A stretch of DNA of 64,000 nucleotides from Hydrogenimonas cancrithermarum (GCF_030296055.1 NZ_AP027370.1:1352501-1416500), one strand, 5' to 3'; shown: positions 1 through 64,000, counted from the stretch's first letter. Notes: generated by a model from the sequence alone, not told the origin. Program-made: numbers and translations.

Positions 1-762
<762 letters not shown>

Positions 763-858
763 TGGACAATTTAAACCTTGTCGACTGTTTGTGTTGACTT
801 TTACTTGAAAGTCACAAAAGCTTAAAAGCTCAAAGGTTCTTACTTATCTCTTACTTGG

Positions 859-870
859 TTGTCAAAGATC
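859..870 (-). promoter_or_regulatory. boxA-like antitermination signal in the rRNA leader
   Basis: On the minus strand the leader reads GATCTTTGACAA, close to the boxA consensus TGCTCTTTAACA of bacterial rRNA leaders. It lies about 75 nt downstream of the predicted start of transcription and about 100 nt before mature 16S. A second leader feature is the dyad GACTTT...AAAGTC around 800-820, which could be part of a processing stem. Both roles are inferred from position and similarity only. Confidence 0.5.
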
Positions 871-950
871 TCGTCTGTCACTCTCGCAAATGACTCACTC
901 ACGACCTCTCGAAGTCCCTTACTCAAGGGCTCCATCGTTTGTGGACGGGA

Positions 951-979
951 ATTATAGCACCATACAAACCTCTTGTCAA
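951..979 (-). promoter_or_regulatory. Consensus sigma-70 promoter of the rRNA operon
   Basis: On the minus strand, TTGACA (979-974) and TATAAT (956-951) are separated by exactly 17 nt. Both hexamers match consensus perfectly. Transcription would start near 944, giving a leader of about 180 nt before 16S. Such a match fits the very high output expected of an rRNA operon. Confidence 0.85.
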
Positions 980-1078
980 GAGTTTTTTCACCGAATTTCG
1001 GAAAAAATTCGAAAAATTTCGAAATGTACCAGTTTTCTAAATTTTCTTTATTCTTTTAATATAATGTATACAGCTATC

Positions 1079-1107
1079 TTGATTTTCAAATGAACATAAG
1101 CTATAAT
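1079..1107 (+). promoter_or_regulatory. Sigma-70 promoter of the BI-1 gene
   Basis: TTGATT (1079-1084) and TATAAT (1102-1107) are spaced 17 nt apart, about 40 nt upstream of the GTG start at 1149. The -10 is perfect and the -35 matches the most conserved TTGA. Confidence 0.6.
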
Positions 1108-1148
1108 CGCTTCGTAATAAATCTTAAATAAAAATAAAAGGAGACGAT

Positions 1149-1871
1149 GTGTCACTCTACAACCGTGATTACGTTCACAACCAAGGTGCACACCGCCAGA
1201 CAGAACGTGCATACGAAGAGCCGCAGATCAAAACAGAATCGGATCTTGCCGCGTTTGTAAAAAAGACTTATCAACTTTTTGCGGCTTCCTGTATCGCAGC
1301 AACGGCAGGTGCCTACCTCGGTACTGGTATGGCTGCAGCGATCCAGTCATGGTACTGGGGTCTAGTCATTCTTGAGTTCGCCATGCTCTTTGGGCTGATG
1401 TTCACACGAACCAAACCCGGCCTCAATCTGCTCATGCTGTTTGGCTTTACATTCATGACGGGTCTGACGCTTGCGCCGCTGCTTTCCACCATTCTGGCTC
1501 TACCGGGAGGAGGAAGCATTGTCGGTCAGGCATTTTTCCTGACAGCGGTCATCACAGGCGGACTCAGCCTCTTTGCGATGAACACGACCCGTGACTTCAG
1601 CGGAATGGGCAAAGGTCTTTTGATCGCCCTCGTCATTGTCATCATCGCATCGGTCATCAATATTTTTCTCGGCAGTCCGATGCTGCAGGTTGTCATCGCA
1701 GGTGTTGGGGCACTGCTTTTCAGTGCCTTTATCCTCTATGATACCCAGCGCATCATTCAAGGAGAGTTCGCAACACCGGTTGAAGCGGCGGTAGCGATCT
1801 ATCTCGATGTTCTGAATCTCTTCATTTCACTACTGCAGCTTCTTGGTATTTTCGGTGGACGCGAAGAGTAA
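1149..1871 (+). CDS. Bax inhibitor-1 (BI-1/YccA) family membrane protein
   Basis: This 240-aa inner-membrane protein has a hydrophilic N-terminus of about 35 residues followed by seven hydrophobic segments, the usual layout of bacterial BI-1/YccA proteins. The C-terminal part has the family motif with conserved acidic residues (LYDTQRI, then AIYLDVLNLF). Family members are proposed pH-sensitive calcium leak channels or, for YccA, modulators of the FtsH protease; which applies here is not visible. The start is GTG at 1149, preceded by AGGAG five bases upstream. An ATG at 1147 is in another frame. The gene has its own promoter and its end overlaps the next gene, so the two are probably cotranscribed. 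Confidence 0.9.
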   Translation: MSLYNRDYVHNQGAHRQTERAYEEPQIKTESDLAAFVKKTYQLFAASCIAATAGAYLGTGMAAAIQSWYWGLVILEFAMLFGLMFTRTKPGLNLLMLFGFTFMTGLTLAPLLSTILALPGGGSIVGQAFFLTAVITGGLSLFAMNTTRDFSGMGKGLLIALVIVIIASVINIFLGSPMLQVVIAGVGALLFSAFILYDTQRIIQGEFATPVEAAVAIYLDVLNLFISLLQLLGIFGGREE

Positions 1872-2262
1872 CCCTCTCCAGTCGAAACTTTTTCGGCTGG
1901 TCGATGCGAATCTCAACCGCCTGAAGGAGGGGATTCGCGTCATCGAAGACATCAACCGATACCTCTACGATAATCAATCAATCGCTTCAAAGCTAAAATC
2001 ACTCCGTCATCTTGCCAAAATCGACAACTACCTTGAACTACTTCCGCACAGAGACATTCAAAACGATGTGTTGAAAAAGAGTGTGAAGACAGAGATGGAA
2101 CGTGAAGATATAACGAGTCTGCTCCTGGCCAACTACAAACGCGCCCAAGAAGCGGCACGCGTGCTCGAAGAGAGCTTCAAGCTGATCGATCCGGCAAAAT
2201 CGGAAGATTTCAAGACGATCCGATACGAACTCTATGCGCTCGAGCAGGAAAATCTTGTTTAA
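1855..2262 (+). CDS. Stand-alone ThiD2-like domain protein
   Basis: This helical protein of about 135 aa has the motif VDANLNRLKEGIRVIED near its start and NYKRAQEAARVLEE near the end. Both match the ThiD2 domain, which in other bacteria is fused to thiamine-phosphate synthase (ThiE) and can supply the hydroxymethylpyrimidine phosphate kinase step. Here it is a separate short protein with no ThiE domain. The start is uncertain: GTG at 1855 or TTG at 1843, both inside the end of the BI-1 gene and neither with a good ribosome site, so translation may be coupled. Its 3' end overlaps the convergent dehydrogenase gene by 4 nt. The function in thiamine synthesis is inferred from family only. Confidence 0.7.
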   Translation: MDAKSNPLQSKLFRLVDANLNRLKEGIRVIEDINRYLYDNQSIASKLKSLRHLAKIDNYLELLPHRDIQNDVLKKSVKTEMEREDITSLLLANYKRAQEAARVLEESFKLIDPAKSEDFKTIRYELYALEQENLV

Positions 2263-3200
2263 ATCGTGTGTTTTTTCAAAAACACGGCGATATTGTTGAA
2301 AATCCCTTTCACCAGTTCCTGACGTGCCTCGATACTCGTCCAGGCGATATGTGGCGTGATGAAAAGTCGATCGGGATTGGCCGCTTCAAAGAGAATGGAG
2401 TCTTCCGGCAGTGGCTCAATTTCTGTCACATCCAGCCCCACATAGATCTCTTTATCATCCATTACATGGACCAGATCGGTTTCATTGATGATACCACCGC
2501 GTCCAAGGTTGAGGAGGATCGATCCGGCCTGAATCTTTTCAAGACGCGTAAAATCGAGCAGATCTCTGGTCTTTTCATTGAGTGGTGCATGGATGGAGAC
2601 AATATGCGAGGTGCTTAGAAGCGTATCGAGCTCCATGCGTGGATAGAGGGGATCATCGTTTTCGCCGCTGGTGGAGTAGTAGACGACCGTGGCACCAAAC
2701 GCTTCGGCCACTTTGGCCACCTCTTTGCCGATCGTTCCGAAACCGATGATGCCCCACTGCTTGCCGCGAAGTTCGTGAAATGGCCGGTCGATACAGGTGA
2801 AGATACCCGATCGGCTCCAAGCTTTGCTTTTGACGTGGTTGTCGTAATAGGAAAGTTTTTCCATGAGATAAAAGAGCATCGCGAAGGTGTGCTGGACGAC
2901 GCTGTGTGTGGAGTATCCGGCGACATTTTTGACTTCGATACCTTTTTCGTTGGCATATTCGATATCGACATTGTTCATCCCCGTCGCGGCGACACAGATG
3001 AGTTTGAGTGAGGGGGATGCGTCGATGACATCTTTATCGATAACCACTTTGTTGGTAATGACGATACCGGCATCTTTGCAGTGTTCAATCCTTTCACCCG
3101 GTGTCGTCGTCTGGTAGATCGTCACATCACCGAATGTCTCAAAGACGCTCAGGTCAATATCGTCACCCACTGTTTTTGCATCGAGAATGACCAGTTTCAT
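2259..3200 (-). CDS. D-2-hydroxyacid dehydrogenase (NAD-dependent)
   Basis: This 313-aa cytosolic oxidoreductase belongs to the glycerate/lactate/hydroxypyruvate reductase family. The NAD-binding Rossmann motif GFGTIG lies near residue 155. The catalytic Arg is in NLGRGGIINE, the Glu in the DVTEIEPLP segment and the acid-base His in TPHIAW. The length is typical of the family. The specific substrate cannot be read from the sequence. The ATG at 3200 is chosen over a GTG one codon earlier because AAGG then sits at good spacing. Its A overlaps the TGA of galU (TGATG), implying translational coupling with galU. Confidence 0.88.
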   Translation of the reverse strand: MKLVILDAKTVGDDIDLSVFETFGDVTIYQTTTPGERIEHCKDAGIVITNKVVIDKDVIDASPSLKLICVAATGMNNVDIEYANEKGIEVKNVAGYSTHSVVQHTFAMLFYLMEKLSYYDNHVKSKAWSRSGIFTCIDRPFHELRGKQWGIIGFGTIGKEVAKVAEAFGATVVYYSTSGENDDPLYPRMELDTLLSTSHIVSIHAPLNEKTRDLLDFTRLEKIQAGSILLNLGRGGIINETDLVHVMDDKEIYVGLDVTEIEPLPEDSILFEAANPDRLFITPHIAWTSIEARQELVKGIFNNIAVFLKKHTI

Positions 3201-4027
3201 CACTTTTCCTTGCTTTTCTCATAGAAATAGTTGGTCGCTTCGACAAAACCGTCGATGCTTCCGCAATCGAAACGGCGTCCCTTGAATTTGTACGCCATCA
3301 CCATCCCCTTCTTCGCCTGTGCCATCAACGCATCGGTAATCTGTATCTCGCCCCCTTTGCCGGGTTCGGTCTGTTCAATCAGCTCGAAAATATCAGGAGT
3401 GAGGATATAACGGCCGATAATGGCGAGATTCGACGGTGCCTCTTCAGGCTCCGGTTTCTCGACCATCGTGTCGACCATATAGAGCCCGCTGTCGATTTCC
3501 TTTCCGGAAATCACGCCGTATTTGTTTACCTGATCCATCGGAACCTCCTGAACCGCGACAATGGAACATCTGTATTTTTCATACACCTTGACCATCTGTG
3601 CAAGAACACCGTCCCCTTCCGTATTGGTGCAGAGGTCATCGGCAAGAAGAACAGCGAAAGGTTCATTACCGATAAGCACGCGTCCTTTGTAGATCGCATC
3701 ACCCAGACCTTTCATTTCGATCTGACGGGTATAGGTAAAAGTGCATTTGTTGATCAATTCCCTGATATCGTCGAGCAGGTGTTCCTTGGAACTCCCTTTG
3801 ATCTGATGTTCGAGTTCATAGCTGATGTCGAAATGATCCTCGATTGCACGTTTTCCGCGACCTGTGATAATCGCCATGATATCCATACCGGCTTCGACTG
3901 CCTCTTCGACCCCATACTGAATCAGCGGTTTGGCCATCACGGGCAGCATCTCTTTCGGCATCGCTTTGGTAGCAGGAAGAAAACGGGTACCATAACCGGC
4001 AGCTGGAAAAAGACATCGTTTGATCAT
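3200..4027 (-). CDS. galU: UTP-glucose-1-phosphate uridylyltransferase
   Basis: This 275-aa enzyme makes UDP-glucose from UTP and glucose-1-phosphate for surface polysaccharide synthesis. The N-terminus carries the nucleotidyltransferase signature (FPAAGYGTRFLPATKAMPKE) and the length is typical of GalU. Further family motifs include VQEVP, VEKPEPEEAPSNLAIIGRY and GGEIQITDAL. The start at 4027 has AAGG eight bases upstream. It is 3 nt downstream of znuB and overlaps the next gene by one base, so it belongs to the same minus-strand run. Confidence 0.95.
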   Translation of the reverse strand: MIKRCLFPAAGYGTRFLPATKAMPKEMLPVMAKPLIQYGVEEAVEAGMDIMAIITGRGKRAIEDHFDISYELEHQIKGSSKEHLLDDIRELINKCTFTYTRQIEMKGLGDAIYKGRVLIGNEPFAVLLADDLCTNTEGDGVLAQMVKVYEKYRCSIVAVQEVPMDQVNKYGVISGKEIDSGLYMVDTMVEKPEPEEAPSNLAIIGRYILTPDIFELIEQTEPGKGGEIQITDALMAQAKKGMVMAYKFKGRRFDCGSIDGFVEATNYFYEKSKEK

Positions 4028-4030
4028 AGA

Positions 4031-4846
4031 TTAACCTTTTTGAAATTTTAAAGTGTTTTTCATCATAAATAACGCAATTGTACCAAAGGCGGCCACGAGA
4101 ATGACTGAAGCACCGGAAGAGAGGTCATACCAATAAGCGAAAAACAGACCCCCTACAATATAGCAAGCCGAAAGAAGGATAGAAAAAAGCATCATCCCCC
4201 CAAGCGACTTGACATAGCGTTCACTCGAAAAACTCGGCATTGTCAGCAGTGCAATGACCATGATAAGTCCCACAAGACGCATTGCCAGTACGACTGTAAT
4301 GGCTACAAGTCCCAGTAAAAGCAGATGGAGCAGTTGTGTCTTCACCCCCTGAAGTTTCGCAAAGACCGGATCGAAACTAAGCGCCATAAAGTCATAATAA
4401 AAGAACCAAACCAGACCGAGTGCCACAATGTCGAAAAAGCCCATAATCCAGAGGTCGTCACTGCCGACAGCGAGGATGGAACCGAAAAGGAAACTCATCA
4501 GGTCGACATTGTAGCCCGGCGTCAAATCGCTCAAAATGACACCGATCGCCATACCGACGGCCCAGACGATTCCGATGGCGGTATCGGCACGGTGTGCATA
4601 ACGGTAGGAGATGACGGAGATGACGGCGGCTGCCAAAAGTGCGGCAAGCGTCGCACCGAGCAGAATCGAAAAGCCGAAAAAGATGGCGGCACCGACACCG
4701 CCGTAGGTGGCATGGGCGATCCCGCCGCTCATGAAGGTCATTTTGTTGGCCATCGTCAAAGGACCGATGAGCCCGATCGCCACGGCGATCAGCACTCCGG
4801 CGATCAGCGCATGCTGGAAAAATGGCATCTGAAGCGCTTCAAGCAT
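4031..4846 (-). CDS. znuB: Zinc/manganese-type ABC transporter, permease
   Basis: This 271-aa polytopic membrane protein belongs to the ABC-3 family (ZnuB/MntB). It has about eight hydrophobic segments and begins MLEALQMPFFQHAL, the typical N-terminus. The motif MSGGIAHATYGGVG and the charged EAA-like loop before LGGMMLF fit the family. It forms the membrane channel for the ATPase and binding protein encoded just upstream. I placed the start at 4846 because the upstream in-frame extension runs through the ATPase gene in another frame and has no membrane character. The ATG overlaps the last codons of znuC by 8 nt. Specificity for zinc over manganese is inferred mainly from the His-rich binding protein. 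Confidence 0.9.
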   Translation of the reverse strand: MLEALQMPFFQHALIAGVLIAVAIGLIGPLTMANKMTFMSGGIAHATYGGVGAAIFFGFSILLGATLAALLAAAVISVISYRYAHRADTAIGIVWAVGMAIGVILSDLTPGYNVDLMSFLFGSILAVGSDDLWIMGFFDIVALGLVWFFYYDFMALSFDPVFAKLQGVKTQLLHLLLLGLVAITVVLAMRLVGLIMVIALLTMPSFSSERYVKSLGGMMLFSILLSACYIVGGLFFAYWYDLSSGASVILVAAFGTIALFMMKNTLKFQKG

Positions 4847-5621
4847 GTTTGCACTCCTCGGTACATTCGATTTTTCGGCCCATATCCTGCCAGAACTCCG
4901 CCCCGCAGTAGTGCCCTTCGTGGCCTTCGAGCTCATGTTTGATCTGGTATCGGGTATGGGGATCGATCGTGTGCATGACGACCGTTTTGTTGACATAGGC
5001 GGCATGCCTTGCGTATCCCATCACCATACTCATATCATGGCTGACGACGATCACTGTCATCGTTTTGTTGAGTATTTCGAGAAGTTCGAATATTTCGTGC
5101 TGACCATTGAAATCGATACTCGCCGTCGGTTCATCGAGCATCAGGATATCGGGATCGCTGCAGAGTGCTCTGGCGATAAGCACTCGCTGCCGCTGCCCGC
5201 CGGAAAGTTCGGCGATGCGGCGGTCGGAAAATTGATCCATCTTCACTTTTTCAAGTGCATCCAGCGCTTTTTTTCTCAAGTCACCGTCGTAGCGTCGTAA
5301 CAGATTGCGACGGTGAAGTACCCCCATCAGCACTACATCGAGCACCGTGATGGGAAAATCGAGATTATGCCCCGTCTCCTGCGGTACATATCCAATGACC
5401 GCTCCGCTTGTCCGGGGCGGCTTTCCAAACAGAAGCACTTCACCGCGATCGGGCTTCAGGATGCCCATCATCAGCTTTAAAAGCGTGCTCTTTCCGCCGC
5501 CGTTTGGGCCGATTATCGCAAGGAAATCTCCTTTTTCGACCTGGAAAGAGACATCTTCGAGTACCGGCTGCTCGTTGTAGGAGAAGTAAAGATGTCGAAC
5601 CTCGGCAGCAACCTGACTCAT
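4839..5621 (-). CDS. znuC: Zinc/manganese-type ABC transporter, ATP-binding subunit
   Basis: This 260-aa ATPase shows a Walker A GPNGGGKST near residue 39, the Q-loop VPQETG, the signature LSGGQRQR, the Walker B ILMLDEP and the H-loop VVSHD. The C-terminus is rich in Cys and His (CGAEFW...CTEECKHA), which could sense or hold metal, though this is only a suggestion. It energises uptake through the ZnuB permease. The start overlaps the end of znuA by 4 nt (ATGA), and its end overlaps znuB by 8 nt, so the three genes form a tightly coupled operon. Confidence 0.93.
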   Translation of the reverse strand: MSQVAAEVRHLYFSYNEQPVLEDVSFQVEKGDFLAIIGPNGGGKSTLLKLMMGILKPDRGEVLLFGKPPRTSGAVIGYVPQETGHNLDFPITVLDVVLMGVLHRRNLLRRYDGDLRKKALDALEKVKMDQFSDRRIAELSGGQRQRVLIARALCSDPDILMLDEPTASIDFNGQHEIFELLEILNKTMTVIVVSHDMSMVMGYARHAAYVNKTVVMHTIDPHTRYQIKHELEGHEGHYCGAEFWQDMGRKIECTEECKHA

Positions 5622-6517
5622 CGGGCGACTTCACAAACTTTTTTGGCGATACGAAGCAGGTTGTCGGACCAGTCGGGTGCCAGAGGATCGGCCATTACGA
5701 TTTTCGCTCCAATCGACTCGGCGATCACCCTGGCCGTCCGTTTGGAAAATTGCGGTTGCACGAAGAGGGCTTTGACTCCCTCCTCTTTCGCTTCGCGTAT
5801 CAGATGAACCAGTTCCCTTGACTTCGGCTCTTTTCCTTCGATTTCGATCGGAATTTGCTTGAGACCGTAAGCGTGTGCAAAATAGCCCCAAGAGGGGTGA
5901 AAAACCATCATCGCATTGCCATGGCACGGCTTGAGAATCTCACGAAGTTTCAGATCGAGTTCATCGATTTCCAACTCGAACTTTTCCAGATTTTTTTTAT
6001 AGACCGCTTTGTGTGCCGGGTCGATGTTTCCGAGTGCTTCGGCGATATTTCTGGCCTGAATTTTGACAAGAGGTGGGGAGAGCCAAACGTGGGGATCGAG
6101 AGAGTGTTGAGTGTTGAGTGTTGAGTGTTGAGGATGTTTATGGTGATGATGGCTGGCCATGGGAAGTTTTTTTATGCCCCTGGTCGTATCGATGATTTGC
6201 ATTTTGGGGTTTTGGGTCTTAAATCTTGGTAACCACGCTTTTTCGAAAGGGACACCTATGGCGAAATAGATTTGGGCTTTGGTCACCTTTTTCATCTGCG
6301 AAGGTTTTGGCTCATAGGTTGCAGGACTAGCTCCCGGTGCCACCATTACTGTAATATCAGCCAAATTTCCTGCTATCTTTTCTACAAAAGTCTTTTGAGG
6401 AATCACACTGACAACAACATTCACCTTACCCAACATAAAACTCGGCACAAAAACCAGAAATACTACGAAAAACCGTCTAATCCAAAATCCAAAATCCAAA
6501 ATCCAAAATCCTTTCAT
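5618..6517 (-). CDS. znuA: Zinc-type ABC transporter, periplasmic binding protein
   Basis: This 299-aa cluster A-I metal-binding protein captures metal in the periplasm for ZnuBC. A hydrophobic export segment follows Arg-Arg at residues 14-15. Family motifs include [14 protein letters not shown] and [10 protein letters not shown] (metal His). A His-rich loop (HHHHKHPQH) typical of zinc rather than manganese binders lies between them. The gene is unusual because it contains two heptamer tandem repeats. One (complement of 6480-6511) encodes the Phe/Trp-rich stretch [10 protein letters not shown] before the signal segment. The other (6102-6136) encodes the [11 protein letters not shown] stretch in the His-rich loop. 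The ATG overlaps the aroC stop (ATGA). The repeats may have extended the N-terminus, so the original start is uncertain. Confidence 0.9.
6102..6136. repeat. Heptamer tandem repeat, unit GAGTGTT x4
   Basis: Four perfect copies of the 7-bp unit GAGTGTT occupy 6102-6129, followed by a degenerate unit GAGGATG. The array lies inside znuA, in the loop next to the His-rich run. Seven is not a multiple of three, so each added unit would shift the reading frame; only multiples of three units are tolerated. Confidence 0.9.
6480..6511. repeat. Heptamer tandem repeat, unit ATCCAAA x4.5
   Basis: Four perfect copies of ATCCAAA occupy 6480-6507, followed by ATCC. On the coding strand this is repeated GGATTTT and forms codons 3-13 of znuA, directly before the signal sequence. 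A change in copy number would frameshift the gene. Confidence 0.9.
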
Positions 6518-7593
6518 TGCGCATAAGCGCGGCGCACCTGTTCCATCTTCCGCCCCATGTTCAGAAGGAGCATATCAGCCAGCACCAAAGCAGCCATCGC
6601 TTCGGCGACGACGGAGCCGCGGATGGCGACACAGGGGTCGTGGCGACCTTTGAGTTCACAGGTAACCTCTGCGCCATGAATGTCGAGGGTCTGCATCGGC
6701 TTGAAAATCGACGGGGTCGGCTTGAAATAGACTTTGATATCGAGTGTGTCTCCACTGCTGATGCCCCCCAGGATTCCGCCGGCATGGTGGCTGAGAAAAC
6801 CTTCGTGCGTCATCTCGTCGTTGTTTTCACTGCCAAGCAGTTCAGCGCTGTGGATCCCTTCGCCGATTTCGACCCCTTTGACGGCGTTGATTCCCATCAT
6901 CGCTTCGGCCAGGACGGCGTCGAGTTTGTAGTAGATGGGCTCGCCGAGACCCACCGGGACGCCGGTGGCACGAACGAGGGCCGCACCGCCGATACTGTCG
7001 TGCGCCTCTTTGGCGCGAAGCACGGTATCTTTCTGCGCCTGCTCCATCGACGAGTCGAGCGCGAAGATTTCACTGTTTCTGGCGTAGTCGAAGTCGTACT
7101 TCCTCGCTTCGACGTCACCGATTTTGAAAATGCCGCTTTCGACTTTCATACCGATCTCGCGCAGCATCAGCTTCGCCACAGCACCTGCTGCCACGCGTGC
7201 GGCGGTCTCACGCGCACTGCTCCGTCCGCCGCCGCGGTAATCACGGATACCGTACTTCTCCCAGTAGGTGAAGTCGGCGTGACCGGGACGGAAAAGATCC
7301 TTGATGTTGCCATAGTCTTTGGACTTCTGGTTGGTATTGAAGATTACCATCGCGATCGGCGTACCGGTACTTTTGCCTTCAAAAACACCGCTGAGAATCT
7401 CGACACTGTCGGGCTCTTTTCGTGCTGTGGCATAAGCGTTTTTACCCGGACGGCGACGATCGAGTTCACTCTGGATAAAGGCTTCGTCTATCTCGAGCCC
7501 TGCCGGTACCCCATCGAGAACGCAGCCGATCGCCTTGCCATGCGACTCGCCGAACGTGGTCATACGAAATCTCTTACCAAATGTATTGCTCAT
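6514..7593 (-). CDS. aroC: Chorismate synthase
   Basis: This 359-aa enzyme carries out the last step of the shikimate pathway (EPSP to chorismate), which needs reduced FMN. The N-terminus matches the family ([19 protein letters not shown]), as do [33 protein letters not shown] and the C-terminal [17 protein letters not shown]. The length is normal. The start overlaps the rnc stop by ATGA, and its own stop overlaps the znuA start the same way, so rnhA, rnc, aroC and znuABC are probably read as one transcript. The order aroC-rnc-rnhA matches what is known from Campylobacter. Confidence 0.97.
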
Positions 7594-8273
7594 GACTTAT
7601 CCTCATCTTTCAGCAGCTTGAGTGCTGTATGTGCCGCCTCCTGCTGCGCAGCTTTTTTACTCTTGCCTTTGGCTGTAGCGAGCAATCTGTCGTTGACGAA
7701 AACCTGTACTTCGAACTCTTTGTTGTGGTCGGGGCCTGTCGCATCTTTGAGGATATAGTCGGGAATGACGCCGAACTTCGCCTGCGTCAACTCCTGCAAT
7801 GTCGTCTTGTAATCTTTAAAAAGCGAACCCAGATCGATCTTCGGATAGCACGCCTCGATCAGGTCGATTGTAATGCGTCGTACCTCATCGAGACCCGATT
7901 CGAGATAGATCGCCCCCATCAGCGCTTCGAAGGCGTTGGAAAGCAGTGAAGGTTTTTCACGCCCTTTGTTGTTCTCTTCCGCGGCGGAGATATAGATATA
8001 ATCACCCAGATGCAATGCGTCGGCCAACTTCTTGAAACCCGCTTCGTTGACGAGCGATGCACGCATCTTGCTCAATTCCCCCTCTTTCGCTTTCGGGAAT
8101 TTGTCGTAAAGATATTCACCGACCACCAAATCGAGCACCGCATCTCCTAAAAATTCAAGGCGCTCGTTATTGTAAGGCTTTTTGTAACTTTTGTGGGTTA
8201 ACGCTTCTACAAGCTTTTGCCGGTCTTTGAACTTGTATCCAAGCTGATCTTCAAGAGGCTTAAGCTCATCCAT
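7590..8273 (-). CDS. rnc: Ribonuclease III
   Basis: This 227-aa double-strand-specific endonuclease processes rRNA and structured mRNAs. The catalytic signature [14 protein letters not shown] lies near residues 40-55, with the second acidic cluster around [12 protein letters not shown]. The C-terminal double-stranded RNA binding domain ends in [21 protein letters not shown] chose the ATG at 8273 ([15 protein letters not shown]), which matches the family start. The in-frame extension upstream lies within rnhA. The start overlaps rnhA by 8 nt. Confidence 0.96.
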
Positions 8274-8700
8274 GTAAATTCTCCTTAAATTTTTCCGCGG
8301 TCGTGCGTGCCAGCTCGTCACACCGCTCGTTTTCCGGGTGACCGTTGTGGCCGCGTACCCATATCGCCTTGACTCTGTGCGGCTTAGCCGCTTCGATATA
8401 GGCTTTCCACAAGTCGGGGTTTTTCACCTTTTTAAAATCCTTTTTGATCCAGTTGTCAAGCCACTCGTTGATCGCATTGACAACATAACTGGAGTCGCTG
8501 TATATCGTCACGTCACACGGCTCTTTGAGAGCTTTGAGACCTTCGATGACAGCCAACAGTTCCATTCTGTTGTTGGTCGTCATCGGCTCACCGCCGGTGA
8601 GTTCCTTCTCTCTATCACCGTAACGAAGAATCGTTCCGTAACCACCCGGGCCAGGATTGCCCAGACTCGAACCGTCAGAGAAGATTGTAACCTGTTTCAT
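8266..8700 (-). CDS. rnhA: Ribonuclease HI
   Basis: This 144-aa enzyme cleaves the RNA strand of RNA-DNA hybrids. The four catalytic acids are visible: Asp in [14 protein letters not shown], Glu in [10 protein letters not shown], Asp in IYSDSSYV and Asp in NERCDELAR. The length and motif order are those of the bacterial type 1 enzyme. Its 5' end overlaps the 3' end of the TPR-protein gene by 26 nt and its 3' end overlaps rnc by 8 nt. Confidence 0.96.
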
Positions 8701-9715
8701 TTCCCGCCTTTGTAATTTCCCTCTCCACGACTACACTGTCGAGCGCCATGCATCTCGGACAACGCTCAAACGGCACCGGAAACTGCTGTTTGCAACTTTT
8801 GCACAGATAAGCGAACTGCAACGTCGCTTCGTTGAAGCCTGTCTTTTTCAGATGGTTGAGCATATCGATCAAAAACCACCCGATCGGAGGACTCGGCTCG
8901 ATATCGCCGCGCGCCCCGTAAATGGCACGCAGCTTTGGACTCTCCTTGATTCTGTCATAATCCATAAAGGAGGCCGGAAGAAACCAGAAGATGTCGATGA
9001 GCCGCTCTATATTGGCCTCCTGCACCATCTCCCATGCCCGCTGCGGTTCGTTTTTGAGCAAATATTCAAACACTGTCCGTTCATATTTTTTGTGGGCTTT
9101 GTAGAGCGATATCACCTTTTCGATCTTCTTTTCATGTTCGATCTGCGAATCGGCCAGAACGATCTTGAGATCGAGATAGAGTTTGAGGTCATCGACCTCG
9201 ACTCCAAGCGCCTCGAGCGGTTCGATCACCTCTTTGGCACGTTTGAAATCCTGCAGTCGCTCATAGACCACCATCAGATCGTTGAGTACCTTCTTGTTGC
9301 GCGGATTCGACTTGAGAATCTGCAAAAAAGTGGAACGTGCCCGCTCCAGAAAACCGGCATGCATATAGGTTGTGCCCACGAGCTCCATCAGCTCGTATGT
9401 GGTCGGTTCATCCTGGCAGTGTTCGAGCAGATAGCGCCCGATCTCGATCGCGTTGTTGTATTCGCCACTCTTTTCATAAGCGCGCGCCAGCAACACCAAC
9501 GGCTGAGTCATTGCCGGCGTATAGGGCATCGATTCGAGACTCTTCCTTACCCCATGCGTTTCGAAACGCTTCAAAAAGCGCTGCAGGCGGCGTGATTTGC
9601 GTGACTTGACGTAGACACCCCACCAGTAACTGACGAAAGCGATGACAAAGACCATCCCTGCAATCAGCAGCACGGCAAACAACGGATCACGATAATCTAT
9701 GAGGAGCGCATCCAC
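8675..9715 (-). CDS. LapB-like membrane-anchored TPR protein with C-terminal rubredoxin-type zinc site
   Basis: This protein of about 346 aa has one N-terminal membrane segment (near residues 8-28), a series of tetratricopeptide-like helical repeats, and a C-terminal [18 protein letters not shown] pair of CxxC motifs. This is the architecture of LapB/YciM, which in E. coli controls LPS synthesis through FtsH and LpxC. In Campylobacter an uncharacterised gene of this kind occupies the same place between rnhA and dnaG. The start is probably the GTG at 9715, which leaves the membrane segment at the usual distance. The longer frame would translate a heptamer repeat. The LapB role is inferred from architecture. 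Confidence 0.75.
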
Positions 9716-9731
9716 TGACCGACCTTTTCGA

Positions 9732-9815
9732 GCGTAGGTAGTGGGTAGTGGGCAGTAGGTAGCATCGAACGCTTTTCGCTTTTCGCTACGCACTACTCAC
9801 CACTCACCGGCACTC
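9732..9815. repeat. Compound heptamer repeat array between the TPR gene and dnaG
   Basis: In a single 7-bp phase the sequence contains TAGTGGG x2, a variant CAGTAGG, TTTCGCT x2 and ACTCACC x2, with unique heptamers between them. Twelve consecutive 7-bp steps cover 9732-9815. It occupies most of the 134-bp divergent spacer between the two genes, so it sits in both promoter regions. Confidence 0.85.
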
Positions 9816-9849
9816 TGCAAAGAGTACTTATTTATTATATAATAAAACA

Positions 9850-11544
9850 ATGATAGATAACAACTCCATTGAGCAGCTGAAGCAGACCATCGACATCGTC
9901 GACGTGGTCGGCAACTATGTCGAACTCAAAAAAAACGGCTCCAATTTCAAAGGGCTCTGCCCCTTTCATGACGAGAAGACACCGAGCTTCATCGTCAGTC
10001 CCACCAAACAGTTCTACAAATGTTTCGGATGCGGTGCCGGCGGGGATGCGATCAAATTTCTGATGGAGTATGAAAAGCTCAATTACCCCGAAGCGATCGA
10101 GAAACTGGCGCAGATGTACAACTTCACGCTCCGATACACGGAAGGCAGAGAAGGCGGTGGTGAAGAGAAACGGATTCTCGAGACGGTCGGCCAGTGGTAC
10201 CGTGCCAACCTCGAGCACCATGAAGGGGCGAAAAACTACCTGAAAGCGCGCGGCGTCTCGCTTGCGAGCATCGAGAAGTTCTCGCTCGGTTACGCCCCCT
10301 CCTCCGAAGAGACGCTTCATTTTCTGCAAAAAGCGATGATCCCGATGCAAAAAGCTGAAGAGGTGGGCATATTGGGCCACGACCGCGGGCGCTACTATGC
10401 CAGACTGATCGACCGCATCATCTTTCCGATTCACTCGCCGTCGGGTATGCCCGTCGGTTTCGGCGGTCGGACGATGGGCAGCCATCCTGCCAAATATATC
10501 AATTCCCCACAGACGAAACTCTTTAACAAGTCGCGTCTTCTTTACGGCTACCACCTGGCCAAGGAGCAGATCTACCGCAAAAAACGGCTCATCGTGGTAG
10601 AAGGGTACATGGATGTCATCATGCTCCACCAGGCAGGTTTCGGCACCGCCGTCGCGACGCTGGGAACGGCATTAACGAACGATCATTTGCCTCTTTTGAA
10701 AAAAGGGGAGCCCGAAGTGATCGTCGCCTACGACGGTGACAATGCGGGTATCAACGCCGCGATGAAAGCGGCCCTGCTGCTGAGCAGCCACAACTTCGAA
10801 GGAGGCGTGGTTCTCTTTGGCAACGGGATGGATCCGGCCGACATGGTCAATGCCGGCAATGCCGATGCCATCGAAGCGCTTTTCTCCAAACCGATCCCCT
10901 ATGCACAGTTCGTGATCGACCAGATCGTCTCGCAGCACAATATTCATACGCCCAAAGGGAAAGAGGATGCTTTCCATACGGTGAAAAACTACCTCGCTAC
11001 ACTCTCGCCGTTCGTACAGGAGAAGTATCTTCCCTACGCGGCACTGCGTCTTGGCGTCAACGTGGCGATGCTCGCACCCAAAACGGAGAAACCGGTATAT
11101 CGCCAATATTCACACGACAGAAGAGGGACACAACAGCCGTCCCAACCGCAACCGTTTCTCACCCTTACGGATGTCGCCGAAGAGAGTATCATCAAAACAC
11201 TGCTCAAGATCCCGACGCTTACCGATATGGTACTCGATACGATGGACAGCTCGATGTTCGGTGTCCACCGCGAAGCTTTCGAAGCGCTACTCCAAGGTGG
11301 AGAACATGAAGATCTACTGCGTATCGAACTGGATGATACGATCGTCACCTACAGTGAAGAGGAGCTCAAAAAACAGCTCGTCTACTTTCTGCAGCGCTAC
11401 TACAAAAAAGCACTTGACAATATAAAAAAAGATGATAGACTTCCATTCGAAAAAAAGATTTTTTATATTCGCAAATATCAAGATTATATCAACCATTTGA
11501 AACGAGGAGAACTTGTCCCTTATGAAAGCAATCGCACTTTTTAG
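9850..11544 (+). CDS. dnaG: DNA primase
   Basis: This 564-aa primase synthesises RNA primers for replication. The N-terminal zinc-binding domain is visible as CPFHDEKTPSF plus CFGCGAGGD. The catalytic core has VVEGYMDVIMLHQAG (TOPRIM Glu) and AYDGDNAG (Asp-x-Asp). A C-terminal helicase-interaction region follows. The length is similar to other Campylobacterota primases. The ATG at 9850 lies only 7 nt after a TATAAT (9838-9843), so the message might be leaderless or nearly so; the -35 is poor and this is uncertain. The 3' end overlaps the next gene by 23 nt. Confidence 0.96.
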   Translation: MIDNNSIEQLKQTIDIVDVVGNYVELKKNGSNFKGLCPFHDEKTPSFIVSPTKQFYKCFGCGAGGDAIKFLMEYEKLNYPEAIEKLAQMYNFTLRYTEGREGGGEEKRILETVGQWYRANLEHHEGAKNYLKARGVSLASIEKFSLGYAPSSEETLHFLQKAMIPMQKAEEVGILGHDRGRYYARLIDRIIFPIHSPSGMPVGFGGRTMGSHPAKYINSPQTKLFNKSRLLYGYHLAKEQIYRKKRLIVVEGYMDVIMLHQAGFGTAVATLGTALTNDHLPLLKKGEPEVIVAYDGDNAGINAAMKAALLLSSHNFEGGVVLFGNGMDPADMVNAGNADAIEALFSKPIPYAQFVIDQIVSQHNIHTPKGKEDAFHTVKNYLATLSPFVQEKYLPYAALRLGVNVAMLAPKTEKPVYRQYSHDRRGTQQPSQPQPFLTLTDVAEESIIKTLLKIPTLTDMVLDTMDSSMFGVHREAFEALLQGGEHEDLLRIELDDTIVTYSEEELKKQLVYFLQRYYKKALDNIKKDDRLPFEKKIFYIRKYQDYINHLKRGELVPYESNRTF

Positions 11545-12502
11545 CGGCGGTCTCGACAGTACCCTGGCGATCAAACTGATCAAAGACCAGGGGATCGAGG
11601 TGATCGCTCTGAATATCGATATCGGATTCGGCAGTACCAAAAGCAAACTGGAGCATATGCAGAATATGTGTGATCAAGTCGGGGTGGAGCTACGCACGCT
11701 CGATATCCGAGATCAGTATCTGCGTGAAATCCTTTTCGACCCGAAGTACGGCTACGGCAAAAACTTCAACCCCTGCATCGACTGCCACGGTAACATGTTC
11801 AAGATCGCCAAAGAGTTGATGGAGCCGTGGGGAGCCAGTTTCCTCATCAGCGGCGAGGTGGTGGGCCAGCGGCCGATGAGCCAGCGGCGCGATGCGCTCG
11901 ACCTGGTGGCGGGCCTGTCGGAGACCGAAGATATCCTGCTTCGGCCGATGAGTGCGAAAGTACTGCCGCCGACACTTCCCGAGCGCGAAGGGTGGGTCGA
12001 CCGCGAGAAGCTGCTCGGCATTACCGGACGAAATCGGGAAGTGCAACTGAAGATGGCGGAAGAAATCGGGCTCAAAGATTTCGAAAAACCGGGTGGGGGC
12101 TGTCTTTTGACCGATGAAAACTTTTCCAAAAAAATCGAAGAGTTCATCAAATACGATACGCTGGAAGTCGAAGATATCGCACTTTTAAAATGCGGGCGCC
12201 ATCTTCGTCTCCCTGACGGCTCCAAACTGGTGATCGGACGGCACAAAGAGGACAACGAGATGATCGATGCGGCAATCACACCGAAATACAGAAAAATTCG
12301 CCTGATCGATGCCATCGGCCCCATCGCAGCCATCTCTGCCAATGCCGGCGAAGCCGACAAAGAACTCGCTGCCAAACTGACGGCAACCTACGGAAAAACT
12401 AAACCCGAAGAGATGTATGAAGTCGCTGTCGGAGATCAAATCTACACCGTAAGTCCTTACGATTCGAAAGAACCTGCCCAAAAATATTTTATCAAAACTT
12501 AA
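11522..12502 (+). CDS. PP-loop ATPase of the MnmA/ThiI-like tRNA thiolation group
   Basis: This 326-aa protein begins with the PP-loop ATP-pyrophosphatase motif ALFSGGLDSTLA and has NPCIDCHGNMFKIA. The latter resembles the NPCxxCNxxIKF active-site motif of the tRNA 2-thiouridylase MnmA. A later KPGGGCLLTDENFS segment supplies a possible second catalytic Cys. It lacks the full MnmA C-terminal barrel layout, so it is a relative and not MnmA itself. It probably activates a tRNA or other substrate for sulfur transfer. ATG 11522 is preferred; TTG 11513 is too close to the GAGGAG site. It overlaps dnaG, so cotranscription is likely. Confidence 0.7.
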   Translation: MKAIALFSGGLDSTLAIKLIKDQGIEVIALNIDIGFGSTKSKLEHMQNMCDQVGVELRTLDIRDQYLREILFDPKYGYGKNFNPCIDCHGNMFKIAKELMEPWGASFLISGEVVGQRPMSQRRDALDLVAGLSETEDILLRPMSAKVLPPTLPEREGWVDREKLLGITGRNREVQLKMAEEIGLKDFEKPGGGCLLTDENFSKKIEEFIKYDTLEVEDIALLKCGRHLRLPDGSKLVIGRHKEDNEMIDAAITPKYRKIRLIDAIGPIAAISANAGEADKELAAKLTATYGKTKPEEMYEVAVGDQIYTVSPYDSKEPAQKYFIKT

Positions 12503-12534
12503 GAGAATTTGAAGTAAAATTCGATTCTCTTAAG
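12498..12534. terminator. Perfect 11-bp inverted repeat between the PP-loop gene and tRNA-Ala
   Basis: CTTAAGAGAAT (12498-12508) and ATTCTCTTAAG (12524-12534) are exact reverse complements with a 15-nt loop. The stop codon of the PP-loop gene lies inside the left arm. A hairpin here could terminate or protect the mRNA end just before the tRNA. No T-run follows, so intrinsic termination is not assured. Confidence 0.45.
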
Positions 12535-12539
12535 CATGT

Positions 12540-12615
12540 GGGGCATTAGCTCAGCTGGGAGAGCGCCTCGCTGGCAGCGAGGAGGTCAGCGGTTCGAGCC
12601 CGCTATGCTCCACCA
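12540..12615 (+). tRNA. tRNA-Ala (anticodon GGC)
   Basis: The 76-nt cloverleaf has an acceptor GGGGCAT pairing with ATGCTCC (one G-T pair), a D-arm GCTC...GAGC, an anticodon stem CCTCG/CGAGG with loop CTGGCAG (anticodon GGC) and a T-arm AGCGG-TTCGAGC-CCGCT. The CCA end is encoded. It reads alanine GCC/GCT codons. Confidence 0.97.
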
Positions 12616-12710
12616 TTTTCTTCTATTTATTTTATTTCTCCATTTCATAAATACAATCATTGTTTTTACCCAGCCTACCTTTCCCATTTTCCATATTTTT
12701 CGATATTTTA

Positions 12711-12730
12711 TATGATAACCATTATCATTT
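12711..12730 (+). promoter_or_regulatory. Fur-box-like operator upstream of the iron operon
   Basis: The dyad TGATAA-CCA-TTATCA (12713-12727), followed by ATTT, closely resembles the Fur consensus built from GATAAT repeats (GATAATGATAATCATTATC). It lies about 80 nt upstream of a porin-feoA-feoB operon. That context supports iron-dependent repression by Fur. Confidence 0.65.
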
Positions 12731-12777
12731 TAATCATTTATTAAGCTTGTTTTCGTCATGATGCCGACATAACTTTT

Positions 12778-12796
12778 GATATCGATTATCATTTTA
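12778..12796 (+). promoter_or_regulatory. Second Fur-box-like site next to the porin start
   Basis: TGATATCGATTATCATTTT contains the dyad TGATA...TATCA and ends just before the ribosome binding site AAAGGA (12796-12801) of the porin gene. Together with the upstream site it suggests two bound Fur dimers. The match is weaker than for the first site. Confidence 0.5.
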
Positions 12797-12808
12797 AAGG
12801 ATTACGTT

Positions 12809-14071
12809 ATGAAACTTTCACTCTGTTCCATCGCTGTTGCGACACTCCTCTGTACCTCTCTTATGGCAGAAGTTGTGACAGAACAGTCCATCGAAATCAC
12901 GACGGTCCGTGGCATTCTCGGTAAAGTGGAGCCACTGGAACATACGACAGCCCAGCTTCGTGCCGGCTACATCGACCTGAATATGAAAGGCTCCAGCACC
13001 GATCCCGACAGCGACGCCTTCGCCGTCGGCGGCCATGTGCACCTGGACTCGAAACGGTGGTACGGCATCATGGTGGGTGCCGAAGGATATTTCGTCGAGG
13101 ATATGGGGCTGCAAAGCGACAACCCCGACAAGGTCAACGGCGACTTCTTCGATGACGGCAAAGAGGGATTCGCCACACTCAGCCAGGCTTTTCTAGACGG
13201 CAAATGGGGCAACACCGAAATCAAGATCGGACGGCAGATGATCGACACGCCCCATGCCGACAGTGACGACATCCGTATGATGCCCAACTACTTCATGGCC
13301 TACCTGCTCACCAACACCGACTGTGAGGGCCTCACACTCACACTCGGACAGGTAGATCAGATGGCCGGATGGGAGAACGGCGTGGACGCCAAAAAATTCG
13401 TCCCCGTCGAAAAAGTGATGGGAAGCGACGAGAAGACGAACGGCATCTATCTGGCTTCCGCCATCTACGAGGGCTTTGACAACCTGACGCTTCAGGCGTG
13501 GTACTACGACATCGACGACATCGCCGACGTCATCTATCTGGAAGCGGGCTACGAGCTTCCCACGGAGCTGGCCACCTTCACTTTCGGAGCGCAATACGAC
13601 ACCGCCGGTGAGCGGGGCGACGAAGTGCTGGGTGACATCGACAGCCAAACCTGGGGTGTGAGCTTGGAAGCGGCCTTTGAAAACGGTCTGATGCTGCTGA
13701 CAGCCTACAACGCCGCGGGCGGCGACACGGGCGCTTTCGGAAGTCTGGGCGGCGGACCCTTCTTCACCTCGCTGGAGGATCAGACCCTCGATGCCGTGGG
13801 GCAAAAGGGTGACGCATGGATCGCGGGGGCGGGCTACGACTTCGCCGGGCTGGGCCTCGATGGGCTGAATGTGGGCGTGGTCTACGGACATTTTGCAGCC
13901 GACGAGAGTGACGACTACGAAACCGCCGAAACCGACATCGCCGCCGAATACGCCATCGGCGAACGTTTCACCGCTACCCTGGCCTACGCTCTCATAGACG
14001 ACAAAACCGACGCCGACGAAGATTACGACCAGTTCAGAATCATTCTCAACTACAACTTCAAGGCGCTTTAA
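12809..14071 (+). CDS. Outer-membrane porin of an iron-uptake operon (OprD-like)
   Basis: This 420-aa precursor has an N-terminal signal peptide (MKLSLCSIAVATLLCTSLMAE) and then alternating amphipathic beta strands ending in an aromatic strand (FRIILNYNF). The pattern (LRAGYIDLNM near the start, IKIGRQMIDTPHADSDDIRMMPN) resembles the OprD family of substrate-specific porins found in Campylobacterota. It is strongly acidic. The gene directly precedes feoA (1-nt gap) and feoB behind Fur-box-like sites. I therefore infer a role in passing ferrous iron or a small iron complex over the outer membrane. The ATG at 12809 follows AAAGGA; the 11 codons upstream overlap the operator. Confidence 0.82.
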   Translation: MKLSLCSIAVATLLCTSLMAEVVTEQSIEITTVRGILGKVEPLEHTTAQLRAGYIDLNMKGSSTDPDSDAFAVGGHVHLDSKRWYGIMVGAEGYFVEDMGLQSDNPDKVNGDFFDDGKEGFATLSQAFLDGKWGNTEIKIGRQMIDTPHADSDDIRMMPNYFMAYLLTNTDCEGLTLTLGQVDQMAGWENGVDAKKFVPVEKVMGSDEKTNGIYLASAIYEGFDNLTLQAWYYDIDDIADVIYLEAGYELPTELATFTFGAQYDTAGERGDEVLGDIDSQTWGVSLEAAFENGLMLLTAYNAAGGDTGAFGSLGGGPFFTSLEDQTLDAVGQKGDAWIAGAGYDFAGLGLDGLNVGVVYGHFAADESDDYETAETDIAAEYAIGERFTATLAYALIDDKTDADEDYDQFRIILNYNFKAL

Positions 14072-14072
14072 A

Positions 14073-14294
14073 ATGAAACTGAGTGAACTGCCGATCGGCA
14101 AGCGTGCCAGAATAAGAAAGATCGTGACCACCGACGACGCCATCAAAAACAGGCTCCAATCCCTGGGCATCGTCAAAGGAGAGGGCATCGAAATGCTCAA
14201 ATTTACACTGGCGAAAGGGACCTACGAAGTGATCGCGGGCGACAGCCGCGTGGCTCTGCGTAGAACCCATCTCAAAAATCCCCATGATCGGTAA
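14073..14294 (+). CDS. feoA: FeoA, ferrous iron transport accessory protein
   Basis: This 73-aa SH3-like protein works with FeoB in Fe(II) uptake. It starts MKLSELPIGKRARI and shows the typical RLQSLGI and EVIAGDSRVALRR segments. It is 1 nt downstream of the porin and clearly in the same operon. Its last ten codons and stop form the left arm of a 37-bp inverted repeat. The right arm lies 200 bp downstream, before feoB. Confidence 0.93.
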   Translation: MKLSELPIGKRARIRKIVTTDDAIKNRLQSLGIVKGEGIEMLKFTLAKGTYEVIAGDSRVALRRTHLKNPHDR

Positions 14295-14533
14295 CGGAAG
14301 CGATTTTGCTTCCTGTCGCGGCGGTTCGACGCAGGCGTGGCCAAAGCCACGTCAAGGAGAAGCAACAAAGAGAGGGGGCAAAATCGCTCCGCCCGTAGGG
14401 TGGCCCGCAAATGGCACGCTGACCACGTTGAAAATGCTCGACGTAGCTTTTGGCTACGCCTTGCGCTTTTCGTCTCGTTATCGCACCATTTGCGGGCCAT
14501 TCCCGGTCATGTGGATTTTTGAGATGGGTTCTA
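14261..14533. repeat. Segment bounded by a 37-bp inverted repeat containing the 3' end of feoA
   Basis: The left arm 14261-14297 and right arm 14497-14533 are inverted copies matching at 33 of 37 positions, with the outer 21 identical. The left arm holds the last codons of feoA. Read inverted, the right arm encodes the same residues RTHLKNPHDR, with two synonymous changes (CCC/CCA, GAT/GAC). The interior has further dyads: 14296-14301/14308-14313, 14336-14341/14346-14351, 14401-14414/14486-14499 and 14442-14447/14453-14458. It fills the feoA-feoB spacer and both strands are almost free of stops, but no recognisable protein is encoded. Confidence 0.85.
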
Positions 14534-14564
14534 AAGAGGAAGCCGAAAGTGTGGAGGTGGAAGT

Positions 14565-16631
14565 ATGAAAACGATCAAAATCGCCCTGGTCGGCCAGCCC
14601 AACGTGGGCAAGAGCCAACTGATCAACGCCATCAGCGGGGCCCATCTGCATGTGGGCAACTTCGCCGGTGTCACGGTGGAGTACAAAAAGGTGGAATTTA
14701 CCAGAGGCGACTACCGGATCGAGATGATCGACCTGCCGGGTCTCTATTCTCTGGAGACCTACACCCCCGAGGAGGAGGTGACAAAAAGCTATCTCTTGAA
14801 CGAATCGTACGATCTGATCATCAACGTCGTCGACGCCAACACGATCGCACGAAACCTCAATCTGACCCTGCAGCTGTGTCGTCTCGGCAAAAAGATGGTG
14901 GTCGCCTTCAACATGTACGACGAAGTCGTGAAGCTTGGCGGCGCCATCTATACGGAGCGTTTCCGCGACATCACGGGAATTGCAGCAGTCAATACTTCTG
15001 CCAAAGAAAAAGAAAATATCGACGCGCTTTTTACGGCGGCGATCGGGGCCTACAACGATCTCGACTACCGCTGCAAACTCAGCTACGACGAGCGGATCGA
15101 AGAGGAAGCCGAAGCGATCGCGAAAATTCTCGAAAAAGAGAACTTTCCGCTTCCCGCGCGTTTCATCGCCATTCGGCTGCTTCAGGAGGACAGGGATATC
15201 TACCGGATGGTCCACGACCGCCCTATCTTTCTCGAAGTCCACGAGCCGCTACAAAAAGCGATGGAGCGGCTGAAGATCGAGTTCGACGAAGAGAACGTCA
15301 AGGATCTCTTCGCCGACGAACGGGTGGCCCTGGCCAAGGGGATCGTCCACCAGATCCTCAAGGCGCCCAAAAGAGAGACCCTCACCGACAGGATCGATAA
15401 TATCCTGATCCATCCGGTGCTGGGGCTGCCGCTCTTTCTGCTTTTCATGTATACGATCTTCTGGCTCACCTTCGAGATGGGATCGATCCCGATGGATTAC
15501 ATCGACGAAACCTTCGGCAACATCTCCGAAGCGGTGGGCGCCATACTGCCCGAGGGCTTTTTGTCCAAAGCGATCGTCGAGGGGATCATCCCCGCCGTGG
15601 GGGCTGTGGTGATGTTTCTGCCCAACATCCTGATCCTCTTTTTCGGCATCAACATTCTGGAGCAGACAGGCTACATGGCCCGGGCTGCCTACGTCATGGA
15701 CGGGATCTTGAAAAAGTTCGGCCTCCAGGGAAAATCCTTCATCCCTCTGGTGAGCGGTTTCGGGTGTACGGTGCCCGCCTACATGGCGGCCAGGACCCTC
15801 AAAAACCCCAAGGACCGGCTCATCACGATGCTGGTGCTGGGCTTCATGAGCTGCGGGGCGAGACTGCCGGTCTACGTCCTGCTGGTGGGCGCCTTCTTCG
15901 CACCCGAAGTGCAGGCGAACGTGATGTTCGGCATCTACATCGGCGGGGCGTTCCTGGGTCTGGTTACTGCCAAGGTACTGCGGCTGACCCTTTTCAAGGG
16001 CGAACCCGAACCCTTCGTCATGGAGATGCCCAAATACCGCTTCCCCTCCCTCAAGGCGCTGGGGCTCGATCTGTGGATCAAGACGAAGATGTACCTGAAA
16101 AAGGCGGGAACCTTCATCGCGGCCGCCGCCTTCATCATCTGGTTTCTGAGCAGCTACCCCGTCGACGACACGGCCGTAGCCGATTTCGAGAAGAAGATCG
16201 AACTGGCCCAGAGCGACGAGCAAAAGAGCGCCGTAGAGACGGAAATGAACGCCTACATCCTCGAACACAGCTACCTGGCCGACATGGGCCGGGCCATCGA
16301 ACCGGTTCTCGCTCCCATCGGCTTCGACTGGAAGATGAGTGTGGCCGCCATCTCGGGGTTGGCGGCCAAAGAGGTGGTCGTCTCGACCCTGGCGGTGCTC
16401 TACCACACCAGCGACGAGGATGAAAACCTGGGCGACGTGATCAAGGCCAACATCTCCTTCGCGGCGGCGATCTCGATGATCATCATGATCATGATCTACT
16501 CGCCCTGCCTGGCGGCCATGAGCACCTTCTACGCCGAAATCCCCCAGTGGGCCTGGCGGAGCTTCTACACGGTCTACCCCAACGTCCTGGCGTGGATCCT
16601 GGCTTTTGTGAGTTATCACATTCTTATATGA
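14565..16631 (+). CDS. feoB: FeoB, ferrous iron transporter
   Basis: This 688-aa inner-membrane Fe(II) transporter has an N-terminal GTPase domain (G1 GQPNVGKS, G2 Thr in NFAGVTVEYK, G3 DLPGLYSL, G4-like FNMYDE), then a spacer domain and a polytopic region. The two inverted Gate motifs are visible as GFGCTVPAYMAARTL and ISGLAAKEVVVSTLAVLY. The G4 motif reads NMYD where NxxD is expected, which is within family variation. A GGAGGTGG ribosome site precedes ATG 14565. The gene follows feoA after an unusual 270-bp spacer. Confidence 0.97.
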   Translation: MKTIKIALVGQPNVGKSQLINAISGAHLHVGNFAGVTVEYKKVEFTRGDYRIEMIDLPGLYSLETYTPEEEVTKSYLLNESYDLIINVVDANTIARNLNLTLQLCRLGKKMVVAFNMYDEVVKLGGAIYTERFRDITGIAAVNTSAKEKENIDALFTAAIGAYNDLDYRCKLSYDERIEEEAEAIAKILEKENFPLPARFIAIRLLQEDRDIYRMVHDRPIFLEVHEPLQKAMERLKIEFDEENVKDLFADERVALAKGIVHQILKAPKRETLTDRIDNILIHPVLGLPLFLLFMYTIFWLTFEMGSIPMDYIDETFGNISEAVGAILPEGFLSKAIVEGIIPAVGAVVMFLPNILILFFGINILEQTGYMARAAYVMDGILKKFGLQGKSFIPLVSGFGCTVPAYMAARTLKNPKDRLITMLVLGFMSCGARLPVYVLLVGAFFAPEVQANVMFGIYIGGAFLGLVTAKVLRLTLFKGEPEPFVMEMPKYRFPSLKALGLDLWIKTKMYLKKAGTFIAAAAFIIWFLSSYPVDDTAVADFEKKIELAQSDEQKSAVETEMNAYILEHSYLADMGRAIEPVLAPIGFDWKMSVAAISGLAAKEVVVSTLAVLYHTSDEDENLGDVIKANISFAAAISMIIMIMIYSPCLAAMSTFYAEIPQWAWRSFYTVYPNVLAWILAFVSYHILI

Positions 16632-16712
16632 ATAGGTTTGGCGGAAATCTATACAATCTCTCGGCTATTTAGCGAAGCTGACGCTGAGTTCCCATCGTTC
16701 ATCGAGCGAATG

Positions 16713-16744
16713 GGCCAGGCAAGAGGCTTTTTGCCTCGGGCCCA
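16713..16744 (+). terminator. Possible terminator hairpin between feoB and the HD-GYP gene
   Basis: Within the convergent 131-bp gap, AGGCAA (16717-16722) pairs with TTGCCT (16731-16736). An alternative stem GAGGC/GCCTC with flanking GGGCC/GGCCC is possible. The structure could end transcription from either side, though no clear T-run follows on the plus strand. Confidence 0.4.
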
Positions 16745-16762
16745 ATGACAAGCCGTACCATT

Positions 16763-19150
16763 TCACCCATGAGCGATACCCAGCAGCGCCTCGACATCGA
16801 CATCGTCGATCTGCTCTCTCTCCAGATATTTCCTGGCATATTTTTTATAGATCTTCGCCTCTAAAAAGAGGGTGAAGAGCTCGCCGTCCAGATGGCCGTT
16901 TTTGACCATATAGGCCATGATCTGCAGCGCTTCGGAGAGCTTTTTCGCCTTTTTGTAGGGGCGGTCCGATGCCGTCAGTGCTTCGAAGATATCGGCGATC
17001 GCCATGATTCTCGCCGGGATGGAGAGCTCTTCTTTGCTCAAACGTCTCGGATAGCCGGTGCCATCGACCGTCTCGTGGTGCGTTCCCGCATACTCCGGAA
17101 TCCGCTTCATCGATTTTGGATAAGGGAGTCGTTCGAGCATCCGGATCGTCATGATGACATGCTCTTCTATCTTGAATCGCTCTTCCGGGGTGAGTGTACC
17201 TTTTTCGACACAGAGATTGTAGATCTCTCCCTGGTTGTAAAGGTATGTGGGGACTTCGAGTTTAAAGCCGAGGCGATCATACTCCTCCTCATCGAACCCA
17301 ACCCGTTCGACAAGATGCTCCGGACGGTCCGAAAGAAGCTTCTCTTCAGCCGGAAGGTCGTTTTCTTTTGTATCGTTCAAGCGCATCTTTTCGATTTCGG
17401 ATAGACCGATCCGGTTGTCGAAATGGCGCATCCACCGACGTTCGGAAATCTCCTTGATACGGTTTTTCTTCTCTTCGTCCATAAACTCTCCGCCGATATT
17501 GCACGCAGCGACAAACGCAAAATCGTCGAGAAGCTTTTTATGCTCCTCCTCTTTCCATTTTGCGAGTTTCTCCCTCTCTTCTCCTGCCAGAAGCCTTATG
17601 TAATATTCGATATCGATATCGCGCCAAACCACTTCGAAGCGGGTACGAATCTCATGAATGCGGTTATGGATGGTTTCGAGTTTCGTCGCCTTGTCGACAA
17701 CGAATTCCGGCGTCGTGATTTTTCCACAATCATGCAGCCACGCACCCATCTCGAACGCCTCAAACTCCTCGTCGTTTTTAAATGCGAATTCCCTACACTC
17801 CCCTTCGTCAGACTTTTCAGCCGCTTCGGCCAGCATTCTCGCAATCTCCGGCACCCGTTTACAATGACCGCCGGTATAAGGCGATTTGGCATCGATCGCA
17901 TCGGCGATCAGCCTGATAAAAGCGTGCATCATATCTTTAAGCGATTTTTCATAGGCCTGTATACTTCGCGACAGTGATATAAGCGACTCGGAAAGCTCGA
18001 TCAGCTCGATAATGTTGGTTTTGACCGGCCTGACCTCGTCGTAACGGCGTGCCTTGATCTTCTCGTTCTCGTACATCAATGCCTTGATCGGCCTGACAAT
18101 GCGGGAGGTGGTAAAGAAAATCAGCGGGATCGACAAAAGCAGTGCGATAAAAGCGGCACCGAAAGCGTAGTAGATCTTTTGCATATAGGGTGCAAGCATC
18201 GTTTCCGCATCGACACTGAAGCCGAGATAGCTGTTTTTTCCGAGTTCTTCGGATAGTTCGGTTACCATGACGAATTCTCTGCCGTGTGATGTATCCGAAA
18301 GAACGACTTTACCGACATCGCCTGCTTGCAAAATGCTGTAAAGCATGGGGCCGATGCGTGCCGATCCGTCGGATGACGCGATCACCGATCCATTGTGGTC
18401 GAACATGACGATTTTAGCCGTCGGGGCGAAAACCTGCTCTTTGAGAACCCTGTTCATCTCGTCGAGTGTAAGATCGAGTGCGATGACCGTTTCACTCCCC
18501 TCCACCTTTTTGGAATAGGTGATACCTTTTTCACCAAGATTACTGAAAAGATAGGGGGCGCTGCGTACGGCCTTGTCGCTTTTCATTGCCTGCAGATACC
18601 ATGGGCGCACCGTTACACCATAGTTGGAAGGTTCACTTCTCGAACCGATCAGATGCATCGATTTATCGAGGTAGAGAAATTCCCGAACCCTCTTTCCCAT
18701 CTTGTCGTAGACCCTTATTACCATCCAGCGGCAGGAAAGCGGCGCACGATATATTTTATAGAGCCGCTCATCCATCTTCATATTGACCACTTCGAAAAGA
18801 TCGCCGTCCGGATATCCCAGGTAGATTGCATAGATTGTATTGATCGACTGCATCGTCCGGGAAAATCTTCGAATCGTTTCGAAAGGAAGTGGACGTTTCG
18901 GTTTCGAAGTGAGACCGGGATAGAGCTCCATCTGATCGATAATCGTCTTGGCAAGTCTGTCGCCATCTTGAAGATGAAGCGTGATTTTCCCGGCGGCATC
19001 GGCAAAAGAGTTTCGGGTCGCATCCAGAACCATCGTCTGTGAAAAGCGGTATTGTAGCCACAAAAGTACCCCCGCCACAATCGTGACGACGATCAGGATA
19101 TTGGTCAGGATATTGGTACGGATCGTGATCTTGCGAAATATCCCGACCAT
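16763..19150 (-). CDS. Membrane HD-GYP phosphodiesterase with periplasmic sensor and HAMP
   Basis: This 795-aa protein has one membrane span at residues 18-33, a periplasmic Cache-like domain, a second span near 335-350, a HAMP-like linker and an HD-GYP domain. The HD pair is visible (GGHCKRV, then AWLHDCGKI), as is the GYP signature HHETVDGTGYPR and the ADIFEALTASDRPYK segment. This class hydrolyses cyclic di-GMP. About 170 residues, rich in charged helix, separate HDCGK from the HHETVDGTGYPR half, much more than in a standard HD-GYP domain. It is the last gene of the run downstream of gyrB, 4 nt after a lipoprotein gene. The periplasmic ligand is unknown. Confidence 0.88.
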   Translation of the reverse strand: MVGIFRKITIRTNILTNILIVVTIVAGVLLWLQYRFSQTMVLDATRNSFADAAGKITLHLQDGDRLAKTIIDQMELYPGLTSKPKRPLPFETIRRFSRTMQSINTIYAIYLGYPDGDLFEVVNMKMDERLYKIYRAPLSCRWMVIRVYDKMGKRVREFLYLDKSMHLIGSRSEPSNYGVTVRPWYLQAMKSDKAVRSAPYLFSNLGEKGITYSKKVEGSETVIALDLTLDEMNRVLKEQVFAPTAKIVMFDHNGSVIASSDGSARIGPMLYSILQAGDVGKVVLSDTSHGREFVMVTELSEELGKNSYLGFSVDAETMLAPYMQKIYYAFGAAFIALLLSIPLIFFTTSRIVRPIKALMYENEKIKARRYDEVRPVKTNIIELIELSESLISLSRSIQAYEKSLKDMMHAFIRLIADAIDAKSPYTGGHCKRVPEIARMLAEAAEKSDEGECREFAFKNDEEFEAFEMGAWLHDCGKITTPEFVVDKATKLETIHNRIHEIRTRFEVVWRDIDIEYYIRLLAGEEREKLAKWKEEEHKKLLDDFAFVAACNIGGEFMDEEKKNRIKEISERRWMRHFDNRIGLSEIEKMRLNDTKENDLPAEEKLLSDRPEHLVERVGFDEEEYDRLGFKLEVPTYLYNQGEIYNLCVEKGTLTPEERFKIEEHVIMTIRMLERLPYPKSMKRIPEYAGTHHETVDGTGYPRRLSKEELSIPARIMAIADIFEALTASDRPYKKAKKLSEALQIMAYMVKNGHLDGELFTLFLEAKIYKKYARKYLEREQIDDVDVEALLGIAHG

Positions 19151-19154
19151 GGGG

Positions 19155-19772
19155 CTACTGTTTCATTGGAAGATTGCGGTTCGAACCCGAAAACGACTCC
19201 AGCAATTTCTGTTGTTGTACTTCGGAGAGATTTCCGCTTCCGAGTGCTTCTATCATTTTTTCGGTTATACGTGCCTGCAGCTCTCTCTCCTGCAGCTCTT
19301 TTTCATGCCTGAGCCGCTCTTCGAAAAGGCGGAGCTTCTGTCTTTGGTGATCTCTGAAGAGTTTGTAAGCGATCCACACGAGCAAAAAGAGGAAAAGTGT
19401 TGCCAAGACGATCATCCACCCTTTGATTTTCTGATCACCGAGGAACAGTTCACGCTCCATTTCGACTTTTTTGAGTGCGATCTCTTTTTCCGTCTGAAAT
19501 TTCGATCCTTCGCTCTGTGCTTTCAAGCGGGCTATCTCCAGCTCTTTTTCGGCATGGAGCATTTCGATCTCTTTTCGGGTCTGAAGCTCCATCTTTTTGA
19601 GTTTTAATTCATCGGTTTTCGGCTGAGTCGAACGATTGAGCATTCTTTGGGCATAAACGAGTTTATCGTTCTCCTGCCCGAGCACTTTCGGCCGTCCCTG
19701 TTCCTGAGACTGGCATCCGCTGAAAAGAAAGAGTAGCACACCCATACAACTAAGGAGGAGCGCCCTTTTCAT
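19155..19772 (-). CDS. Lipoprotein with two coiled coils around a membrane span, copy 1
   Basis: The 205-aa precursor starts MKRALLLSCMGVLLFLFSGC, a signal peptide ending in a lipobox (FSGC). A charged coiled coil (about residues 45-110) follows, then a single membrane span (WMIVLATLFLFLLVWIAY), a second coiled coil and a short C-terminal helix pair (KMIEALGSGNLSEVQQQKLLESF). If the Cys is lipidated, both ends would tether to the inner membrane around a periplasmic coil, with the tail in the cytoplasm. The gene at 54162-54842 has the same plan. I do not recognise a named family. ATG 19772 follows GAGGTG; it is 2 nt downstream of queF. Confidence 0.7.
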   Translation of the reverse strand: MKRALLLSCMGVLLFLFSGCQSQEQGRPKVLGQENDKLVYAQRMLNRSTQPKTDELKLKKMELQTRKEIEMLHAEKELEIARLKAQSEGSKFQTEKEIALKKVEMERELFLGDQKIKGWMIVLATLFLFLLVWIAYKLFRDHQRQKLRLFEERLRHEKELQERELQARITEKMIEALGSGNLSEVQQQKLLESFSGSNRNLPMKQ

Positions 19773-19774
19773 GG

Positions 19775-20164
19775 TTACACCTCTTTTTCGATATGGTCGC
19801 TGTCGATTTCGATAAGGGTATGGACATTCCCACGGGGATTGAAATCTGCCGTCAGTTTCATCCATTTTGGCCGAAGTTTCTGGTAAAGTACATCGAAAAC
19901 TTCATTGGCGCTCTCTTCATGACTGATATGACGATTTCTGAAAGAGTTGATATAGAGTTTGACCGCTTTGAGTTCGACCACCCATAAATCGGGAATATAC
20001 TCCAGTTTGAACGTCGCGTAATCGGGGTAGCCACTCCGCGGGCAGAGACAACTGAACTCCGGTAGCGTAATCGTTATTTTGTAATTTTTCCGGAATTTGT
20101 TCGGCCAGATCTCCAAATCCTTGTCGATATCGAAATTCTCTACGATCTTTTCACCGTATCTCAT
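19775..20164 (-). CDS. queF: NADPH-dependent 7-cyano-7-deazaguanine reductase (QueF)
   Basis: This 129-aa enzyme reduces preQ0 to preQ1 in queuosine biosynthesis. The family motif is present: FSCLCPRSGYPDYA holds the catalytic Cys, ELKAVKLYINSFRNRHISHEE the NADPH/substrate residues, and TADFNPRG the C-terminal signature. The length is that of the short, single-domain QueF type. It overlaps the preceding EAL-like gene by 4 nt (ATGA), so it is translated from the same message as gyrB and its neighbours. Confidence 0.95.
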   Translation of the reverse strand: MRYGEKIVENFDIDKDLEIWPNKFRKNYKITITLPEFSCLCPRSGYPDYATFKLEYIPDLWVVELKAVKLYINSFRNRHISHEESANEVFDVLYQKLRPKWMKLTADFNPRGNVHTLIEIDSDHIEKEV

Positions 20165-21596
20165 CTATTTCCTCCATATTTTTTAATCAGATGTTCACTA
20201 TCCAACGGACGGTTCGAGATGTTAAAACCCTGAATGTAATCGACACCCAACTGTCTGAATCTTTCCATTGACGCTTCACTGTCGACCCATTTCACCAATG
20301 TTTCGATTCCCATGTTTCTACATGCCTGGATATACCCTTTGAGCAGCGCCGCGATTTTCGGATTGTTGTATGAAACCGTAAAATCTCTATCGAACTGTAC
20401 CATATCGACTGGGAGTTTTTTGATATACTCGAAACTGGCGTTCGGTGCGCCGAAATTGTCCAGTGCGAACTTCACGCCAAGCTCTCTAAGCTCCTCCAGC
20501 ACCAATCTGTAACGCTTCAGATCTTTGAATGCACGATTCTCGAAAAGTTCGATGACAATACGATCATACGATACCCCCTCTTTCCCTGCAATCTCTTTGA
20601 TCGTCTCTACAAAATCTTCATTACGAAGCGAAAAGGGTGAGATGTTGAAACTGAATCTTATACCCTTTTCAACCTTTTTGGCATCCCGGCAAATGGCGTG
20701 GAAGAGTTTTTCGTCGAATATTCTCTCGTAGCCCAGACGATTGACGACCGGAATGAACTTTTTCGGCGGCAATATGCCGTTGTGTGCGGTTTTCAGTTTC
20801 ACACCCACTTCGAACAGATCGATCGTATCGGTTTTGGTATGAAATGTCGGGATATAGTGAAGAAGGAGGTCTCCGTTCGTCACCGCTTCGACGATCTCCT
20901 TTTCGAGCACTCCTATGTCCACTCTCTGTTTCTGTTTCAGGGCACCGGGATTGCGTTGCTGAGAGAGTGTATCGTAAAGGTGGGTAATGAGCACCTCTAT
21001 ATCTTTCGCTTCATCTTTCTCGCCGAGAGCGTATTTGAACTCCATGGCGGTATGGTTGATCTCTTTGTAGGTCGAAACGAACTCTTCGAGAAGTTCCAGC
21101 CCCCTTTTTCTTTCGAGCGGCACCCCGACAATGAAGTCACCTCCATGATACCTTCCGATCACGGCATCCTTGATATCGTGAAGTTTGAAAAACTCATCCA
21201 GAAGATGGACAAAGATACGAAGAAGCTTGTCGGCACGGTCGATTCCGTAATGATCGTTGATAAAAGAGAGATTGTCGATGCGAAGCAATATAATCGTATA
21301 GTGGCGATGGCCACGAATTTGCTTTTTCAATATTTTAAGAAGACAGTTCCTGTTGAAAGCTCCTGTCATACGGTCGATATAGGTTTCCGACTGTCCAAGG
21401 TTGATCAGAAAAAAGAGAAAATAGACGGAGATGAAAAGAATCGCGATAAATATTACAAGGTCGATCGAAGTGATCTCGAATTTGTTCTTCCAAAAAAAAT
21501 AGAATAGGACAACTCCGATCAGAAGGAGGATGGGAATTCCCATCCTCAATGCCAGCTGAAAGCGTCTGGAGCGCTCCTGCTTTTCAGAATAGAGCA

Positions 21597-21597
<1 letters not shown>
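20161..21597 (-). CDS. Membrane protein with degenerate GGDEF and EAL domains
   Basis: This 478-aa protein has two hydrophobic spans near residues 15-31 and 46-65, then a GGDEF domain and an EAL domain. Both are altered. The GGDEF site reads RYHGGDF. EAL reads EVG, DDFG reads DNFG, the LKID Lys is Gln (VQFD), and the Glu of AEGVE is Lys (VKWVDSE). Loss of these metal and catalytic residues predicts no synthase or hydrolase activity; it may be a cyclic di-GMP receptor or a protein-binding scaffold. Its ATG shares one base with the gyrB stop and its end overlaps queF, placing it within the gyrB transcript. Confidence 0.85.
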
Positions 21598-23915
<2,318 letters not shown>

Positions 23916-23928
23916 TTATCTACAATCC

Positions 23929-24996
23929 TTAAATGATGATGGGCATGATGACCGTCGAGAAGTTGCCGCTTTGAACGATAAAGGGCAGGTTCGGTTCGTT
24001 TAAACCCATCGTGAAATTTTCTGTATCGATATGGCTTAGAAAATCGAGCAGATAGCGGCTATTGACAGCGAGGACGAATTTCTCTTCGAAGCCTGTTGGA
24101 ACATCGATTTCGGTCTGTGCTTCCGAGTTTTCGTCTCCAAGACTTTTGAAAACGATGGAGTTGGGTTCGAACGTCATCTTTATCTCTTGGGAGATAGTCG
24201 TAATCTGCTTGATTGCTTCGATGATTTTCGTCTTTGGAAGTGTCAGGGAGTATTTGACGCTTTTTGGGATGATTCGCTCATAATCGGGGTATTTTCCGTT
24301 GATAAGACGGGTAAAGAAGTAGTATCCGGGTGCCGTGATGATGAGATTGGTTTCGTCATAGTGAATTTCGATCTGATCGAAAAAGAGCTTTTGAATTTCG
24401 AGAATCGCTTTTTTGGGGATGATCATCGAAAGCGTGGTATTGCTTTCGTTCGGTATCTTACCGATCGCGAGCCGTCTTGTATCTGTACCGACGACATCGA
24501 TTTCATTCTCTTTGATATTGAGGAGTGCACCGTTGAGTTCATATTTCGGATTGTTTGTATCAATGGCCGGTGATACCTTTTTGAACATCTGAATCAGCTG
24601 CATCGAATCGAGCTCTATCGAAGGAAGATCGTCGATTTCCGGAAAAGTCGGAAATTCGTCCGCATTGAACATCGGGAGCTTGAATTTCGAGTTCTCCTGT
24701 TTGATGTGGAGCGTGTCTTCGATGGTTTCGAGAATGATGTCGCCCTCTTTGAGTATGCGAACGATGTCAAGCAGCTTTTTTCCGTTGGCTGTGGCTTTTC
24801 CGTCTAGTTGAATGCTGACGTGCTCGGTATCGATTTTGAGTCCGATCTCCTGGTCTGTAGCCTTGGCAGTCAAATGGTTGTTCGATGCAATCAGCAGAAC
24901 GTGAGAAGTGATCTGGGAGGTATCCTTCTTTTCCAGAAATGGCTGAAGATTGATAAGCAGAGATTCGAGTGTGCTTTTGGCCACAGCAAGTCTCAT
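23929..24996 (-). CDS. dnaN: DNA polymerase III beta subunit (sliding clamp)
   Basis: This 355-aa protein dimerises into the processivity clamp. It starts MRLAVAKSTLESLLINLQPFL and has the expected three-domain beta-clamp length. Family features include AKATDQEIGLKI, the FNADEFPTFPEI segment and the hydrophobic C-terminal end (VMPIII). An AAAGGAG site precedes the ATG. It follows dnaA after a 205-bp spacer that probably carries its own promoter. Confidence 0.97.
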   Translation of the reverse strand: MRLAVAKSTLESLLINLQPFLEKKDTSQITSHVLLIASNNHLTAKATDQEIGLKIDTEHVSIQLDGKATANGKKLLDIVRILKEGDIILETIEDTLHIKQENSKFKLPMFNADEFPTFPEIDDLPSIELDSMQLIQMFKKVSPAIDTNNPKYELNGALLNIKENEIDVVGTDTRRLAIGKIPNESNTTLSMIIPKKAILEIQKLFFDQIEIHYDETNLIITAPGYYFFTRLINGKYPDYERIIPKSVKYSLTLPKTKIIEAIKQITTISQEIKMTFEPNSIVFKSLGDENSEAQTEIDVPTGFEEKFVLAVNSRYLLDFLSHIDTENFTMGLNEPNLPFIVQSGNFSTVIMPIII

Positions 24997-25201
24997 CGGA
25001 ACTCCTTTTATATTTTTAATATTTTTAGTAGCAGTAGTCGTATGGCGTGTTTATGTGAAAAGCGGGCGGTAATCCCATTTTTCAGGGGTTTGTTCATTCA
25101 TCTGCCGAGTCGGGGCTCTTCACCTTTTTTCACTGGTATTTATTATATCTTTTTTTCACGTCAAAATAAATAGAAGCGTCCGCTATTTGGGGTTTACTTC
25201 G
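24997..25201 (-). promoter_or_regulatory. dnaA-dnaN spacer with a probable dnaN promoter
   Basis: On the minus strand a TATAAT (25147-25142) lies about 145 nt before dnaN, but the matching -35 is weak (TTTATT). A second AT-rich stretch lies just before dnaN (25005-25030). Only one DnaA-box-like word occurs (CTTTTCACA, complement of 25054-25062). This spacer is therefore not a convincing second origin element, unlike the bipartite origin described for Helicobacter pylori. Confidence 0.4.
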
Positions 25202-26536
25202 TCACTCGTTCGTAGCGGACGTTATTTTGTGGCTCAACTCTTCGATTTTGGCCTTGAACGTCTCGTCGGAATCGATCATTTCGTTGATCTTTTTCATCGC
25301 GTGGCTTACGGCGGTATGGTCTTTCATACCAAAATACTGGGCAAGACTCGGCATCGAGTTGGGTGTGAGCGAACGGGCGAGGTAGATGACGATACGGCGG
25401 GCGGCCACGATGTTCTTGCTTCGGCTTTTGCTTTTGATCTCGCTCGGTTTGACGTTGAGCTCTTTTGAGACCACTTTGACGATATCGTCGATCGTGATGT
25501 TTTCGCTTCGCTCTTTGAGCTGGTTTTTTACGACGTTTTTGGCGAAATCGAGGGTGATGTTCTGGTTCATCATGTTCGCGAAGGCGTTGAGCTGGATGAT
25601 GATTCCCTCGATTTCGCGGATATTGTTGCCCATGTTGGCCGCGATGTAGTTGACGATGTCGTTGTCGAGATGGATGCCGTTGAGTTCGCATTTTTTCTTG
25701 ATGATAGCGATTTTGGTCTCCAGCTCCGGCGGTTGGATATCGACGATGAGTCCCCATTCGAAGCGGCTTCTGAGGCGCTCTTCCAGTCCCGCGATCTTCT
25801 TGGGATGCTGATCGGAGGTCATGACGATCTGTTTGCCGGCTCCGTGAAGCTCGTTGAAAGTGTGGAAGAGCTCTTTTTGGGTCTCCTCTTTTCGGCTGAG
25901 AAACTGGATATCGTCGAGCAGCAGGATGTCGCAGCTTCGATACTTGTCGCGGAAACGGTCCATTGTATGGTTCCGCAGATGGTGGGTAAACTGGTTCATG
26001 AATTGTTCGAGCGAGGTGAAGATGACCTGACGGCCTCGCGCGAGGTTGAAGTTGCCGATCGCGTGCAGAAGGTGGGTTTTTCCAAGGCCCGCACCGCCAT
26101 AGATAAAGAGCGGATTGTAGAGTTCACCCGGTTTCTCGGCGACCCGCTGCGCCGCTGTATAGGCGAATTGGTTCGAGCTTCCTACGACAAAACTCTCAAA
26201 CGTGTAGGATGGATTGAGAATCGTACTTTTGGATGAGGGTTTGGATGTGCCGATCTCCGACAATTCACCCCCTTTGGAAGTTACGCTCTTCTTTTTCGGG
26301 CTTTTGATTTCGACGACGACTTGGGGTTTTACGCCGGTCTTGATCTCGAAAAGATGGGAAATCTTCTCTCCATAGCGTGTTTTCACCCATCGTGCGATGA
26401 GTGGATTGGGTGCGTAAAATATCGCGATATCGGATCTCGAGGCCTCTTCGTCATAGCGAAGCTGTTTGATATAGCGATCGTATTCTATTTGAGGAATCTC
26501 CTGCTTGAGAAGTTCCAAAATCTGTTGTCCGAGCAT
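25202..26536 (-). CDS. dnaA: Chromosomal replication initiator protein DnaA
   Basis: This 444-aa AAA+ initiator has an N-terminal helicase-loading domain, a linker, an ATPase core with Walker A GGAGLGKTHLLHAIGN and Walker B ILLLDDIQFLS, and sensor motifs around ERLRSRFEWGL. Its C-terminal DNA-binding domain ends with the DnaA signature DHTAVSHAMKKI. The length is typical. The start faces a cluster of DnaA boxes, as expected at the origin. Confidence 0.98.
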   Translation of the reverse strand: MLGQQILELLKQEIPQIEYDRYIKQLRYDEEASRSDIAIFYAPNPLIARWVKTRYGEKISHLFEIKTGVKPQVVVEIKSPKKKSVTSKGGELSEIGTSKPSSKSTILNPSYTFESFVVGSSNQFAYTAAQRVAEKPGELYNPLFIYGGAGLGKTHLLHAIGNFNLARGRQVIFTSLEQFMNQFTHHLRNHTMDRFRDKYRSCDILLLDDIQFLSRKEETQKELFHTFNELHGAGKQIVMTSDQHPKKIAGLEERLRSRFEWGLIVDIQPPELETKIAIIKKKCELNGIHLDNDIVNYIAANMGNNIREIEGIIIQLNAFANMMNQNITLDFAKNVVKNQLKERSENITIDDIVKVVSKELNVKPSEIKSKSRSKNIVAARRIVIYLARSLTPNSMPSLAQYFGMKDHTAVSHAMKKINEMIDSDETFKAKIEELSHKITSATNE

Positions 26537-26539
26537 CGA

Positions 26540-26660
26540 TTCAACCTGTGAATAAAGTATGTGAAAAACTTGGAATATTTTATCCCAATTACGTTAAAAT
26601 GAGGTTAGAAAAATGTGAATAGTGAGTTATTCACAGTGTGAAAAAGAGGGTGAATAACGT
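26540..26660. other. oriC: Probable replication origin (oriC) with DnaA boxes
   Basis: Between divergent dnaA and ruvC lie two perfect TTATTCACA boxes, at 26627-26635 (plus) and 26547-26555 (minus). Four one-mismatch or close variants on the minus strand are CTATTCACA (26614-26622), TTATTCACC (26649-26657) and TTTTTCACA (26560-26568 and 26637-26645). The 26569-26613 stretch between box groups is AT-rich and could be the unwinding element. The rightmost boxes reach the start of ruvC. Position beside dnaA-dnaN-gyrB supports the call. Confidence 0.75.
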
Positions 26661-27129
26661 GAATATTCTGGGAATCGACCCTGGCAGCAGAAACTGCGGG
26701 TATGCCATTATCAAGAAAGAGGGGCGGACACTTCGCTTGATGGAGGCGGGGCTTATCAAAATCAAAGAGAGAGAACTTCAGCATCAGATTGTCGAACTGG
26801 TGGAGGGGCTGGATCTCATTTTGCACTCTCATACAGTCGATCAGGTGGCGATAGAAGATATCTTTTTCGCTTTCAATCCCAAAACGGTGCTGAAGCTGGC
26901 ACAGTTTCGGGGAGCACTCAGCCTGAAAATTTTACAAGAGCTGGGAAATTTCGCGGAATATACGCCACTGCAGGTAAAAAAGGCGCTCACCGGAAACGGG
27001 AAGGCGGCGAAGGAGCAGGTGGCGTTCATGGTGAAACGGATTCTGAAGATCGATCGGGATATCAAACCGCTCGACATCACCGATGCGATGGCCGTGGCGA
27101 TCACGCACGCGCAACGGCTGAAGTCATAG
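26659..27129 (+). CDS. ruvC: Holliday junction resolvase RuvC
   Basis: This 156-aa endonuclease resolves four-way junctions in recombination. Catalytic acids are visible in [28 protein letters not shown] and the C-terminal [14 protein letters not shown] chose GTG 26659 (encoding MNILGIDPG), 8 nt after AGAGGG. In-frame GTG codons at 26638 and 26650 would add residues not usual in the family and overlap DnaA boxes. The gene runs away from the origin. Confidence 0.94.
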
Positions 27130-27152
27130 AGACCGGCCGGGTGTGTAGAGTT

Positions 27153-27767
27153 TCAATCGTATGTTTTAACGGTGAAAAGATATTTGTGCTCTTCCGGGAG
27201 TGTCTCGTAGACGGCATAGGCCAGATCACGTATCTCCCAAAGGGCCGCTTTGTCGCTTCGCAGCAGCAGGAAATTCTGTAGGCTTCTGGCATTGAGTGTC
27301 CAGGTGAGTTCGGTTTTGTAACACTCCGGCAGGGCATATTTGGCTTTGTCGTTCGAGATGCCGGCAACCAGAAGCTGACGGAGGTTTTCGAGCGCTTTGA
27401 TGCTCATCTCGTTGACCAGTGCATTGTCGGTCATGACGACGTATTTTTCGGCGCGTTCGATATCTTCCGCCGTAAATGGCACCTCTTCTTTCAGCTCTTT
27501 GAGGGTATAGCGGGTGCTTTTTACGCTGAGACTCGCCATGCGATGGCGTGCGAGTTCCTGCAATACGGCACGGCTGATATCCTGAATGTAGAAGGTGTAG
27601 ACCAGATGTTCGAGCGTACTGGCGTGTTTGAACTTGTTGCCGACGCGGTCGATCAGCTCCTTGTCCTTTTCGCCGCCACCGTCGCTCTTGTCGAAGCTCT
27701 GCCAGCAGGTGCGGATGGCATGGGCGCATATCTCCAGTGGCGTGTTGTGAAGAAGTGTGACTTTCAT
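27153..27767 (-). CDS. thyX: Flavin-dependent thymidylate synthase
   Basis: This 204-aa enzyme makes dTMP from dUMP using FAD and methylene-tetrahydrofolate. The ThyX signature RHRMASLSVKSTRY (RHRxxS...SxRY) lies in the first half. The start MKVTLLHNTPLEICAHAIRTCW matches the family. I placed it at ATG 27767, five bases after AAGGA; another ATG lies two codons upstream. It is convergent with ruvC (23-nt gap) and divergent from dgt. dNTP genes on both sides of a short promoter region suggest joint control. Confidence 0.95.
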   Translation of the reverse strand: MKVTLLHNTPLEICAHAIRTCWQSFDKSDGGGEKDKELIDRVGNKFKHASTLEHLVYTFYIQDISRAVLQELARHRMASLSVKSTRYTLKELKEEVPFTAEDIERAEKYVVMTDNALVNEMSIKALENLRQLLVAGISNDKAKYALPECYKTELTWTLNARSLQNFLLLRSDKAALWEIRDLAYAVYETLPEEHKYLFTVKTYD

Positions 27768-27821
27768 GCGCATCCTTTTTTGGCTAAAATTTTGCCAATT
27801 ATAATATAAAAAAGGCCGCTT

Positions 27822-28919
27822 ATGAAGTGTACCGAGCGTTTCCATCCCGCCATTCCCGATTTCCGAGACCCTTTCGCGCGCGACCGCGACCGCGTCATCC
27901 ACACCAGCAGTTTTCGCCGCCTGGAGTACAAGACGCAGGTTTTCATCAACCATGAGGGGGACTACTTCAGAACGCGGCTGACCCATTCGTTGGAAGTGAG
28001 CCAGATCGCCCGGGCGATCGCCAATGCGCTTGATTGTCACGAAACGCTTGCCGAAACGATCGCCCTGGCACACGATCTTGGGCACACCCCCTTCGGGCAT
28101 GTCGGCGGCGATACGCTCGATCGATGCCTCAAAGACGATGGCAACAAAAACGGATTCGAACACAACTTTCAATCTTTCAGGGTCGTGACCAAACTCGAGA
28201 AGCGATACGCGCCCTTCGACGGACTCAACCTCACCTTCGCCACGCTGGAAGGCATCCTGAAACACTCTTACCCTTACAGAAAACCTTTTCTGACAGAATG
28301 GTACGACGAGGTTTTCGGGCTAAACTATCACCCCTCGCTCGAAGCGATGATCGTCGACCATGCCGACGAGATCGCCTACATCAGCCACGATATCGATGAT
28401 GGGATTCAGTATGGCCTCATCCGTTTTGAAGATATTCTCGAAAACGAACTGGTCGCTTATATCGATGAAAAGGTTCGGGCCGAAGGGTTGGAGCGGGGAA
28501 CGAAACTTCACCGTTATCGCTTCGTCGGGATGCTTATCAGCCATCTGGTGACGGAACTCATCGCCTCGAGCCGTCCAAATCTTCCGAAATACGATACGGT
28601 TCTCTGCCGTACCATTCCCGCTTCCGAACCGGTTCCGATTGCGTTTGAAAAAACGCTTGCGACACAGATCAAAAGACTCAAAAAGATGATGTTCGACAAA
28701 CTCTATCGTCATGAAAGGATCGTCAGCAAAATGCATGCAGGCAAAGAGTGCATCAAAAAACTCTATGGTGCGCTGACGGAAGATGTCGATCTTTTGCCCA
28801 AAGCGTACAAAGTGCGTCTCGAGAGGGAGAAGATGGAGCGGGTCGTTGCCGATTTTATCGCGGGGATGAGTGACCGGTACGCGCTGATGCGGTACCGGGA
28901 GATTTACGGATTGGAGTGA
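27822..28919 (+). CDS. dgt: dGTP triphosphohydrolase-like HD protein
   Basis: This 365-aa HD-superfamily enzyme is related to deoxyguanosinetriphosphate triphosphohydrolase. The N-terminal DRDRVIHTSSFRRLEYKTQVF signature is present, with metal ligands in THSLEVSQIARA, LAHDLGHTPFGHVGG and DHADEIAYISHDIDDG. It probably adjusts dNTP pools by removing triphosphate from dGTP or other dNTPs. The start ATG 27822 follows AAAAGG. It ends one base before the convergent flgE gene, with no spacer. Confidence 0.92.
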   Translation: MKCTERFHPAIPDFRDPFARDRDRVIHTSSFRRLEYKTQVFINHEGDYFRTRLTHSLEVSQIARAIANALDCHETLAETIALAHDLGHTPFGHVGGDTLDRCLKDDGNKNGFEHNFQSFRVVTKLEKRYAPFDGLNLTFATLEGILKHSYPYRKPFLTEWYDEVFGLNYHPSLEAMIVDHADEIAYISHDIDDGIQYGLIRFEDILENELVAYIDEKVRAEGLERGTKLHRYRFVGMLISHLVTELIASSRPNLPKYDTVLCRTIPASEPVPIAFEKTLATQIKRLKKMMFDKLYRHERIVSKMHAGKECIKKLYGALTEDVDLLPKAYKVRLEREKMERVVADFIAGMSDRYALMRYREIYGLE

Positions 28920-30677
28920 TTACTGCTTCAACTGAAGAAGCGTCTGCAGCATCTGGTCGGAAGTGGTGATCGTTTTCGAGTTGGCCTGGAAACCGCGTTG
29001 TACGACGATGAGTTGTGTAAGAGAACGGCTCAGATCGACGTTGGACATTTCGAGGGAGGAGGCCTGGATCAAACCCCGTTTGCCCGTCGAAGCTTTGCCG
29101 ATGATCGGATCGCCGGAGTTGGAGGTCTGGATGTAGGTGTTGCCTCCCGAACTCTCCAATCCGACGTTGTTGGCGAAACTGGCCATCGCCACCTGGGCCA
29201 GACCGAAACTCCTTCCGTTGGTGAAACTGCCGATGAGGGTGCCGCTTTCGTCAACCCGGATCCCGTTGAGATCACCGCCGGGATAACCATCCTGGCTGAT
29301 GCCGGAGGTACTAGAGGGGTTGTCGAAACTGGTCATGCCGTCGAAGAGGTTGGCCGTACCCAGATCGAGGTTGACCGTCTGTTTCGGCCTGGAACCGTTG
29401 TTTCCGGTAAAACTGATATTGGTGGGTGAAAAGCTCGACAGGGAGCCGTCGGAATTGAAAGAGATGCTCCCCACCAGGTAGTTTTTGGGATCGGTCGTAT
29501 TGATTTCCGACGGCTGCGGGACGCTGAGGATCATCATCCACTCCGATCCGCTGGTATTTTGGGCCGTTTTCCTGAATTCGAAACGGAGCGTATGTTTGGT
29601 GCCCAGAGAGTCGAAGATGTCGATGCTCGAAGCGTGGGTCGCCGAATAGAGCGACTGAGAGATCTTCGAGTCGCCATCAGGAATGGTTCCCTCCAGGGGC
29701 GTGAAAACATCGAGCAGTTTCTGATTGAGGTTATGGCCCGCACCGGTCGGTTCTCTGACAAGTACCTGCATATCGGCGCCGGAGTTGTTGATCAGCTCGT
29801 ATTTTCCCTGTTCATTGATAACGACCTGTACACCGGAGTCGTTTTGCATCTGACTTCGCAAATCTTCGTTGGTGGTGAAAACAGCACCGGTCGGTGACCC
29901 GGGGATGTTGGGGTCGTCATAGACATACTCGTGCCAATTCGTTCCGCCGTCGTAGGAGACGCTGAAGGCGTCACCCTCCTGCAGGGCCAGAGACTCGCCC
30001 GTTCCGTCGAAGAGGGTTTTGAAATCGAGATAGTAGGATTTGCCGGCATTGGCGATCGCCCGGGCTTCGTCGCTGGTATTGGTGCCAGTAGTATCGAGGG
30101 CGAAGACGGTCGATTTGTTCTTGATCATCTGACCGGAGTTGAGGTTCGCTTTCAACGCGACCGTGGAGGTGGCGTTGGCAGGGGTCGTGAGTCCCGGCGG
30201 AATCGTGATGTTCTGGATCGGTCCCGTGGAGTCGATCTCGTTGGTTTCGGGGTCTCTGAGCCACCCCTGGACGATATAGCCGTTGTTGTCTACGAAGTTG
30301 CCGGCGGCGTCGAAGACGAAATCCCCGTTTCTGGAGTATTTGTAGGTTCTGCCGCCGTCGGAGCTGATGACGAAGAAGCCGTCGCCCTGGATGGCCAGGT
30401 CGGTATTTTTGTCCGTCGTTTGAACTGATCCCTGTTTGAAAATTTTGGTGATGGAGCTTACCTGGGTGCCCAGCCCCACCTGCATCGGGTTCTTGCCGCC
30501 CAGCTCCCCCTGGGGCGCCGTGGCGATCTTGCTGGTCTGATTCAGCAGATCGGCGAAGTTGACACGGCTGTATTTGAAACCGGTGGTATTGACGTTGGCG
30601 ATATTGTTGCCCTCCACGTCCATTGCGATTTGGTGGGCTTGAAGTCCGGACACGCCGGCCCATAGTGAGCGCATCAT
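28920..30677 (-). CDS. flgE: Flagellar hook protein FlgE
   Basis: This 585-aa protein builds the hook connecting rod and filament. The N-terminal rod-hook motif is present (LWAGVSGLQAHQIAMDVEGNN plus NIANVNTTGFK), as are DLAIQGDGFFV and the C-terminal helical TQLIVVQRGFQANSKTITTSDQML. The variable middle is shorter than the roughly 850-aa FlgE of Campylobacter. It has its own sigma-54 promoter overlapping the end of the preceding paralogue. Two Met codons start it, and either could be used. Confidence 0.93.
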   Translation of the reverse strand: MMRSLWAGVSGLQAHQIAMDVEGNNIANVNTTGFKYSRVNFADLLNQTSKIATAPQGELGGKNPMQVGLGTQVSSITKIFKQGSVQTTDKNTDLAIQGDGFFVISSDGGRTYKYSRNGDFVFDAAGNFVDNNGYIVQGWLRDPETNEIDSTGPIQNITIPPGLTTPANATSTVALKANLNSGQMIKNKSTVFALDTTGTNTSDEARAIANAGKSYYLDFKTLFDGTGESLALQEGDAFSVSYDGGTNWHEYVYDDPNIPGSPTGAVFTTNEDLRSQMQNDSGVQVVINEQGKYELINNSGADMQVLVREPTGAGHNLNQKLLDVFTPLEGTIPDGDSKISQSLYSATHASSIDIFDSLGTKHTLRFEFRKTAQNTSGSEWMMILSVPQPSEINTTDPKNYLVGSISFNSDGSLSSFSPTNISFTGNNGSRPKQTVNLDLGTANLFDGMTSFDNPSSTSGISQDGYPGGDLNGIRVDESGTLIGSFTNGRSFGLAQVAMASFANNVGLESSGGNTYIQTSNSGDPIIGKASTGKRGLIQASSLEMSNVDLSRSLTQLIVVQRGFQANSKTITTSDQMLQTLLQLKQ

Positions 30678-30720
30678 GAGGCTATCCTTTGATAGTGATT
30701 TTTATTCTTTTTATCGTTAA

Positions 30721-30734
30721 GCAAAATTCGTTCC
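30721..30734 (-). promoter_or_regulatory. Sigma-54 promoter of flgE
   Basis: On the minus strand GGAACGAATTTTGC gives GG at 30734-30733 and GC at 30722-30721 with exactly 10 nt between them, matching the Campylobacterota RpoN pattern GGAAC-N5-TTGCTT. It overlaps the stop codon of the upstream flgE paralogue and lies about 45 nt before the flgE start. Transcription would begin near 30709. Confidence 0.8.
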
Positions 30735-32032
30735 TATTTCTTCATATTGATCGCTTTTTGGATCATCTGATCGGCAGTCGTAATACTTTTGGCATTGGCA
30801 TCGAACGCTTTTTGCATAACGATCAGTTCCGTCAAAGCGGTCGCCAGGCTGACGTTGCTGTTTTCGAGGGCATTGTTGATAACTTGTGCTCCGAGTACGG
30901 TGTTGCCCTCGTTATCGGTGAAAAAATGCGGACCACCGCTGTTGGAAGAGGTGCGAAAGATATTTCCGCCGGCTTTTTCCAGACCCTGATCGTTTTGAAA
31001 ATGGAACACCGCAATTTTACCTATACTGCTGAGCCTCCCGTTGTCGAAAGAGGCGATGATATTGGCCTCCTGATCGATGCGGTAACCGTCGAGATACCCC
31101 TCCGGAAAGCCGTCCGCGACGGAAGAGGATGCGATGTCGGCACCGGCGATGGAGACCAGGCCGTCGTAGGGTGTCGTCCCGAGTGTCACCATGACCGGCC
31201 CCCCGTGATTATCGATGGAGAAGGTTGCGGGGAGTGTTTTCAGAGCTCCCCGTTCGTCGAACTCCAGAGTGCCGAGGACTTCCGAAGAGGGGGTTCCCTC
31301 CTCGTCGATATAGGCACGATATTTCCAGGAAGTTCCAAGTTCCGGCTGTTCGGCACTTTTGGTGAAGGCGATGGTCAATGTATGTTTCGATCCGTCCGGT
31401 GCGATAAGGCCGGCCCGGAGATTGAAAATCTGCCCTGTCCCATAATCGACGGGAAGGTTGGCTTTGAATTCAGCTTTGGTCGAGGCTTCGGGTGGATAAT
31501 ACATGCGTGTGGGAAGCTGCAGTTTCCCCTGCCCCTGCGGTGTGGTAAGGTTGACGTATTCAACCGATTTGGTGAGTACGGGAATGGTTTTCGTCGGGTC
31601 TTCCGGGTCGGGCATAAGGCCGATGTTGTCGGCACTGGTTCCGAGCAGGAAGTTCCCGCTTCCATCGACGATGTACCCTTCGGCATTGGTCGAGAAGTTG
31701 CCGCTTCGGGTATAAAACTGCTGATTGTTGATGCCGCTTACGCCGAACCATCCGTCTCCTTGTATGGCAAGGTCGAGTGCATTGTCGCTCTGTTGGAGCG
31801 TTCCTTGATTCATGCTGATCGCCGTCGATGCCAGTCTCGAGCCGAGTCCCGTCTGATCCTCCGTGGGGGAGTTGTTTCCATCGACGAGAGTCTGAGAAAA
31901 GATGGATCCGAATTCCGGCAGGTTGGCTTTGTATCCGACTGTGTTGACATTCGCGATGTTGTTGCCCCAGACGTCGATTCCGCTTTGATAGGTTTTGACA
32001 CCCGAGACACCGTTATAGAATGAGGTATTCAT
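30734..32032 (-). CDS. Second hook/rod-type protein of the FlgE family
   Basis: This 432-aa protein carries the same terminal motifs as FlgE (SFYNGVSGVKTYQSGIDVWGNN, NIANVNTVGYK, DLAIQGDGWFGV, and TALTELIVMQKAFDANAKSITTADQM at the C-terminus) but has a shorter centre. It may be the true hook subunit, a minor hook component, or a FlgE2-like protein as in Campylobacter. It is 2 nt downstream of flgD in the fliK-flgD operon. Confidence 0.88.
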   Translation of the reverse strand: MNTSFYNGVSGVKTYQSGIDVWGNNIANVNTVGYKANLPEFGSIFSQTLVDGNNSPTEDQTGLGSRLASTAISMNQGTLQQSDNALDLAIQGDGWFGVSGINNQQFYTRSGNFSTNAEGYIVDGSGNFLLGTSADNIGLMPDPEDPTKTIPVLTKSVEYVNLTTPQGQGKLQLPTRMYYPPEASTKAEFKANLPVDYGTGQIFNLRAGLIAPDGSKHTLTIAFTKSAEQPELGTSWKYRAYIDEEGTPSSEVLGTLEFDERGALKTLPATFSIDNHGGPVMVTLGTTPYDGLVSIAGADIASSSVADGFPEGYLDGYRIDQEANIIASFDNGRLSSIGKIAVFHFQNDQGLEKAGGNIFRTSSNSGGPHFFTDNEGNTVLGAQVINNALENSNVSLATALTELIVMQKAFDANAKSITTADQMIQKAINMKK

Positions 32033-32034
32033 CG

Positions 32035-32700
32035 TTATCCTTCATAAATCTCTTCGATCTGAGCCAGAGGGACATAACTGTTTCCGAGTTTGAAATAGGC
32101 TTCGTTGTTTTCGAACCGGACCGATTCGATCGGATAGACTCCGACGCGGCTTTTTACTTCGTTTTCATCGGGAGTGACGTAAGAGATGGAACCGTGATAG
32201 ATTCCGCTATCGACTCTGTTGCCCTGGTCGTCCGTTCCGTCCCACTCGAACTGTTGCACACCTTGTGCAAGATTTTCGAGTCTGATGGTTTTGACGACAT
32301 TTCCGCTCACATCGGTGATCGTGAATGTTCCCGCCTGCAACGCTTCGGGCAGGTAGAGATCGAATCGTGTCGATCCGCTCTCATCGAGACGAATATCGTC
32401 ATTGCCGAGATCGGCAAGTTTGCCGATGGCGGTTACGGCACTCAAATTCTGAGAAGCTCCAAGCGTTGCAGCCAAATCTTCGAGGGCCTTGTTCGTGTTT
32501 TCCGACGATTCCAGTGATGCCAGTTCCGACGTTTGTGTCAAAATCTTTTCCGTATCCATCGGGTCGGTAGGATCCTGGTAGCGCATTTCGATAAGCAGAA
32601 GTTGTAAAAAATCGTCTTTTCCCAAAATACCGTTCGGGTTTTGGATGGTATCGTTTGCGGTGGAAATCGATGGGGTGGCCAGTGTATTTGTCACATCCAT
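32035..32700 (-). CDS. flgD: Flagellar hook capping/assembly protein FlgD
   Basis: This 221-aa scaffold is needed for hook polymerisation. The N-terminal signature LGKDDFLQLLLIEMRYQDPTDPMD is typical of FlgD. The C-terminal half shows the FlgD Ig-like and tudor-like folds (GVQQFEWDGTDDQGNRVDSGIY). It lies between fliK and the first flgE-type gene, the expected order in hook operons. Confidence 0.95.
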   Translation of the reverse strand: MDVTNTLATPSISTANDTIQNPNGILGKDDFLQLLLIEMRYQDPTDPMDTEKILTQTSELASLESSENTNKALEDLAATLGASQNLSAVTAIGKLADLGNDDIRLDESGSTRFDLYLPEALQAGTFTITDVSGNVVKTIRLENLAQGVQQFEWDGTDDQGNRVDSGIYHGSISYVTPDENEVKSRVGVYPIESVRFENNEAYFKLGNSYVPLAQIEEIYEG

Positions 32701-32714
32701 GGTCTGCTCCTTAC

Positions 32715-34283
32715 TTAAATGTATTGGGGGATGATCAGGTCGAGCGATTCATAATTCTCGGAAATCTCTTCCATCTTAAGATAGCGGTTCTCCGCTTCCG
32801 AGCGGCGTTGGTGTTGGTGTTGCTGCTGCTGATTCATATTGAATTGCATCTGGACATCGGTGAAGCCCATCGATACGAGCTGGTTCTTCAACTCCTGCCC
32901 CTGCGTCGCCATGATTCCGATGGCGGTAGGGTTGGAATTGACCTGGATATGAAGATTATTTCCCCGGCTTATCAGCGTCACTTCGACGCTGCCGAGATCT
33001 TTGGGATCAAGTGTAAGCTGCATACGGGTAAAGGGCGGTTTGTAGTTTTCGACCTCCCTTTGCAGATTTTGTGCAAAATGGCGTATCGTCGTTTTTGCAT
33101 CGGCGATTTTCTGATTCAGATGTTCCGACGTTTTTCTCTCTATCTCGTTTCGTGCCGTTTCCACTATTTCCAGATCGCTCTGCCGCGTTTTGGAAGTCGA
33201 AGATGGAATTTTTGCCTCTTCGTTTCCACTGGAACTTTGTAGTGTATTCGTCTCTATTTTTCTGTTTCCGCCGCTCTGTTCGACCGTTGAAAGAAGGTCT
33301 CTGAAGTCAGGGTTTCGCTGAGGTTTCGAAGGAGATTTCACTCGTGAAATCCTGCCATCCGAGGAAGATTTCGGAAAATCCACCGATGATCGGTTTTTCT
33401 CATGCTTGGCGTTTTCGTTCAAAATTTTCTTCTCTGTTTTCACTTTATCGAGCAGAGCCTGAAGGGTGGGTCGAGTCTCGATGGGACGGGATGCGGCCGT
33501 TTCGGCTCTTTTCGGCTGCCGGACCAGGGTGGCAACGCTTTTTGATAGATGTGGAGCGTGTTGTAAAAGTGTCTGTAGAGGTATCGGATTCTCTTTCACC
33601 GCTGCTGGAGATCGAAAGCTCTGTATGGAGACGCCGGGTTTCTCTATTTCGGACTTTATCTCTATGGCTTTGGGATTGAGCCCGAAATCCTCGGCACGTT
33701 TGACGAGGTCGCCGATCCCTTTCGATGATTTGATCGTTTGAACCGCCTCCTCTTTTTCCAGATTCCGGTTCAGCGAAGCCAGGGAAAGGATCGCGTTTCG
33801 TCGCAAGGGTATGTCGGTATGCTCTTTTGGTAGATCGCTTGAATGTTTCGTTGGATGTTTTGTCAGAAATTTCGGTAAATGTTCCAACGATAATGAACGT
33901 GTGAGAAGCTGCAAAACCGTATTTTCGAATTTCTTTGGCACCCTTTCCTCGACATCTGGACTTTTTGCATTTCGTAGGGTGGATTTGGATTTGACGAAAG
34001 GAAGCGTCTCGTTCGGCTTAAGACGAAGGTGAGGCTTTTTTGGGTCTTTTTCGGTTTTCGATTCGGAAATCAGCGATTGCATTGGTTGCATTGACGGCTT
34101 CCGCTCCCTCTTCGATACGTCGAAAAGGGAACGCGGTTCTCTCTCTTCATACGACTCGCTTTGAATCATGCTCAGAAGCTCCCTGAAAAGCTCGGGATTT
34201 TTTGTCGAATCGGAAATTTCCGGAGTTTCGGCCAATATCTCTGCCTGCACCGTTTTCAAAGGAGGAAGAATGGATGTGGCCAT
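32715..34283 (-). CDS. fliK: Flagellar hook-length control protein FliK
   Basis: This protein of about 522 aa has a long, low-complexity, Ser/Lys/Glu-rich N-terminal region and a C-terminal Flg_hook domain (RMQLTLDPKDLGSVEVTL, then LKNQLVSMGFTDVQMQFNMN), followed by a Gln/His run QQQQHQHQ. FliK measures hook length and switches export specificity. The N-terminal two thirds would not be recognisable by similarity. I chose ATG 34283, preceded by GGAAAGG; upstream codons would run through the sigma-54 promoter. It leads the hook operon. Confidence 0.88.
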   Translation of the reverse strand: MATSILPPLKTVQAEILAETPEISDSTKNPELFRELLSMIQSESYEEREPRSLFDVSKRERKPSMQPMQSLISESKTEKDPKKPHLRLKPNETLPFVKSKSTLRNAKSPDVEERVPKKFENTVLQLLTRSLSLEHLPKFLTKHPTKHSSDLPKEHTDIPLRRNAILSLASLNRNLEKEEAVQTIKSSKGIGDLVKRAEDFGLNPKAIEIKSEIEKPGVSIQSFRSPAAVKENPIPLQTLLQHAPHLSKSVATLVRQPKRAETAASRPIETRPTLQALLDKVKTEKKILNENAKHEKNRSSVDFPKSSSDGRISRVKSPSKPQRNPDFRDLLSTVEQSGGNRKIETNTLQSSSGNEEAKIPSSTSKTRQSDLEIVETARNEIERKTSEHLNQKIADAKTTIRHFAQNLQREVENYKPPFTRMQLTLDPKDLGSVEVTLISRGNNLHIQVNSNPTAIGIMATQGQELKNQLVSMGFTDVQMQFNMNQQQQHQHQRRSEAENRYLKMEEISENYESLDLIIPQYI

Positions 34284-34315
34284 ACGAAACCTTTCCGTTT
34301 TTTTTAAGTGTCTAA

Positions 34316-34330
34316 GCAAAAGATGTTCCA
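34316..34330 (-). promoter_or_regulatory. Sigma-54 promoter of the fliK-flgD-flgE operon
   Basis: On the minus strand TGGAACATCTTTTGCTT has GG (34329-34328) and GC (34317-34316) separated by 10 nt, an excellent RpoN site. It lies 33 nt before the chosen fliK start, with transcription expected near 34304. It shares the GGAAC and TTTTGCTTA words with the flgE promoter at 30721. Confidence 0.85.
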
Positions 34331-34429
34331 TAACGGCATAGAAAGATGATATTTTCCGATAAGCTGCTTATATGAAGTATTTTTGGATATAATGGCGCAA
34401 ATTTACAAAGTTAGTAGGAAATAGTACAT

Positions 34430-36238
34430 ATGCAAAATATTCGCAATATTGCCGTTATCGCACACGTCGACCACGGTAAGACGACACTGGTTGACGGGCT
34501 GCTGCAGCAATCGGGCACATTCGAGGCCCACAAAGAGGTGGCCGAGCGTGTCATGGACAGCAACGACATCGAAAAAGAGCGCGGGATCACGATTCTCTCC
34601 AAGAATACGGCGATCCGCTACAACGACTACAAGATCAACATCATCGACACCCCGGGCCATGCCGACTTCGGCGGGGAAGTGGAACGGGTACTTAAAATGG
34701 TCGACGGCGTTTTGCTACTGGTAGATGCCCAGGAAGGGGTTATGCCGCAGACGAAATTCGTCTTGAAAAAGGCGATCGAACTGGGCCTTCGCCCGATCGT
34801 CGTCGTCAACAAGATCGACAAGCCGGCCGCCGAGCCCGAGCGTGTCGTCGACGAAGTCTTCGACCTGTTGGTCGCCCTCGAAGCGGACGAAACGCAACTC
34901 GACTTTCCTGTTCTCTACGCCGCCGCGCGCGACGGGTATGCCAAATGGAACATGGATGACGAAAACAGAGATCTGACGCCGCTTTTCGATGCGATTTTGG
35001 AGTATGTACCGGCTCCCGAAGGAAGCCCCGACAATACACTTCAGACACAGATCTTTACGCTCGATTACGACAATTACGTCGGACGTATCGGTATCGCGCG
35101 TATCTTCAACGGGCGTGTCAAGGCGGGCGAGCAGGTGCTTTTGGCCAAAAGCGACGGGGAAAAAGTCAAGGGGCGCATCAGCAAACTGATCGGATTTTTG
35201 GGGCTCGAGCGTATCGAGATCGATGAGGCGGAAGCAGGCGATATCGTCGCGATCGCGGGTTTCAACGAGATTGATGTGGGTGACACGATCACCGATCCGA
35301 ACGATCCGCAGCCGCTCGATCCGCTTCATATCGAAGAGCCCACCCTGTCGGTTATCTTCAGTGTCAACGATGGTCCGTTCGCCGGCCGCGAAGGGAAGTT
35401 CGTCACCTCAAACAAGCTCAAAGAGCGTCTCGAAAAAGAGATGCAGACCAACATCGCGATGCGCCTCGAACAACTGGGTGAAGGAAGTTTCAAAGTCTCC
35501 GGCCGCGGGGAGCTGCAGATCTCGATTCTTGCGGAAAATATGCGCCGTGAAGGGTTCGAATTTCTGATTTCCCGCCCCGAAGTCGTCATCAAAGAGGAGA
35601 ACGGTGTTCGTATGGAACCGTACGAGCACCTCGTGATCGACGTACCCGAAGAGTTCAGCGGGTCGGTCATCGAGAAGCTTGGCCGCCGCAAGGCGGAGAT
35701 GACTTCGATGAACCCGATGCCGGACGGTACGACGCGCATCGAGTTCGAGATTCCGGCACGCGGGCTTATCGGTTTCAGAACGCAGTTTCTGACCGATACC
35801 AAAGGCGAGGGGATCATGAACCACTCCTTCCTGGCCTATCGCCCCTTCGTCGGCAATGTCGAACACCGTGCCAACGGTGCCCTTATCTCGATGGAGAACG
35901 GCAAAGCGCTGGGTTACTCGCTTTTCAACCTGCAAGACCGTGGCACACTGTTCATCAAACCGCAGACTGAAGTCTATGTGGGGATGATCATCGGAGAACA
36001 TGCCCGTCCCAACGATCTGGAAGTCAACCCGATCAAGGGCAAGAAACTCTCCAACGTCCGTTCTTCCGGTGCCGACGATGCGATCGTTCTCGTGCCGCCG
36101 CGTGAAATGACGCTCGAGCGTGCGATGGAGTGGATCGAAGACGACGAACTGGTCGAAGTGACACCGGAAAACATCCGCGTGCGCAAACGCTATCTCGATC
36201 CGCACGTGCGCAAACGTATGGAAAAACAGAAGAAGTAG
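34430..36238 (+). CDS. typA: Translational GTPase TypA/BipA
   Basis: This 602-aa ribosome-associated GTPase is linked to stress and ribosome assembly. G motifs are visible: [28 protein letters not shown] and NKIDKP. The EF-G-like domains III and V and the BipA-specific C-terminus ([26 protein letters not shown]) are complete. The start ATG 34430 lies 10 nt after AGGA. It is divergent from the flagellar operon. Confidence 0.97.
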
Positions 36239-36255
36239 TCCGCTTTCCCTTTGTC

Positions 36256-36277
36256 GGAGACTGCACTCGCGGTCTCC
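36256..36277 (+). terminator. Hairpin after typA
   Basis: GGAGAC (36256-36261) pairs with GTCTCC (36272-36277) about 20 nt after the typA stop, followed by a pyrimidine-rich TTCTCCTCTC. It may act as an intrinsic or Rho-assisted terminator. A TATACT (36306-36311) beyond it is a plausible -10 for lemA. Confidence 0.45.
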
Positions 36278-36340
36278 TTCTCCTCTCGATTCATTCCCAT
36301 TTTGGTATACTAAAACAAGATCAAAAAAAGGGATTTTTCC

Positions 36341-36895
36341 ATGAATTTTCTTATCGGCATCGGTGTGATACTCCTGATAGGGGTACTGATCTACAACACG
36401 CTCGTTTCCCGCCGCAATCAATGTGACAATATTTTCGCTTCGATCGACGCGCTGCTCAAAAAGCGTTACAACCTCATCCCGAATCTCGTGACGTTGATGA
36501 AAGAGTCGATGAAATACGAGAAGGGTCTGCTCGAAAAGGTGACCGAGCTTCGTTCCAAAGCGATGCAGCCAAACCTCACGCGGGAGCAGAAGATCGCCAT
36601 CGCCGATGAGCTGACCCAGCCGCTGCACGGTTTGATGGTAGCGGTTGAAAACTATCCGGAGCTCAAGGCGAACGAACAGATTATACAGTTGATGCATACC
36701 CTCAACGAGATCGAAGAACAGATCGCCGCGGCAAGGCGCGCCTACAACCAGGCGGTGACCGACTACAACAACACCCGCCAGATGTTCCCCTCTTCGCTGA
36801 TCGCAAACTGGTTCAATTTTGGACCTAAAACGCTTTTCGAAATACCGGAAATCGAACGCAAAAACATCGATATCAAAGAGCTGCTTGAACCGTGA
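36341..36895 (+). CDS. LemA family protein
   Basis: This 184-aa protein has one N-terminal membrane span and a long helical domain. The LemA motifs are clear: NQCDNIFASIDALLKKRYNLIPNLV and EEQIAAARRAYNQAVTDYNN, ending in FGPKTLFEIPE. The molecular role of LemA proteins in bacteria is not settled. It overlaps the DUF3137 gene by 4 nt (GTGA), a common partnership. Confidence 0.92.
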   Translation: MNFLIGIGVILLIGVLIYNTLVSRRNQCDNIFASIDALLKKRYNLIPNLVTLMKESMKYEKGLLEKVTELRSKAMQPNLTREQKIAIADELTQPLHGLMVAVENYPELKANEQIIQLMHTLNEIEEQIAAARRAYNQAVTDYNNTRQMFPSSLIANWFNFGPKTLFEIPEIERKNIDIKELLEP

Positions 36896-37839
36896 AATTC
36901 AATACGTCGGATCTGCTCGATTACTACTATGAAGGGCTTTATCCGGAGCTTGAAGCGCTCGAAAAAGAGCGGAAGCGGATTGTCCGGCAGATCGTTGTCG
37001 TTTTCATTGTCGTGGCGCTTGCCCTCCTTTGGATTCTTTCGCGGACGGGAGGCAACGCAGAGACCTTCCTTTTCCTAGCCTTCGGTGCGTTCGTACTTCT
37101 CGGTTTTGTGATCAATTGGCTGATGGGCTCCTACCGTCGGCGATTCAAAGAGCGGATTTTCAGAAAAATCGTTACTAGAATCGATCCGAATCTAATTTAC
37201 ATTCCGGACGGAATGATCCCAAAAACCATTTTTCGGCTCAGTGGCCTCTTCAGTGACGATATCGACCACTACGACGGCAACGACCTGATCAGAGGGAAGA
37301 TCGGTGAAACGCCGATCGAGTTCAGCGATCTGACGGTGGAGAAGGAGACGACCGATGCGAAAGGCAGAAAAGATCGCCATACCATCTTTGCGGGCACTTT
37401 CATCATGACGGAATTTCACAAATCGTTCAAGCATACTACGATGGTGTTTCCCGATATCGCGGAGAGATATCTGGGAGTTTTGGGTGGCTGGTTGCAGGGC
37501 ATGGCCAGTAAAAAGCTGGTCCGTATGGACAATCCTGCGTTCGAAAAGGAGTTCAAAGTCTATGCGGACGACCCGATCGAGGCACACTATCTGTTGACGC
37601 CGATTATCATGGAGAAACTGGTGGCCTTGAAAAAAAGGGCCGATGCACCCCTCTATCTCTCCTTCAAGTACGACAAACTCTTCATCGCCATCGCCAACGG
37701 GGGCGACTGGTTCGAACCGACACTGCTGAAGTCACTTTTGAGCATCGACATTTTCAAAGCGTACATAGAGAATCTTAATCTTATTCTCGGTATCGTAGAG
37801 GAGCTCAATCTGAACCGACGAATCTGGAGCAAGGAGTAA
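36892..37839 (+). CDS. DUF3137 membrane protein
   Basis: This 315-aa protein has two membrane spans near residues 35-50 and 58-76 and a soluble domain after that. The central FAGTFIMTEFHKSFKHTTMVFPD segment and the late LYLSFKYDKLFIAIANGGDWFEP are typical of DUF3137 proteins found beside LemA. The function is unknown. The start is GTG at 36892, overlapping the lemA stop, so translation is coupled. Confidence 0.85.
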   Translation: MKFNTSDLLDYYYEGLYPELEALEKERKRIVRQIVVVFIVVALALLWILSRTGGNAETFLFLAFGAFVLLGFVINWLMGSYRRRFKERIFRKIVTRIDPNLIYIPDGMIPKTIFRLSGLFSDDIDHYDGNDLIRGKIGETPIEFSDLTVEKETTDAKGRKDRHTIFAGTFIMTEFHKSFKHTTMVFPDIAERYLGVLGGWLQGMASKKLVRMDNPAFEKEFKVYADDPIEAHYLLTPIIMEKLVALKKRADAPLYLSFKYDKLFIAIANGGDWFEPTLLKSLLSIDIFKAYIENLNLILGIVEELNLNRRIWSKE

Positions 37840-37841
37840 AG

Positions 37842-38471
37842 ATGGAGAATAGAGAGGTTTTTCTAAAGGCGATGCAGGAACGATATTCCTGCAAGCGATT
37901 TGACGAAAACAGAAAGATCCCCAAAGAGGATCTGGAGATGATTTTGGAGTTCGGCAGGCTCAGCCCCTCATCGTTCGGGATGGAGCCGTGGCGCTTCAGT
38001 GTCGTGCAGAGCCAAACGCTGAAGGAGCGGATCAGACCGCTCTGCTGGGACCAGCCACAGATCACCACCTGCAGCGATCTGGTGCTCGTCAAATCGATCC
38101 TCGGACCGCTGGCCCCCGGCAGCCGCTACAGCAGGGATATGCTCTCCCGACGCGACCTTCCCAAAGAGAAGGTCGAAGCCTACTGTGACTTGTACGATAC
38201 CTTCGCCGCGCATAAACTGGCGACGGAGGGGCTGTTTTGCTGGGGATCGAAGCAGTGCTACATCGCGGCGGCCAACATGATGACGGGTGCGGCCGCAATG
38301 GGGATCGACAGCTGCCCGATCGAAGGTTTCGAGAAGGAGAAGGTGGAGGCGCTGCTTGAAATGGACCCGGCCAAAGAGGAGCTTGCGCTTATCATCGCTT
38401 TCGGTTATCGGGTCAAGCCGGCGCCGGAAAAGATCCGGCTTCCGCTCGATCAAATCGTAGAGTATCTTTAA
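37842..38471 (+). CDS. Nitroreductase family NAD(P)H-dependent oxidoreductase
   Basis: This 209-aa FMN enzyme of the NfsB/Frp superfamily has the N-terminal RYSCKRFDENRKIPKEDLEMILEFGRLSPSSFGMEPWRF motif (FMN phosphate contacts), the central AAANMMTGAAAMGIDSCPIEGF and the C-terminal LALIIAFGYRV. It probably reduces quinones or nitroaromatic compounds; the physiological substrate is not evident. It starts 2 nt after the DUF3137 gene and its end overlaps the convergent outer-membrane gene by 4 nt. Confidence 0.9.
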   Translation: MENREVFLKAMQERYSCKRFDENRKIPKEDLEMILEFGRLSPSSFGMEPWRFSVVQSQTLKERIRPLCWDQPQITTCSDLVLVKSILGPLAPGSRYSRDMLSRRDLPKEKVEAYCDLYDTFAAHKLATEGLFCWGSKQCYIAAANMMTGAAAMGIDSCPIEGFEKEKVEALLEMDPAKEELALIIAFGYRVKPAPEKIRLPLDQIVEYL

Positions 38472-39244
38472 AAATCCCAGACGGCGCCGACGAAAAACCC
38501 TTCGATGTCGACGTCGCTGCTGGTATCTTCCACATCGTCGAGCTTGTATTTCTGAGCCCGATATCCCGCTTCGACACCCAGCCCCATCGTGAAGGTATAG
38601 CGCAGGTCCGCCTGCAGATCGTAGACGGTGCTTCCGTCGTAGGTGATGTAGTTTCCTTCGGCACCGACGGAGAGACCTTCGAAAAACGGAATCGGAACAC
38701 GGACGTTCGCGTAAATGAGCGGGAGAACGAAGGAGAGATCGCTTTTGTCGTGCTGTTCGCCAGGGGTACCGGGGTTGACGGTGATATCGGTATATCCGTC
38801 GATATAGCGTGCCGTGATACCGAGATCCAGATCCATTCCGATATCGATGATTTCGTAATAGAAAGTCGCATCGTAACTGTTGAGCTGGGCATCGGTCGAT
38901 GTCTTGGAGCCGGCGGGAATCGTGATATCTCCAAACTGATAGTCGTTCGTCGATTCTCCTTCTCCACTGCTGGTCGCCTGGGTGTAGGCGAGTTTTATGT
39001 TGGGCAGTATAGGAATCGGATGTTCGATTTTCGCACGAATGTAGATTTCACTTTTTGTATCGAGGTTCAGATCTTTGTTCAGATCGATCTTGTTGGCATC
39101 TGTCGGGTTCGACGGGTATTGGATCCAACCGCTCGGTTCGTGGTTCCATCCTCCGACGGCGATCTCCCCGCCGATGGTATCGGCCGTTGCCGTTGTCGCC
39201 GTGAACGCGATCACGGCGGAAGCGATGAGGGATATTCTTTTCAT
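38468..39244 (-). CDS. TIGR04219-type outer-membrane beta-barrel protein
   Basis: The 258-aa precursor has a signal peptide (MKRISLIASAVIAFTATTATA) followed by alternating strands and a C-terminal aromatic residue (FFVGAVWDF), as in outer-membrane barrels. The opening GGEIAVGGWNHEPSGWIQY matches the small family TIGR04219 known from proteobacteria. The function is unknown. It is monocistronic or loosely linked to the next minus-strand genes. Confidence 0.8.
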   Translation of the reverse strand: MKRISLIASAVIAFTATTATADTIGGEIAVGGWNHEPSGWIQYPSNPTDANKIDLNKDLNLDTKSEIYIRAKIEHPIPILPNIKLAYTQATSSGEGESTNDYQFGDITIPAGSKTSTDAQLNSYDATFYYEIIDIGMDLDLGITARYIDGYTDITVNPGTPGEQHDKSDLSFVLPLIYANVRVPIPFFEGLSVGAEGNYITYDGSTVYDLQADLRYTFTMGLGVEAGYRAQKYKLDDVEDTSSDVDIEGFFVGAVWDF

Positions 39245-39279
39245 CTGTATCCTTGTTTCTTGAGATTGTTTTTATACGG

Positions 39280-40392
39280 CTATATCGGCCGATTCGACGT
39301 GATCGTTATGCCCTTTTGAAGTTTCAGGATCGAAAAGGCCGTGAGCGCGATCATGGATTCGATAAGAAACAGATACTCGCCATAGATCTGTCCGGCCAGA
39401 ATAGCTCCGACAAAACCGCCCAGCCCATAGGAGATGCCCAGAAAAAATTGCTGTGCCAGCGCTTTTTGGCGGTAGAGTGAATAGAGCAGCGTGATCGATG
39501 CGCTGTGATAGAGTGCGAAACCGAGCGCATGGAGGCTCTGGGTGGCGAAAGTCATTGCCAGGGAATCGGGAAAGAGCCATAGCAGCATCCACCGCAGTGC
39601 CGTGACGGCGATCGTGATCTGCAGAATGACGAGCAGATTTTTATGGAGTAGCGGACCCTGGAAGTAGAGCATGGCGATTTCACAGATGACGCCGAAACTC
39701 CAGAGCCAGCTGGTCATCTCGAGTCCGATGCCGTGGCTGGTCTCGTAGATCGTGAAAAAGTTGTAGAATCCTCCGAAACTCACCTGCATTAGAAAGAAGC
39801 TGAGCCACAAAGGCCAGAAGCGCAGGATCGAAAAGTTTGCGCCACTCCCCTTTTTTTCGCTTTTGGCGTGGTGTGGTTTCAGGCCGTAGACGATGGCCAG
39901 CCCACTGAGCGTCGTCATCAGAGTCGTGCCAAGGAGGTAGTGGAGCGCATCCAGAGGTGTTTCCAACACTTTCCCGAGCCACAATGCAATCAGCATAAAA
40001 CCGATGGAACCGAAAAGCCTCGAACGCCCGTAGATGTGCCTGTCGAGCACTTCGAGCGCCCGGGCTTCGACAAAGGGCAAAGAGATACTGATGGAGGCAC
40101 CGAAAAGGAGATTGACCGCGAGGAGTGCCTTGAAATGCTCCAGTGCCGGGTAGAAAAGAAGGACCGAGATGGAGAGGATGATCAGTGAAAGAGTATAACT
40201 CTTTCGATCGAGTTTGATATGCTTGAGAAAAAAGAAGGGGACCAGAAACCGCATCAGCGGTGCCGCCGAAAGAAGCACTCCAATCTGTGCACTCGAGTAA
40301 CCGGCCATCTGCAGCGCTTTGGGAAAGAAGATGACATAGACGCCGATAATGGCGAAATAGAAGAGATAAAAAGCCGAAAGCCGCCAGAACAT
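39280..40392 (-). CDS. MFS transporter (HcaT/PPP-like)
   Basis: This 370-aa permease has about twelve hydrophobic segments and an N-terminus (FWRLSAFYLFYFAIIGVYVIFFPKAL) typical of the LacY-related phenylpropionate/nucleoside permease group. The GRSRLFGSIGFML motif between helices 4 and 5 is also characteristic. The substrate is unknown. It is 11 nt downstream of the RDD gene, at the end of the secG-pyrE run. Confidence 0.82.
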   Translation of the reverse strand: MFWRLSAFYLFYFAIIGVYVIFFPKALQMAGYSSAQIGVLLSAAPLMRFLVPFFFLKHIKLDRKSYTLSLIILSISVLLFYPALEHFKALLAVNLLFGASISISLPFVEARALEVLDRHIYGRSRLFGSIGFMLIALWLGKVLETPLDALHYLLGTTLMTTLSGLAIVYGLKPHHAKSEKKGSGANFSILRFWPLWLSFFLMQVSFGGFYNFFTIYETSHGIGLEMTSWLWSFGVICEIAMLYFQGPLLHKNLLVILQITIAVTALRWMLLWLFPDSLAMTFATQSLHALGFALYHSASITLLYSLYRQKALAQQFFLGISYGLGGFVGAILAGQIYGEYLFLIESMIALTAFSILKLQKGITITSNRPI

Positions 40393-40403
40393 GATGGTGG
40401 GAC

Positions 40404-40889
40404 TTAACGCGGTCTGTAGACGATGCAGGTACCGGAGACCAGGTCGTGCAGCCCCTCTTTATGCCGCATGATAAAGGGTAGGAACATACCGAAAAAGGAG
40501 AGAATGGCGGTTTGAAGCATCACATAGCGCAGGAACAGTTTGACGATGCCGGGTTTTTCTCCCGTTTGCGGATCGATAAGGGTAAGGTCGTATGCCTTCA
40601 TTCCCGGTGTCTGGGCTTTGAGTTTCCAAAAAAGCAGCGTTGCCGCCATATGCACGATGAGAATGATGAGCCACCCCTCTCCCATGTGTTCGCGGAACCC
40701 TTCGCGGTCTCCCATGACAAGATAGATGACGATGTAGAGTATCGGCATCGTAATCATGAAAGTGTCGGTCAAAAAGGCTTTGAGGCGCAGAGTGATCGGA
40801 GCGCATGGCAATGCGGTTTCATCGGAGGTTTTTCTCTTTTCTCTTCGCTTCCCGATCTTTCCCTGTTTGACTTTGCGCCAGCGCCCCAT
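40404..40889 (-). CDS. RDD family membrane protein
   Basis: This 161-aa protein has a basic N-terminus, an R-L-x-AFLTD start of the RDD domain (ITLRLKAFLTDTFMITMPIL), three hydrophobic segments and the TPGMKAYDLTLID motif. RDD proteins are of uncertain role, possibly transport. It is 9 nt downstream of pyrE, in an order also seen in other Campylobacterota. Confidence 0.85.
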   Translation of the reverse strand: MGRWRKVKQGKIGKRREKRKTSDETALPCAPITLRLKAFLTDTFMITMPILYIVIYLVMGDREGFREHMGEGWLIILIVHMAATLLFWKLKAQTPGMKAYDLTLIDPQTGEKPGIVKLFLRYVMLQTAILSFFGMFLPFIMRHKEGLHDLVSGTCIVYRPR

Positions 40890-40898
40890 CGGTTTTCC

Positions 40899-41507
40899 TT
40901 AGTTGCCGCGGCTGCCGGGCTTGATCGCTTCGCTGCCCGCTTTGCACATCGGGCACTCCTCCGGGCTGTACATCGGGAAGTCGAAGTCCGCAAGTGCGAA
41001 GAAGGGTTTGTCTTCGGGCAGTTTGCAGTTGGGTTTGCGGTCCAAGTCACTGCCGATACGTTTGCAGAAGCCGCGGTTGGCGAGTGCCGCGAACCCGACG
41101 ACTTTCGCACCCAGCCTCTCCACTTCGGCTGCCGCTTCCATCGCGGAGCCGCCGGTGGTGATGATATCTTCGCAGATGAGGATCTTCTCATTCTCTTTTA
41201 CCTCGAATCCGCGGCGCAGCGTCATGGTGCCATCGACCCGTTCGGTAAAGATGTAGCGGCAGTCCAGTGCCGTCGCCAGCGCGAAGCCTGCAATGAGCCC
41301 ACCGATGGCGGGTGAACAGACGGTGTCGACCTCGAGCCCGTATTCCCTGATCTGCGCCGCCAGCGCTTCAGCCAGAATTTTGGCGGTCTTCGGGTCTTCG
41401 AGGACTTTGGCCGACTGAAGGTAGTATTCGGAGTGGTTGCCGGAGCTCAGTTTGAAGTGGCCGTGCAGCAAGGCATCGGCATCCATATAGATCTGTTTGA
41501 TATCCAT
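40899..41507 (-). CDS. pyrE: Orotate phosphoribosyltransferase
   Basis: This 202-aa enzyme converts orotate and PRPP to orotidine monophosphate in pyrimidine synthesis. The PRPP-binding loop [16 protein letters not shown] is present, as is the N-terminal [21 protein letters not shown] motif. The C-terminus carries [10 protein letters not shown], seen in longer PyrE proteins. A 92-bp gap separates it from frr. Confidence 0.95.
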
Positions 41508-41599
41508 CGTTTCAATATCTCCTTTTCATTCGAGCGAAGCTCCAATGAAAATTCCTTTCACTAAAGCTACGCCATACGGCGAGACGACGCAAGCGTCGG

Positions 41600-42163
41600 T
41601 TAGACCTTCAGGACTTCGGCTTCTTTCGCTTTGACCAGTTCGTCGACCTTTTTGATGTATTCGTCGGTGATCTTCTGGACCTGGTCATGCCCTTTTTTCT
41701 CTTCATCCTCTGTGATCGTCTTCTCTTTGGCCAGTTTTTTCACTTTGTCGTTGGCGTCGCGGCGGATGTTTCGAATGGCGATTTTGGCCTTCTCTCCCAT
41801 CGCTTTGGCCTGCTTTGCGCTCTCCTGGCGTTGTTCGACCGTCATCGGCGGGAAAAAGAGCTTGATCGTCTCGCCGTCGTTGTTCGGGTTGACACCGATA
41901 TTGGCCTGCTGGATCGCGTGTTCGATCTCCGGAAGCAGGTTTTTCTCCCACGGTGTGATCGTGATGGTTTGTGCATCGGTGGCGATGACGCTGCCCACCT
42001 GGTTGAGTGGAGTCGGCGTACCGTAGTAGTCGACCTTGATGCTGTCGACAATGTGTGTCGAGACACGGCCGGTGCGGATCGTGCTGAAATCTTTTTTCAG
42101 GACGTCGAGGCTTTTTTCCATATGCTCCTTGGCATACTCGTATACTTCGTTGAGCTCTTCCAT
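41600..42163 (-). CDS. frr: Ribosome recycling factor
   Basis: This 187-aa protein splits post-termination ribosomes with EF-G. Typical motifs are present: [33 protein letters not shown], and [18 protein letters not shown] with DDxK-like helix ends. It is 11 nt downstream of the deacetylase gene in the secG operon. Confidence 0.97.
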
Positions 42164-42174
42164 GATCGTTCTCC

Positions 42175-43125
42175 TTATGGCTTTACCAAAATTTTTGTGC
42201 TTATTTTATCGTTATCAAGCTTTAAAATGAGACGGCTTCGGCGGTTTTTGAGCGGTTTGTCGAGCGTGAGGTTCACTTCACCGTCATTCAAATCCACCCA
42301 TCGCCATCCGTAGCCTGTAAGGTACAGCTGAGCCCGTTTGGCGTTGGTTGGAATGTCGATTTTGATGCGGACATCGCGGACGATGCCCTCTTTGGGCCAC
42401 GCTTTGGGTTCGATCCATTCTGCCGGCAGGAATTTTATGCCGAGTTTGCTTTTCAGATCGGGATCGCCCGTGAGCGCGATCCGGTCGAGATCGTATGGGT
42501 CCGAGGCTTCCGATACGGCGCCGACATTCTGGTTGCAGATGGCATCGAAACCGAAACTCTCGGCAATCGCTTTGACACGCCCGTCATACTCGCCGTACGG
42601 GTAGGCGAAATATTTCGGACGTTCCCCGGTTCGCAGTTTCATCAACGCGAGACCGGTCTCGAAATCTTTTTCGAGGAAGGTGTCGCTTTGGGAAACCATG
42701 TGGGGATGGGTATGCGAGTGAAAGCCGAGTTCCCCGTACTTTTTGGCATCGTTGATCTGCTCCCACGTCATGAAGTCACCGTAGTGCGATTCGGTTCCTT
42801 TCGTATAGACAAAGAGGGTAAAAGGGTAGCCGTAGGCTTTGAAAATCGGCAGGCCGTTGACGTAGAAGCTTTTGAAACTGTCGTCGATCGTCAATACAAC
42901 CCAGTTGTCGGGAATGGGCCGTTTGGCTTTGAGCGCCGTGACGAGTCGTGAAAGTGGAACGATCTCGTAACCGTGTGCCTTGAAATAGTCGAACTGTTTT
43001 TTAAGTACGTCGATCGTCGTATCGGTCGAGGGGTGGCGGGTGTCGCCGAAACGGTGGTAAACGAAGATGTGGGCATCGGCCCAGAGGCTCGTCGCGATGA
43101 GCCAGAGTCCGATGAAAAGGCGCAT
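42175..43125 (-). CDS. Secreted polysaccharide deacetylase family protein
   Basis: This 316-aa protein has an N-terminal signal peptide ([18 protein letters not shown]) and a NodB-like domain. Metal motif 1 reads TIDDS in place of the usual TFDDG, motif 2 is FHSHTHPH, and AYPYGEYD matches the later conserved segment. A C-terminal beta domain of about 90 residues follows. It may deacetylate peptidoglycan or a surface glycan. Its ATG overlaps the secG stop, so the two are cotranscribed. Confidence 0.85.
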
Positions 43126-43463
43126 TATTTGGTGGCAGGCGCCATGGGTGCTGCCGGTGCGGCAGGCACAGTAGGTGTAGCCGGTGGTGTCGGGACACTG
43201 CTTTCGGTTGTGATCTCGTCGACGACCGACTGGTTGTAGATTTTGTTGTACATGTAACCCAGTGCGATCGTGTTGAGGACAAAAAAGAAGGCGATGGTGA
43301 AGGTCGCTTTGACAAGAAAGCCGGCGGGGCCCTTCGCGCCGAATACCGACTCGTTGGAGCCACTGTAGGCGCCCAGGCCGATCGATGAACTCTTTTGAAG
43401 CAGAACGAGAATGGTCAATACGACGGCCAGTACGATTTGAAGTGCAAATAAAACGGTAATCAT
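43125..43463 (-). CDS. secG: Preprotein translocase subunit SecG
   Basis: This 112-aa membrane protein of the Sec channel has two hydrophobic segments and the SecG signature VLLQKSSSIGLGAYSGSNESVFGAKGPAGFL. The C-terminal tail is Pro/Ala/Thr-rich (PAAPAAPMAPA). It heads a minus-strand operon with the deacetylase, frr, pyrE and the membrane genes. Confidence 0.94.
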   Translation of the reverse strand: MITVLFALQIVLAVVLTILVLLQKSSSIGLGAYSGSNESVFGAKGPAGFLVKATFTIAFFFVLNTIALGYMYNKIYNQSVVDEITTESSVPTPPATPTVPAAPAAPMAPATK

Positions 43464-43494
43464 TATGAAAAAAGCCTTTACAAGGTGTGGGTGG

Positions 43495-43515
43495 TATAAT
43501 TAGCGCGCTATTATA
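43495..43515. promoter_or_regulatory. Divergent -10 boxes in a near-palindrome, secG/methyltransferase
   Basis: TATAAT on the plus strand (43495-43500) and TATAAT on the minus strand (43515-43510) flank the palindromic core TAGCGCGCTA. They lie between secG and the methyltransferase gene and could serve one gene each. The -35 regions are weak, so this is tentative. Confidence 0.45.
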
Positions 43516-43539
43516 TCCAAAACATTATTGAAAGTAAAT

Positions 43540-44226
43540 ATGGCTGCACATAGAGAGTTTCGTCGTTTTGCCCGCAGTTACGGCCGTTATAACCTTATAC
43601 AGACCCGCGTGGCGGAAGCACTGGCCAAAAAGGTGCCGAAACCCTTCTCCCGCATTGTCGACCTCGGATGCGGGACGGGCGGCTTTTTCAGAGCCTATGA
43701 ACATCCGTTCATAAGCTATCTGGCCATCGATATCGTTCCCGAAATGACGGCGATCCATCCCAGTGGGTCCGGGGTCGAGACGATGGTCGGAGATTTTAAC
43801 GACCCGGCACTTTTCGAGAGGCTCAAAAGTAGAGATTTCGACCTGCTCGTCTCCTCTTCCGCTCTGCAGTGGAGCCGGGATCTCGACTGGACGCTCGCGC
43901 AGATCAAAGATCTCGGCCGTCCCGTCGCCCTTGCGATTTTCACTTCCGGTACCTTCGCCGCACTGCATGAAACGGCGGGTATCGCCTCTCCGATCCGCTC
44001 CAAAGATGAGACGATCGCACTCCTGCACAAACACTTCGATGTGCGGATCGATATTTTGAAATATAGACTCTATTTCAAGGATACACTCTCGATACTGCGT
44101 TATATCAAGCGAAGCGGCGTAAGCGGCGGAACGCGCAGGCTCGGTTACAGGCAGACCCGGCAGATTCTGCAGGAGTATCCGCTTGCCTATCTGCAGTTCG
44201 AAGTGGTTGTGGCGGTGGGAAAATAG
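43540..44226 (+). CDS. BioC-like SAM-dependent methyltransferase
   Basis: This 228-aa protein begins FRRFARSYGRYNLIQTRVAEAL and has the SAM motif IVDLGCGTGGFF, a YLAIDIVPEM motif 2 and SSSALQWSRDLDWTL. All of these match malonyl-ACP O-methyltransferase BioC of early biotin synthesis. The C-terminal half is less diagnostic. No other biotin genes are nearby. ATG 43540 is preferred to an upstream TTG. Confidence 0.75.
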   Translation: MAAHREFRRFARSYGRYNLIQTRVAEALAKKVPKPFSRIVDLGCGTGGFFRAYEHPFISYLAIDIVPEMTAIHPSGSGVETMVGDFNDPALFERLKSRDFDLLVSSSALQWSRDLDWTLAQIKDLGRPVALAIFTSGTFAALHETAGIASPIRSKDETIALLHKHFDVRIDILKYRLYFKDTLSILRYIKRSGVSGGTRRLGYRQTRQILQEYPLAYLQFEVVVAVGK

Positions 44227-44382
44227 CGGACAAGGGCCGTCCTCTCGATGCCGTGCGGTAGATCCGGAAAACGGCAGTGGCAAGATGGAAGAGACGACCG
44301 TTTTCATCCATGGAAGCGAACCTCGTTTTATGGTATTATTTGTGGATTATTCGTGAATTTAATAAATATATGGAACGCTGAC

Positions 44383-45495
44383 GTGGCACAACGATGGAAA
44401 AAAAATCTGAAAGAAGCGGTCTGCATCAACTCCTATACCCACAATAAGAGAGGGGTCGATGCGACAGGGGGGCTTTTTCGCAACTGGTTGGAAGAGATAG
44501 GCTTCGAAACGCGGGTCTATCCGCGTGAATTGATTGGCGACCATCTTCATTTCGTCTCTCCCAAAAGTGGCGGGAGAGAAAAAATTCTGCTGCTGGGACA
44601 TCTCGATACCGTCTTCCCTCCCGGCACGTTCGAGGGCTTCGAAGAGGATGAGAGATGGGTTTATGGCCCGGGAGTTTGCGACATGAAAGGCGGTAACGTC
44701 GTCGCGCTCGAAGCGCTTCGGGCGATATATGCCGCCAATGGGACGATCGAAGATATCGATCTGCTTTTTGTGAGTGACGAAGAGACCGGAAGCGACGATT
44801 CGAAGCAGCTCACAGGCGAATTGGCCAGAGGTTACGACAAATGTTTCGTCTTCGAGGCGGCGGGAGAGCATATGGAAGTGGTGGTTGGCCGCAAAGGGAT
44901 CGGAACGTTCGAAATCACGATCGAGGGCAAAGCGGCCCATGCCGGCACAAGTTACGCGAAAGGGGTCGATGCCAATCTCGAAGCGGCGCTGAAGCTGCAG
45001 AAGCTGGTTGAACTGACCGACCTCGAAAAGGGTTCGACCGTCAATGTCGGAAAGATCGAGGGTGGCATCGGAGCCAACACGATCAGCCCGCATGCCAAAT
45101 TGCTTTTCGAACTTCGCTACGCCAACCATAGAGAGAAAGAGAGAGTGATGCGCGCTCTGGACGAAATCGTCTCGACCGACTTCGTCGAAAGGACTTCGTC
45201 GCGTCTTGGCGGGTCGATCCAGCGAGACGTGATGGAACCCAATGTGTGGCAAAAAGCGTTGATCGAGGCGATGGAGCGCATCTCAGGGCAGAGGCTTCCT
45301 GTCGAAAGCCGTGGTGGCGTGAGCGACGCCAACATCGTCGCATCCGCCGGTGTCGTGACGATCGATGGGCTGGGCCCCTACGGCGATGGGGACCATACCC
45401 CAAAAGAGCGGGCGTTGAAAACGAGTTTCGATGAGCGGATCGATTTGATGACGAAGGTGCTGATGCATCATCAAAAATATGGAGAGATAGTGTGA
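44383..45495 (+). CDS. M20 family metallopeptidase
   Basis: This cytosolic zinc hydrolase of about 370 aa is of the carboxypeptidase G2/ArgE/DapE type. Metal ligands are visible: His73 in LGHLDTV, Asp100 in GVCDMKGG, Glu133-Glu134 in SDEETGS, and a late His in GDGDHTPKE. The dimerisation-domain segment GKAAHAGTSYAKGVDANLEA is typical of CPG2-like enzymes. Such enzymes remove an acyl or terminal amino acid group from small peptides or amino acids. The start is uncertain (GTG 44383 or 44353) and no signal peptide is apparent. Its stop overlaps the next ATP-grasp gene by 4 nt (GTGA), tying the two functions together. Confidence 0.85.
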   Translation: MAQRWKKNLKEAVCINSYTHNKRGVDATGGLFRNWLEEIGFETRVYPRELIGDHLHFVSPKSGGREKILLLGHLDTVFPPGTFEGFEEDERWVYGPGVCDMKGGNVVALEALRAIYAANGTIEDIDLLFVSDEETGSDDSKQLTGELARGYDKCFVFEAAGEHMEVVVGRKGIGTFEITIEGKAAHAGTSYAKGVDANLEAALKLQKLVELTDLEKGSTVNVGKIEGGIGANTISPHAKLLFELRYANHREKERVMRALDEIVSTDFVERTSSRLGGSIQRDVMEPNVWQKALIEAMERISGQRLPVESRGGVSDANIVASAGVVTIDGLGPYGDGDHTPKERALKTSFDERIDLMTKVLMHHQKYGEIV

Positions 45496-46388
45496 GACGA
45501 ATCGGGATTTGGATGTATCAAAACGGTGGCGGAGATCTGATCGAGAAGAAGATCGTCGATCGGTTGAAAGAGCGCGGTATCGAGGCGGTGACGGGGCTCA
45601 ACCTTCGCCAAGCCTATGTGGAAAACGGTACCACGATCTGCAACGGCACGAAAATGGAGGAGCTGGATCTGTTTTTCAGTTACAATGCGGGCGAACAGAC
45701 GCAGTACCAGATGTTTCTTTACGAGGCGCTCGACCGGGTCGTTCCATGCATCAACAATTTCCGCTCGTTTGCGCTGACAGAAGACAAATTCCAAACGGCA
45801 CATCTTCTTCGCAACAACGGCGTTCCGACGGCCGATTTCCGTCTCTGCCACCGTGACGACAGCGCGCGTCTGCGGCAATTCATGAGAGAGTGGAAACAGA
45901 TGGTTTACAAACCGACCGACGGCTGGGGCGGCGTGGGGCTGACGAAGATCGATTCGCAGGAGACACTCGATATGCTGATGCCCTTTTTGAACCAGATGGA
46001 TCTGCGGTTCTTCTATGTCGAAAAATTCATCGACTACGACAACACCGACTACAGGGTCGACATCGTCGATGGTGAATATATCGGTTGTTACGGCCGAAAA
46101 GCGGGCGGTAGCGACTGGCGCACCAATGTCACGAGCGGCGGCAGCGTGTTTTTGCGGGAACCGGAGGACGCCGTTGTCGAATTGGCGCTCAAGGCCGCGA
46201 AAGTGACGGGTCTGGAAATCGCAGGCGTCGACATCATCTATGACCGGTCCAAAGAGGAGTACATCGTCCTCGAAGTCAACGGCATTCCAGCGTTCGCGAT
46301 ACCGGAGCAGGAGAAAATCGGACTCGATTTCAATGACAAAAAGATCGACAAAATCGTCGATCTGATCGACAGAAAAACGAAAAAATAA
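45492..46388 (+). CDS. RimK/LysX-type ATP-grasp carboxylate-amine ligase
   Basis: This 298-aa protein has the RimK-class ATP-grasp layout: Lys140 in MVYKPTDGWGGVGL, SDWRTNVTSGG (residues 207-217, like the DFRSN-x-GG of RimK/LysX), Asp247 in GVDIIY, and Glu261 with Asn263 in LEVNG. The metal ligands appear complete, so it should activate a carboxylate with ATP and join it to an amine. The acceptor is not known. It starts at GTG 45492 inside the stop of the M20 peptidase and is followed after 17 nt by a second ATP-grasp gene. The M20 plus LysX-like pairing recalls LysW-based amino acid synthesis, but no LysW carrier is present nearby. Confidence 0.82.
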   Translation: MRRIGIWMYQNGGGDLIEKKIVDRLKERGIEAVTGLNLRQAYVENGTTICNGTKMEELDLFFSYNAGEQTQYQMFLYEALDRVVPCINNFRSFALTEDKFQTAHLLRNNGVPTADFRLCHRDDSARLRQFMREWKQMVYKPTDGWGGVGLTKIDSQETLDMLMPFLNQMDLRFFYVEKFIDYDNTDYRVDIVDGEYIGCYGRKAGGSDWRTNVTSGGSVFLREPEDAVVELALKAAKVTGLEIAGVDIIYDRSKEEYIVLEVNGIPAFAIPEQEKIGLDFNDKKIDKIVDLIDRKTKK

Positions 46389-46405
46389 AACAAGGACAAT
46401 AGACA

Positions 46406-47926
46406 ATGGCTAAAAACAAGAAACTTCCGAAGCTCGGGCTTCTTTACCTGGATTACGTTTTGCGGTTCTTCGACCGCTCCAACTTCAAGGGGTGGCCCGA
46501 CAAGATCGAGCAGGTGGTTTATCACTGGGGGAACGACAAAGATCGTTTCATCGAAGAGGTAAAAAAGAAGAAGATCGACATTCTCATAGGCAACATTCCC
46601 GCAACGGCGTACGAAACCTTCCGTGAAATCGCCAAAGCGCTTCCGCATGTACGTTTCGTTCCCTCGATCGAGACGCAGTTCGCGAACAAGTCCAAAGAGA
46701 ATGTCACCCTCTTTTGCGAAAAGCACAATCTCTCGCATCCGAAGACGAAAATATTCTACAACCGAGACGAGGGGTACAAATACCTCGAAACGTGCGACTA
46801 TCCGGTCATTGTCAAAAGAAGTTACGGCCCCTCCAATTACGGCGGCTACTATGTCCACAAAGTCAAGTCCAAAGAGGAGGCGAAGAAGCTTTTCGACGAG
46901 AAGAAGTATATGCCGATGTACATCCAGGAGTGCATTCCCCTGCGCGCCGACATCCGCGTCATGCTGATCGGCCACAAACCGGCATGTGCCTTCTGGCGTG
47001 TCGCGGGTGAAGATATGGATCTGACCAATACCTCGCAGGGTGGCTACATGACATACGACGGCGTGCCGATGGGTGCGCTGGAGCTGGCGGTCGAGGCCTC
47101 CAAAGCGGCCAAAGCCGAATACTGGGCATGCGACATCGCCGAATACGACGGCAAATACTACATTCTCGAATGTGCGACGGCGTTTGCGGCGTTTCCCTAC
47201 TTTCGCGACTGGATCGGGCAGTATCTGATGTGGGACTTTTCCGAGGGGCGTTTCCCGAAACCGCACATTCCGCTCTACAACTGGGAAGAGCTCGGCAAGA
47301 TCAATCCTCAGCTGTTGCGTACGATGCGTCACATCGGCTTCAGCAAATATGTCCCTTCGACCGATGGCGCTTGCTACATCAACGACAAAGATGGCGAGTG
47401 GGATGTCGAGCTGACGGAGGAGAGTCTCCCCGAAGATCTTCCTGACAACAGCCACCTTTTCGAAACCATCGAGAACGAAGAGGAGCTGCCGGAAGTGATC
47501 AAGCAGGAGGCGAAGCACGGTGAAGCGATCCACAGCGATCTGGACGAAAGTGAAATGTCGCTCGAAAGCGTCACGCTGACGGAGTTGATGACGCTGCACG
47601 GAATGGAGGAGGAGATCGCCGTCGAAGTGATCCGCTACATCCACAGCCACGATATCAAGAGTATCGACGAGCTCTTCGAAGTAGAAGGGATCGACAAGCA
47701 GATGTTGAAAGTGTGGGCCGAAGAGCTGCACAGCAAGACGGATGTCAACAGAGCGGGCGTCAAAGCGCTCGGAAAAATCAAGTCGATCGGCAAAAAGCTG
47801 GCCGAAAAGATTGTCGAGTATCGCGAAAAGCACGGCCCTTTCAAAAGTTTGGAAGATATGTTGGAAATAAAAGGTCTGGGTAAAAAGAAACTCGCTAAAA
47901 TCCGCGACCACATCGCGATCAAGTAA
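46406..47926 (+). CDS. Divergent ATP-grasp protein fused to tandem helix-hairpin-helix domains
   Basis: This 506-aa protein has an ATP-grasp region at about residues 90-280: YPVIVKRSYGPSNYGGYYV with Lys137 and a Gly-rich loop, ADIRVMLIG, Asp243, and Glu255 in ILECATAF. The Asn normally two residues after the catalytic Glu is Ala (Ala257), so metal binding may be altered. An acidic linker (about 330-385) leads to two helix-hairpin-helix units, the second (445-506) strongly ComEA-like (VNRAGVKALGKIKSIGKKLA). These usually bind DNA without sequence specificity. I know of no named family with this fusion. The 17-nt gap from the first ATP-grasp gene indicates one operon. It could recruit ligase activity to DNA-bound proteins. 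Confidence 0.8.
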   Translation: MAKNKKLPKLGLLYLDYVLRFFDRSNFKGWPDKIEQVVYHWGNDKDRFIEEVKKKKIDILIGNIPATAYETFREIAKALPHVRFVPSIETQFANKSKENVTLFCEKHNLSHPKTKIFYNRDEGYKYLETCDYPVIVKRSYGPSNYGGYYVHKVKSKEEAKKLFDEKKYMPMYIQECIPLRADIRVMLIGHKPACAFWRVAGEDMDLTNTSQGGYMTYDGVPMGALELAVEASKAAKAEYWACDIAEYDGKYYILECATAFAAFPYFRDWIGQYLMWDFSEGRFPKPHIPLYNWEELGKINPQLLRTMRHIGFSKYVPSTDGACYINDKDGEWDVELTEESLPEDLPDNSHLFETIENEEELPEVIKQEAKHGEAIHSDLDESEMSLESVTLTELMTLHGMEEEIAVEVIRYIHSHDIKSIDELFEVEGIDKQMLKVWAEELHSKTDVNRAGVKALGKIKSIGKKLAEKIVEYREKHGPFKSLEDMLEIKGLGKKKLAKIRDHIAIK

Positions 47927-48032
47927 GCGAGATGCAAAAGCGCGGTTGACCCGCGCGAGCCAGCCGCTGACGCGAATCCAGCGTTGGCGTTGCCGAAGGA
48001 GCCCGTCTTCTTCGGCGTATGTAAGGGATTCA

Positions 48033-50633
48033 ATGAAACAACTCTACCACTCCTACGACGATGCGGTCGCGCTTTTCCGAAATCTGGCCGAGTGCCGACC
48101 CGATCTCTTCGCTCTCGAGGTGATCGGCCAGACGTGGGAAAAGCGTGACATCATCGCCGTCACGATCAGCCAAAACGTCGAAAATGCCGATACCAAACCC
48201 GCACTCCTTTTCACCGGGACGATCCATGCCCGAGAGTGGATCGGGCTGGAACTGGCGATCGGGTTCGCACAGCACGTGGACCGCAACATCGCCTACGACC
48301 ATGCGATCCAGGAGGCGTTGCAAAACGCCGCCATCTATATGGTACCATGTGCCAACCCCGACGGATTCGAGTATTCGCGCAACCATTTCTCGTTCTGGCG
48401 GAAAAATCGCCGTCAGAATGCCGATGGCAGCTACGGCGTCGATCTCAACAGAAACTTTCCTGTCGGATTCGTCAAAAGCAACAACCCCACCTCCAACATC
48501 TACGGCGGGCCGGAACCTTTCAGCGAACCGGAAACCCGTGCATTGCGCGATTTTATAGAGAGCCATCCCAACGTCGCCATCGCACTCGACTACCATTCAC
48601 AGGGCAACGTCTTTTTCCCCGCCCACGATTTTCGCCATGAAGATACGATCGATACGACCGACATGAACGTGCTCTGTGCCAATATGGCCGAAGAGATCCG
48701 AAAGATCAGCGACCGTGAATACGGTATCCATCAGGGGAAGCCGCCGGCGAAGCTGATCAGCGGCAGTGGGCGGGAGTTCTATTACTCCAAGGGGATCGTC
48801 GCATCGGTCGTCGAGGTGGGGACACGCAATATCTCCGACTACCTCGACGATATGATCGAGCATATACGAGAGCATATCCCCGCCCTCCTGGCGGCACTCA
48901 AAGAGGCACCAAACTACGCCAAAGAGGGGGCGATGCCGCGGCCGGATAACTTTCGGGCGACGTTCGTAGGCGTCGACAATGTCACACTCGAGTGGGAACC
49001 CTGCCCCGGCACGCGGGAGGATGATGAGATCTATTTCGAGATCTATCGAAGCCGGCGAGAAAAGTCCTATTGCCGCCCCTTCAATCTGATGGGTTTGACA
49101 CAGGCGAATCGTTTCGCCGACAGTAATCTGCAAAGCGATACGCCCTACTTCTACCATATCCGTGCCGTCGACAAGGCAAGCGGCCGGAAATCGCCGTTCG
49201 CACCCGTGCTCGCGATCCGGACCCATGTCGGTGACGACGAGTTTCACCGCACCTATTTCCCTTGGCCGGAGAGGACGGGTTACGTCGCCGAAAAGCTCAA
49301 AGAGAACGCGTCGCATTTTGGTGTCAACTCACTCTTCGTGGGTGTCAACGAGACAAAGGGTGTCAGCTACGCCGTCGTGACGATCCCCCTCAGGACGATC
49401 CCGAAAAATGCAGTCATCAAGCGGGCGCGTCTACGCCTTTATCCCCTAAACCGCGTCGGTGTGACGGTCGAGAAGTTCGGTGAATGGGATGTCGGCATCG
49501 TCGATCCCGAAAGTATCGGAGACATCACCAAGTTCGAGGATGTCGAGGCGATGAAAATCCGCTCCTATGTCGGTCGGCCGACACCGTCGAACCATCTGAC
49601 ACAGGGGATCTGGCGAAGCTGGGAGTTCAGCGAAGCGGAGTGCCGGGTACTGCAGGAACAGATTGCCGTCGAAGCGGTCACCTTCCGCATCGAAGGTCCG
49701 AAAACACTCAATATCGGGCGTACGTCGCAGATGATGCAATGGGACATAGGATATGGAAAATTCGGGGGCGGCCTGGCGTTTCGGCCCCACCTGGAGATCA
49801 CCTACACGCTCGAGCCCAATCGGATGGAGCTTTTCCCCAGGCAGAGTTTCACGGTACGGGCGGACGGGATCGAAGAGGGGAAAATCGTCAGCGGATTCGA
49901 TGGTGGCGGCAAAAAGATCTACGCCACGTTCGATTTCGAACTGGGATCGCTTCCAAACTGGGAATTCATGCAGATCACCCGCGCCTATGTGGTTCTCAAT
50001 CCGGTCAAAGTCTATGCCAAAGAGAACATTCGCTTCCATCTCGAGATGATCGATGCCGATGCCGAACGCGACTACGATGCGATCAAAGCGCGCCGCATTA
50101 TCGAAAACATCGGCTACGACGTCAGTGTCAACGAGCTCAAGAACCAGGAACAGGTTTTCGTTTTCGACACCTACGCGATTCAGGAGTTCGGCAATCGTTT
50201 ACGCGACAAGAAGAGCATCGCCTTTTTGTTGCGTCCGAGCAGTGCCCAGAAACTGGTGAAAAATTCGGCCGTCGAGTGGCATTGCGCCCATCCGGAGTTT
50301 ACACCGAAGCTCGTGATCGAGTATCTGCACAAACGCCGCCGTCCCGTGGCGCCGGTGAGCCATCTGACCTACAAAATCGAAAACGGAAAGATTCGCCTCG
50401 GTTGGAAAAATCCCGACGACAAGGACTTCAAAGGAGTTTTCGTCATCAAAAACCCGTTCAGAAAACCGATCTCGCCCTACGACGGCGAGAAGCTCTACGG
50501 TGGGCCCGACAACTGGACCTACGACGACTTCGGCGCACTCGATGTGAAAAAGTATTACGCTCTTTTTACCTACGACGACGTTCCCAACTTCAGCGAGCCG
50601 GTCATTCTGGAGTATCTGCCGAAAAACCGTTAG
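48033..50633 (+). CDS. Large M14 carboxypeptidase without signal peptide
   Basis: This 866-aa protein has an M14 zinc carboxypeptidase domain in its first 300 residues: His65 and Glu68 in TIHAREWIG, Arg140 in DLNRNFP, His188 in LDYHSQGN and catalytic Glu261 in SVVEVGT. A fibronectin-III-like domain follows (about 310-395), then two beta-sandwich modules similar to each other (around 420-590 and 610-790), and a final fibronectin-like domain. M14 enzymes with such appendages are usually secreted, but here the start (ATG 48033 after AAGGG) shows no export signal, so it may act in the cytoplasm. It follows the ATP-grasp genes after 106 nt, and its end overlaps the convergent gene by 32 nt. Confidence 0.85.
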   Translation: MKQLYHSYDDAVALFRNLAECRPDLFALEVIGQTWEKRDIIAVTISQNVENADTKPALLFTGTIHAREWIGLELAIGFAQHVDRNIAYDHAIQEALQNAAIYMVPCANPDGFEYSRNHFSFWRKNRRQNADGSYGVDLNRNFPVGFVKSNNPTSNIYGGPEPFSEPETRALRDFIESHPNVAIALDYHSQGNVFFPAHDFRHEDTIDTTDMNVLCANMAEEIRKISDREYGIHQGKPPAKLISGSGREFYYSKGIVASVVEVGTRNISDYLDDMIEHIREHIPALLAALKEAPNYAKEGAMPRPDNFRATFVGVDNVTLEWEPCPGTREDDEIYFEIYRSRREKSYCRPFNLMGLTQANRFADSNLQSDTPYFYHIRAVDKASGRKSPFAPVLAIRTHVGDDEFHRTYFPWPERTGYVAEKLKENASHFGVNSLFVGVNETKGVSYAVVTIPLRTIPKNAVIKRARLRLYPLNRVGVTVEKFGEWDVGIVDPESIGDITKFEDVEAMKIRSYVGRPTPSNHLTQGIWRSWEFSEAECRVLQEQIAVEAVTFRIEGPKTLNIGRTSQMMQWDIGYGKFGGGLAFRPHLEITYTLEPNRMELFPRQSFTVRADGIEEGKIVSGFDGGGKKIYATFDFELGSLPNWEFMQITRAYVVLNPVKVYAKENIRFHLEMIDADAERDYDAIKARRIIENIGYDVSVNELKNQEQVFVFDTYAIQEFGNRLRDKKSIAFLLRPSSAQKLVKNSAVEWHCAHPEFTPKLVIEYLHKRRRPVAPVSHLTYKIENGKIRLGWKNPDDKDFKGVFVIKNPFRKPISPYDGEKLYGGPDNWTYDDFGALDVKKYYALFTYDDVPNFSEPVILEYLPKNR

Positions 50634-52875
50634 CTTCGGGGGTGGCCCCGGTATTGAAATGATGATAAAATCGCTCGAACTCTTTGGCGGGCATCGGTTT
50701 GGCGAAGTAGAATCCCTGCACGATGTCGCATCCGCTTTTTTTGACGAACTCGAGCTGCTGTTTCGTCTCGATCCCTTCCGCGACCGTCGCTTTCCCCAGG
50801 CTTTTGCCCATCGAAACGATGGCGTTGACGATGGCGCAGTCCTCCTCGCTTTCCGGGATGTTTTTGATGAAAACCCGGTCGATCTTCAGCATATGCACCG
50901 GAAGCTTTTTCAGGTAGTAGAGGGAGGAGTAGCCGGTCCCGAAGTCGTCGATCGCCGACTTGATACCGAAACGGTTGAGCAGCGAAATTCCCGCTTCGGC
51001 CAGCTCCAGATTTTCCATGATCAACGATTCGGTAATCTCGACATGGAGATATTTCGGATCAATGCCGGAGCGCTTGACACGTTTTAACAGGTCGTGGAAG
51101 AACTTCTCGTTTCTGATGATCTGTTTGGGTGAGATGTTGATGGCGACGGGGATGTCGACATCTATCTTTTCGTTTCGCCATACCAGTATCTGCCTGCAGA
51201 CTTCGTTGATGACCCATTTGCCCACTTTTTCGATGAGGCTCGACTCTTCCAGATGGGGTAGAAAACTGCCCGGCGGCATCATCCCTTTTTGGGGATGGTC
51301 CCATCGGATCAGCGCTTCGGCACCGCAGATCCTCATGGTTCGTAGATCGATTTGCGGCTGGTAGAAGAGCGTGAATTCTCCGTTGTGAATCGCTTTGGTC
51401 AATTCGTTTTGGTTTTGAATGGAAGCCTGGGTCGTGGTGTTGAGCTCTTTGGAGTAGAAGAGGAACGTATTGCCGCCCTGCTCTTTGGCGTTTTTGAGTG
51501 CGGTTTCCGCCGCCGTTCTCAGATCGTCCGAGCTTTTCGCATCTTTCGGAAAGAGCGAAATGCCGAGACTGAGCGTCACATAGAGCTCTTCGCCATCGAT
51601 GAAGAGAGGATCCGCGCAGATGTCGTTGATGCGTTGAATCAGCTCCAGCAGCTCATGTTCGTTCTTGACATCGAAATAGAGGATGGCGAACTCGTCGCTG
51701 TCGTAGCGTGCCAGGATATCTTTTGGGCGAACGAGCAGTTTGAGGTGTTTGGCGACATGCTGGATCACCTTGTCTCCGAAACCGTAGCCGAACGTATTGT
51801 TGATCAGTTTGAATTGGTCGATATCGATCAGAATCAGCGCGAAGGCCTCTTTCGTGTAGTGGGAGCTGTAGATCGCCAGGTCGATACGCTCTTTCAGAAA
51901 ATGGCGGTTCGGAAGCTGTGTCGCCAGGTCGAAACTGCTGATATATTCGAGCTTCTCTTTGTTCTCGAGCATCGTGATGGCGTAGGAGATATCGTCGGCG
52001 ATCTCTTTGAAAAGGCGTATCTCCTCTTCGGTAAAAGCGTCGAACTCGTCGGAGTAGATCTTCAAGATGGCACGAATCTCCTTTCCGTGGTAGAGCGGAA
52101 TGCCCACATTCTCCTTGTCGTGCCAGATCGGAACGGTGAGCTTTTGGTGCAAGAAGCCGGTTTCTCTCTTTTCCGACAGGCTGATATGGCCTTTTTGCTT
52201 GAGGTCGTCCACGAGGCTGGCGATATCCTCTTTGGCGAAATTGAGAAGATTCTGTTCGACGTTCCTGTAATAAAACGCGACATCGTGGTAGGCGGCCGGC
52301 GTGATGCGCTCTTCGTCTTCGATCTCTCCGATCCATGCGAACTTGAAACCGCCCTCTTCGACGATGATGCGGCAGATGGCTTCGTAGAGTTCGTTTTTCG
52401 TTCTCGATCGGACGATCTGTTCGTTGACCGAGATCAGAACGCGGTAGAGGCGGTTGAGGCGATAGAGCTTTTTTTGGATGGAGAGCCTCTCCTGGATATC
52501 CCGCATGAGCATGAGAATATAGAGCTCTTCACCTATGACGAATTTCGAAAAGGTCACTTCGACGGGAATCTTTTCTCCGTTTTTCGTCAAGAGATAGATT
52601 TCCGGAAGGAGCCCCTCTTCCTCTTTCGAGATGGCTCGCAGCGCTTTGTGGACGATTTTTCTGAATTCAGGGGGATGGAGAGTGAAGAGTTCCTTTCCCC
52701 TCAGCTCTTTGGCATCGTAACCGGTTATCTTCTCGAGACGGGGATTGACTTCGTCGATGATGAAATCCTTCGCCCTGACGATGAGCAGTGCATCGTGCAT
52801 GGCGCGAATGATCTTCAGATATTTCTGATTCAACTGTGCTAAACGTTCTTTTTCCGTTCCGGCAGGATCTGGCAT
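50602..52875 (-). CDS. PAS-GAF-GGDEF-EAL cyclic di-GMP phosphodiesterase
   Basis: This cytosolic protein of about 757 aa has a PAS domain (MHDALLIVRAKDFIIDEVNPRLEKITGY), a GAF-like domain (about 170-310), GGDEF and EAL. The GGDEF site reads RYDSDEF, so synthase activity is doubtful. The EAL domain is intact: EALIRW, NISPKQ, EITES, IDDFGTGYSS, LKIDR and AEGIET. It most likely hydrolyses cyclic di-GMP in response to a PAS or GAF signal. I chose ATG 52875; codons upstream run over a TATACT promoter element. The last 32 nt overlap the M14 gene on the other strand. Confidence 0.87.
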   Translation of the reverse strand: MPDPAGTEKERLAQLNQKYLKIIRAMHDALLIVRAKDFIIDEVNPRLEKITGYDAKELRGKELFTLHPPEFRKIVHKALRAISKEEEGLLPEIYLLTKNGEKIPVEVTFSKFVIGEELYILMLMRDIQERLSIQKKLYRLNRLYRVLISVNEQIVRSRTKNELYEAICRIIVEEGGFKFAWIGEIEDEERITPAAYHDVAFYYRNVEQNLLNFAKEDIASLVDDLKQKGHISLSEKRETGFLHQKLTVPIWHDKENVGIPLYHGKEIRAILKIYSDEFDAFTEEEIRLFKEIADDISYAITMLENKEKLEYISSFDLATQLPNRHFLKERIDLAIYSSHYTKEAFALILIDIDQFKLINNTFGYGFGDKVIQHVAKHLKLLVRPKDILARYDSDEFAILYFDVKNEHELLELIQRINDICADPLFIDGEELYVTLSLGISLFPKDAKSSDDLRTAAETALKNAKEQGGNTFLFYSKELNTTTQASIQNQNELTKAIHNGEFTLFYQPQIDLRTMRICGAEALIRWDHPQKGMMPPGSFLPHLEESSLIEKVGKWVINEVCRQILVWRNEKIDVDIPVAINISPKQIIRNEKFFHDLLKRVKRSGIDPKYLHVEITESLIMENLELAEAGISLLNRFGIKSAIDDFGTGYSSLYYLKKLPVHMLKIDRVFIKNIPESEEDCAIVNAIVSMGKSLGKATVAEGIETKQQLEFVKKSGCDIVQGFYFAKPMPAKEFERFYHHFNTGATPEANGFSADTPE

Positions 52876-52986
52876 TTCGATTCTTTCGGTTTTTTTATGA
52901 AATTCTGTATAGTATAACATTTTTGAAAAACGGATTGGCAATCATGCGGTTGTAGTATGATGAAAAATGTGTCGAAAGGTTGAACG

Positions 52987-53367
52987 ATGATGGTCGAATG
53001 GGGAAAATTTTTGCTGCGGTTGGCGATCGGCGGATTGCTGCTTTTTCATGGAATTCATAAAATTATCCACGGCATCGGCGGGGTTCAGGCGATGCTTGCG
53101 GCACACTCGCTTCCGGCATGGATCGGTTACGGTGTCTATGTCGGCGAGGTGCTGGCACCCGTCGCGCTTATCGTCGGCTTGCGTCCGCGTATCGCAGCGC
53201 TGGTGATCGCTTTCAACATGGCTGCCGCCATCGCCCTGGCGTATGGGGGAAAACTCTTCGCGCTGGGTATGCACGGCGGCTGGATTGTCGAGACGCCGCT
53301 TCTCTATTTCGCGGGTGCACTCGCCATCGCGATGATCGGGGGCGGAAGAATCGGCCTGAAGTGGTGA
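52987..53367 (+). CDS. DoxX family membrane protein
   Basis: This 126-aa protein has four hydrophobic segments and the DoxX-type sequence LRLAIGGLLLFHGIHKIIHGI at the start. Family members are small membrane proteins tied to redox or thiosulfate metabolism, with unclear function. It stands alone on the plus strand and ends 4 nt before the convergent EI24 gene. Confidence 0.85.
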   Translation: MMVEWGKFLLRLAIGGLLLFHGIHKIIHGIGGVQAMLAAHSLPAWIGYGVYVGEVLAPVALIVGLRPRIAALVIAFNMAAAIALAYGGKLFALGMHGGWIVETPLLYFAGALAIAMIGGGRIGLKW

Positions 53368-53371
53368 GGGG

Positions 53372-54184
53372 CTATGCGACGGTGACGCGTGAGCCTCTCA
53401 GCCTCGAGGCTTCCTGGAAAAACTGATGGGCAAGGACGATGACGAAAAAGACCTGTCCCAGGACTCCCACACCGGGAATGAGGGAGAGCAGGTAGAGGAT
53501 GAATGTCGTCGTCACGATGCGCCATTTCGCTTTTTTGAATAGACTCTGCATCTCCTCTTTGTCGAAAATCTCCCCTGCCACGTCGCGTGTCAGCAGGGTG
53601 TGGAAGAGATAATAGAAAGGGGCGTTGACGGCAACGAGGTTGACCAGCGGGATGAAATAAAACGGCAACGAGACGAAGAAAAAGAGCAGGAAGAGCGCGA
53701 ACCGTCCCAGCATGAAAAGGATGTAGTCCCACATGGGTACGGTCGCCTTCCGTTCGATGTCGGGGTAGTGGCGTCTTTGTATCTCCGCGACGATATAGGG
53801 GGTGAAGAAGCCGACGATAACGACGGCGAGAATCACCGAGACGAGCACGGCGAAACCGCCGCCGACGATGTAGAAGAGTGCGCCGGCGACCGCTTTGAAG
53901 ATGAAGCTTCCCAAAATCGTCGCCATGATCGGGTACTCTTTGGCGAACTGCGCCAGCTCGTTCTGTGCCTGGGCGGCGTCGGGATTCTGCGCCGCCTGCG
54001 CCGCGACACTCAGCATGTCGAAAAACTCTCCCGAGAGGTAGTAGAGGAAGCCGAACGCCAGCACCATCGTGATGATGAAGGGGGCGGTGCTCAGCACCAA
54101 AAATTTGGTCGTGAAAAAGTCGGAGACCGCTTTGGTGAAGAGCGCCCCTTCGGTGTAGCCACTATTTGGCCGGTTTGTCGTCAT
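53372..54184 (-). CDS. EI24/CysZ-like membrane protein
   Basis: This 270-aa protein has several hydrophobic segments and the EI24-domain phrases LPFYFIPLVNLVAVNAPFYYLFHTLLTRDV and LSLIPGVGVLGQVFFVIVLAHQF. It resembles CysZ-type sulfate permease relatives and conserved EI24 proteins of Campylobacterota. The role is not certain. ATG 54184 follows GGAGAG and overlaps the end of the lipoprotein gene upstream by 23 nt. Confidence 0.78.
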   Translation of the reverse strand: MTTNRPNSGYTEGALFTKAVSDFFTTKFLVLSTAPFIITMVLAFGFLYYLSGEFFDMLSVAAQAAQNPDAAQAQNELAQFAKEYPIMATILGSFIFKAVAGALFYIVGGGFAVLVSVILAVVIVGFFTPYIVAEIQRRHYPDIERKATVPMWDYILFMLGRFALFLLFFFVSLPFYFIPLVNLVAVNAPFYYLFHTLLTRDVAGEIFDKEEMQSLFKKAKWRIVTTTFILYLLSLIPGVGVLGQVFFVIVLAHQFFQEASRLRGSRVTVA

Positions 54185-54842
54185 GGTCGCTCTCCTGTGG
54201 TTCGACGATGATGGTTCCATCGTCGTTTTTCTCCTCGATGAGGTGCTGCGGCTCCTCCTCCGGCGTATGCGGTTTCGTACCTCCGACCGGGCCGTGAAGC
54301 GCTTCGATCAGCTTCGTCTTCTGTTCGATCCCCAGATCCTGCGAGGCGACGGTGTCGAGGATCTTTTCGGCGATCTTGACACGCGCTTCGTTCTCTTTTT
54401 GATGGAAATACTTTTTAAGATTGTCCTCGTAGGCGCGCAGTTTGTCTTTACGCCGTTTGTCGAAGTACCACAGTAGGGCCGCTCCCAGAAGCAAGAGCAG
54501 AAGGATCCCGCCGATCAGTGCATAGCGCTGCATCGCCTGTTCGTGCTCCAGTGCCAGCAGCCGCTCTTTCTCTCTCAGCAGTTCGAGCTCCTTCCTCTTC
54601 TCCAGTTCCAGCTGCTTTAGCCGTGTTTCGCCGGTTATCTTTTCGAGCTCGATACGCTTTTTCGCTTCGATCTCGGCAAGCTCTTTTTGGGTTTTGAGCT
54701 CCTCGTCGCTGACGAAGGTGCGATATTTGGTCCGTTTCTCTTTCGCTGTCTCTTTGACGTCGAAACCGCCGTTTTGAGTCTGTTCGCCTGTGCATCCTAT
54801 CAAAATCGCGGCCAAAAAAATAGAACATAAGAGTTTCGTCAT
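54162..54842 (-). CDS. Lipoprotein with two coiled coils around a membrane span, copy 2
   Basis: The 226-aa precursor begins MTKLLCSIFLAAILIGC (lipobox LIGC). A charged coiled coil (RIELEKITGETRLKQLELEK region) follows, then one membrane span (YALIGGILLLLLLGAALLWYF), a second coil and the helix pair KILDTVASQDLGIEQKTKLIEALHG. It finishes with an acidic tail. The plan matches the gene at 19155-19772, including the terminal helix pair, so the two are probably paralogues. I do not recognise a named family. It is cotranscribed with the EI24 gene, while copy 1 neighbours the HD-GYP gene. Annotating the function would be guesswork. Confidence 0.7.
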   Translation of the reverse strand: MTKLLCSIFLAAILIGCTGEQTQNGGFDVKETAKEKRTKYRTFVSDEELKTQKELAEIEAKKRIELEKITGETRLKQLELEKRKELELLREKERLLALEHEQAMQRYALIGGILLLLLLGAALLWYFDKRRKDKLRAYEDNLKKYFHQKENEARVKIAEKILDTVASQDLGIEQKTKLIEALHGPVGGTKPHTPEEEPQHLIEEKNDDGTIIVEPQESDHDDKPAK

Positions 54843-54940
54843 TCTCCATGCCTCATCATTGTTTTTTATATAGTATAGCATAGGGTCTTGCTATAATTGC
54901 TCCAGAATTCATCTGACAAATATATGGGACAGGATTGCGA

Positions 54941-56554
54941 ATGATCGACATATTGATAATCGGAGGCGGCGGGGCCGGGCTTTCGGCCGCGCTCGCCGCG
55001 CACGAGGAGGGAATGAAGGTTGCGGTACTTGGCAAAACGTACCCGACCCGCTCGCAGACTTCGATGGCGCAGGGCGGCATCAACGCGGCGTTGGGCAATG
55101 TGGGCCCCGACAGTCTGGAGGCGCATATCGCCGATACGCTGAAATCTGCCCACACGCTGGGTGACGAGGCGATGATCCGAAGGCTTTGCGAGAAAGCGCC
55201 GGAGGCGATCGCGTGGCTCGATGAACTCGGTACTCCTTTCAGCCGTCTCGAGGACGGCAGGGTGGCACAGCGAAGGCTCGGCGGTGCCAGCGGCAAGCGC
55301 GCGTGCTACGCCCAGGACTATACGGGGCTCAAAATTCTCCATACGCTTCATGACGCGGCGTTGAAAGCCGATATCGAATTTCTCGGCGAACATTTCCTGC
55401 TCAACTTCATCGTCGAAGAGAACCGTGTTCTTGGCGTGACCGCGATCGAGATGAAGAGCGGGGAGGTAAAGGCGATCGGTGCCAAAAGCGTCGTCGTCGC
55501 CAGCGGTGGCTACAGTGGGCTTTACCGCGGGTTTACGACCAATTCGACGGCGACGACGGGCGACGGTGTCGCGGCGGCGATCCGCGCCGGATGTGTGCTG
55601 AGCGATATGGAATTCGTGCAGTTTCATCCGACGGCGCTGAAGGGCAGCGGTATACTGATAAGCGAGAGTGCACGGGGTGCGGGCGGCAAGCTGCTCAACG
55701 GCAAAGGAGAGCGTTTCGTCGACGAGTTGAAGCCCCGTGACGAGGTGGCAAAAGCGATCTGGGAGCAGCTCGAGAGCGGCGAAGAGGTCTTTTTGGATAT
55801 TCGCCATCTCGGTGAAGCTTTCATCGAGGAGAATCTTCCGCAGGAGCGCAAACTCGCCAGGCTCTACGAAGGCGTCGACCCCATGAGCGACCTCATCCCG
55901 ATCAAGCCTGTGGCCCATTATACGATGGGTGGCATCGAAGTCGACCGCAACCATATGACGAAGGTGGAGGGACTCTTCGCCGCCGGCGAATGTGCCAACG
56001 CCTATGTCCACGGCGCCAATCGGCTGGGCGGCAATTCGTTGCTCGAAACGGTCGTCTTCGGGCGCGAAGCCGGTGAGAACGCGGCGAAATTCGCACGCGA
56101 AAACGGCGAAGTGGCACCGAAATCGAGCGAACAGTTCGAAAAAGACAGAAACTTCGTCGCGGCGATTCCTCACTTCACGAACCAGATCGACTTTTACGAG
56201 AAGCGGGAGTTTATGGGCAAGATATTCTACCGCAACGTCGGAATCGTCCGCAACGAGATGGGGCTCAAAGGGGTGTTGGCCGTGATCCGCCAGATGCAGA
56301 AAGAGCTGCCGTTCATGGGCATTGCCGACAAAAGCAAAGAGTACAACACCAATCTGCTGGAGTTCATCGAGTTCGGCAACATGGTCGAGCTGGCCGAAGT
56401 GGTGCTGGTGGGCGCCATCAGCCGAAACGAATCGCGCGGGGCGCACCAGCGGGAGGATTTTCCGCGTGAAGACGACGAGAAATTCGGCGGTGTGCACTCG
56501 CTTTCGTGGAAAGAACAGGGTGTACTGTGTAACGAATTCGAAGGAATGGCATGA
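54941..56554 (+). CDS. Fumarate reductase/succinate dehydrogenase-type flavoprotein
   Basis: This 537-aa protein of the FrdA/SdhA/NadB superfamily has an FAD-binding GGGGAGLSAAL start, the substrate residues FHPTAL, SARGAGG, RDEV and HYTMGGI, and GANRLGGNSLLE. The His that carries covalent FAD in FrdA/SdhA (RSHT) is Gln39 here (RSQTSMAQGG), so FAD should be non-covalently bound. An iron-sulfur partner is encoded two genes on, but no membrane anchor is present. It probably interconverts fumarate and succinate or a similar dicarboxylate. ATG 54941 follows AGGA. Its stop overlaps the next small gene by ATGA. Confidence 0.85.
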   Translation: MIDILIIGGGGAGLSAALAAHEEGMKVAVLGKTYPTRSQTSMAQGGINAALGNVGPDSLEAHIADTLKSAHTLGDEAMIRRLCEKAPEAIAWLDELGTPFSRLEDGRVAQRRLGGASGKRACYAQDYTGLKILHTLHDAALKADIEFLGEHFLLNFIVEENRVLGVTAIEMKSGEVKAIGAKSVVVASGGYSGLYRGFTTNSTATTGDGVAAAIRAGCVLSDMEFVQFHPTALKGSGILISESARGAGGKLLNGKGERFVDELKPRDEVAKAIWEQLESGEEVFLDIRHLGEAFIEENLPQERKLARLYEGVDPMSDLIPIKPVAHYTMGGIEVDRNHMTKVEGLFAAGECANAYVHGANRLGGNSLLETVVFGREAGENAAKFARENGEVAPKSSEQFEKDRNFVAAIPHFTNQIDFYEKREFMGKIFYRNVGIVRNEMGLKGVLAVIRQMQKELPFMGIADKSKEYNTNLLEFIEFGNMVELAEVVLVGAISRNESRGAHQREDFPREDDEKFGGVHSLSWKEQGVLCNEFEGMA

Positions 56555-56763
56555 TGGAGGATGGAGCGTTGAGAATGGAGAATGGAAAAGAGGGGGTGTT
56601 GACGGCCGAAAAGCTGGAGAGAGAGCTGGATGAAGCCCAGAGGAAGCTCGAAGAGGTCGAAAAACTGATCGAAACGGTCGAAAAAGAGCTTCAGCCGTGG
56701 GAAGAGGAGTATGAAACGGGCGGCAACTGCTGTGAAGATTTCGATGACGAGGAGAATGGATGA
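56551..56763 (+). CDS. Small acidic coiled-coil protein between the A and B subunits
   Basis: This 70-aa product starts within the flavoprotein stop (ATGA) and ends within the start of the iron-sulfur gene, so the operon leaves no gap. Residues 17-50 are a clear coiled coil (LERELDEAQRKLEEVEKLIE), followed by an acidic tail with a Cys-Cys pair (GGNCCEDFDDEENG). The first 13 codons are made by a heptamer repeat, so the original start may be further in, for example GTG/TTG near 56596-56600. I do not know the family. It could be an assembly or stability factor for the pair, but that is inference from position. Confidence 0.6.
   Translation: MMEDGALRMENGKEGVLTAEKLERELDEAQRKLEEVEKLIETVEKELQPWEEEYETGGNCCEDFDDEENG
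56555..56589. repeat. Heptamer repeat at the start of the small intersubunit gene
   Basis: Five consecutive 7-bp steps read TGGAGGA, TGGAGCG, TTGAGAA, TGGAGAA and TGGAAAA. It begins 1 nt after the flavoprotein stop codon and changes the coding start of the small gene. The unit is distinct from the other three heptamer loci but has the same period. Confidence 0.75.
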
Positions 56764-57470
56764 TAAAGATTTCTATCAAACGCTACCATGCGACCCGGCA
56801 GCCGCCGGAAATGGTACAGGAGTGGGAAGTCGAAGAGGGGATGACGCTGCTCGAGGCACTCAGTTTCATCAAGGAGAAGAGAGATCCGACGCTCAGTTTC
56901 CGCTTGGGTTGCCGAAGCAGTGTCTGCGGCAGCTGTGCCGTCCGCGTCAACGGCCGGGAAGTCTTGGCATGTGCCTACAAGCCCAAAAACGGCGATGTCG
57001 TGGAGCCGCTTCGTTTCTCTCCCGTGATCAAAGACCTCATCGTCGATCAGGACGAAAGCTTCGCGACGTTGAAGCGGGCGAAGGCATGGCTCGAAGTTCC
57101 AAACCCCGAAGCCGTCGTCACTCCCGAAGAGGAGAAGCGTACCGAAGTGCAGAGCGACTGCATTCTCTGCGGCGCCTGCTACAGTGCCTGCCCGGTCTAT
57201 GAAACCGACCCCGCATTTCTCGGGCCCTTCGCCTTGACACGCGACTGGCGATACGTCGCCGACCCGCGCGAAGAGGATGCAAAGAGCAAGATCGATACGA
57301 TCCAGCGAAACGGTGTCTGGGACTGTACGCTCTGTGGCGAGTGTACGGCGGCCTGCCCACAGGGAATCGACCCCAAATCCGATATCCTGATGCTTCGGGC
57401 CAAAAGTACGCAGATGGGCCATATGGATCCCAATATGGGCAGCTTCGGCAGCTTCGGACTGGATTTTTGA
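56760..57470 (+). CDS. Fumarate reductase/succinate dehydrogenase-type iron-sulfur protein
   Basis: This 236-aa electron-transfer subunit has a 2Fe-2S motif (Cys51, 56, 59, 71), a 4Fe-4S motif CILCGACYSACP (Cys134-144) and a third motif CTLCGECTAACP (Cys189, 192, 195, 199). In classical FrdB/SdhB the third site lacks the second Cys and holds a 3Fe-4S cluster. The Cys192 seen here should allow a 4Fe-4S cluster, as in the non-classical type E enzymes. No anchor subunit gene follows. It overlaps the small gene by 4 nt and the regulator by one base. Confidence 0.9.
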   Translation: MIKISIKRYHATRQPPEMVQEWEVEEGMTLLEALSFIKEKRDPTLSFRLGCRSSVCGSCAVRVNGREVLACAYKPKNGDVVEPLRFSPVIKDLIVDQDESFATLKRAKAWLEVPNPEAVVTPEEEKRTEVQSDCILCGACYSACPVYETDPAFLGPFALTRDWRYVADPREEDAKSKIDTIQRNGVWDCTLCGECTAACPQGIDPKSDILMLRAKSTQMGHMDPNMGSFGSFGLDF

Positions 57471-58147
57471 TGTTGCATCTGACGAAACTCGAACCCTTCG
57501 AGGGGCTCGGTGGCCAGCTGATCGACGAAATCAACCGTATCGGCGTAATACGGGAGTACCGGAAAGGTTTCCCGGCGATGGATCCGGACGATACCCTTCG
57601 CCACTTTTACATCATTATCGAAGGGCGTATCAAGGTTTACCGGTACAATCCCGAGACCAATCGGGAACAGACCCTCTACCTTCTGGGGCCGCACGATATG
57701 TTCGACGTGTTGACAGTGCTCGACGGCAAGCGCCATGACGTGATGACCGAGGCGCTCGACGATGTCAAGGCGCTCGAACTGCCGATCGAAAAAGTGCGGG
57801 AGTGGCTTGAAACCAACCCCGCTTTCAATCGTGCCTTTTTCCCCTATATGGCCAAGCAGATGCGCCAGGTCGAGGAGCTGGCGTCCGACCTGTCGCTCTA
57901 CGACACCTCGACACGCCTGATGAAGCTGATATTGAAAAACCTCGATCTCAAAAATCCCGTCAAACCCCTGGGGCTTTTGCAAAACCTGCCACATGAAGAG
58001 ATCGCCTCGATGATCGGGACCGTTCGCCATGTCGTCAACCGGCATCTTCAGCAACTCAAGCGAGAGGGCATTCTGAACATCGAACGGAAAAAACTGGCGG
58101 TCAACGATGTGAAAAAGCTCCTGGAGAAGGTTGAAAATGAGTATTGA
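57470..58147 (+). CDS. Crp/Fnr family transcriptional regulator
   Basis: This 225-aa protein has an N-terminal cyclic-nucleotide-binding-like beta roll (HFYIIIEGRIKVYRYNPETN, LYLLGPHDMFDVLTVLDG) and a C-terminal winged helix (LPHEEIASMIGTVRHVVNRHLQQLKREGIL). It lacks the N-terminal Cys cluster of FNR, so oxygen sensing by iron-sulfur is unlikely. The effector is unknown. The ATG shares a base with the stop of the iron-sulfur gene (TGATG), so it probably regulates, or is made with, the fumarate reductase-like pair. Confidence 0.9.
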   Translation: MLHLTKLEPFEGLGGQLIDEINRIGVIREYRKGFPAMDPDDTLRHFYIIIEGRIKVYRYNPETNREQTLYLLGPHDMFDVLTVLDGKRHDVMTEALDDVKALELPIEKVREWLETNPAFNRAFFPYMAKQMRQVEELASDLSLYDTSTRLMKLILKNLDLKNPVKPLGLLQNLPHEEIASMIGTVRHVVNRHLQQLKREGILNIERKKLAVNDVKKLLEKVENEY

Positions 58148-58958
58148 GCTGAACAGGGAAGAGATCGACAAACTTCTGCTCGAAGATATAGAAAATGCCA
58201 CCCACCCTTCGGAGTTCGAGCTTGGCGACGACTATGCCGTACTGATTTTGAGGCTCCCCGAGACAGGCCCCGAGGGCTTGCAGGTCACCTCTTACGCTTT
58301 CGTCATCAGGGAGGGGCGCTGTTTTCGCTTCGACCGCAGTGCCGAAAAGCTCGAATCGGCCGGATCGTTGCAGGAGCTGCATCGGTTTCTGGATCGAAAG
58401 ACGGACCGTATGCTCAAAGATATCCAGCACTACCACTACGAGATCGAAATGCTTGAAGAGAGCCTCTACGACGGAGCGTTCTCTTCCAACTTCATGCAGA
58501 AATGGCTGGCATACAAAAAGGATGTTTCGCTCATCCACCGCTTGATGTTCCACGCATCGCTGGCCTTTGAACGCTTCGTCCGTCACCATAGAAAACGGGA
58601 AGATTTCGAAGATCTCGCCTACGCCGACCTTTCCGAGCATATGGGGCGTATCCGTGATCTCGCCAAATCGGCGATCGAAAAGCTCGACAATCTCTACGAC
58701 TTCTACCGTGCCAAGGTCGACGAGCGGATGAATCGTAATATGTACTGGCTTACGATGATCTCCGCCATTTTTCTTCCGTTGACACTCGTGACCGGTGTTT
58801 TCGGGATGAATACCGGAGGGCTCCCCTATACGGATGACCCCCACGGTACGATGAAGGTCATGGCTATCTCCCTTGTGCTCGAAATCCTCTTTCTAGCGCC
58901 TTTCTTGCTCCTCAATATGAAAAAAACGGAAAAATTTCGCATCAAATTGAAAAAATGA
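58137..58958 (+). CDS. CorA-like magnesium transporter
   Basis: This 273-aa protein has a soluble N-terminal domain, a long stalk helix and two C-terminal membrane helices with the CorA signature VFGMNTGGLP after the first. It is shorter than E. coli CorA but has the essential GMN loop. It likely carries Mg2+ or another divalent cation. ATG 58137 follows GGAGAAGG and overlaps the regulator by 11 nt. Confidence 0.88.
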   Translation: MSIELNREEIDKLLLEDIENATHPSEFELGDDYAVLILRLPETGPEGLQVTSYAFVIREGRCFRFDRSAEKLESAGSLQELHRFLDRKTDRMLKDIQHYHYEIEMLEESLYDGAFSSNFMQKWLAYKKDVSLIHRLMFHASLAFERFVRHHRKREDFEDLAYADLSEHMGRIRDLAKSAIEKLDNLYDFYRAKVDERMNRNMYWLTMISAIFLPLTLVTGVFGMNTGGLPYTDDPHGTMKVMAISLVLEILFLAPFLLLNMKKTEKFRIKLKK

Positions 58959-59079
58959 TACTTGAGTCGCAGAACAGTATGATGGTTTTGGACTAAAATT
59001 CCTTCAGTGAAACACTATAAAAGTATCGTGTTCAAACGGATCTATTTGAACATGGTATCCGAAACCGAAGGAGTCCAAA

Positions 59080-59964
59080 ATGAAGAGAGTATTGTCGGTT
59101 CTGGCTCTCACAGCGCTGCTGTGCGGAACACCGGTAATGGCGAAGAGCTCTGCGGAAGTGCGTGCGGGTGCAGTCGAGAGTGCCAAAGCCGCAGTGCACG
59201 ATAAGCAGCTGGAAGTGGTGAAAGAGGCGGTGGAAGCCGTGTTGTTGACGCAGAAAGTTCTGGAAGATCTCGATAAAAAAGATACCGAAGCGGCCAAGAA
59301 GGGTCTTGAAAAAGCGATCGGAAAACTGGAAGTGGTGCTGGCGCACGAGAACGCTCCGGTTTTGCTTCCGATCGACTCCACCATGACGGCGACCGAGTAC
59401 CTCGGCGATCTGGGGAGTGTCGAAGAGACACTCGATTCGGTCAAGAAGCTGCTGGCTGTCGGAAAGGTGCAGGAGGCGCGGCGCCTGCTCGATACGTTGC
59501 AAAGCGAAATCGACATCGTCACCCTCAATCTTCCACTCGTTTCGTATCCTCAGGCGCTGAAGCTGGCAGCGAAATATCTTGCCGACGGAAAAATGGAAGA
59601 GGCCGGCGATATACTCGAGATGGCGTTGAGGACACTGGTTCGAGACGAGATCGTCATTCCGCTGCCGCCGCTCAAGGCCGAAGCGCTGATCGAAGCGGCG
59701 AGAAAGAGCGCAAAGTTTGACAAAAAGCAGGCGCTGAAGCATCTCGAAGCGGCACGTGAAGAGCTGAAGATCGCAAAAGCGTTGGGGTATACGAGCGCGA
59801 GCGATACGACCTATAAAGCGCTCGACGAAGAGATCGAAAGAGTCGAAAAAGAGATCAAAGGCAAGAACGAGGCCGGAAAACTGTTCGAAAAGCTGATCGG
59901 AAAACTCAAAGATTTCAAAGAGAAATCGGTCAAAAAGATCCATACCGAAAAGAGCGAGAAATGA
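59080..59964 (+). CDS. YfdX family exported protein
   Basis: The 294-aa precursor has a signal peptide (MKRVLSVLALTALLCGTPVMA) and then alpha-helical repeats. The central PVLLPIDSTMTATEYLGDL and the later DEIVIPLPPLKAEALIEAA are typical of YfdX proteins, which are linked to acid and stress response in enterobacteria. It should be periplasmic. AAGGAG lies 8 nt before the ATG. It precedes the DUF1931 gene by 61 nt, perhaps in one unit. Confidence 0.82.
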   Translation: MKRVLSVLALTALLCGTPVMAKSSAEVRAGAVESAKAAVHDKQLEVVKEAVEAVLLTQKVLEDLDKKDTEAAKKGLEKAIGKLEVVLAHENAPVLLPIDSTMTATEYLGDLGSVEETLDSVKKLLAVGKVQEARRLLDTLQSEIDIVTLNLPLVSYPQALKLAAKYLADGKMEEAGDILEMALRTLVRDEIVIPLPPLKAEALIEAARKSAKFDKKQALKHLEAAREELKIAKALGYTSASDTTYKALDEEIERVEKEIKGKNEAGKLFEKLIGKLKDFKEKSVKKIHTEKSEK

Positions 59965-60025
59965 CATTTCCCGCTTTGCGGTTCGACGAAAAAAGAAAAA
60001 AAGAAGTCTAGAAGGAGCGAAAAAG

Positions 60026-60475
60026 ATGAAAACGGAAGGTGCGTATAAAATCGAGCTGCTGTTCAAAAAAGCGGCCGGACTGAGACTGGCGAAGAACAAA
60101 GTCCAAGAGATCGAGGAGAAGATCGACCGGAAACTCTACGATATGCTTACCGTCGCGGAAGCCAATGCAGGTTATAATAACCGTGATGTCATCTGGCTAA
60201 GCGACATGCCGCTGACCAAGGCGATGAGAGAATCGATGCAGAAGTTCGCCGAGTTGGAAGAGGCGCTGGAATTGCAGCCGATTCTCGATCGTCTGGCGAT
60301 CCATCCGCCGATCAAGTACGAGATGGAGGCGGAGCTCGAAAAGAGGCTTCCGGAGATCGTCGGAACGCTGATCTATGTGCTGGCGAAGATCACCAAAGCG
60401 TTTTCGCCCGACGACAATGCCGTCGCCGAAGACGAATTGAAAAAAGCGATGCGCATTCTCGATCTGATGATCTAA
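60026..60475 (+). CDS. DUF1931 family protein, histone-fold pseudodimer
   Basis: This 149-aa protein matches the DUF1931 family known from Aquifex and Thermus structures, in which one chain contains two histone folds. Diagnostic phrases are ELLFKKAAGLRLAKNKV, KLYDMLTVAEANAGYNNRDVIWLSDMPLTKAMRESM and ELQPILDRLA, then LPEIVGTLIYVLAKITKAF. It may bind DNA or stabilise nucleic acid under stress, but no function is established. It lies between YfdX and a peroxiredoxin, suggesting a stress-linked cluster. A GAAGGAG site precedes the ATG. Confidence 0.8.
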   Translation: MKTEGAYKIELLFKKAAGLRLAKNKVQEIEEKIDRKLYDMLTVAEANAGYNNRDVIWLSDMPLTKAMRESMQKFAELEEALELQPILDRLAIHPPIKYEMEAELEKRLPEIVGTLIYVLAKITKAFSPDDNAVAEDELKKAMRILDLMI

Positions 60476-60503
60476 CGAATCCCAACTATGAAGGAGGTAC
60501 GAC

Positions 60504-61136
60504 ATGTCTATGCCATTGCTCGGAGAAAGATTTCCAACCATCGAGGTTCAGACAACGCACGGGCCGATGACCTTTCCGGATGACCTGAACGGGAAGTGGA
60601 CGGTCCTTTTCAGCCATCCTGCCGACTTTACACCGGTCTGTACGACCGAGTTCGTATCGTTCCAGAAACATAAAGAGCGGTTCGACGCGCTGAATTGCCA
60701 GCTCGTCGGCCTTTCCGTCGACCAGGTTTTCAGCCATATCAAGTGGGTGGACTGGATCAAAGAGAGACTGGATGTCGAGATCACGTTCCCGATTATCGCG
60801 GCCAACGACCGCATCGCGGAAGCACTCGGGATGCTGCATCCCGCCAAGGGGAGCAACACGGTTCGTGCGGTCTTCATCATCGATCCGGATGGTGTGACGC
60901 GAACGATCCTCTACTATCCGCAGGAGATCGGGCGCAACGTCGACGAGATCGTCCGTGCCGTCAAAGCGCTGCAAAAGAGCGATGCCGATGGCGTCGCCAC
61001 GCCGGCCAACTGGCCCGAAAACGAGCTGATCGGCGATCACGTCATTATCCCGCCCGCCACCGATATCGAGACGGCCGAAGCGCGCCGTAAAACCTACGAA
61101 TGTTACGATTGGTGGTTCTGCCACAAAACGCCGTAA
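60504..61136 (+). CDS. Prx6-type peroxiredoxin of the archaeal form
   Basis: This 210-aa thiol peroxidase has peroxidatic Cys46 in [13 protein letters not shown] and two C-terminal cysteines, Cys200 and Cys206, in ECYDWWFC. The C-terminal pair with this spacing is as in the Aeropyrum-type archaeal peroxiredoxins, where one Cys resolves the disulfide. It should remove hydrogen peroxide and organic peroxides. GAAGGAGG precedes the ATG at good distance. Confidence 0.93.
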
Positions 61137-61151
61137 CCGTCCGAGAAAAAA

Positions 61152-61182
61152 CTCCGGTATAATAGAATCAAAAATACCGGAG
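61152..61182 (+). promoter_or_regulatory. Inverted repeat overlapping the promoter and ribosome site of the NDH-2-like gene
   Basis: CTCCGGTAT (61152-61160) and ATACCGGAG (61174-61182) are perfect inverted repeats with a 13-nt spacer. A TATAAT (61158-61163) begins in the left arm, and the GGAGG ribosome site (61179-61183) lies in the right arm. The dyad could be a repressor operator or, if transcription starts further upstream, an RNA hairpin that hides the ribosome site. Confidence 0.55.
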
Positions 61183-61189
61183 GCGTACC

Positions 61190-62386
61190 ATGCACCACGT
61201 CGTAATCGTCGGAGGCAGCTACGGCGGCCTTCGCGCCCTCAAAGAGCTTTCGAAACATCCACATATCCGCATTACCGTCATCGACAGGCATCCGTACCAC
61301 TTTCTGCAGACTGAAGGGTACGACCTCATCGCCGGCAAAACACCTTTCGACGAGACGATCATCGGGCTTCGTTCGCTCTGTGCCGGTTTTGGAGACAATG
61401 TCACGTTTATGCATGCCGTCGCCGAAAAACTGGAGCCCGAAAACCACCGCCTCATCTGTGAAGATGGCCAGGTCGTGGAGTATGACTATATCGTCATTGC
61501 AGCAGGTGCCATCACACGTTTTTTCGAGAGCGTGGAGGGATTGAGAAGCTGTTCATACGGTGTCAAGAGCCTCCGTGCCGCCTTCAAGCTCAAACAGTTT
61601 TTCGAAGCCGAGCTCTACAAACGCCTGGAAAGCGCCAAAGAGGCAAAAGAGAAGTACAGTATTCTGGTAGGAGGGGCAGGTCTTTCGGGTGTCGAAATCG
61701 CAGCGGAGATGCAGGCTTTTTTCAACCGCTACTATCGCTCCAACGCATTGGCGTGCGGCCAGCTTCAAATCCATCTGGCGGGCGGGGCCCTTTTGCACGG
61801 TATGCATCCGAGCATCGTCAAACGGACACGGAGGCGTCTGCGGGAGCTTGGGGTTGTCGCACATATCGGCGCGCATATTGCCCGTGTCGAAGAGCGGCGG
61901 GCCTATCTGGAAAACGGCGAAACGATCGATTTCGATTTCATGATCTTCACGGGCGGTATCATGGCGGCACCCTTCGTCCAGTCACTCCCTTTCAAGAAAA
62001 ACCGGATCGGGCAGGTCGAAGTCGATGCCTATCTGCGTCCCGAGGGTGTCGAGAATGTCTTTGTCGTGGGCGATGCGGCGGACCTGAAGGACCGGAAAGG
62101 AAAACCTGTCCCTCCCACCGCGCAGAGTGCGGAGCAAAGCGGTACGACAGCAGGCCGTAACATCGTCGCTCTGTTGAGTGGCGAAGAGCTGGAGAGAGTC
62201 GACATTCGGCTGAGAGGGCTCGCCATCGCCCTCGGCGGCCGCTTCGCGATTATCGATACAGGATGGTTGCGCATCTACGGTGTGCCGGCATACCTGGGCA
62301 AGAAAGCGATCGAAAAGTTCTACAAATGGCCTTTGCGCCTCAGGGCGAAAAAAGGGTTCAAAAAGCTCGGTATCTGCAAAGGTTAA
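61190..62386 (+). CDS. NDH-2-like NAD(P)/FAD-dependent oxidoreductase
   Basis: This 398-aa flavoprotein has an N-terminal FAD motif (VVIVGGSYGGLRAL), a second nucleotide motif (ILVGGAGLSGVEIAAEM) and the FAD-ribityl-binding VENVFVVGDAAD near the C-terminus, followed by PPTAQSAEQSG. This is the layout of type II NADH:quinone dehydrogenases and sulfide:quinone relatives. No redox Cys pair typical of SQR is seen, so NADH dehydrogenase is more likely. A basic C-terminus could attach it to the membrane. Its end overlaps the convergent PAS gene by 4 nt. Confidence 0.82.
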   Translation: MHHVVIVGGSYGGLRALKELSKHPHIRITVIDRHPYHFLQTEGYDLIAGKTPFDETIIGLRSLCAGFGDNVTFMHAVAEKLEPENHRLICEDGQVVEYDYIVIAAGAITRFFESVEGLRSCSYGVKSLRAAFKLKQFFEAELYKRLESAKEAKEKYSILVGGAGLSGVEIAAEMQAFFNRYYRSNALACGQLQIHLAGGALLHGMHPSIVKRTRRRLRELGVVAHIGAHIARVEERRAYLENGETIDFDFMIFTGGIMAAPFVQSLPFKKNRIGQVEVDAYLRPEGVENVFVVGDAADLKDRKGKPVPPTAQSAEQSGTTAGRNIVALLSGEELERVDIRLRGLAIALGGRFAIIDTGWLRIYGVPAYLGKKAIEKFYKWPLRLRAKKGFKKLGICKG

Positions 62387-62946
62387 CCGAACATCTTCTT
62401 CATCAGCTTGAAAAAGGCTTTGAAGAGCCCTTTGTTGCCGATGAGATCGTTGACGAATTCGTCGTATGTGACACCGCGTTCTTCGAGATAGCCGCGAAGA
62501 TATTTTTCGGAGGCTTCCATGCCTCCCACCGCTTCGATCTCGATCAGCTTTTCATAGATCGGCTCGATCGCTTTGACGGCCTCTTTGGGCGCGGCTTTTC
62601 GGAATGCCGTATATCCGGTGATCTCATTGGTAAGCGGGTCGACTTTCGTTTCGAACTCCGTGACGACCCAGTAATAGCGGCCGTCTTTGGCGAGATTCTT
62701 GACGATGGCGAAAATATTCTCTCTGTTCCTGATGCGGTCCCACATCATTTTGAAGACGATTCTGGGCATATCCGGATGACGGATGATGTTGTGCGGCTGG
62801 CCGATGAGTTCGGACTCCTTGTATCCGCTGATCTGAACGAAGTAGTCGTTACCGTACTCGATAACGCCTTTTGTATCCGTTTTGCTGACGATATAGCGCT
62901 TGGGATCGAGCGTGATCTCTTCATCGATCGGAGTGGGTCGTGCCAT
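62383..62946 (-). CDS. Aer-like PAS sensor protein
   Basis: This 187-aa cytosolic protein has a PAS domain with the Aer-type signature IIRHPDMPRIVFKMMWDRI and KNLAKDGRYYWVVTEFETKVD, which in Aer binds FAD for redox or energy taxis. It has no methyl-accepting or kinase domain, so it would need a partner. A C-terminal helical tail ends in Lys and Phe. ATG 62946 follows AAGG; upstream codons are less likely. Confidence 0.8.
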   Translation of the reverse strand: MARPTPIDEEITLDPKRYIVSKTDTKGVIEYGNDYFVQISGYKESELIGQPHNIIRHPDMPRIVFKMMWDRIRNRENIFAIVKNLAKDGRYYWVVTEFETKVDPLTNEITGYTAFRKAAPKEAVKAIEPIYEKLIEIEAVGGMEASEKYLRGYLEERGVTYDEFVNDLIGNKGLFKAFFKLMKKMFG

Positions 62947-63069
62947 GATAAATACCTTGTGGTTAAAAATGTTCAATTTTGTAAAAACGCCCTATTTTTC
63001 GGGCTTTTATTATACCTAATTTAATCAAAAACAGATTACAATTTGTTTAAGAAAACGGGAGATCGAAAG

Positions 63070-63531
63070 ATGAAAAAAGAGGATGCGGTAAAACATATCG
63101 AGGCGGCGATCACGGCACACGAGAGACAGTTGAAAACGAGCCGCTTCATGGCCTACGGAATGAAAGTCGACGAGAAGGATGCGGCCTTGCATGAAAAGGT
63201 GTGCAGTTTCGGTGCATGGCTTTATGAAAATATCGAATGGCTGAAACGTTTTTTCGGGGCTTCCACGATCGAGGAGATTGAAAAACTTCACTCGCTGTGG
63301 CATAATGAAAACCGAAAGATTTACGATCTTTATCTGAAAAAGAACACGAAGGGGTTGCTTGGAAAACTCTTCGGGCCCTCTGGAATCGAGAAGGGGGATA
63401 TCGACCGGGCCAAAGCCTATTATGCCGATCTGAAGAGTGTTTCCGACGCGCTGCTCAAGCGGATGAAAGTACTGCTGGTGCGTGCGAAATCGAGGCCCGA
63501 AAGCGATTATGAAAAGATAGAGGAGAAGTAG
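63070..63531 (+). CDS. Stand-alone CZB-like zinc-binding sensor domain protein
   Basis: This helical protein of about 153 aa has the pattern of the chemoreceptor zinc-binding (CZB) domain: an early His in AITAHERQLK, Cys in KVCSFGAWLYEN and His residues in KLHSLWHNENRKIY. In other bacteria CZB domains sit at the end of chemoreceptors or diguanylate cyclases and sense zinc or hypochlorous acid. Here it is alone, facing a PAS protein, so it may report to a separate receptor. ATG 63070 follows GGGAG. Confidence 0.7.
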   Translation: MKKEDAVKHIEAAITAHERQLKTSRFMAYGMKVDEKDAALHEKVCSFGAWLYENIEWLKRFFGASTIEEIEKLHSLWHNENRKIYDLYLKKNTKGLLGKLFGPSGIEKGDIDRAKAYYADLKSVSDALLKRMKVLLVRAKSRPESDYEKIEEK

Positions 63532-63533
63532 AG

Positions 63534-64000
63534 ATGGCAAAAGAGCACAGTTTCGACATTTCGGCCAAAGCCGATATGCAAGAGATCAAAAACGCGACTC
63601 AGCAGGCACAGAAGGAGGCGGAGAACCGCTATGACTTCAAAGGGATCGCCAAGGAGATCGACCTGAACGAAAAGGCGAAGACGATTACGGTTACGAGTTC
63701 CAGCGACAACAAACTCGATGCGTTGATCGACATCCTGATCGGAAAGATCATCAAGCGGGGGCTCTCGCCGAAGACACTCAAAGAGACGGCCCGCGAAGAT
63801 GCCAGTGGCGGAACGCGCCGGGCGGTTTTCACCATCGTCGACGCGATCGGCAAAGATGACGCCAAACGAATCGTCAAAGAGATCAAGGGGATGAAGCTGA
63901 AAGTACAGGCTTCGATCCAGGGTGACGAGATCCGTGTCAGCGGCAAGTCGCTGGACGATCTGCAGGCGGTGATGGCGCACCTCAAATCGCTCGATTTCGA
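63534..64000 (+). CDS. yajQ: YajQ family nucleotide-binding protein (partial, cut by window end)
   Basis: The first 155 codons are present; a family length near 163 aa suggests only a few are missing. Motifs FDISAKADMQEIKNATQQA, ENRYDFKGIAKEIDLNEKAKTITV and AKRIVKEIKGMKLKVQASIQGDEIRVSGKSLDDLQ are typical of YajQ. The Xanthomonas homologue binds cyclic di-GMP, which could matter given the three other cyclic di-GMP proteins in this window. It starts 2 nt after the CZB gene. Confidence 0.95.
   Translation, partial: MAKEHSFDISAKADMQEIKNATQQAQKEAENRYDFKGIAKEIDLNEKAKTITVTSSSDNKLDALIDILIGKIIKRGLSPKTLKETAREDASGGTRRAVFTIVDAIGKDDAKRIVKEIKGMKLKVQASIQGDEIRVSGKSLDDLQAVMAHLKSLDF

Follow-up and report, generated by a model that had tools for sequence, protein, structure and literature searches.

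A co-inherited four-gene cassette of two ATP-grasp proteins and two zinc exopeptidases with a possible role in cytosolic glutamate ligation and removal

The genes for an M20 peptidase, two RimK-like ATP-grasp proteins (GRASP1 and GRASP2) and an M14 carboxypeptidase were found to form a real, conserved functional unit. From deep-sea Campylobacterota to Pseudoalteromonas the set was mostly found whole or not at all, and it must serve one coherent job. Our tentative proposal, to which we give somewhat less than an even chance, is that the four genes are sufficient by themselves and, exchanged horizontally as a cassette, provide a cycle in the cytosol in which an acidic amino acid, most likely L-glutamate, is ligated and removed again. 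The glutamate cycle is suggested by the combined data, since the relatives of GRASP1 add acidic residues, the M14 pocket is of the acidic-specific type, M20 resembles carboxypeptidase G2 (CPG2) and all the proteins are cytosolic.

Gene layout and co-inheritance

The window, i.e., the whole 64,000-nucleotide stretch that was analysed, comes from a Campylobacterota genome of 2.38 Mb whose closest named records are Hydrogenimonas metagenome-assembled genomes. A sequence-only reading had described an M20 peptidase, a RimK/LysX-type ligase, a second ATP-grasp protein and an M14 carboxypeptidase in order on one strand, and four such open reading frames were indeed located at 44383-50633 (+). The features are as follows.

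44383..45495, + strand: M20 metallopeptidase, CPG2-like (GTG start; PF01546, 1.3e-21)
45492..46388, + strand: GRASP1, RimK-family ATP-grasp ligase (GTG start; PF08443, 4.5e-19)
46406..47926, + strand: GRASP2, second RimK-like ATP-grasp protein (Pfam RimK, 1e-9, and HHH_3, 4.8e-25)
47618..47926, + strand: helix-hairpin-helix (HhH) part of GRASP2, residues ~405-506 (HHH_5-like, then HHH_3; lineage-specific)
48033..50633, + strand: M14 carboxypeptidase, cytosolic (ATG start; PF00246, 2e-56)
44227..50655, no strand: extent of the cassette absent from a same-genus genome (G010, locus L177; translated comparison)

The 4-nt overlap of M20 and GRASP1 and the 17-nt gap between GRASP1 and GRASP2 were as previously read, and GRASP2 and M14 are separated by 106 nt. 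An alternative TTG start for M14 at 47946 was judged less likely than the ATG at 48033 because the orthologs start at the latter position.

Co-inheritance was surveyed in 397 Campylobacterota genomes, each at least 90% complete. GRASP2 was found in 52 of these, GRASP1 in 53, and M14 and M20 in 54 each; all four genes were present in 51 of the 56 genomes having any of them, and 341 had none. Pairwise co-occurrence gave hypergeometric p values of ~1e-58 or less, to be read with the relatedness of the genomes in mind, as the counts are not independent. All four genes lay no more than 8.5 kb apart in 53 of the 65 loci with enough flank. M20 was divergent in 16 loci, and often it kept its place beside the other genes although encoded on the other strand. 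GRASP2 was relocated away from GRASP1 in a few genomes, yet kept in the same genome. The neighbours vary widely between loci while the four genes remain together, and chance falls far short of explaining such adjacency. No conserved fifth gene of at least 70 aa was found around the cassette loci, the neighbours recurring within lineages only, and no linked target, carrier, regulator or transporter gene was present among them. In this size range there was likewise no conserved candidate for the precursor peptide gene that marks a graspetide cluster. In several Sulfurimonas loci GRASP2 adjoins the gene for elongation factor P (EF-P), an arrangement seen in one lineage only. EF-P was rejected as the target since the GRASP2-efp adjacency is confined to Sulfurimonas-type loci.

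The expectation of conserved adjacency in Campylobacterota was thus borne out, and the arrangement is not peculiar to this genome, the cassette extending to Desulfuromonadales and Gammaproteobacteria. Besides the former it was found in Pseudoalteromonas, Aestuariibacter, Thiomicrorhabdus and Photobacterium. Within the order to which Pseudoalteromonas belongs, 9 of the 267 genomes had GRASP2, and a plasmid search returned one match, a Photobacterium replicon of 2.1 Mb with the complete cassette on it. In the GRASP2 tree, gammaproteobacterial and desulfuromonadal sequences each fell in two places among those of Campylobacterota, and this mixing of phyla points to gene transfer. The same-genus genome G010 lacks exactly these four genes, and its flanking genes adjoin with ~30 bp between them. 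Translated comparison placed the breakpoints at window position 44226, equivalent to 4770 in L177, and at window position 50656, equivalent to 4802. Because the flanks adjoin directly, the four genes together were deduced to be a unit of gain or loss. Distance-matrix correlations for the four families were positive (0.51-0.83 overall) and modest for GRASP1, and strict co-divergence of the families is therefore not claimed. The named hosts belong to marine or saline genera, with habitat judged from organism names alone; such hosts would fit either a solute or a modification that tunes charge.

Active sites and amino acid preference

The residues of GRASP1 that bind ATP (K99 and K140) and metal (D247, E261 and N263) were invariant in 70 sequences. 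With its ATP lysines and its D/E/N metal triad both retained, GRASP1 is very likely to be an active ligase. Its nearest models were MptN, RimK, LysX/ArgX and CofF, and its nearest solved relatives were ArgX and RimK. The nearest curated model was the MptN alpha-L-glutamate ligase (NF040720), at 127.5 bits against a cut-off of 350, and the scores also stayed below the cut-offs of the RimK family alpha-L-glutamate ligase (TIGR00768; 121.4 bits, cut-off 143.4), LysX (TIGR02144; 104.7 bits, cut-off 275.6), the GAK system ATP-grasp protein (TIGR04356; 61.4 bits, cut-off 300) and the N-acetylglutaminylglutamine amide (NAGGN) synthetase (TIGR03103; 24.5 bits, cut-off 569), the last matching over the ATP-grasp part only, without the GNAT part. 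None of the curated RimK/LysX/MptN/CofF/GshB models was matched by GRASP1 at its cut-off. A firm clustering with a known biosynthetic enzyme, which would have refuted the sequence-only reading, was thus not seen, and membership in the RimK, LysX, MptN, CofF, GAK or NAGGN families was rejected on these scores. Characterised members of its nearest groups add Glu or alpha-aminoadipate, both of which are acidic, and GRASP1 is proposed to be a glutamyl ligase, i.e., the writer of the cycle.

Residues H65, E68, H188, R126, N139, R140 and E261 were invariant in 55 sequences and match the reference zinc ligands H69/E72/H196 followed by R127, N144/R145 and E270, as expected of a competent enzyme. The alignment to human CPA4 was gap-free over the specificity loop and placed Arg247, invariant in 55/55 sequences, at position 255 of bovine CPA, where acidic-specific (CPO-like) M14 enzymes carry Arg. 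Residue 255 lies at the base of the pocket for the C-terminal side chain, and Arg at this position leads to acidic specificity, of which it is not the sole determinant (PMC9925722). The equivalent of CPA Tyr248 was variable. M14 is therefore best described as a putative eraser of C-terminal acidic residues. The previous description of M14 as signal-less was upheld, as no signal peptide was found in 54 orthologs. The listed frame starts exactly 64 residues before the zinc motif in 43 of them and 65-85 residues before it, without a hydrophobic stretch, in the others. A secreted digestive role was rejected because of the missing signal peptide.

The predicted structure of M14 (pLDDT 83) gave CPT/CPA/CPB/CPO as the best Foldseek matches, and there were no CCP entries among the matches listed. 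Its domains, counted from predicted secondary structure and weak profile matches, are a CPA-type catalytic domain, an fn3 domain, two DNRLRE-like beta-sandwiches and a second fn3 domain, the accessory domains amounting to ~560 residues. This large fn3/DNRLRE part would be unexpected in an enzyme for small peptides and counts against such a role. The protein is the only M14 in the genome.

The best solved relative of M20 was carboxypeptidase G2 (1cg2; 4.5e-30), an enzyme that takes off C-terminal glutamate. The score against the glutamate carboxypeptidase PRK06133 subfamily (NF004788) was 182 bits and did not reach the cut-off of 349. The zinc and catalytic residues H73, D75, D100, E133, E134, E158 and H338 were invariant in 64 sequences, as was the carboxylate-binding R310. 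K183, the equivalent of the CPG2 Lys contacting the glutamate side chain, was not invariant, and the amino acid preference of M20 is therefore weakly supported. M20 may be an eraser of a C-terminal acidic residue. As for M14, no signal peptide was seen in the sequences of M20, GRASP1 and GRASP2.

The first 330 residues of GRASP2 were 68-92% identical to the window protein across Campylobacterales families, and its predicted structure (mean pLDDT 73) matched ArgX, RimK and LysX at Z ~20. In 81 sequences K95, K137, the Gly-rich loop, D243, E255 and the N..QGG motif were invariant, while the position of the third metal ligand, occupied by Asn in GRASP1 and RimK, held Ala257 in 81/81, leaving the D/E/N metal triad of an active ATP-grasp ligase incomplete. 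From these residues GRASP2 may be a ligase whose metal site is atypical, or else a non-canonical partner of GRASP1. Two writers had been proposed previously; that assignment is very likely for GRASP1, whose residues are intact, and is unproven for GRASP2 as a second active writer. The DNA-binding-type domain that had been noted in GRASP2 is likewise present in the window protein, as a ComEA-like HhH region with the HHH_3 match at residues 444-503, but is missing or replaced in most orthologs, being absent from those at loci L070 and L071 and exchanged for other HhH-like sequence elsewhere. DNA binding as a core function was rejected since the region is not conserved.

Possible glutamate cycle and alternatives

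The gene set, its co-inheritance, the intact active sites, the missing signal peptide and the pocket Arg are shown by the data. In the following scheme we infer from these features which amino acid is used, in which direction each step runs, what serves as acceptor and what the physiological role would be. The residue data point to an acidic amino acid, probably glutamate. GRASP1 would use ATP to activate a carboxylate as the acyl phosphate, which would then be joined to the amino group of glutamate. GRASP2 would act as a second ligase for a different step, e.g., initiation versus elongation, or as a non-canonical ATP-grasp partner presenting the acceptor. M14 would act in the cytosol, where it would trim the product of its C-terminal glutamates, and M20 would take the glutamate that M14 cannot, e.g., the last or a branch residue, or that of a small adduct. 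The product would most likely be a soluble glutamate-rich peptide made from metabolites common to all cells, and its origin from such universal metabolites would account for the lack of a carrier, target or transporter gene in the cassette. The peptide is favoured over a protein tag because no target, carrier or transporter gene is linked. The amide ligation and removal system envisaged by the sequence-only reading is partly supported by these data, in that such chemistry fits and the unit is conserved, a protein being no more than a possible target.

A protein tag is the main alternative to the glutamate-rich peptide, and the two cannot be separated from sequence alone. In such protein polyglutamylation, which was considered unlikely, a conserved protein of the cytosol would receive Glu chains initiated and extended by GRASP1 and GRASP2, and the chain and branch residues would be removed by M14 and M20. 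The enzyme logic, with ATP-grasp writers and M14 erasers, would be that of TTLL/CCP acting on tubulin or of RimK acting on ribosomal protein S6, and both the M14 accessory domains and the HhH region of GRASP2 would suit a macromolecular substrate. The Sulfurimonas loci with an adjoining EF-P gene and the enrichment of glutamate-modifying gene functions in brackish-water genomes (PMC10219603) also favour it. However, no target gene is linked at the cassette loci, the EF-P neighbour is restricted to one lineage and the HhH region is not conserved. The further suggestion of a bacterial counterpart of the tubulin code, mobile and found mainly in marine bacteria, in which two glutamyl ligases of the ATP-grasp type and a pair of zinc deglutamylases would reversibly tag a widespread cytosolic protein, is distinctly doubtful. 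A small peptide metabolite containing an amino acid other than glutamate, e.g., an osmolyte or a cofactor-like dipeptide that the peptidases would recycle, was thought rather unlikely. RimK-like ATP-grasp enzymes beyond the Glu-adding group use many amino acids, the hosts that are marine or saline by name fit a compatible solute, and neither a target nor a transporter is linked, but the Arg in the specificity position of M14 indicates an acidic terminus, and every one of the nearest GRASP1 models is for a ligase of acidic residues.

Compatible with any of these explanations, and possible though on balance somewhat improbable, is that GRASP2 serves GRASP1 as an ATP-binding regulator or substrate-presenting subunit, which would give one writer and two erasers. 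The replacement of the third metal ligand by Ala257 and the high conservation of the first 330 residues, as expected of a partner in tight contact, support this interpretation, whereas all other ATP- and substrate-site residues are invariant and GRASP2 is encoded apart from GRASP1 in some genomes. Very improbable is a LysW-independent, carrier-protein amino acid biosynthesis of the LysX/LysK kind, in which a RimK-type ligase acts with an M20 hydrolase. GRASP1 and GRASP2 resemble LysX/ArgX and M20 is LysK-like in class; against this, GRASP1 is far below the LysX cut-off, no kinase, reductase or aminotransferase is linked, the pathway in question has no step for M14, and LysW (TIGR01206) was not found in the whole genome in a search whose controls matched. 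The LysW carrier pathway was rejected on the same ground, and the earlier statement that LysW-based lysine/arginine synthesis is unsupported agrees with this result.

Relation to known systems

No member of the set scored high enough to pass the cut-off for a functional family already known. None of the four proteins matched the PADLOC anti-phage models, and anti-phage defence was rejected accordingly. A description of the four-enzyme set was not found in the papers searched, with a mention in the 2009 review of ATP-grasp amidoligases (10.1039/b917682a) being possible. If the glutamate writing and erasing cycle is true, the cassette would either join RimK as the second system for polyglutamylation in bacteria or reveal a previously unseen class of peptide metabolite made by marine bacteria.

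RimK makes poly-alpha-glutamate (cited in PMC10219603). The RimK/RimABK system is similar in combining a RimK-family ATP-grasp ligase with a proteolytic counterpart in the cytosol, but has one ligase and the retropepsin-like RimB where the cassette pairs two ATP-grasp proteins with two zinc exopeptidases; GRASP1 is below the RimK cut-offs, and neither the RimB retropepsin nor the EAL partner RimA was a conserved cassette neighbour. The tubulin code likewise relies on ATP-grasp writers (TTLL) and on M14 erasers (CCP) preferring acidic residues, whereas the cassette is bacterial, adds an M20 enzyme and has an M14 whose sequence and listed fold matches indicate the CPA/CPT type. The LysX/ArgX-LysW-LysK pathway shares a RimK-like ligase and an M20 hydrolase, but the cassette is without LysW or the pathway enzymes and has GRASP2 and M14 in addition. 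The GAK and NAGGN clusters are also small bacterial sets around an ATP-grasp ligase, that of NAGGN with a peptidase, and differ from the cassette in their partner genes, GRASP1 being far below both models. In the NAAG/beta-citrylglutamate synthases (RIMKLA/B), a RimK-like ligase makes a Glu-terminated metabolite that is removed by a zinc carboxypeptidase, glutamate carboxypeptidase II. This pairing of ligase and zinc carboxypeptidase is again similar, the differences being that it is found in animals, that the hydrolase is of the M28 type and that the genes do not form a cassette. By the tests made, with scores below the cut-offs, LysW missing and erasers from other families, the cassette does not appear to belong to any of these systems, and it would work like RimK/RimB, TTLL/CCP or the RIMKL/glutamate carboxypeptidase pair.

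3' boundary of the cassette

The gene that comes next after the cassette in the window is encoded on the opposite strand:

50602-52941, (-) strand, PAS-GAF-GGDEF-EAL protein gene

This gene lies outside the cassette because, at the locus of the same-genus genome G010 where the cassette is missing (L177), it is found directly beside the BioC-like gene.

Separated and additional GRASP genes

In Sulfurimonas-type genomes (loci L073, L133, L158, L162, and L163), GRASP2, the second RimK-like ATP-grasp gene, was separated from the other three cassette genes and adjoined the elongation factor P gene (efp), with DNA polymerase III alpha nearby. For genome G032, the remaining three genes were located at another place (L074). 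At locus L141 (11232-12598), a second copy of the RimK-family ligase gene GRASP1 (58% to the window) was observed 3' of a complete cassette, followed by a GRASP2-like fragment (145 aa, 27%); together these perhaps represent a decaying duplicate.

Other loci in the window's genome

A glutathione-synthetase-like ATP-grasp gene (347 aa) is present elsewhere in this genome (L003, G000:C1:664987-668508), unlinked to the cassette. Two identical 3.6-kb stretches, each with a biotin carboxylase (AccC-like) gene, lie ~111 kb apart:

G000:C1:1140983-1144585, first stretch (L004)
G000:C1:1252000-1255602, second stretch (L005)

Either this segment was duplicated recently, or the repeat is an artefact of assembly.
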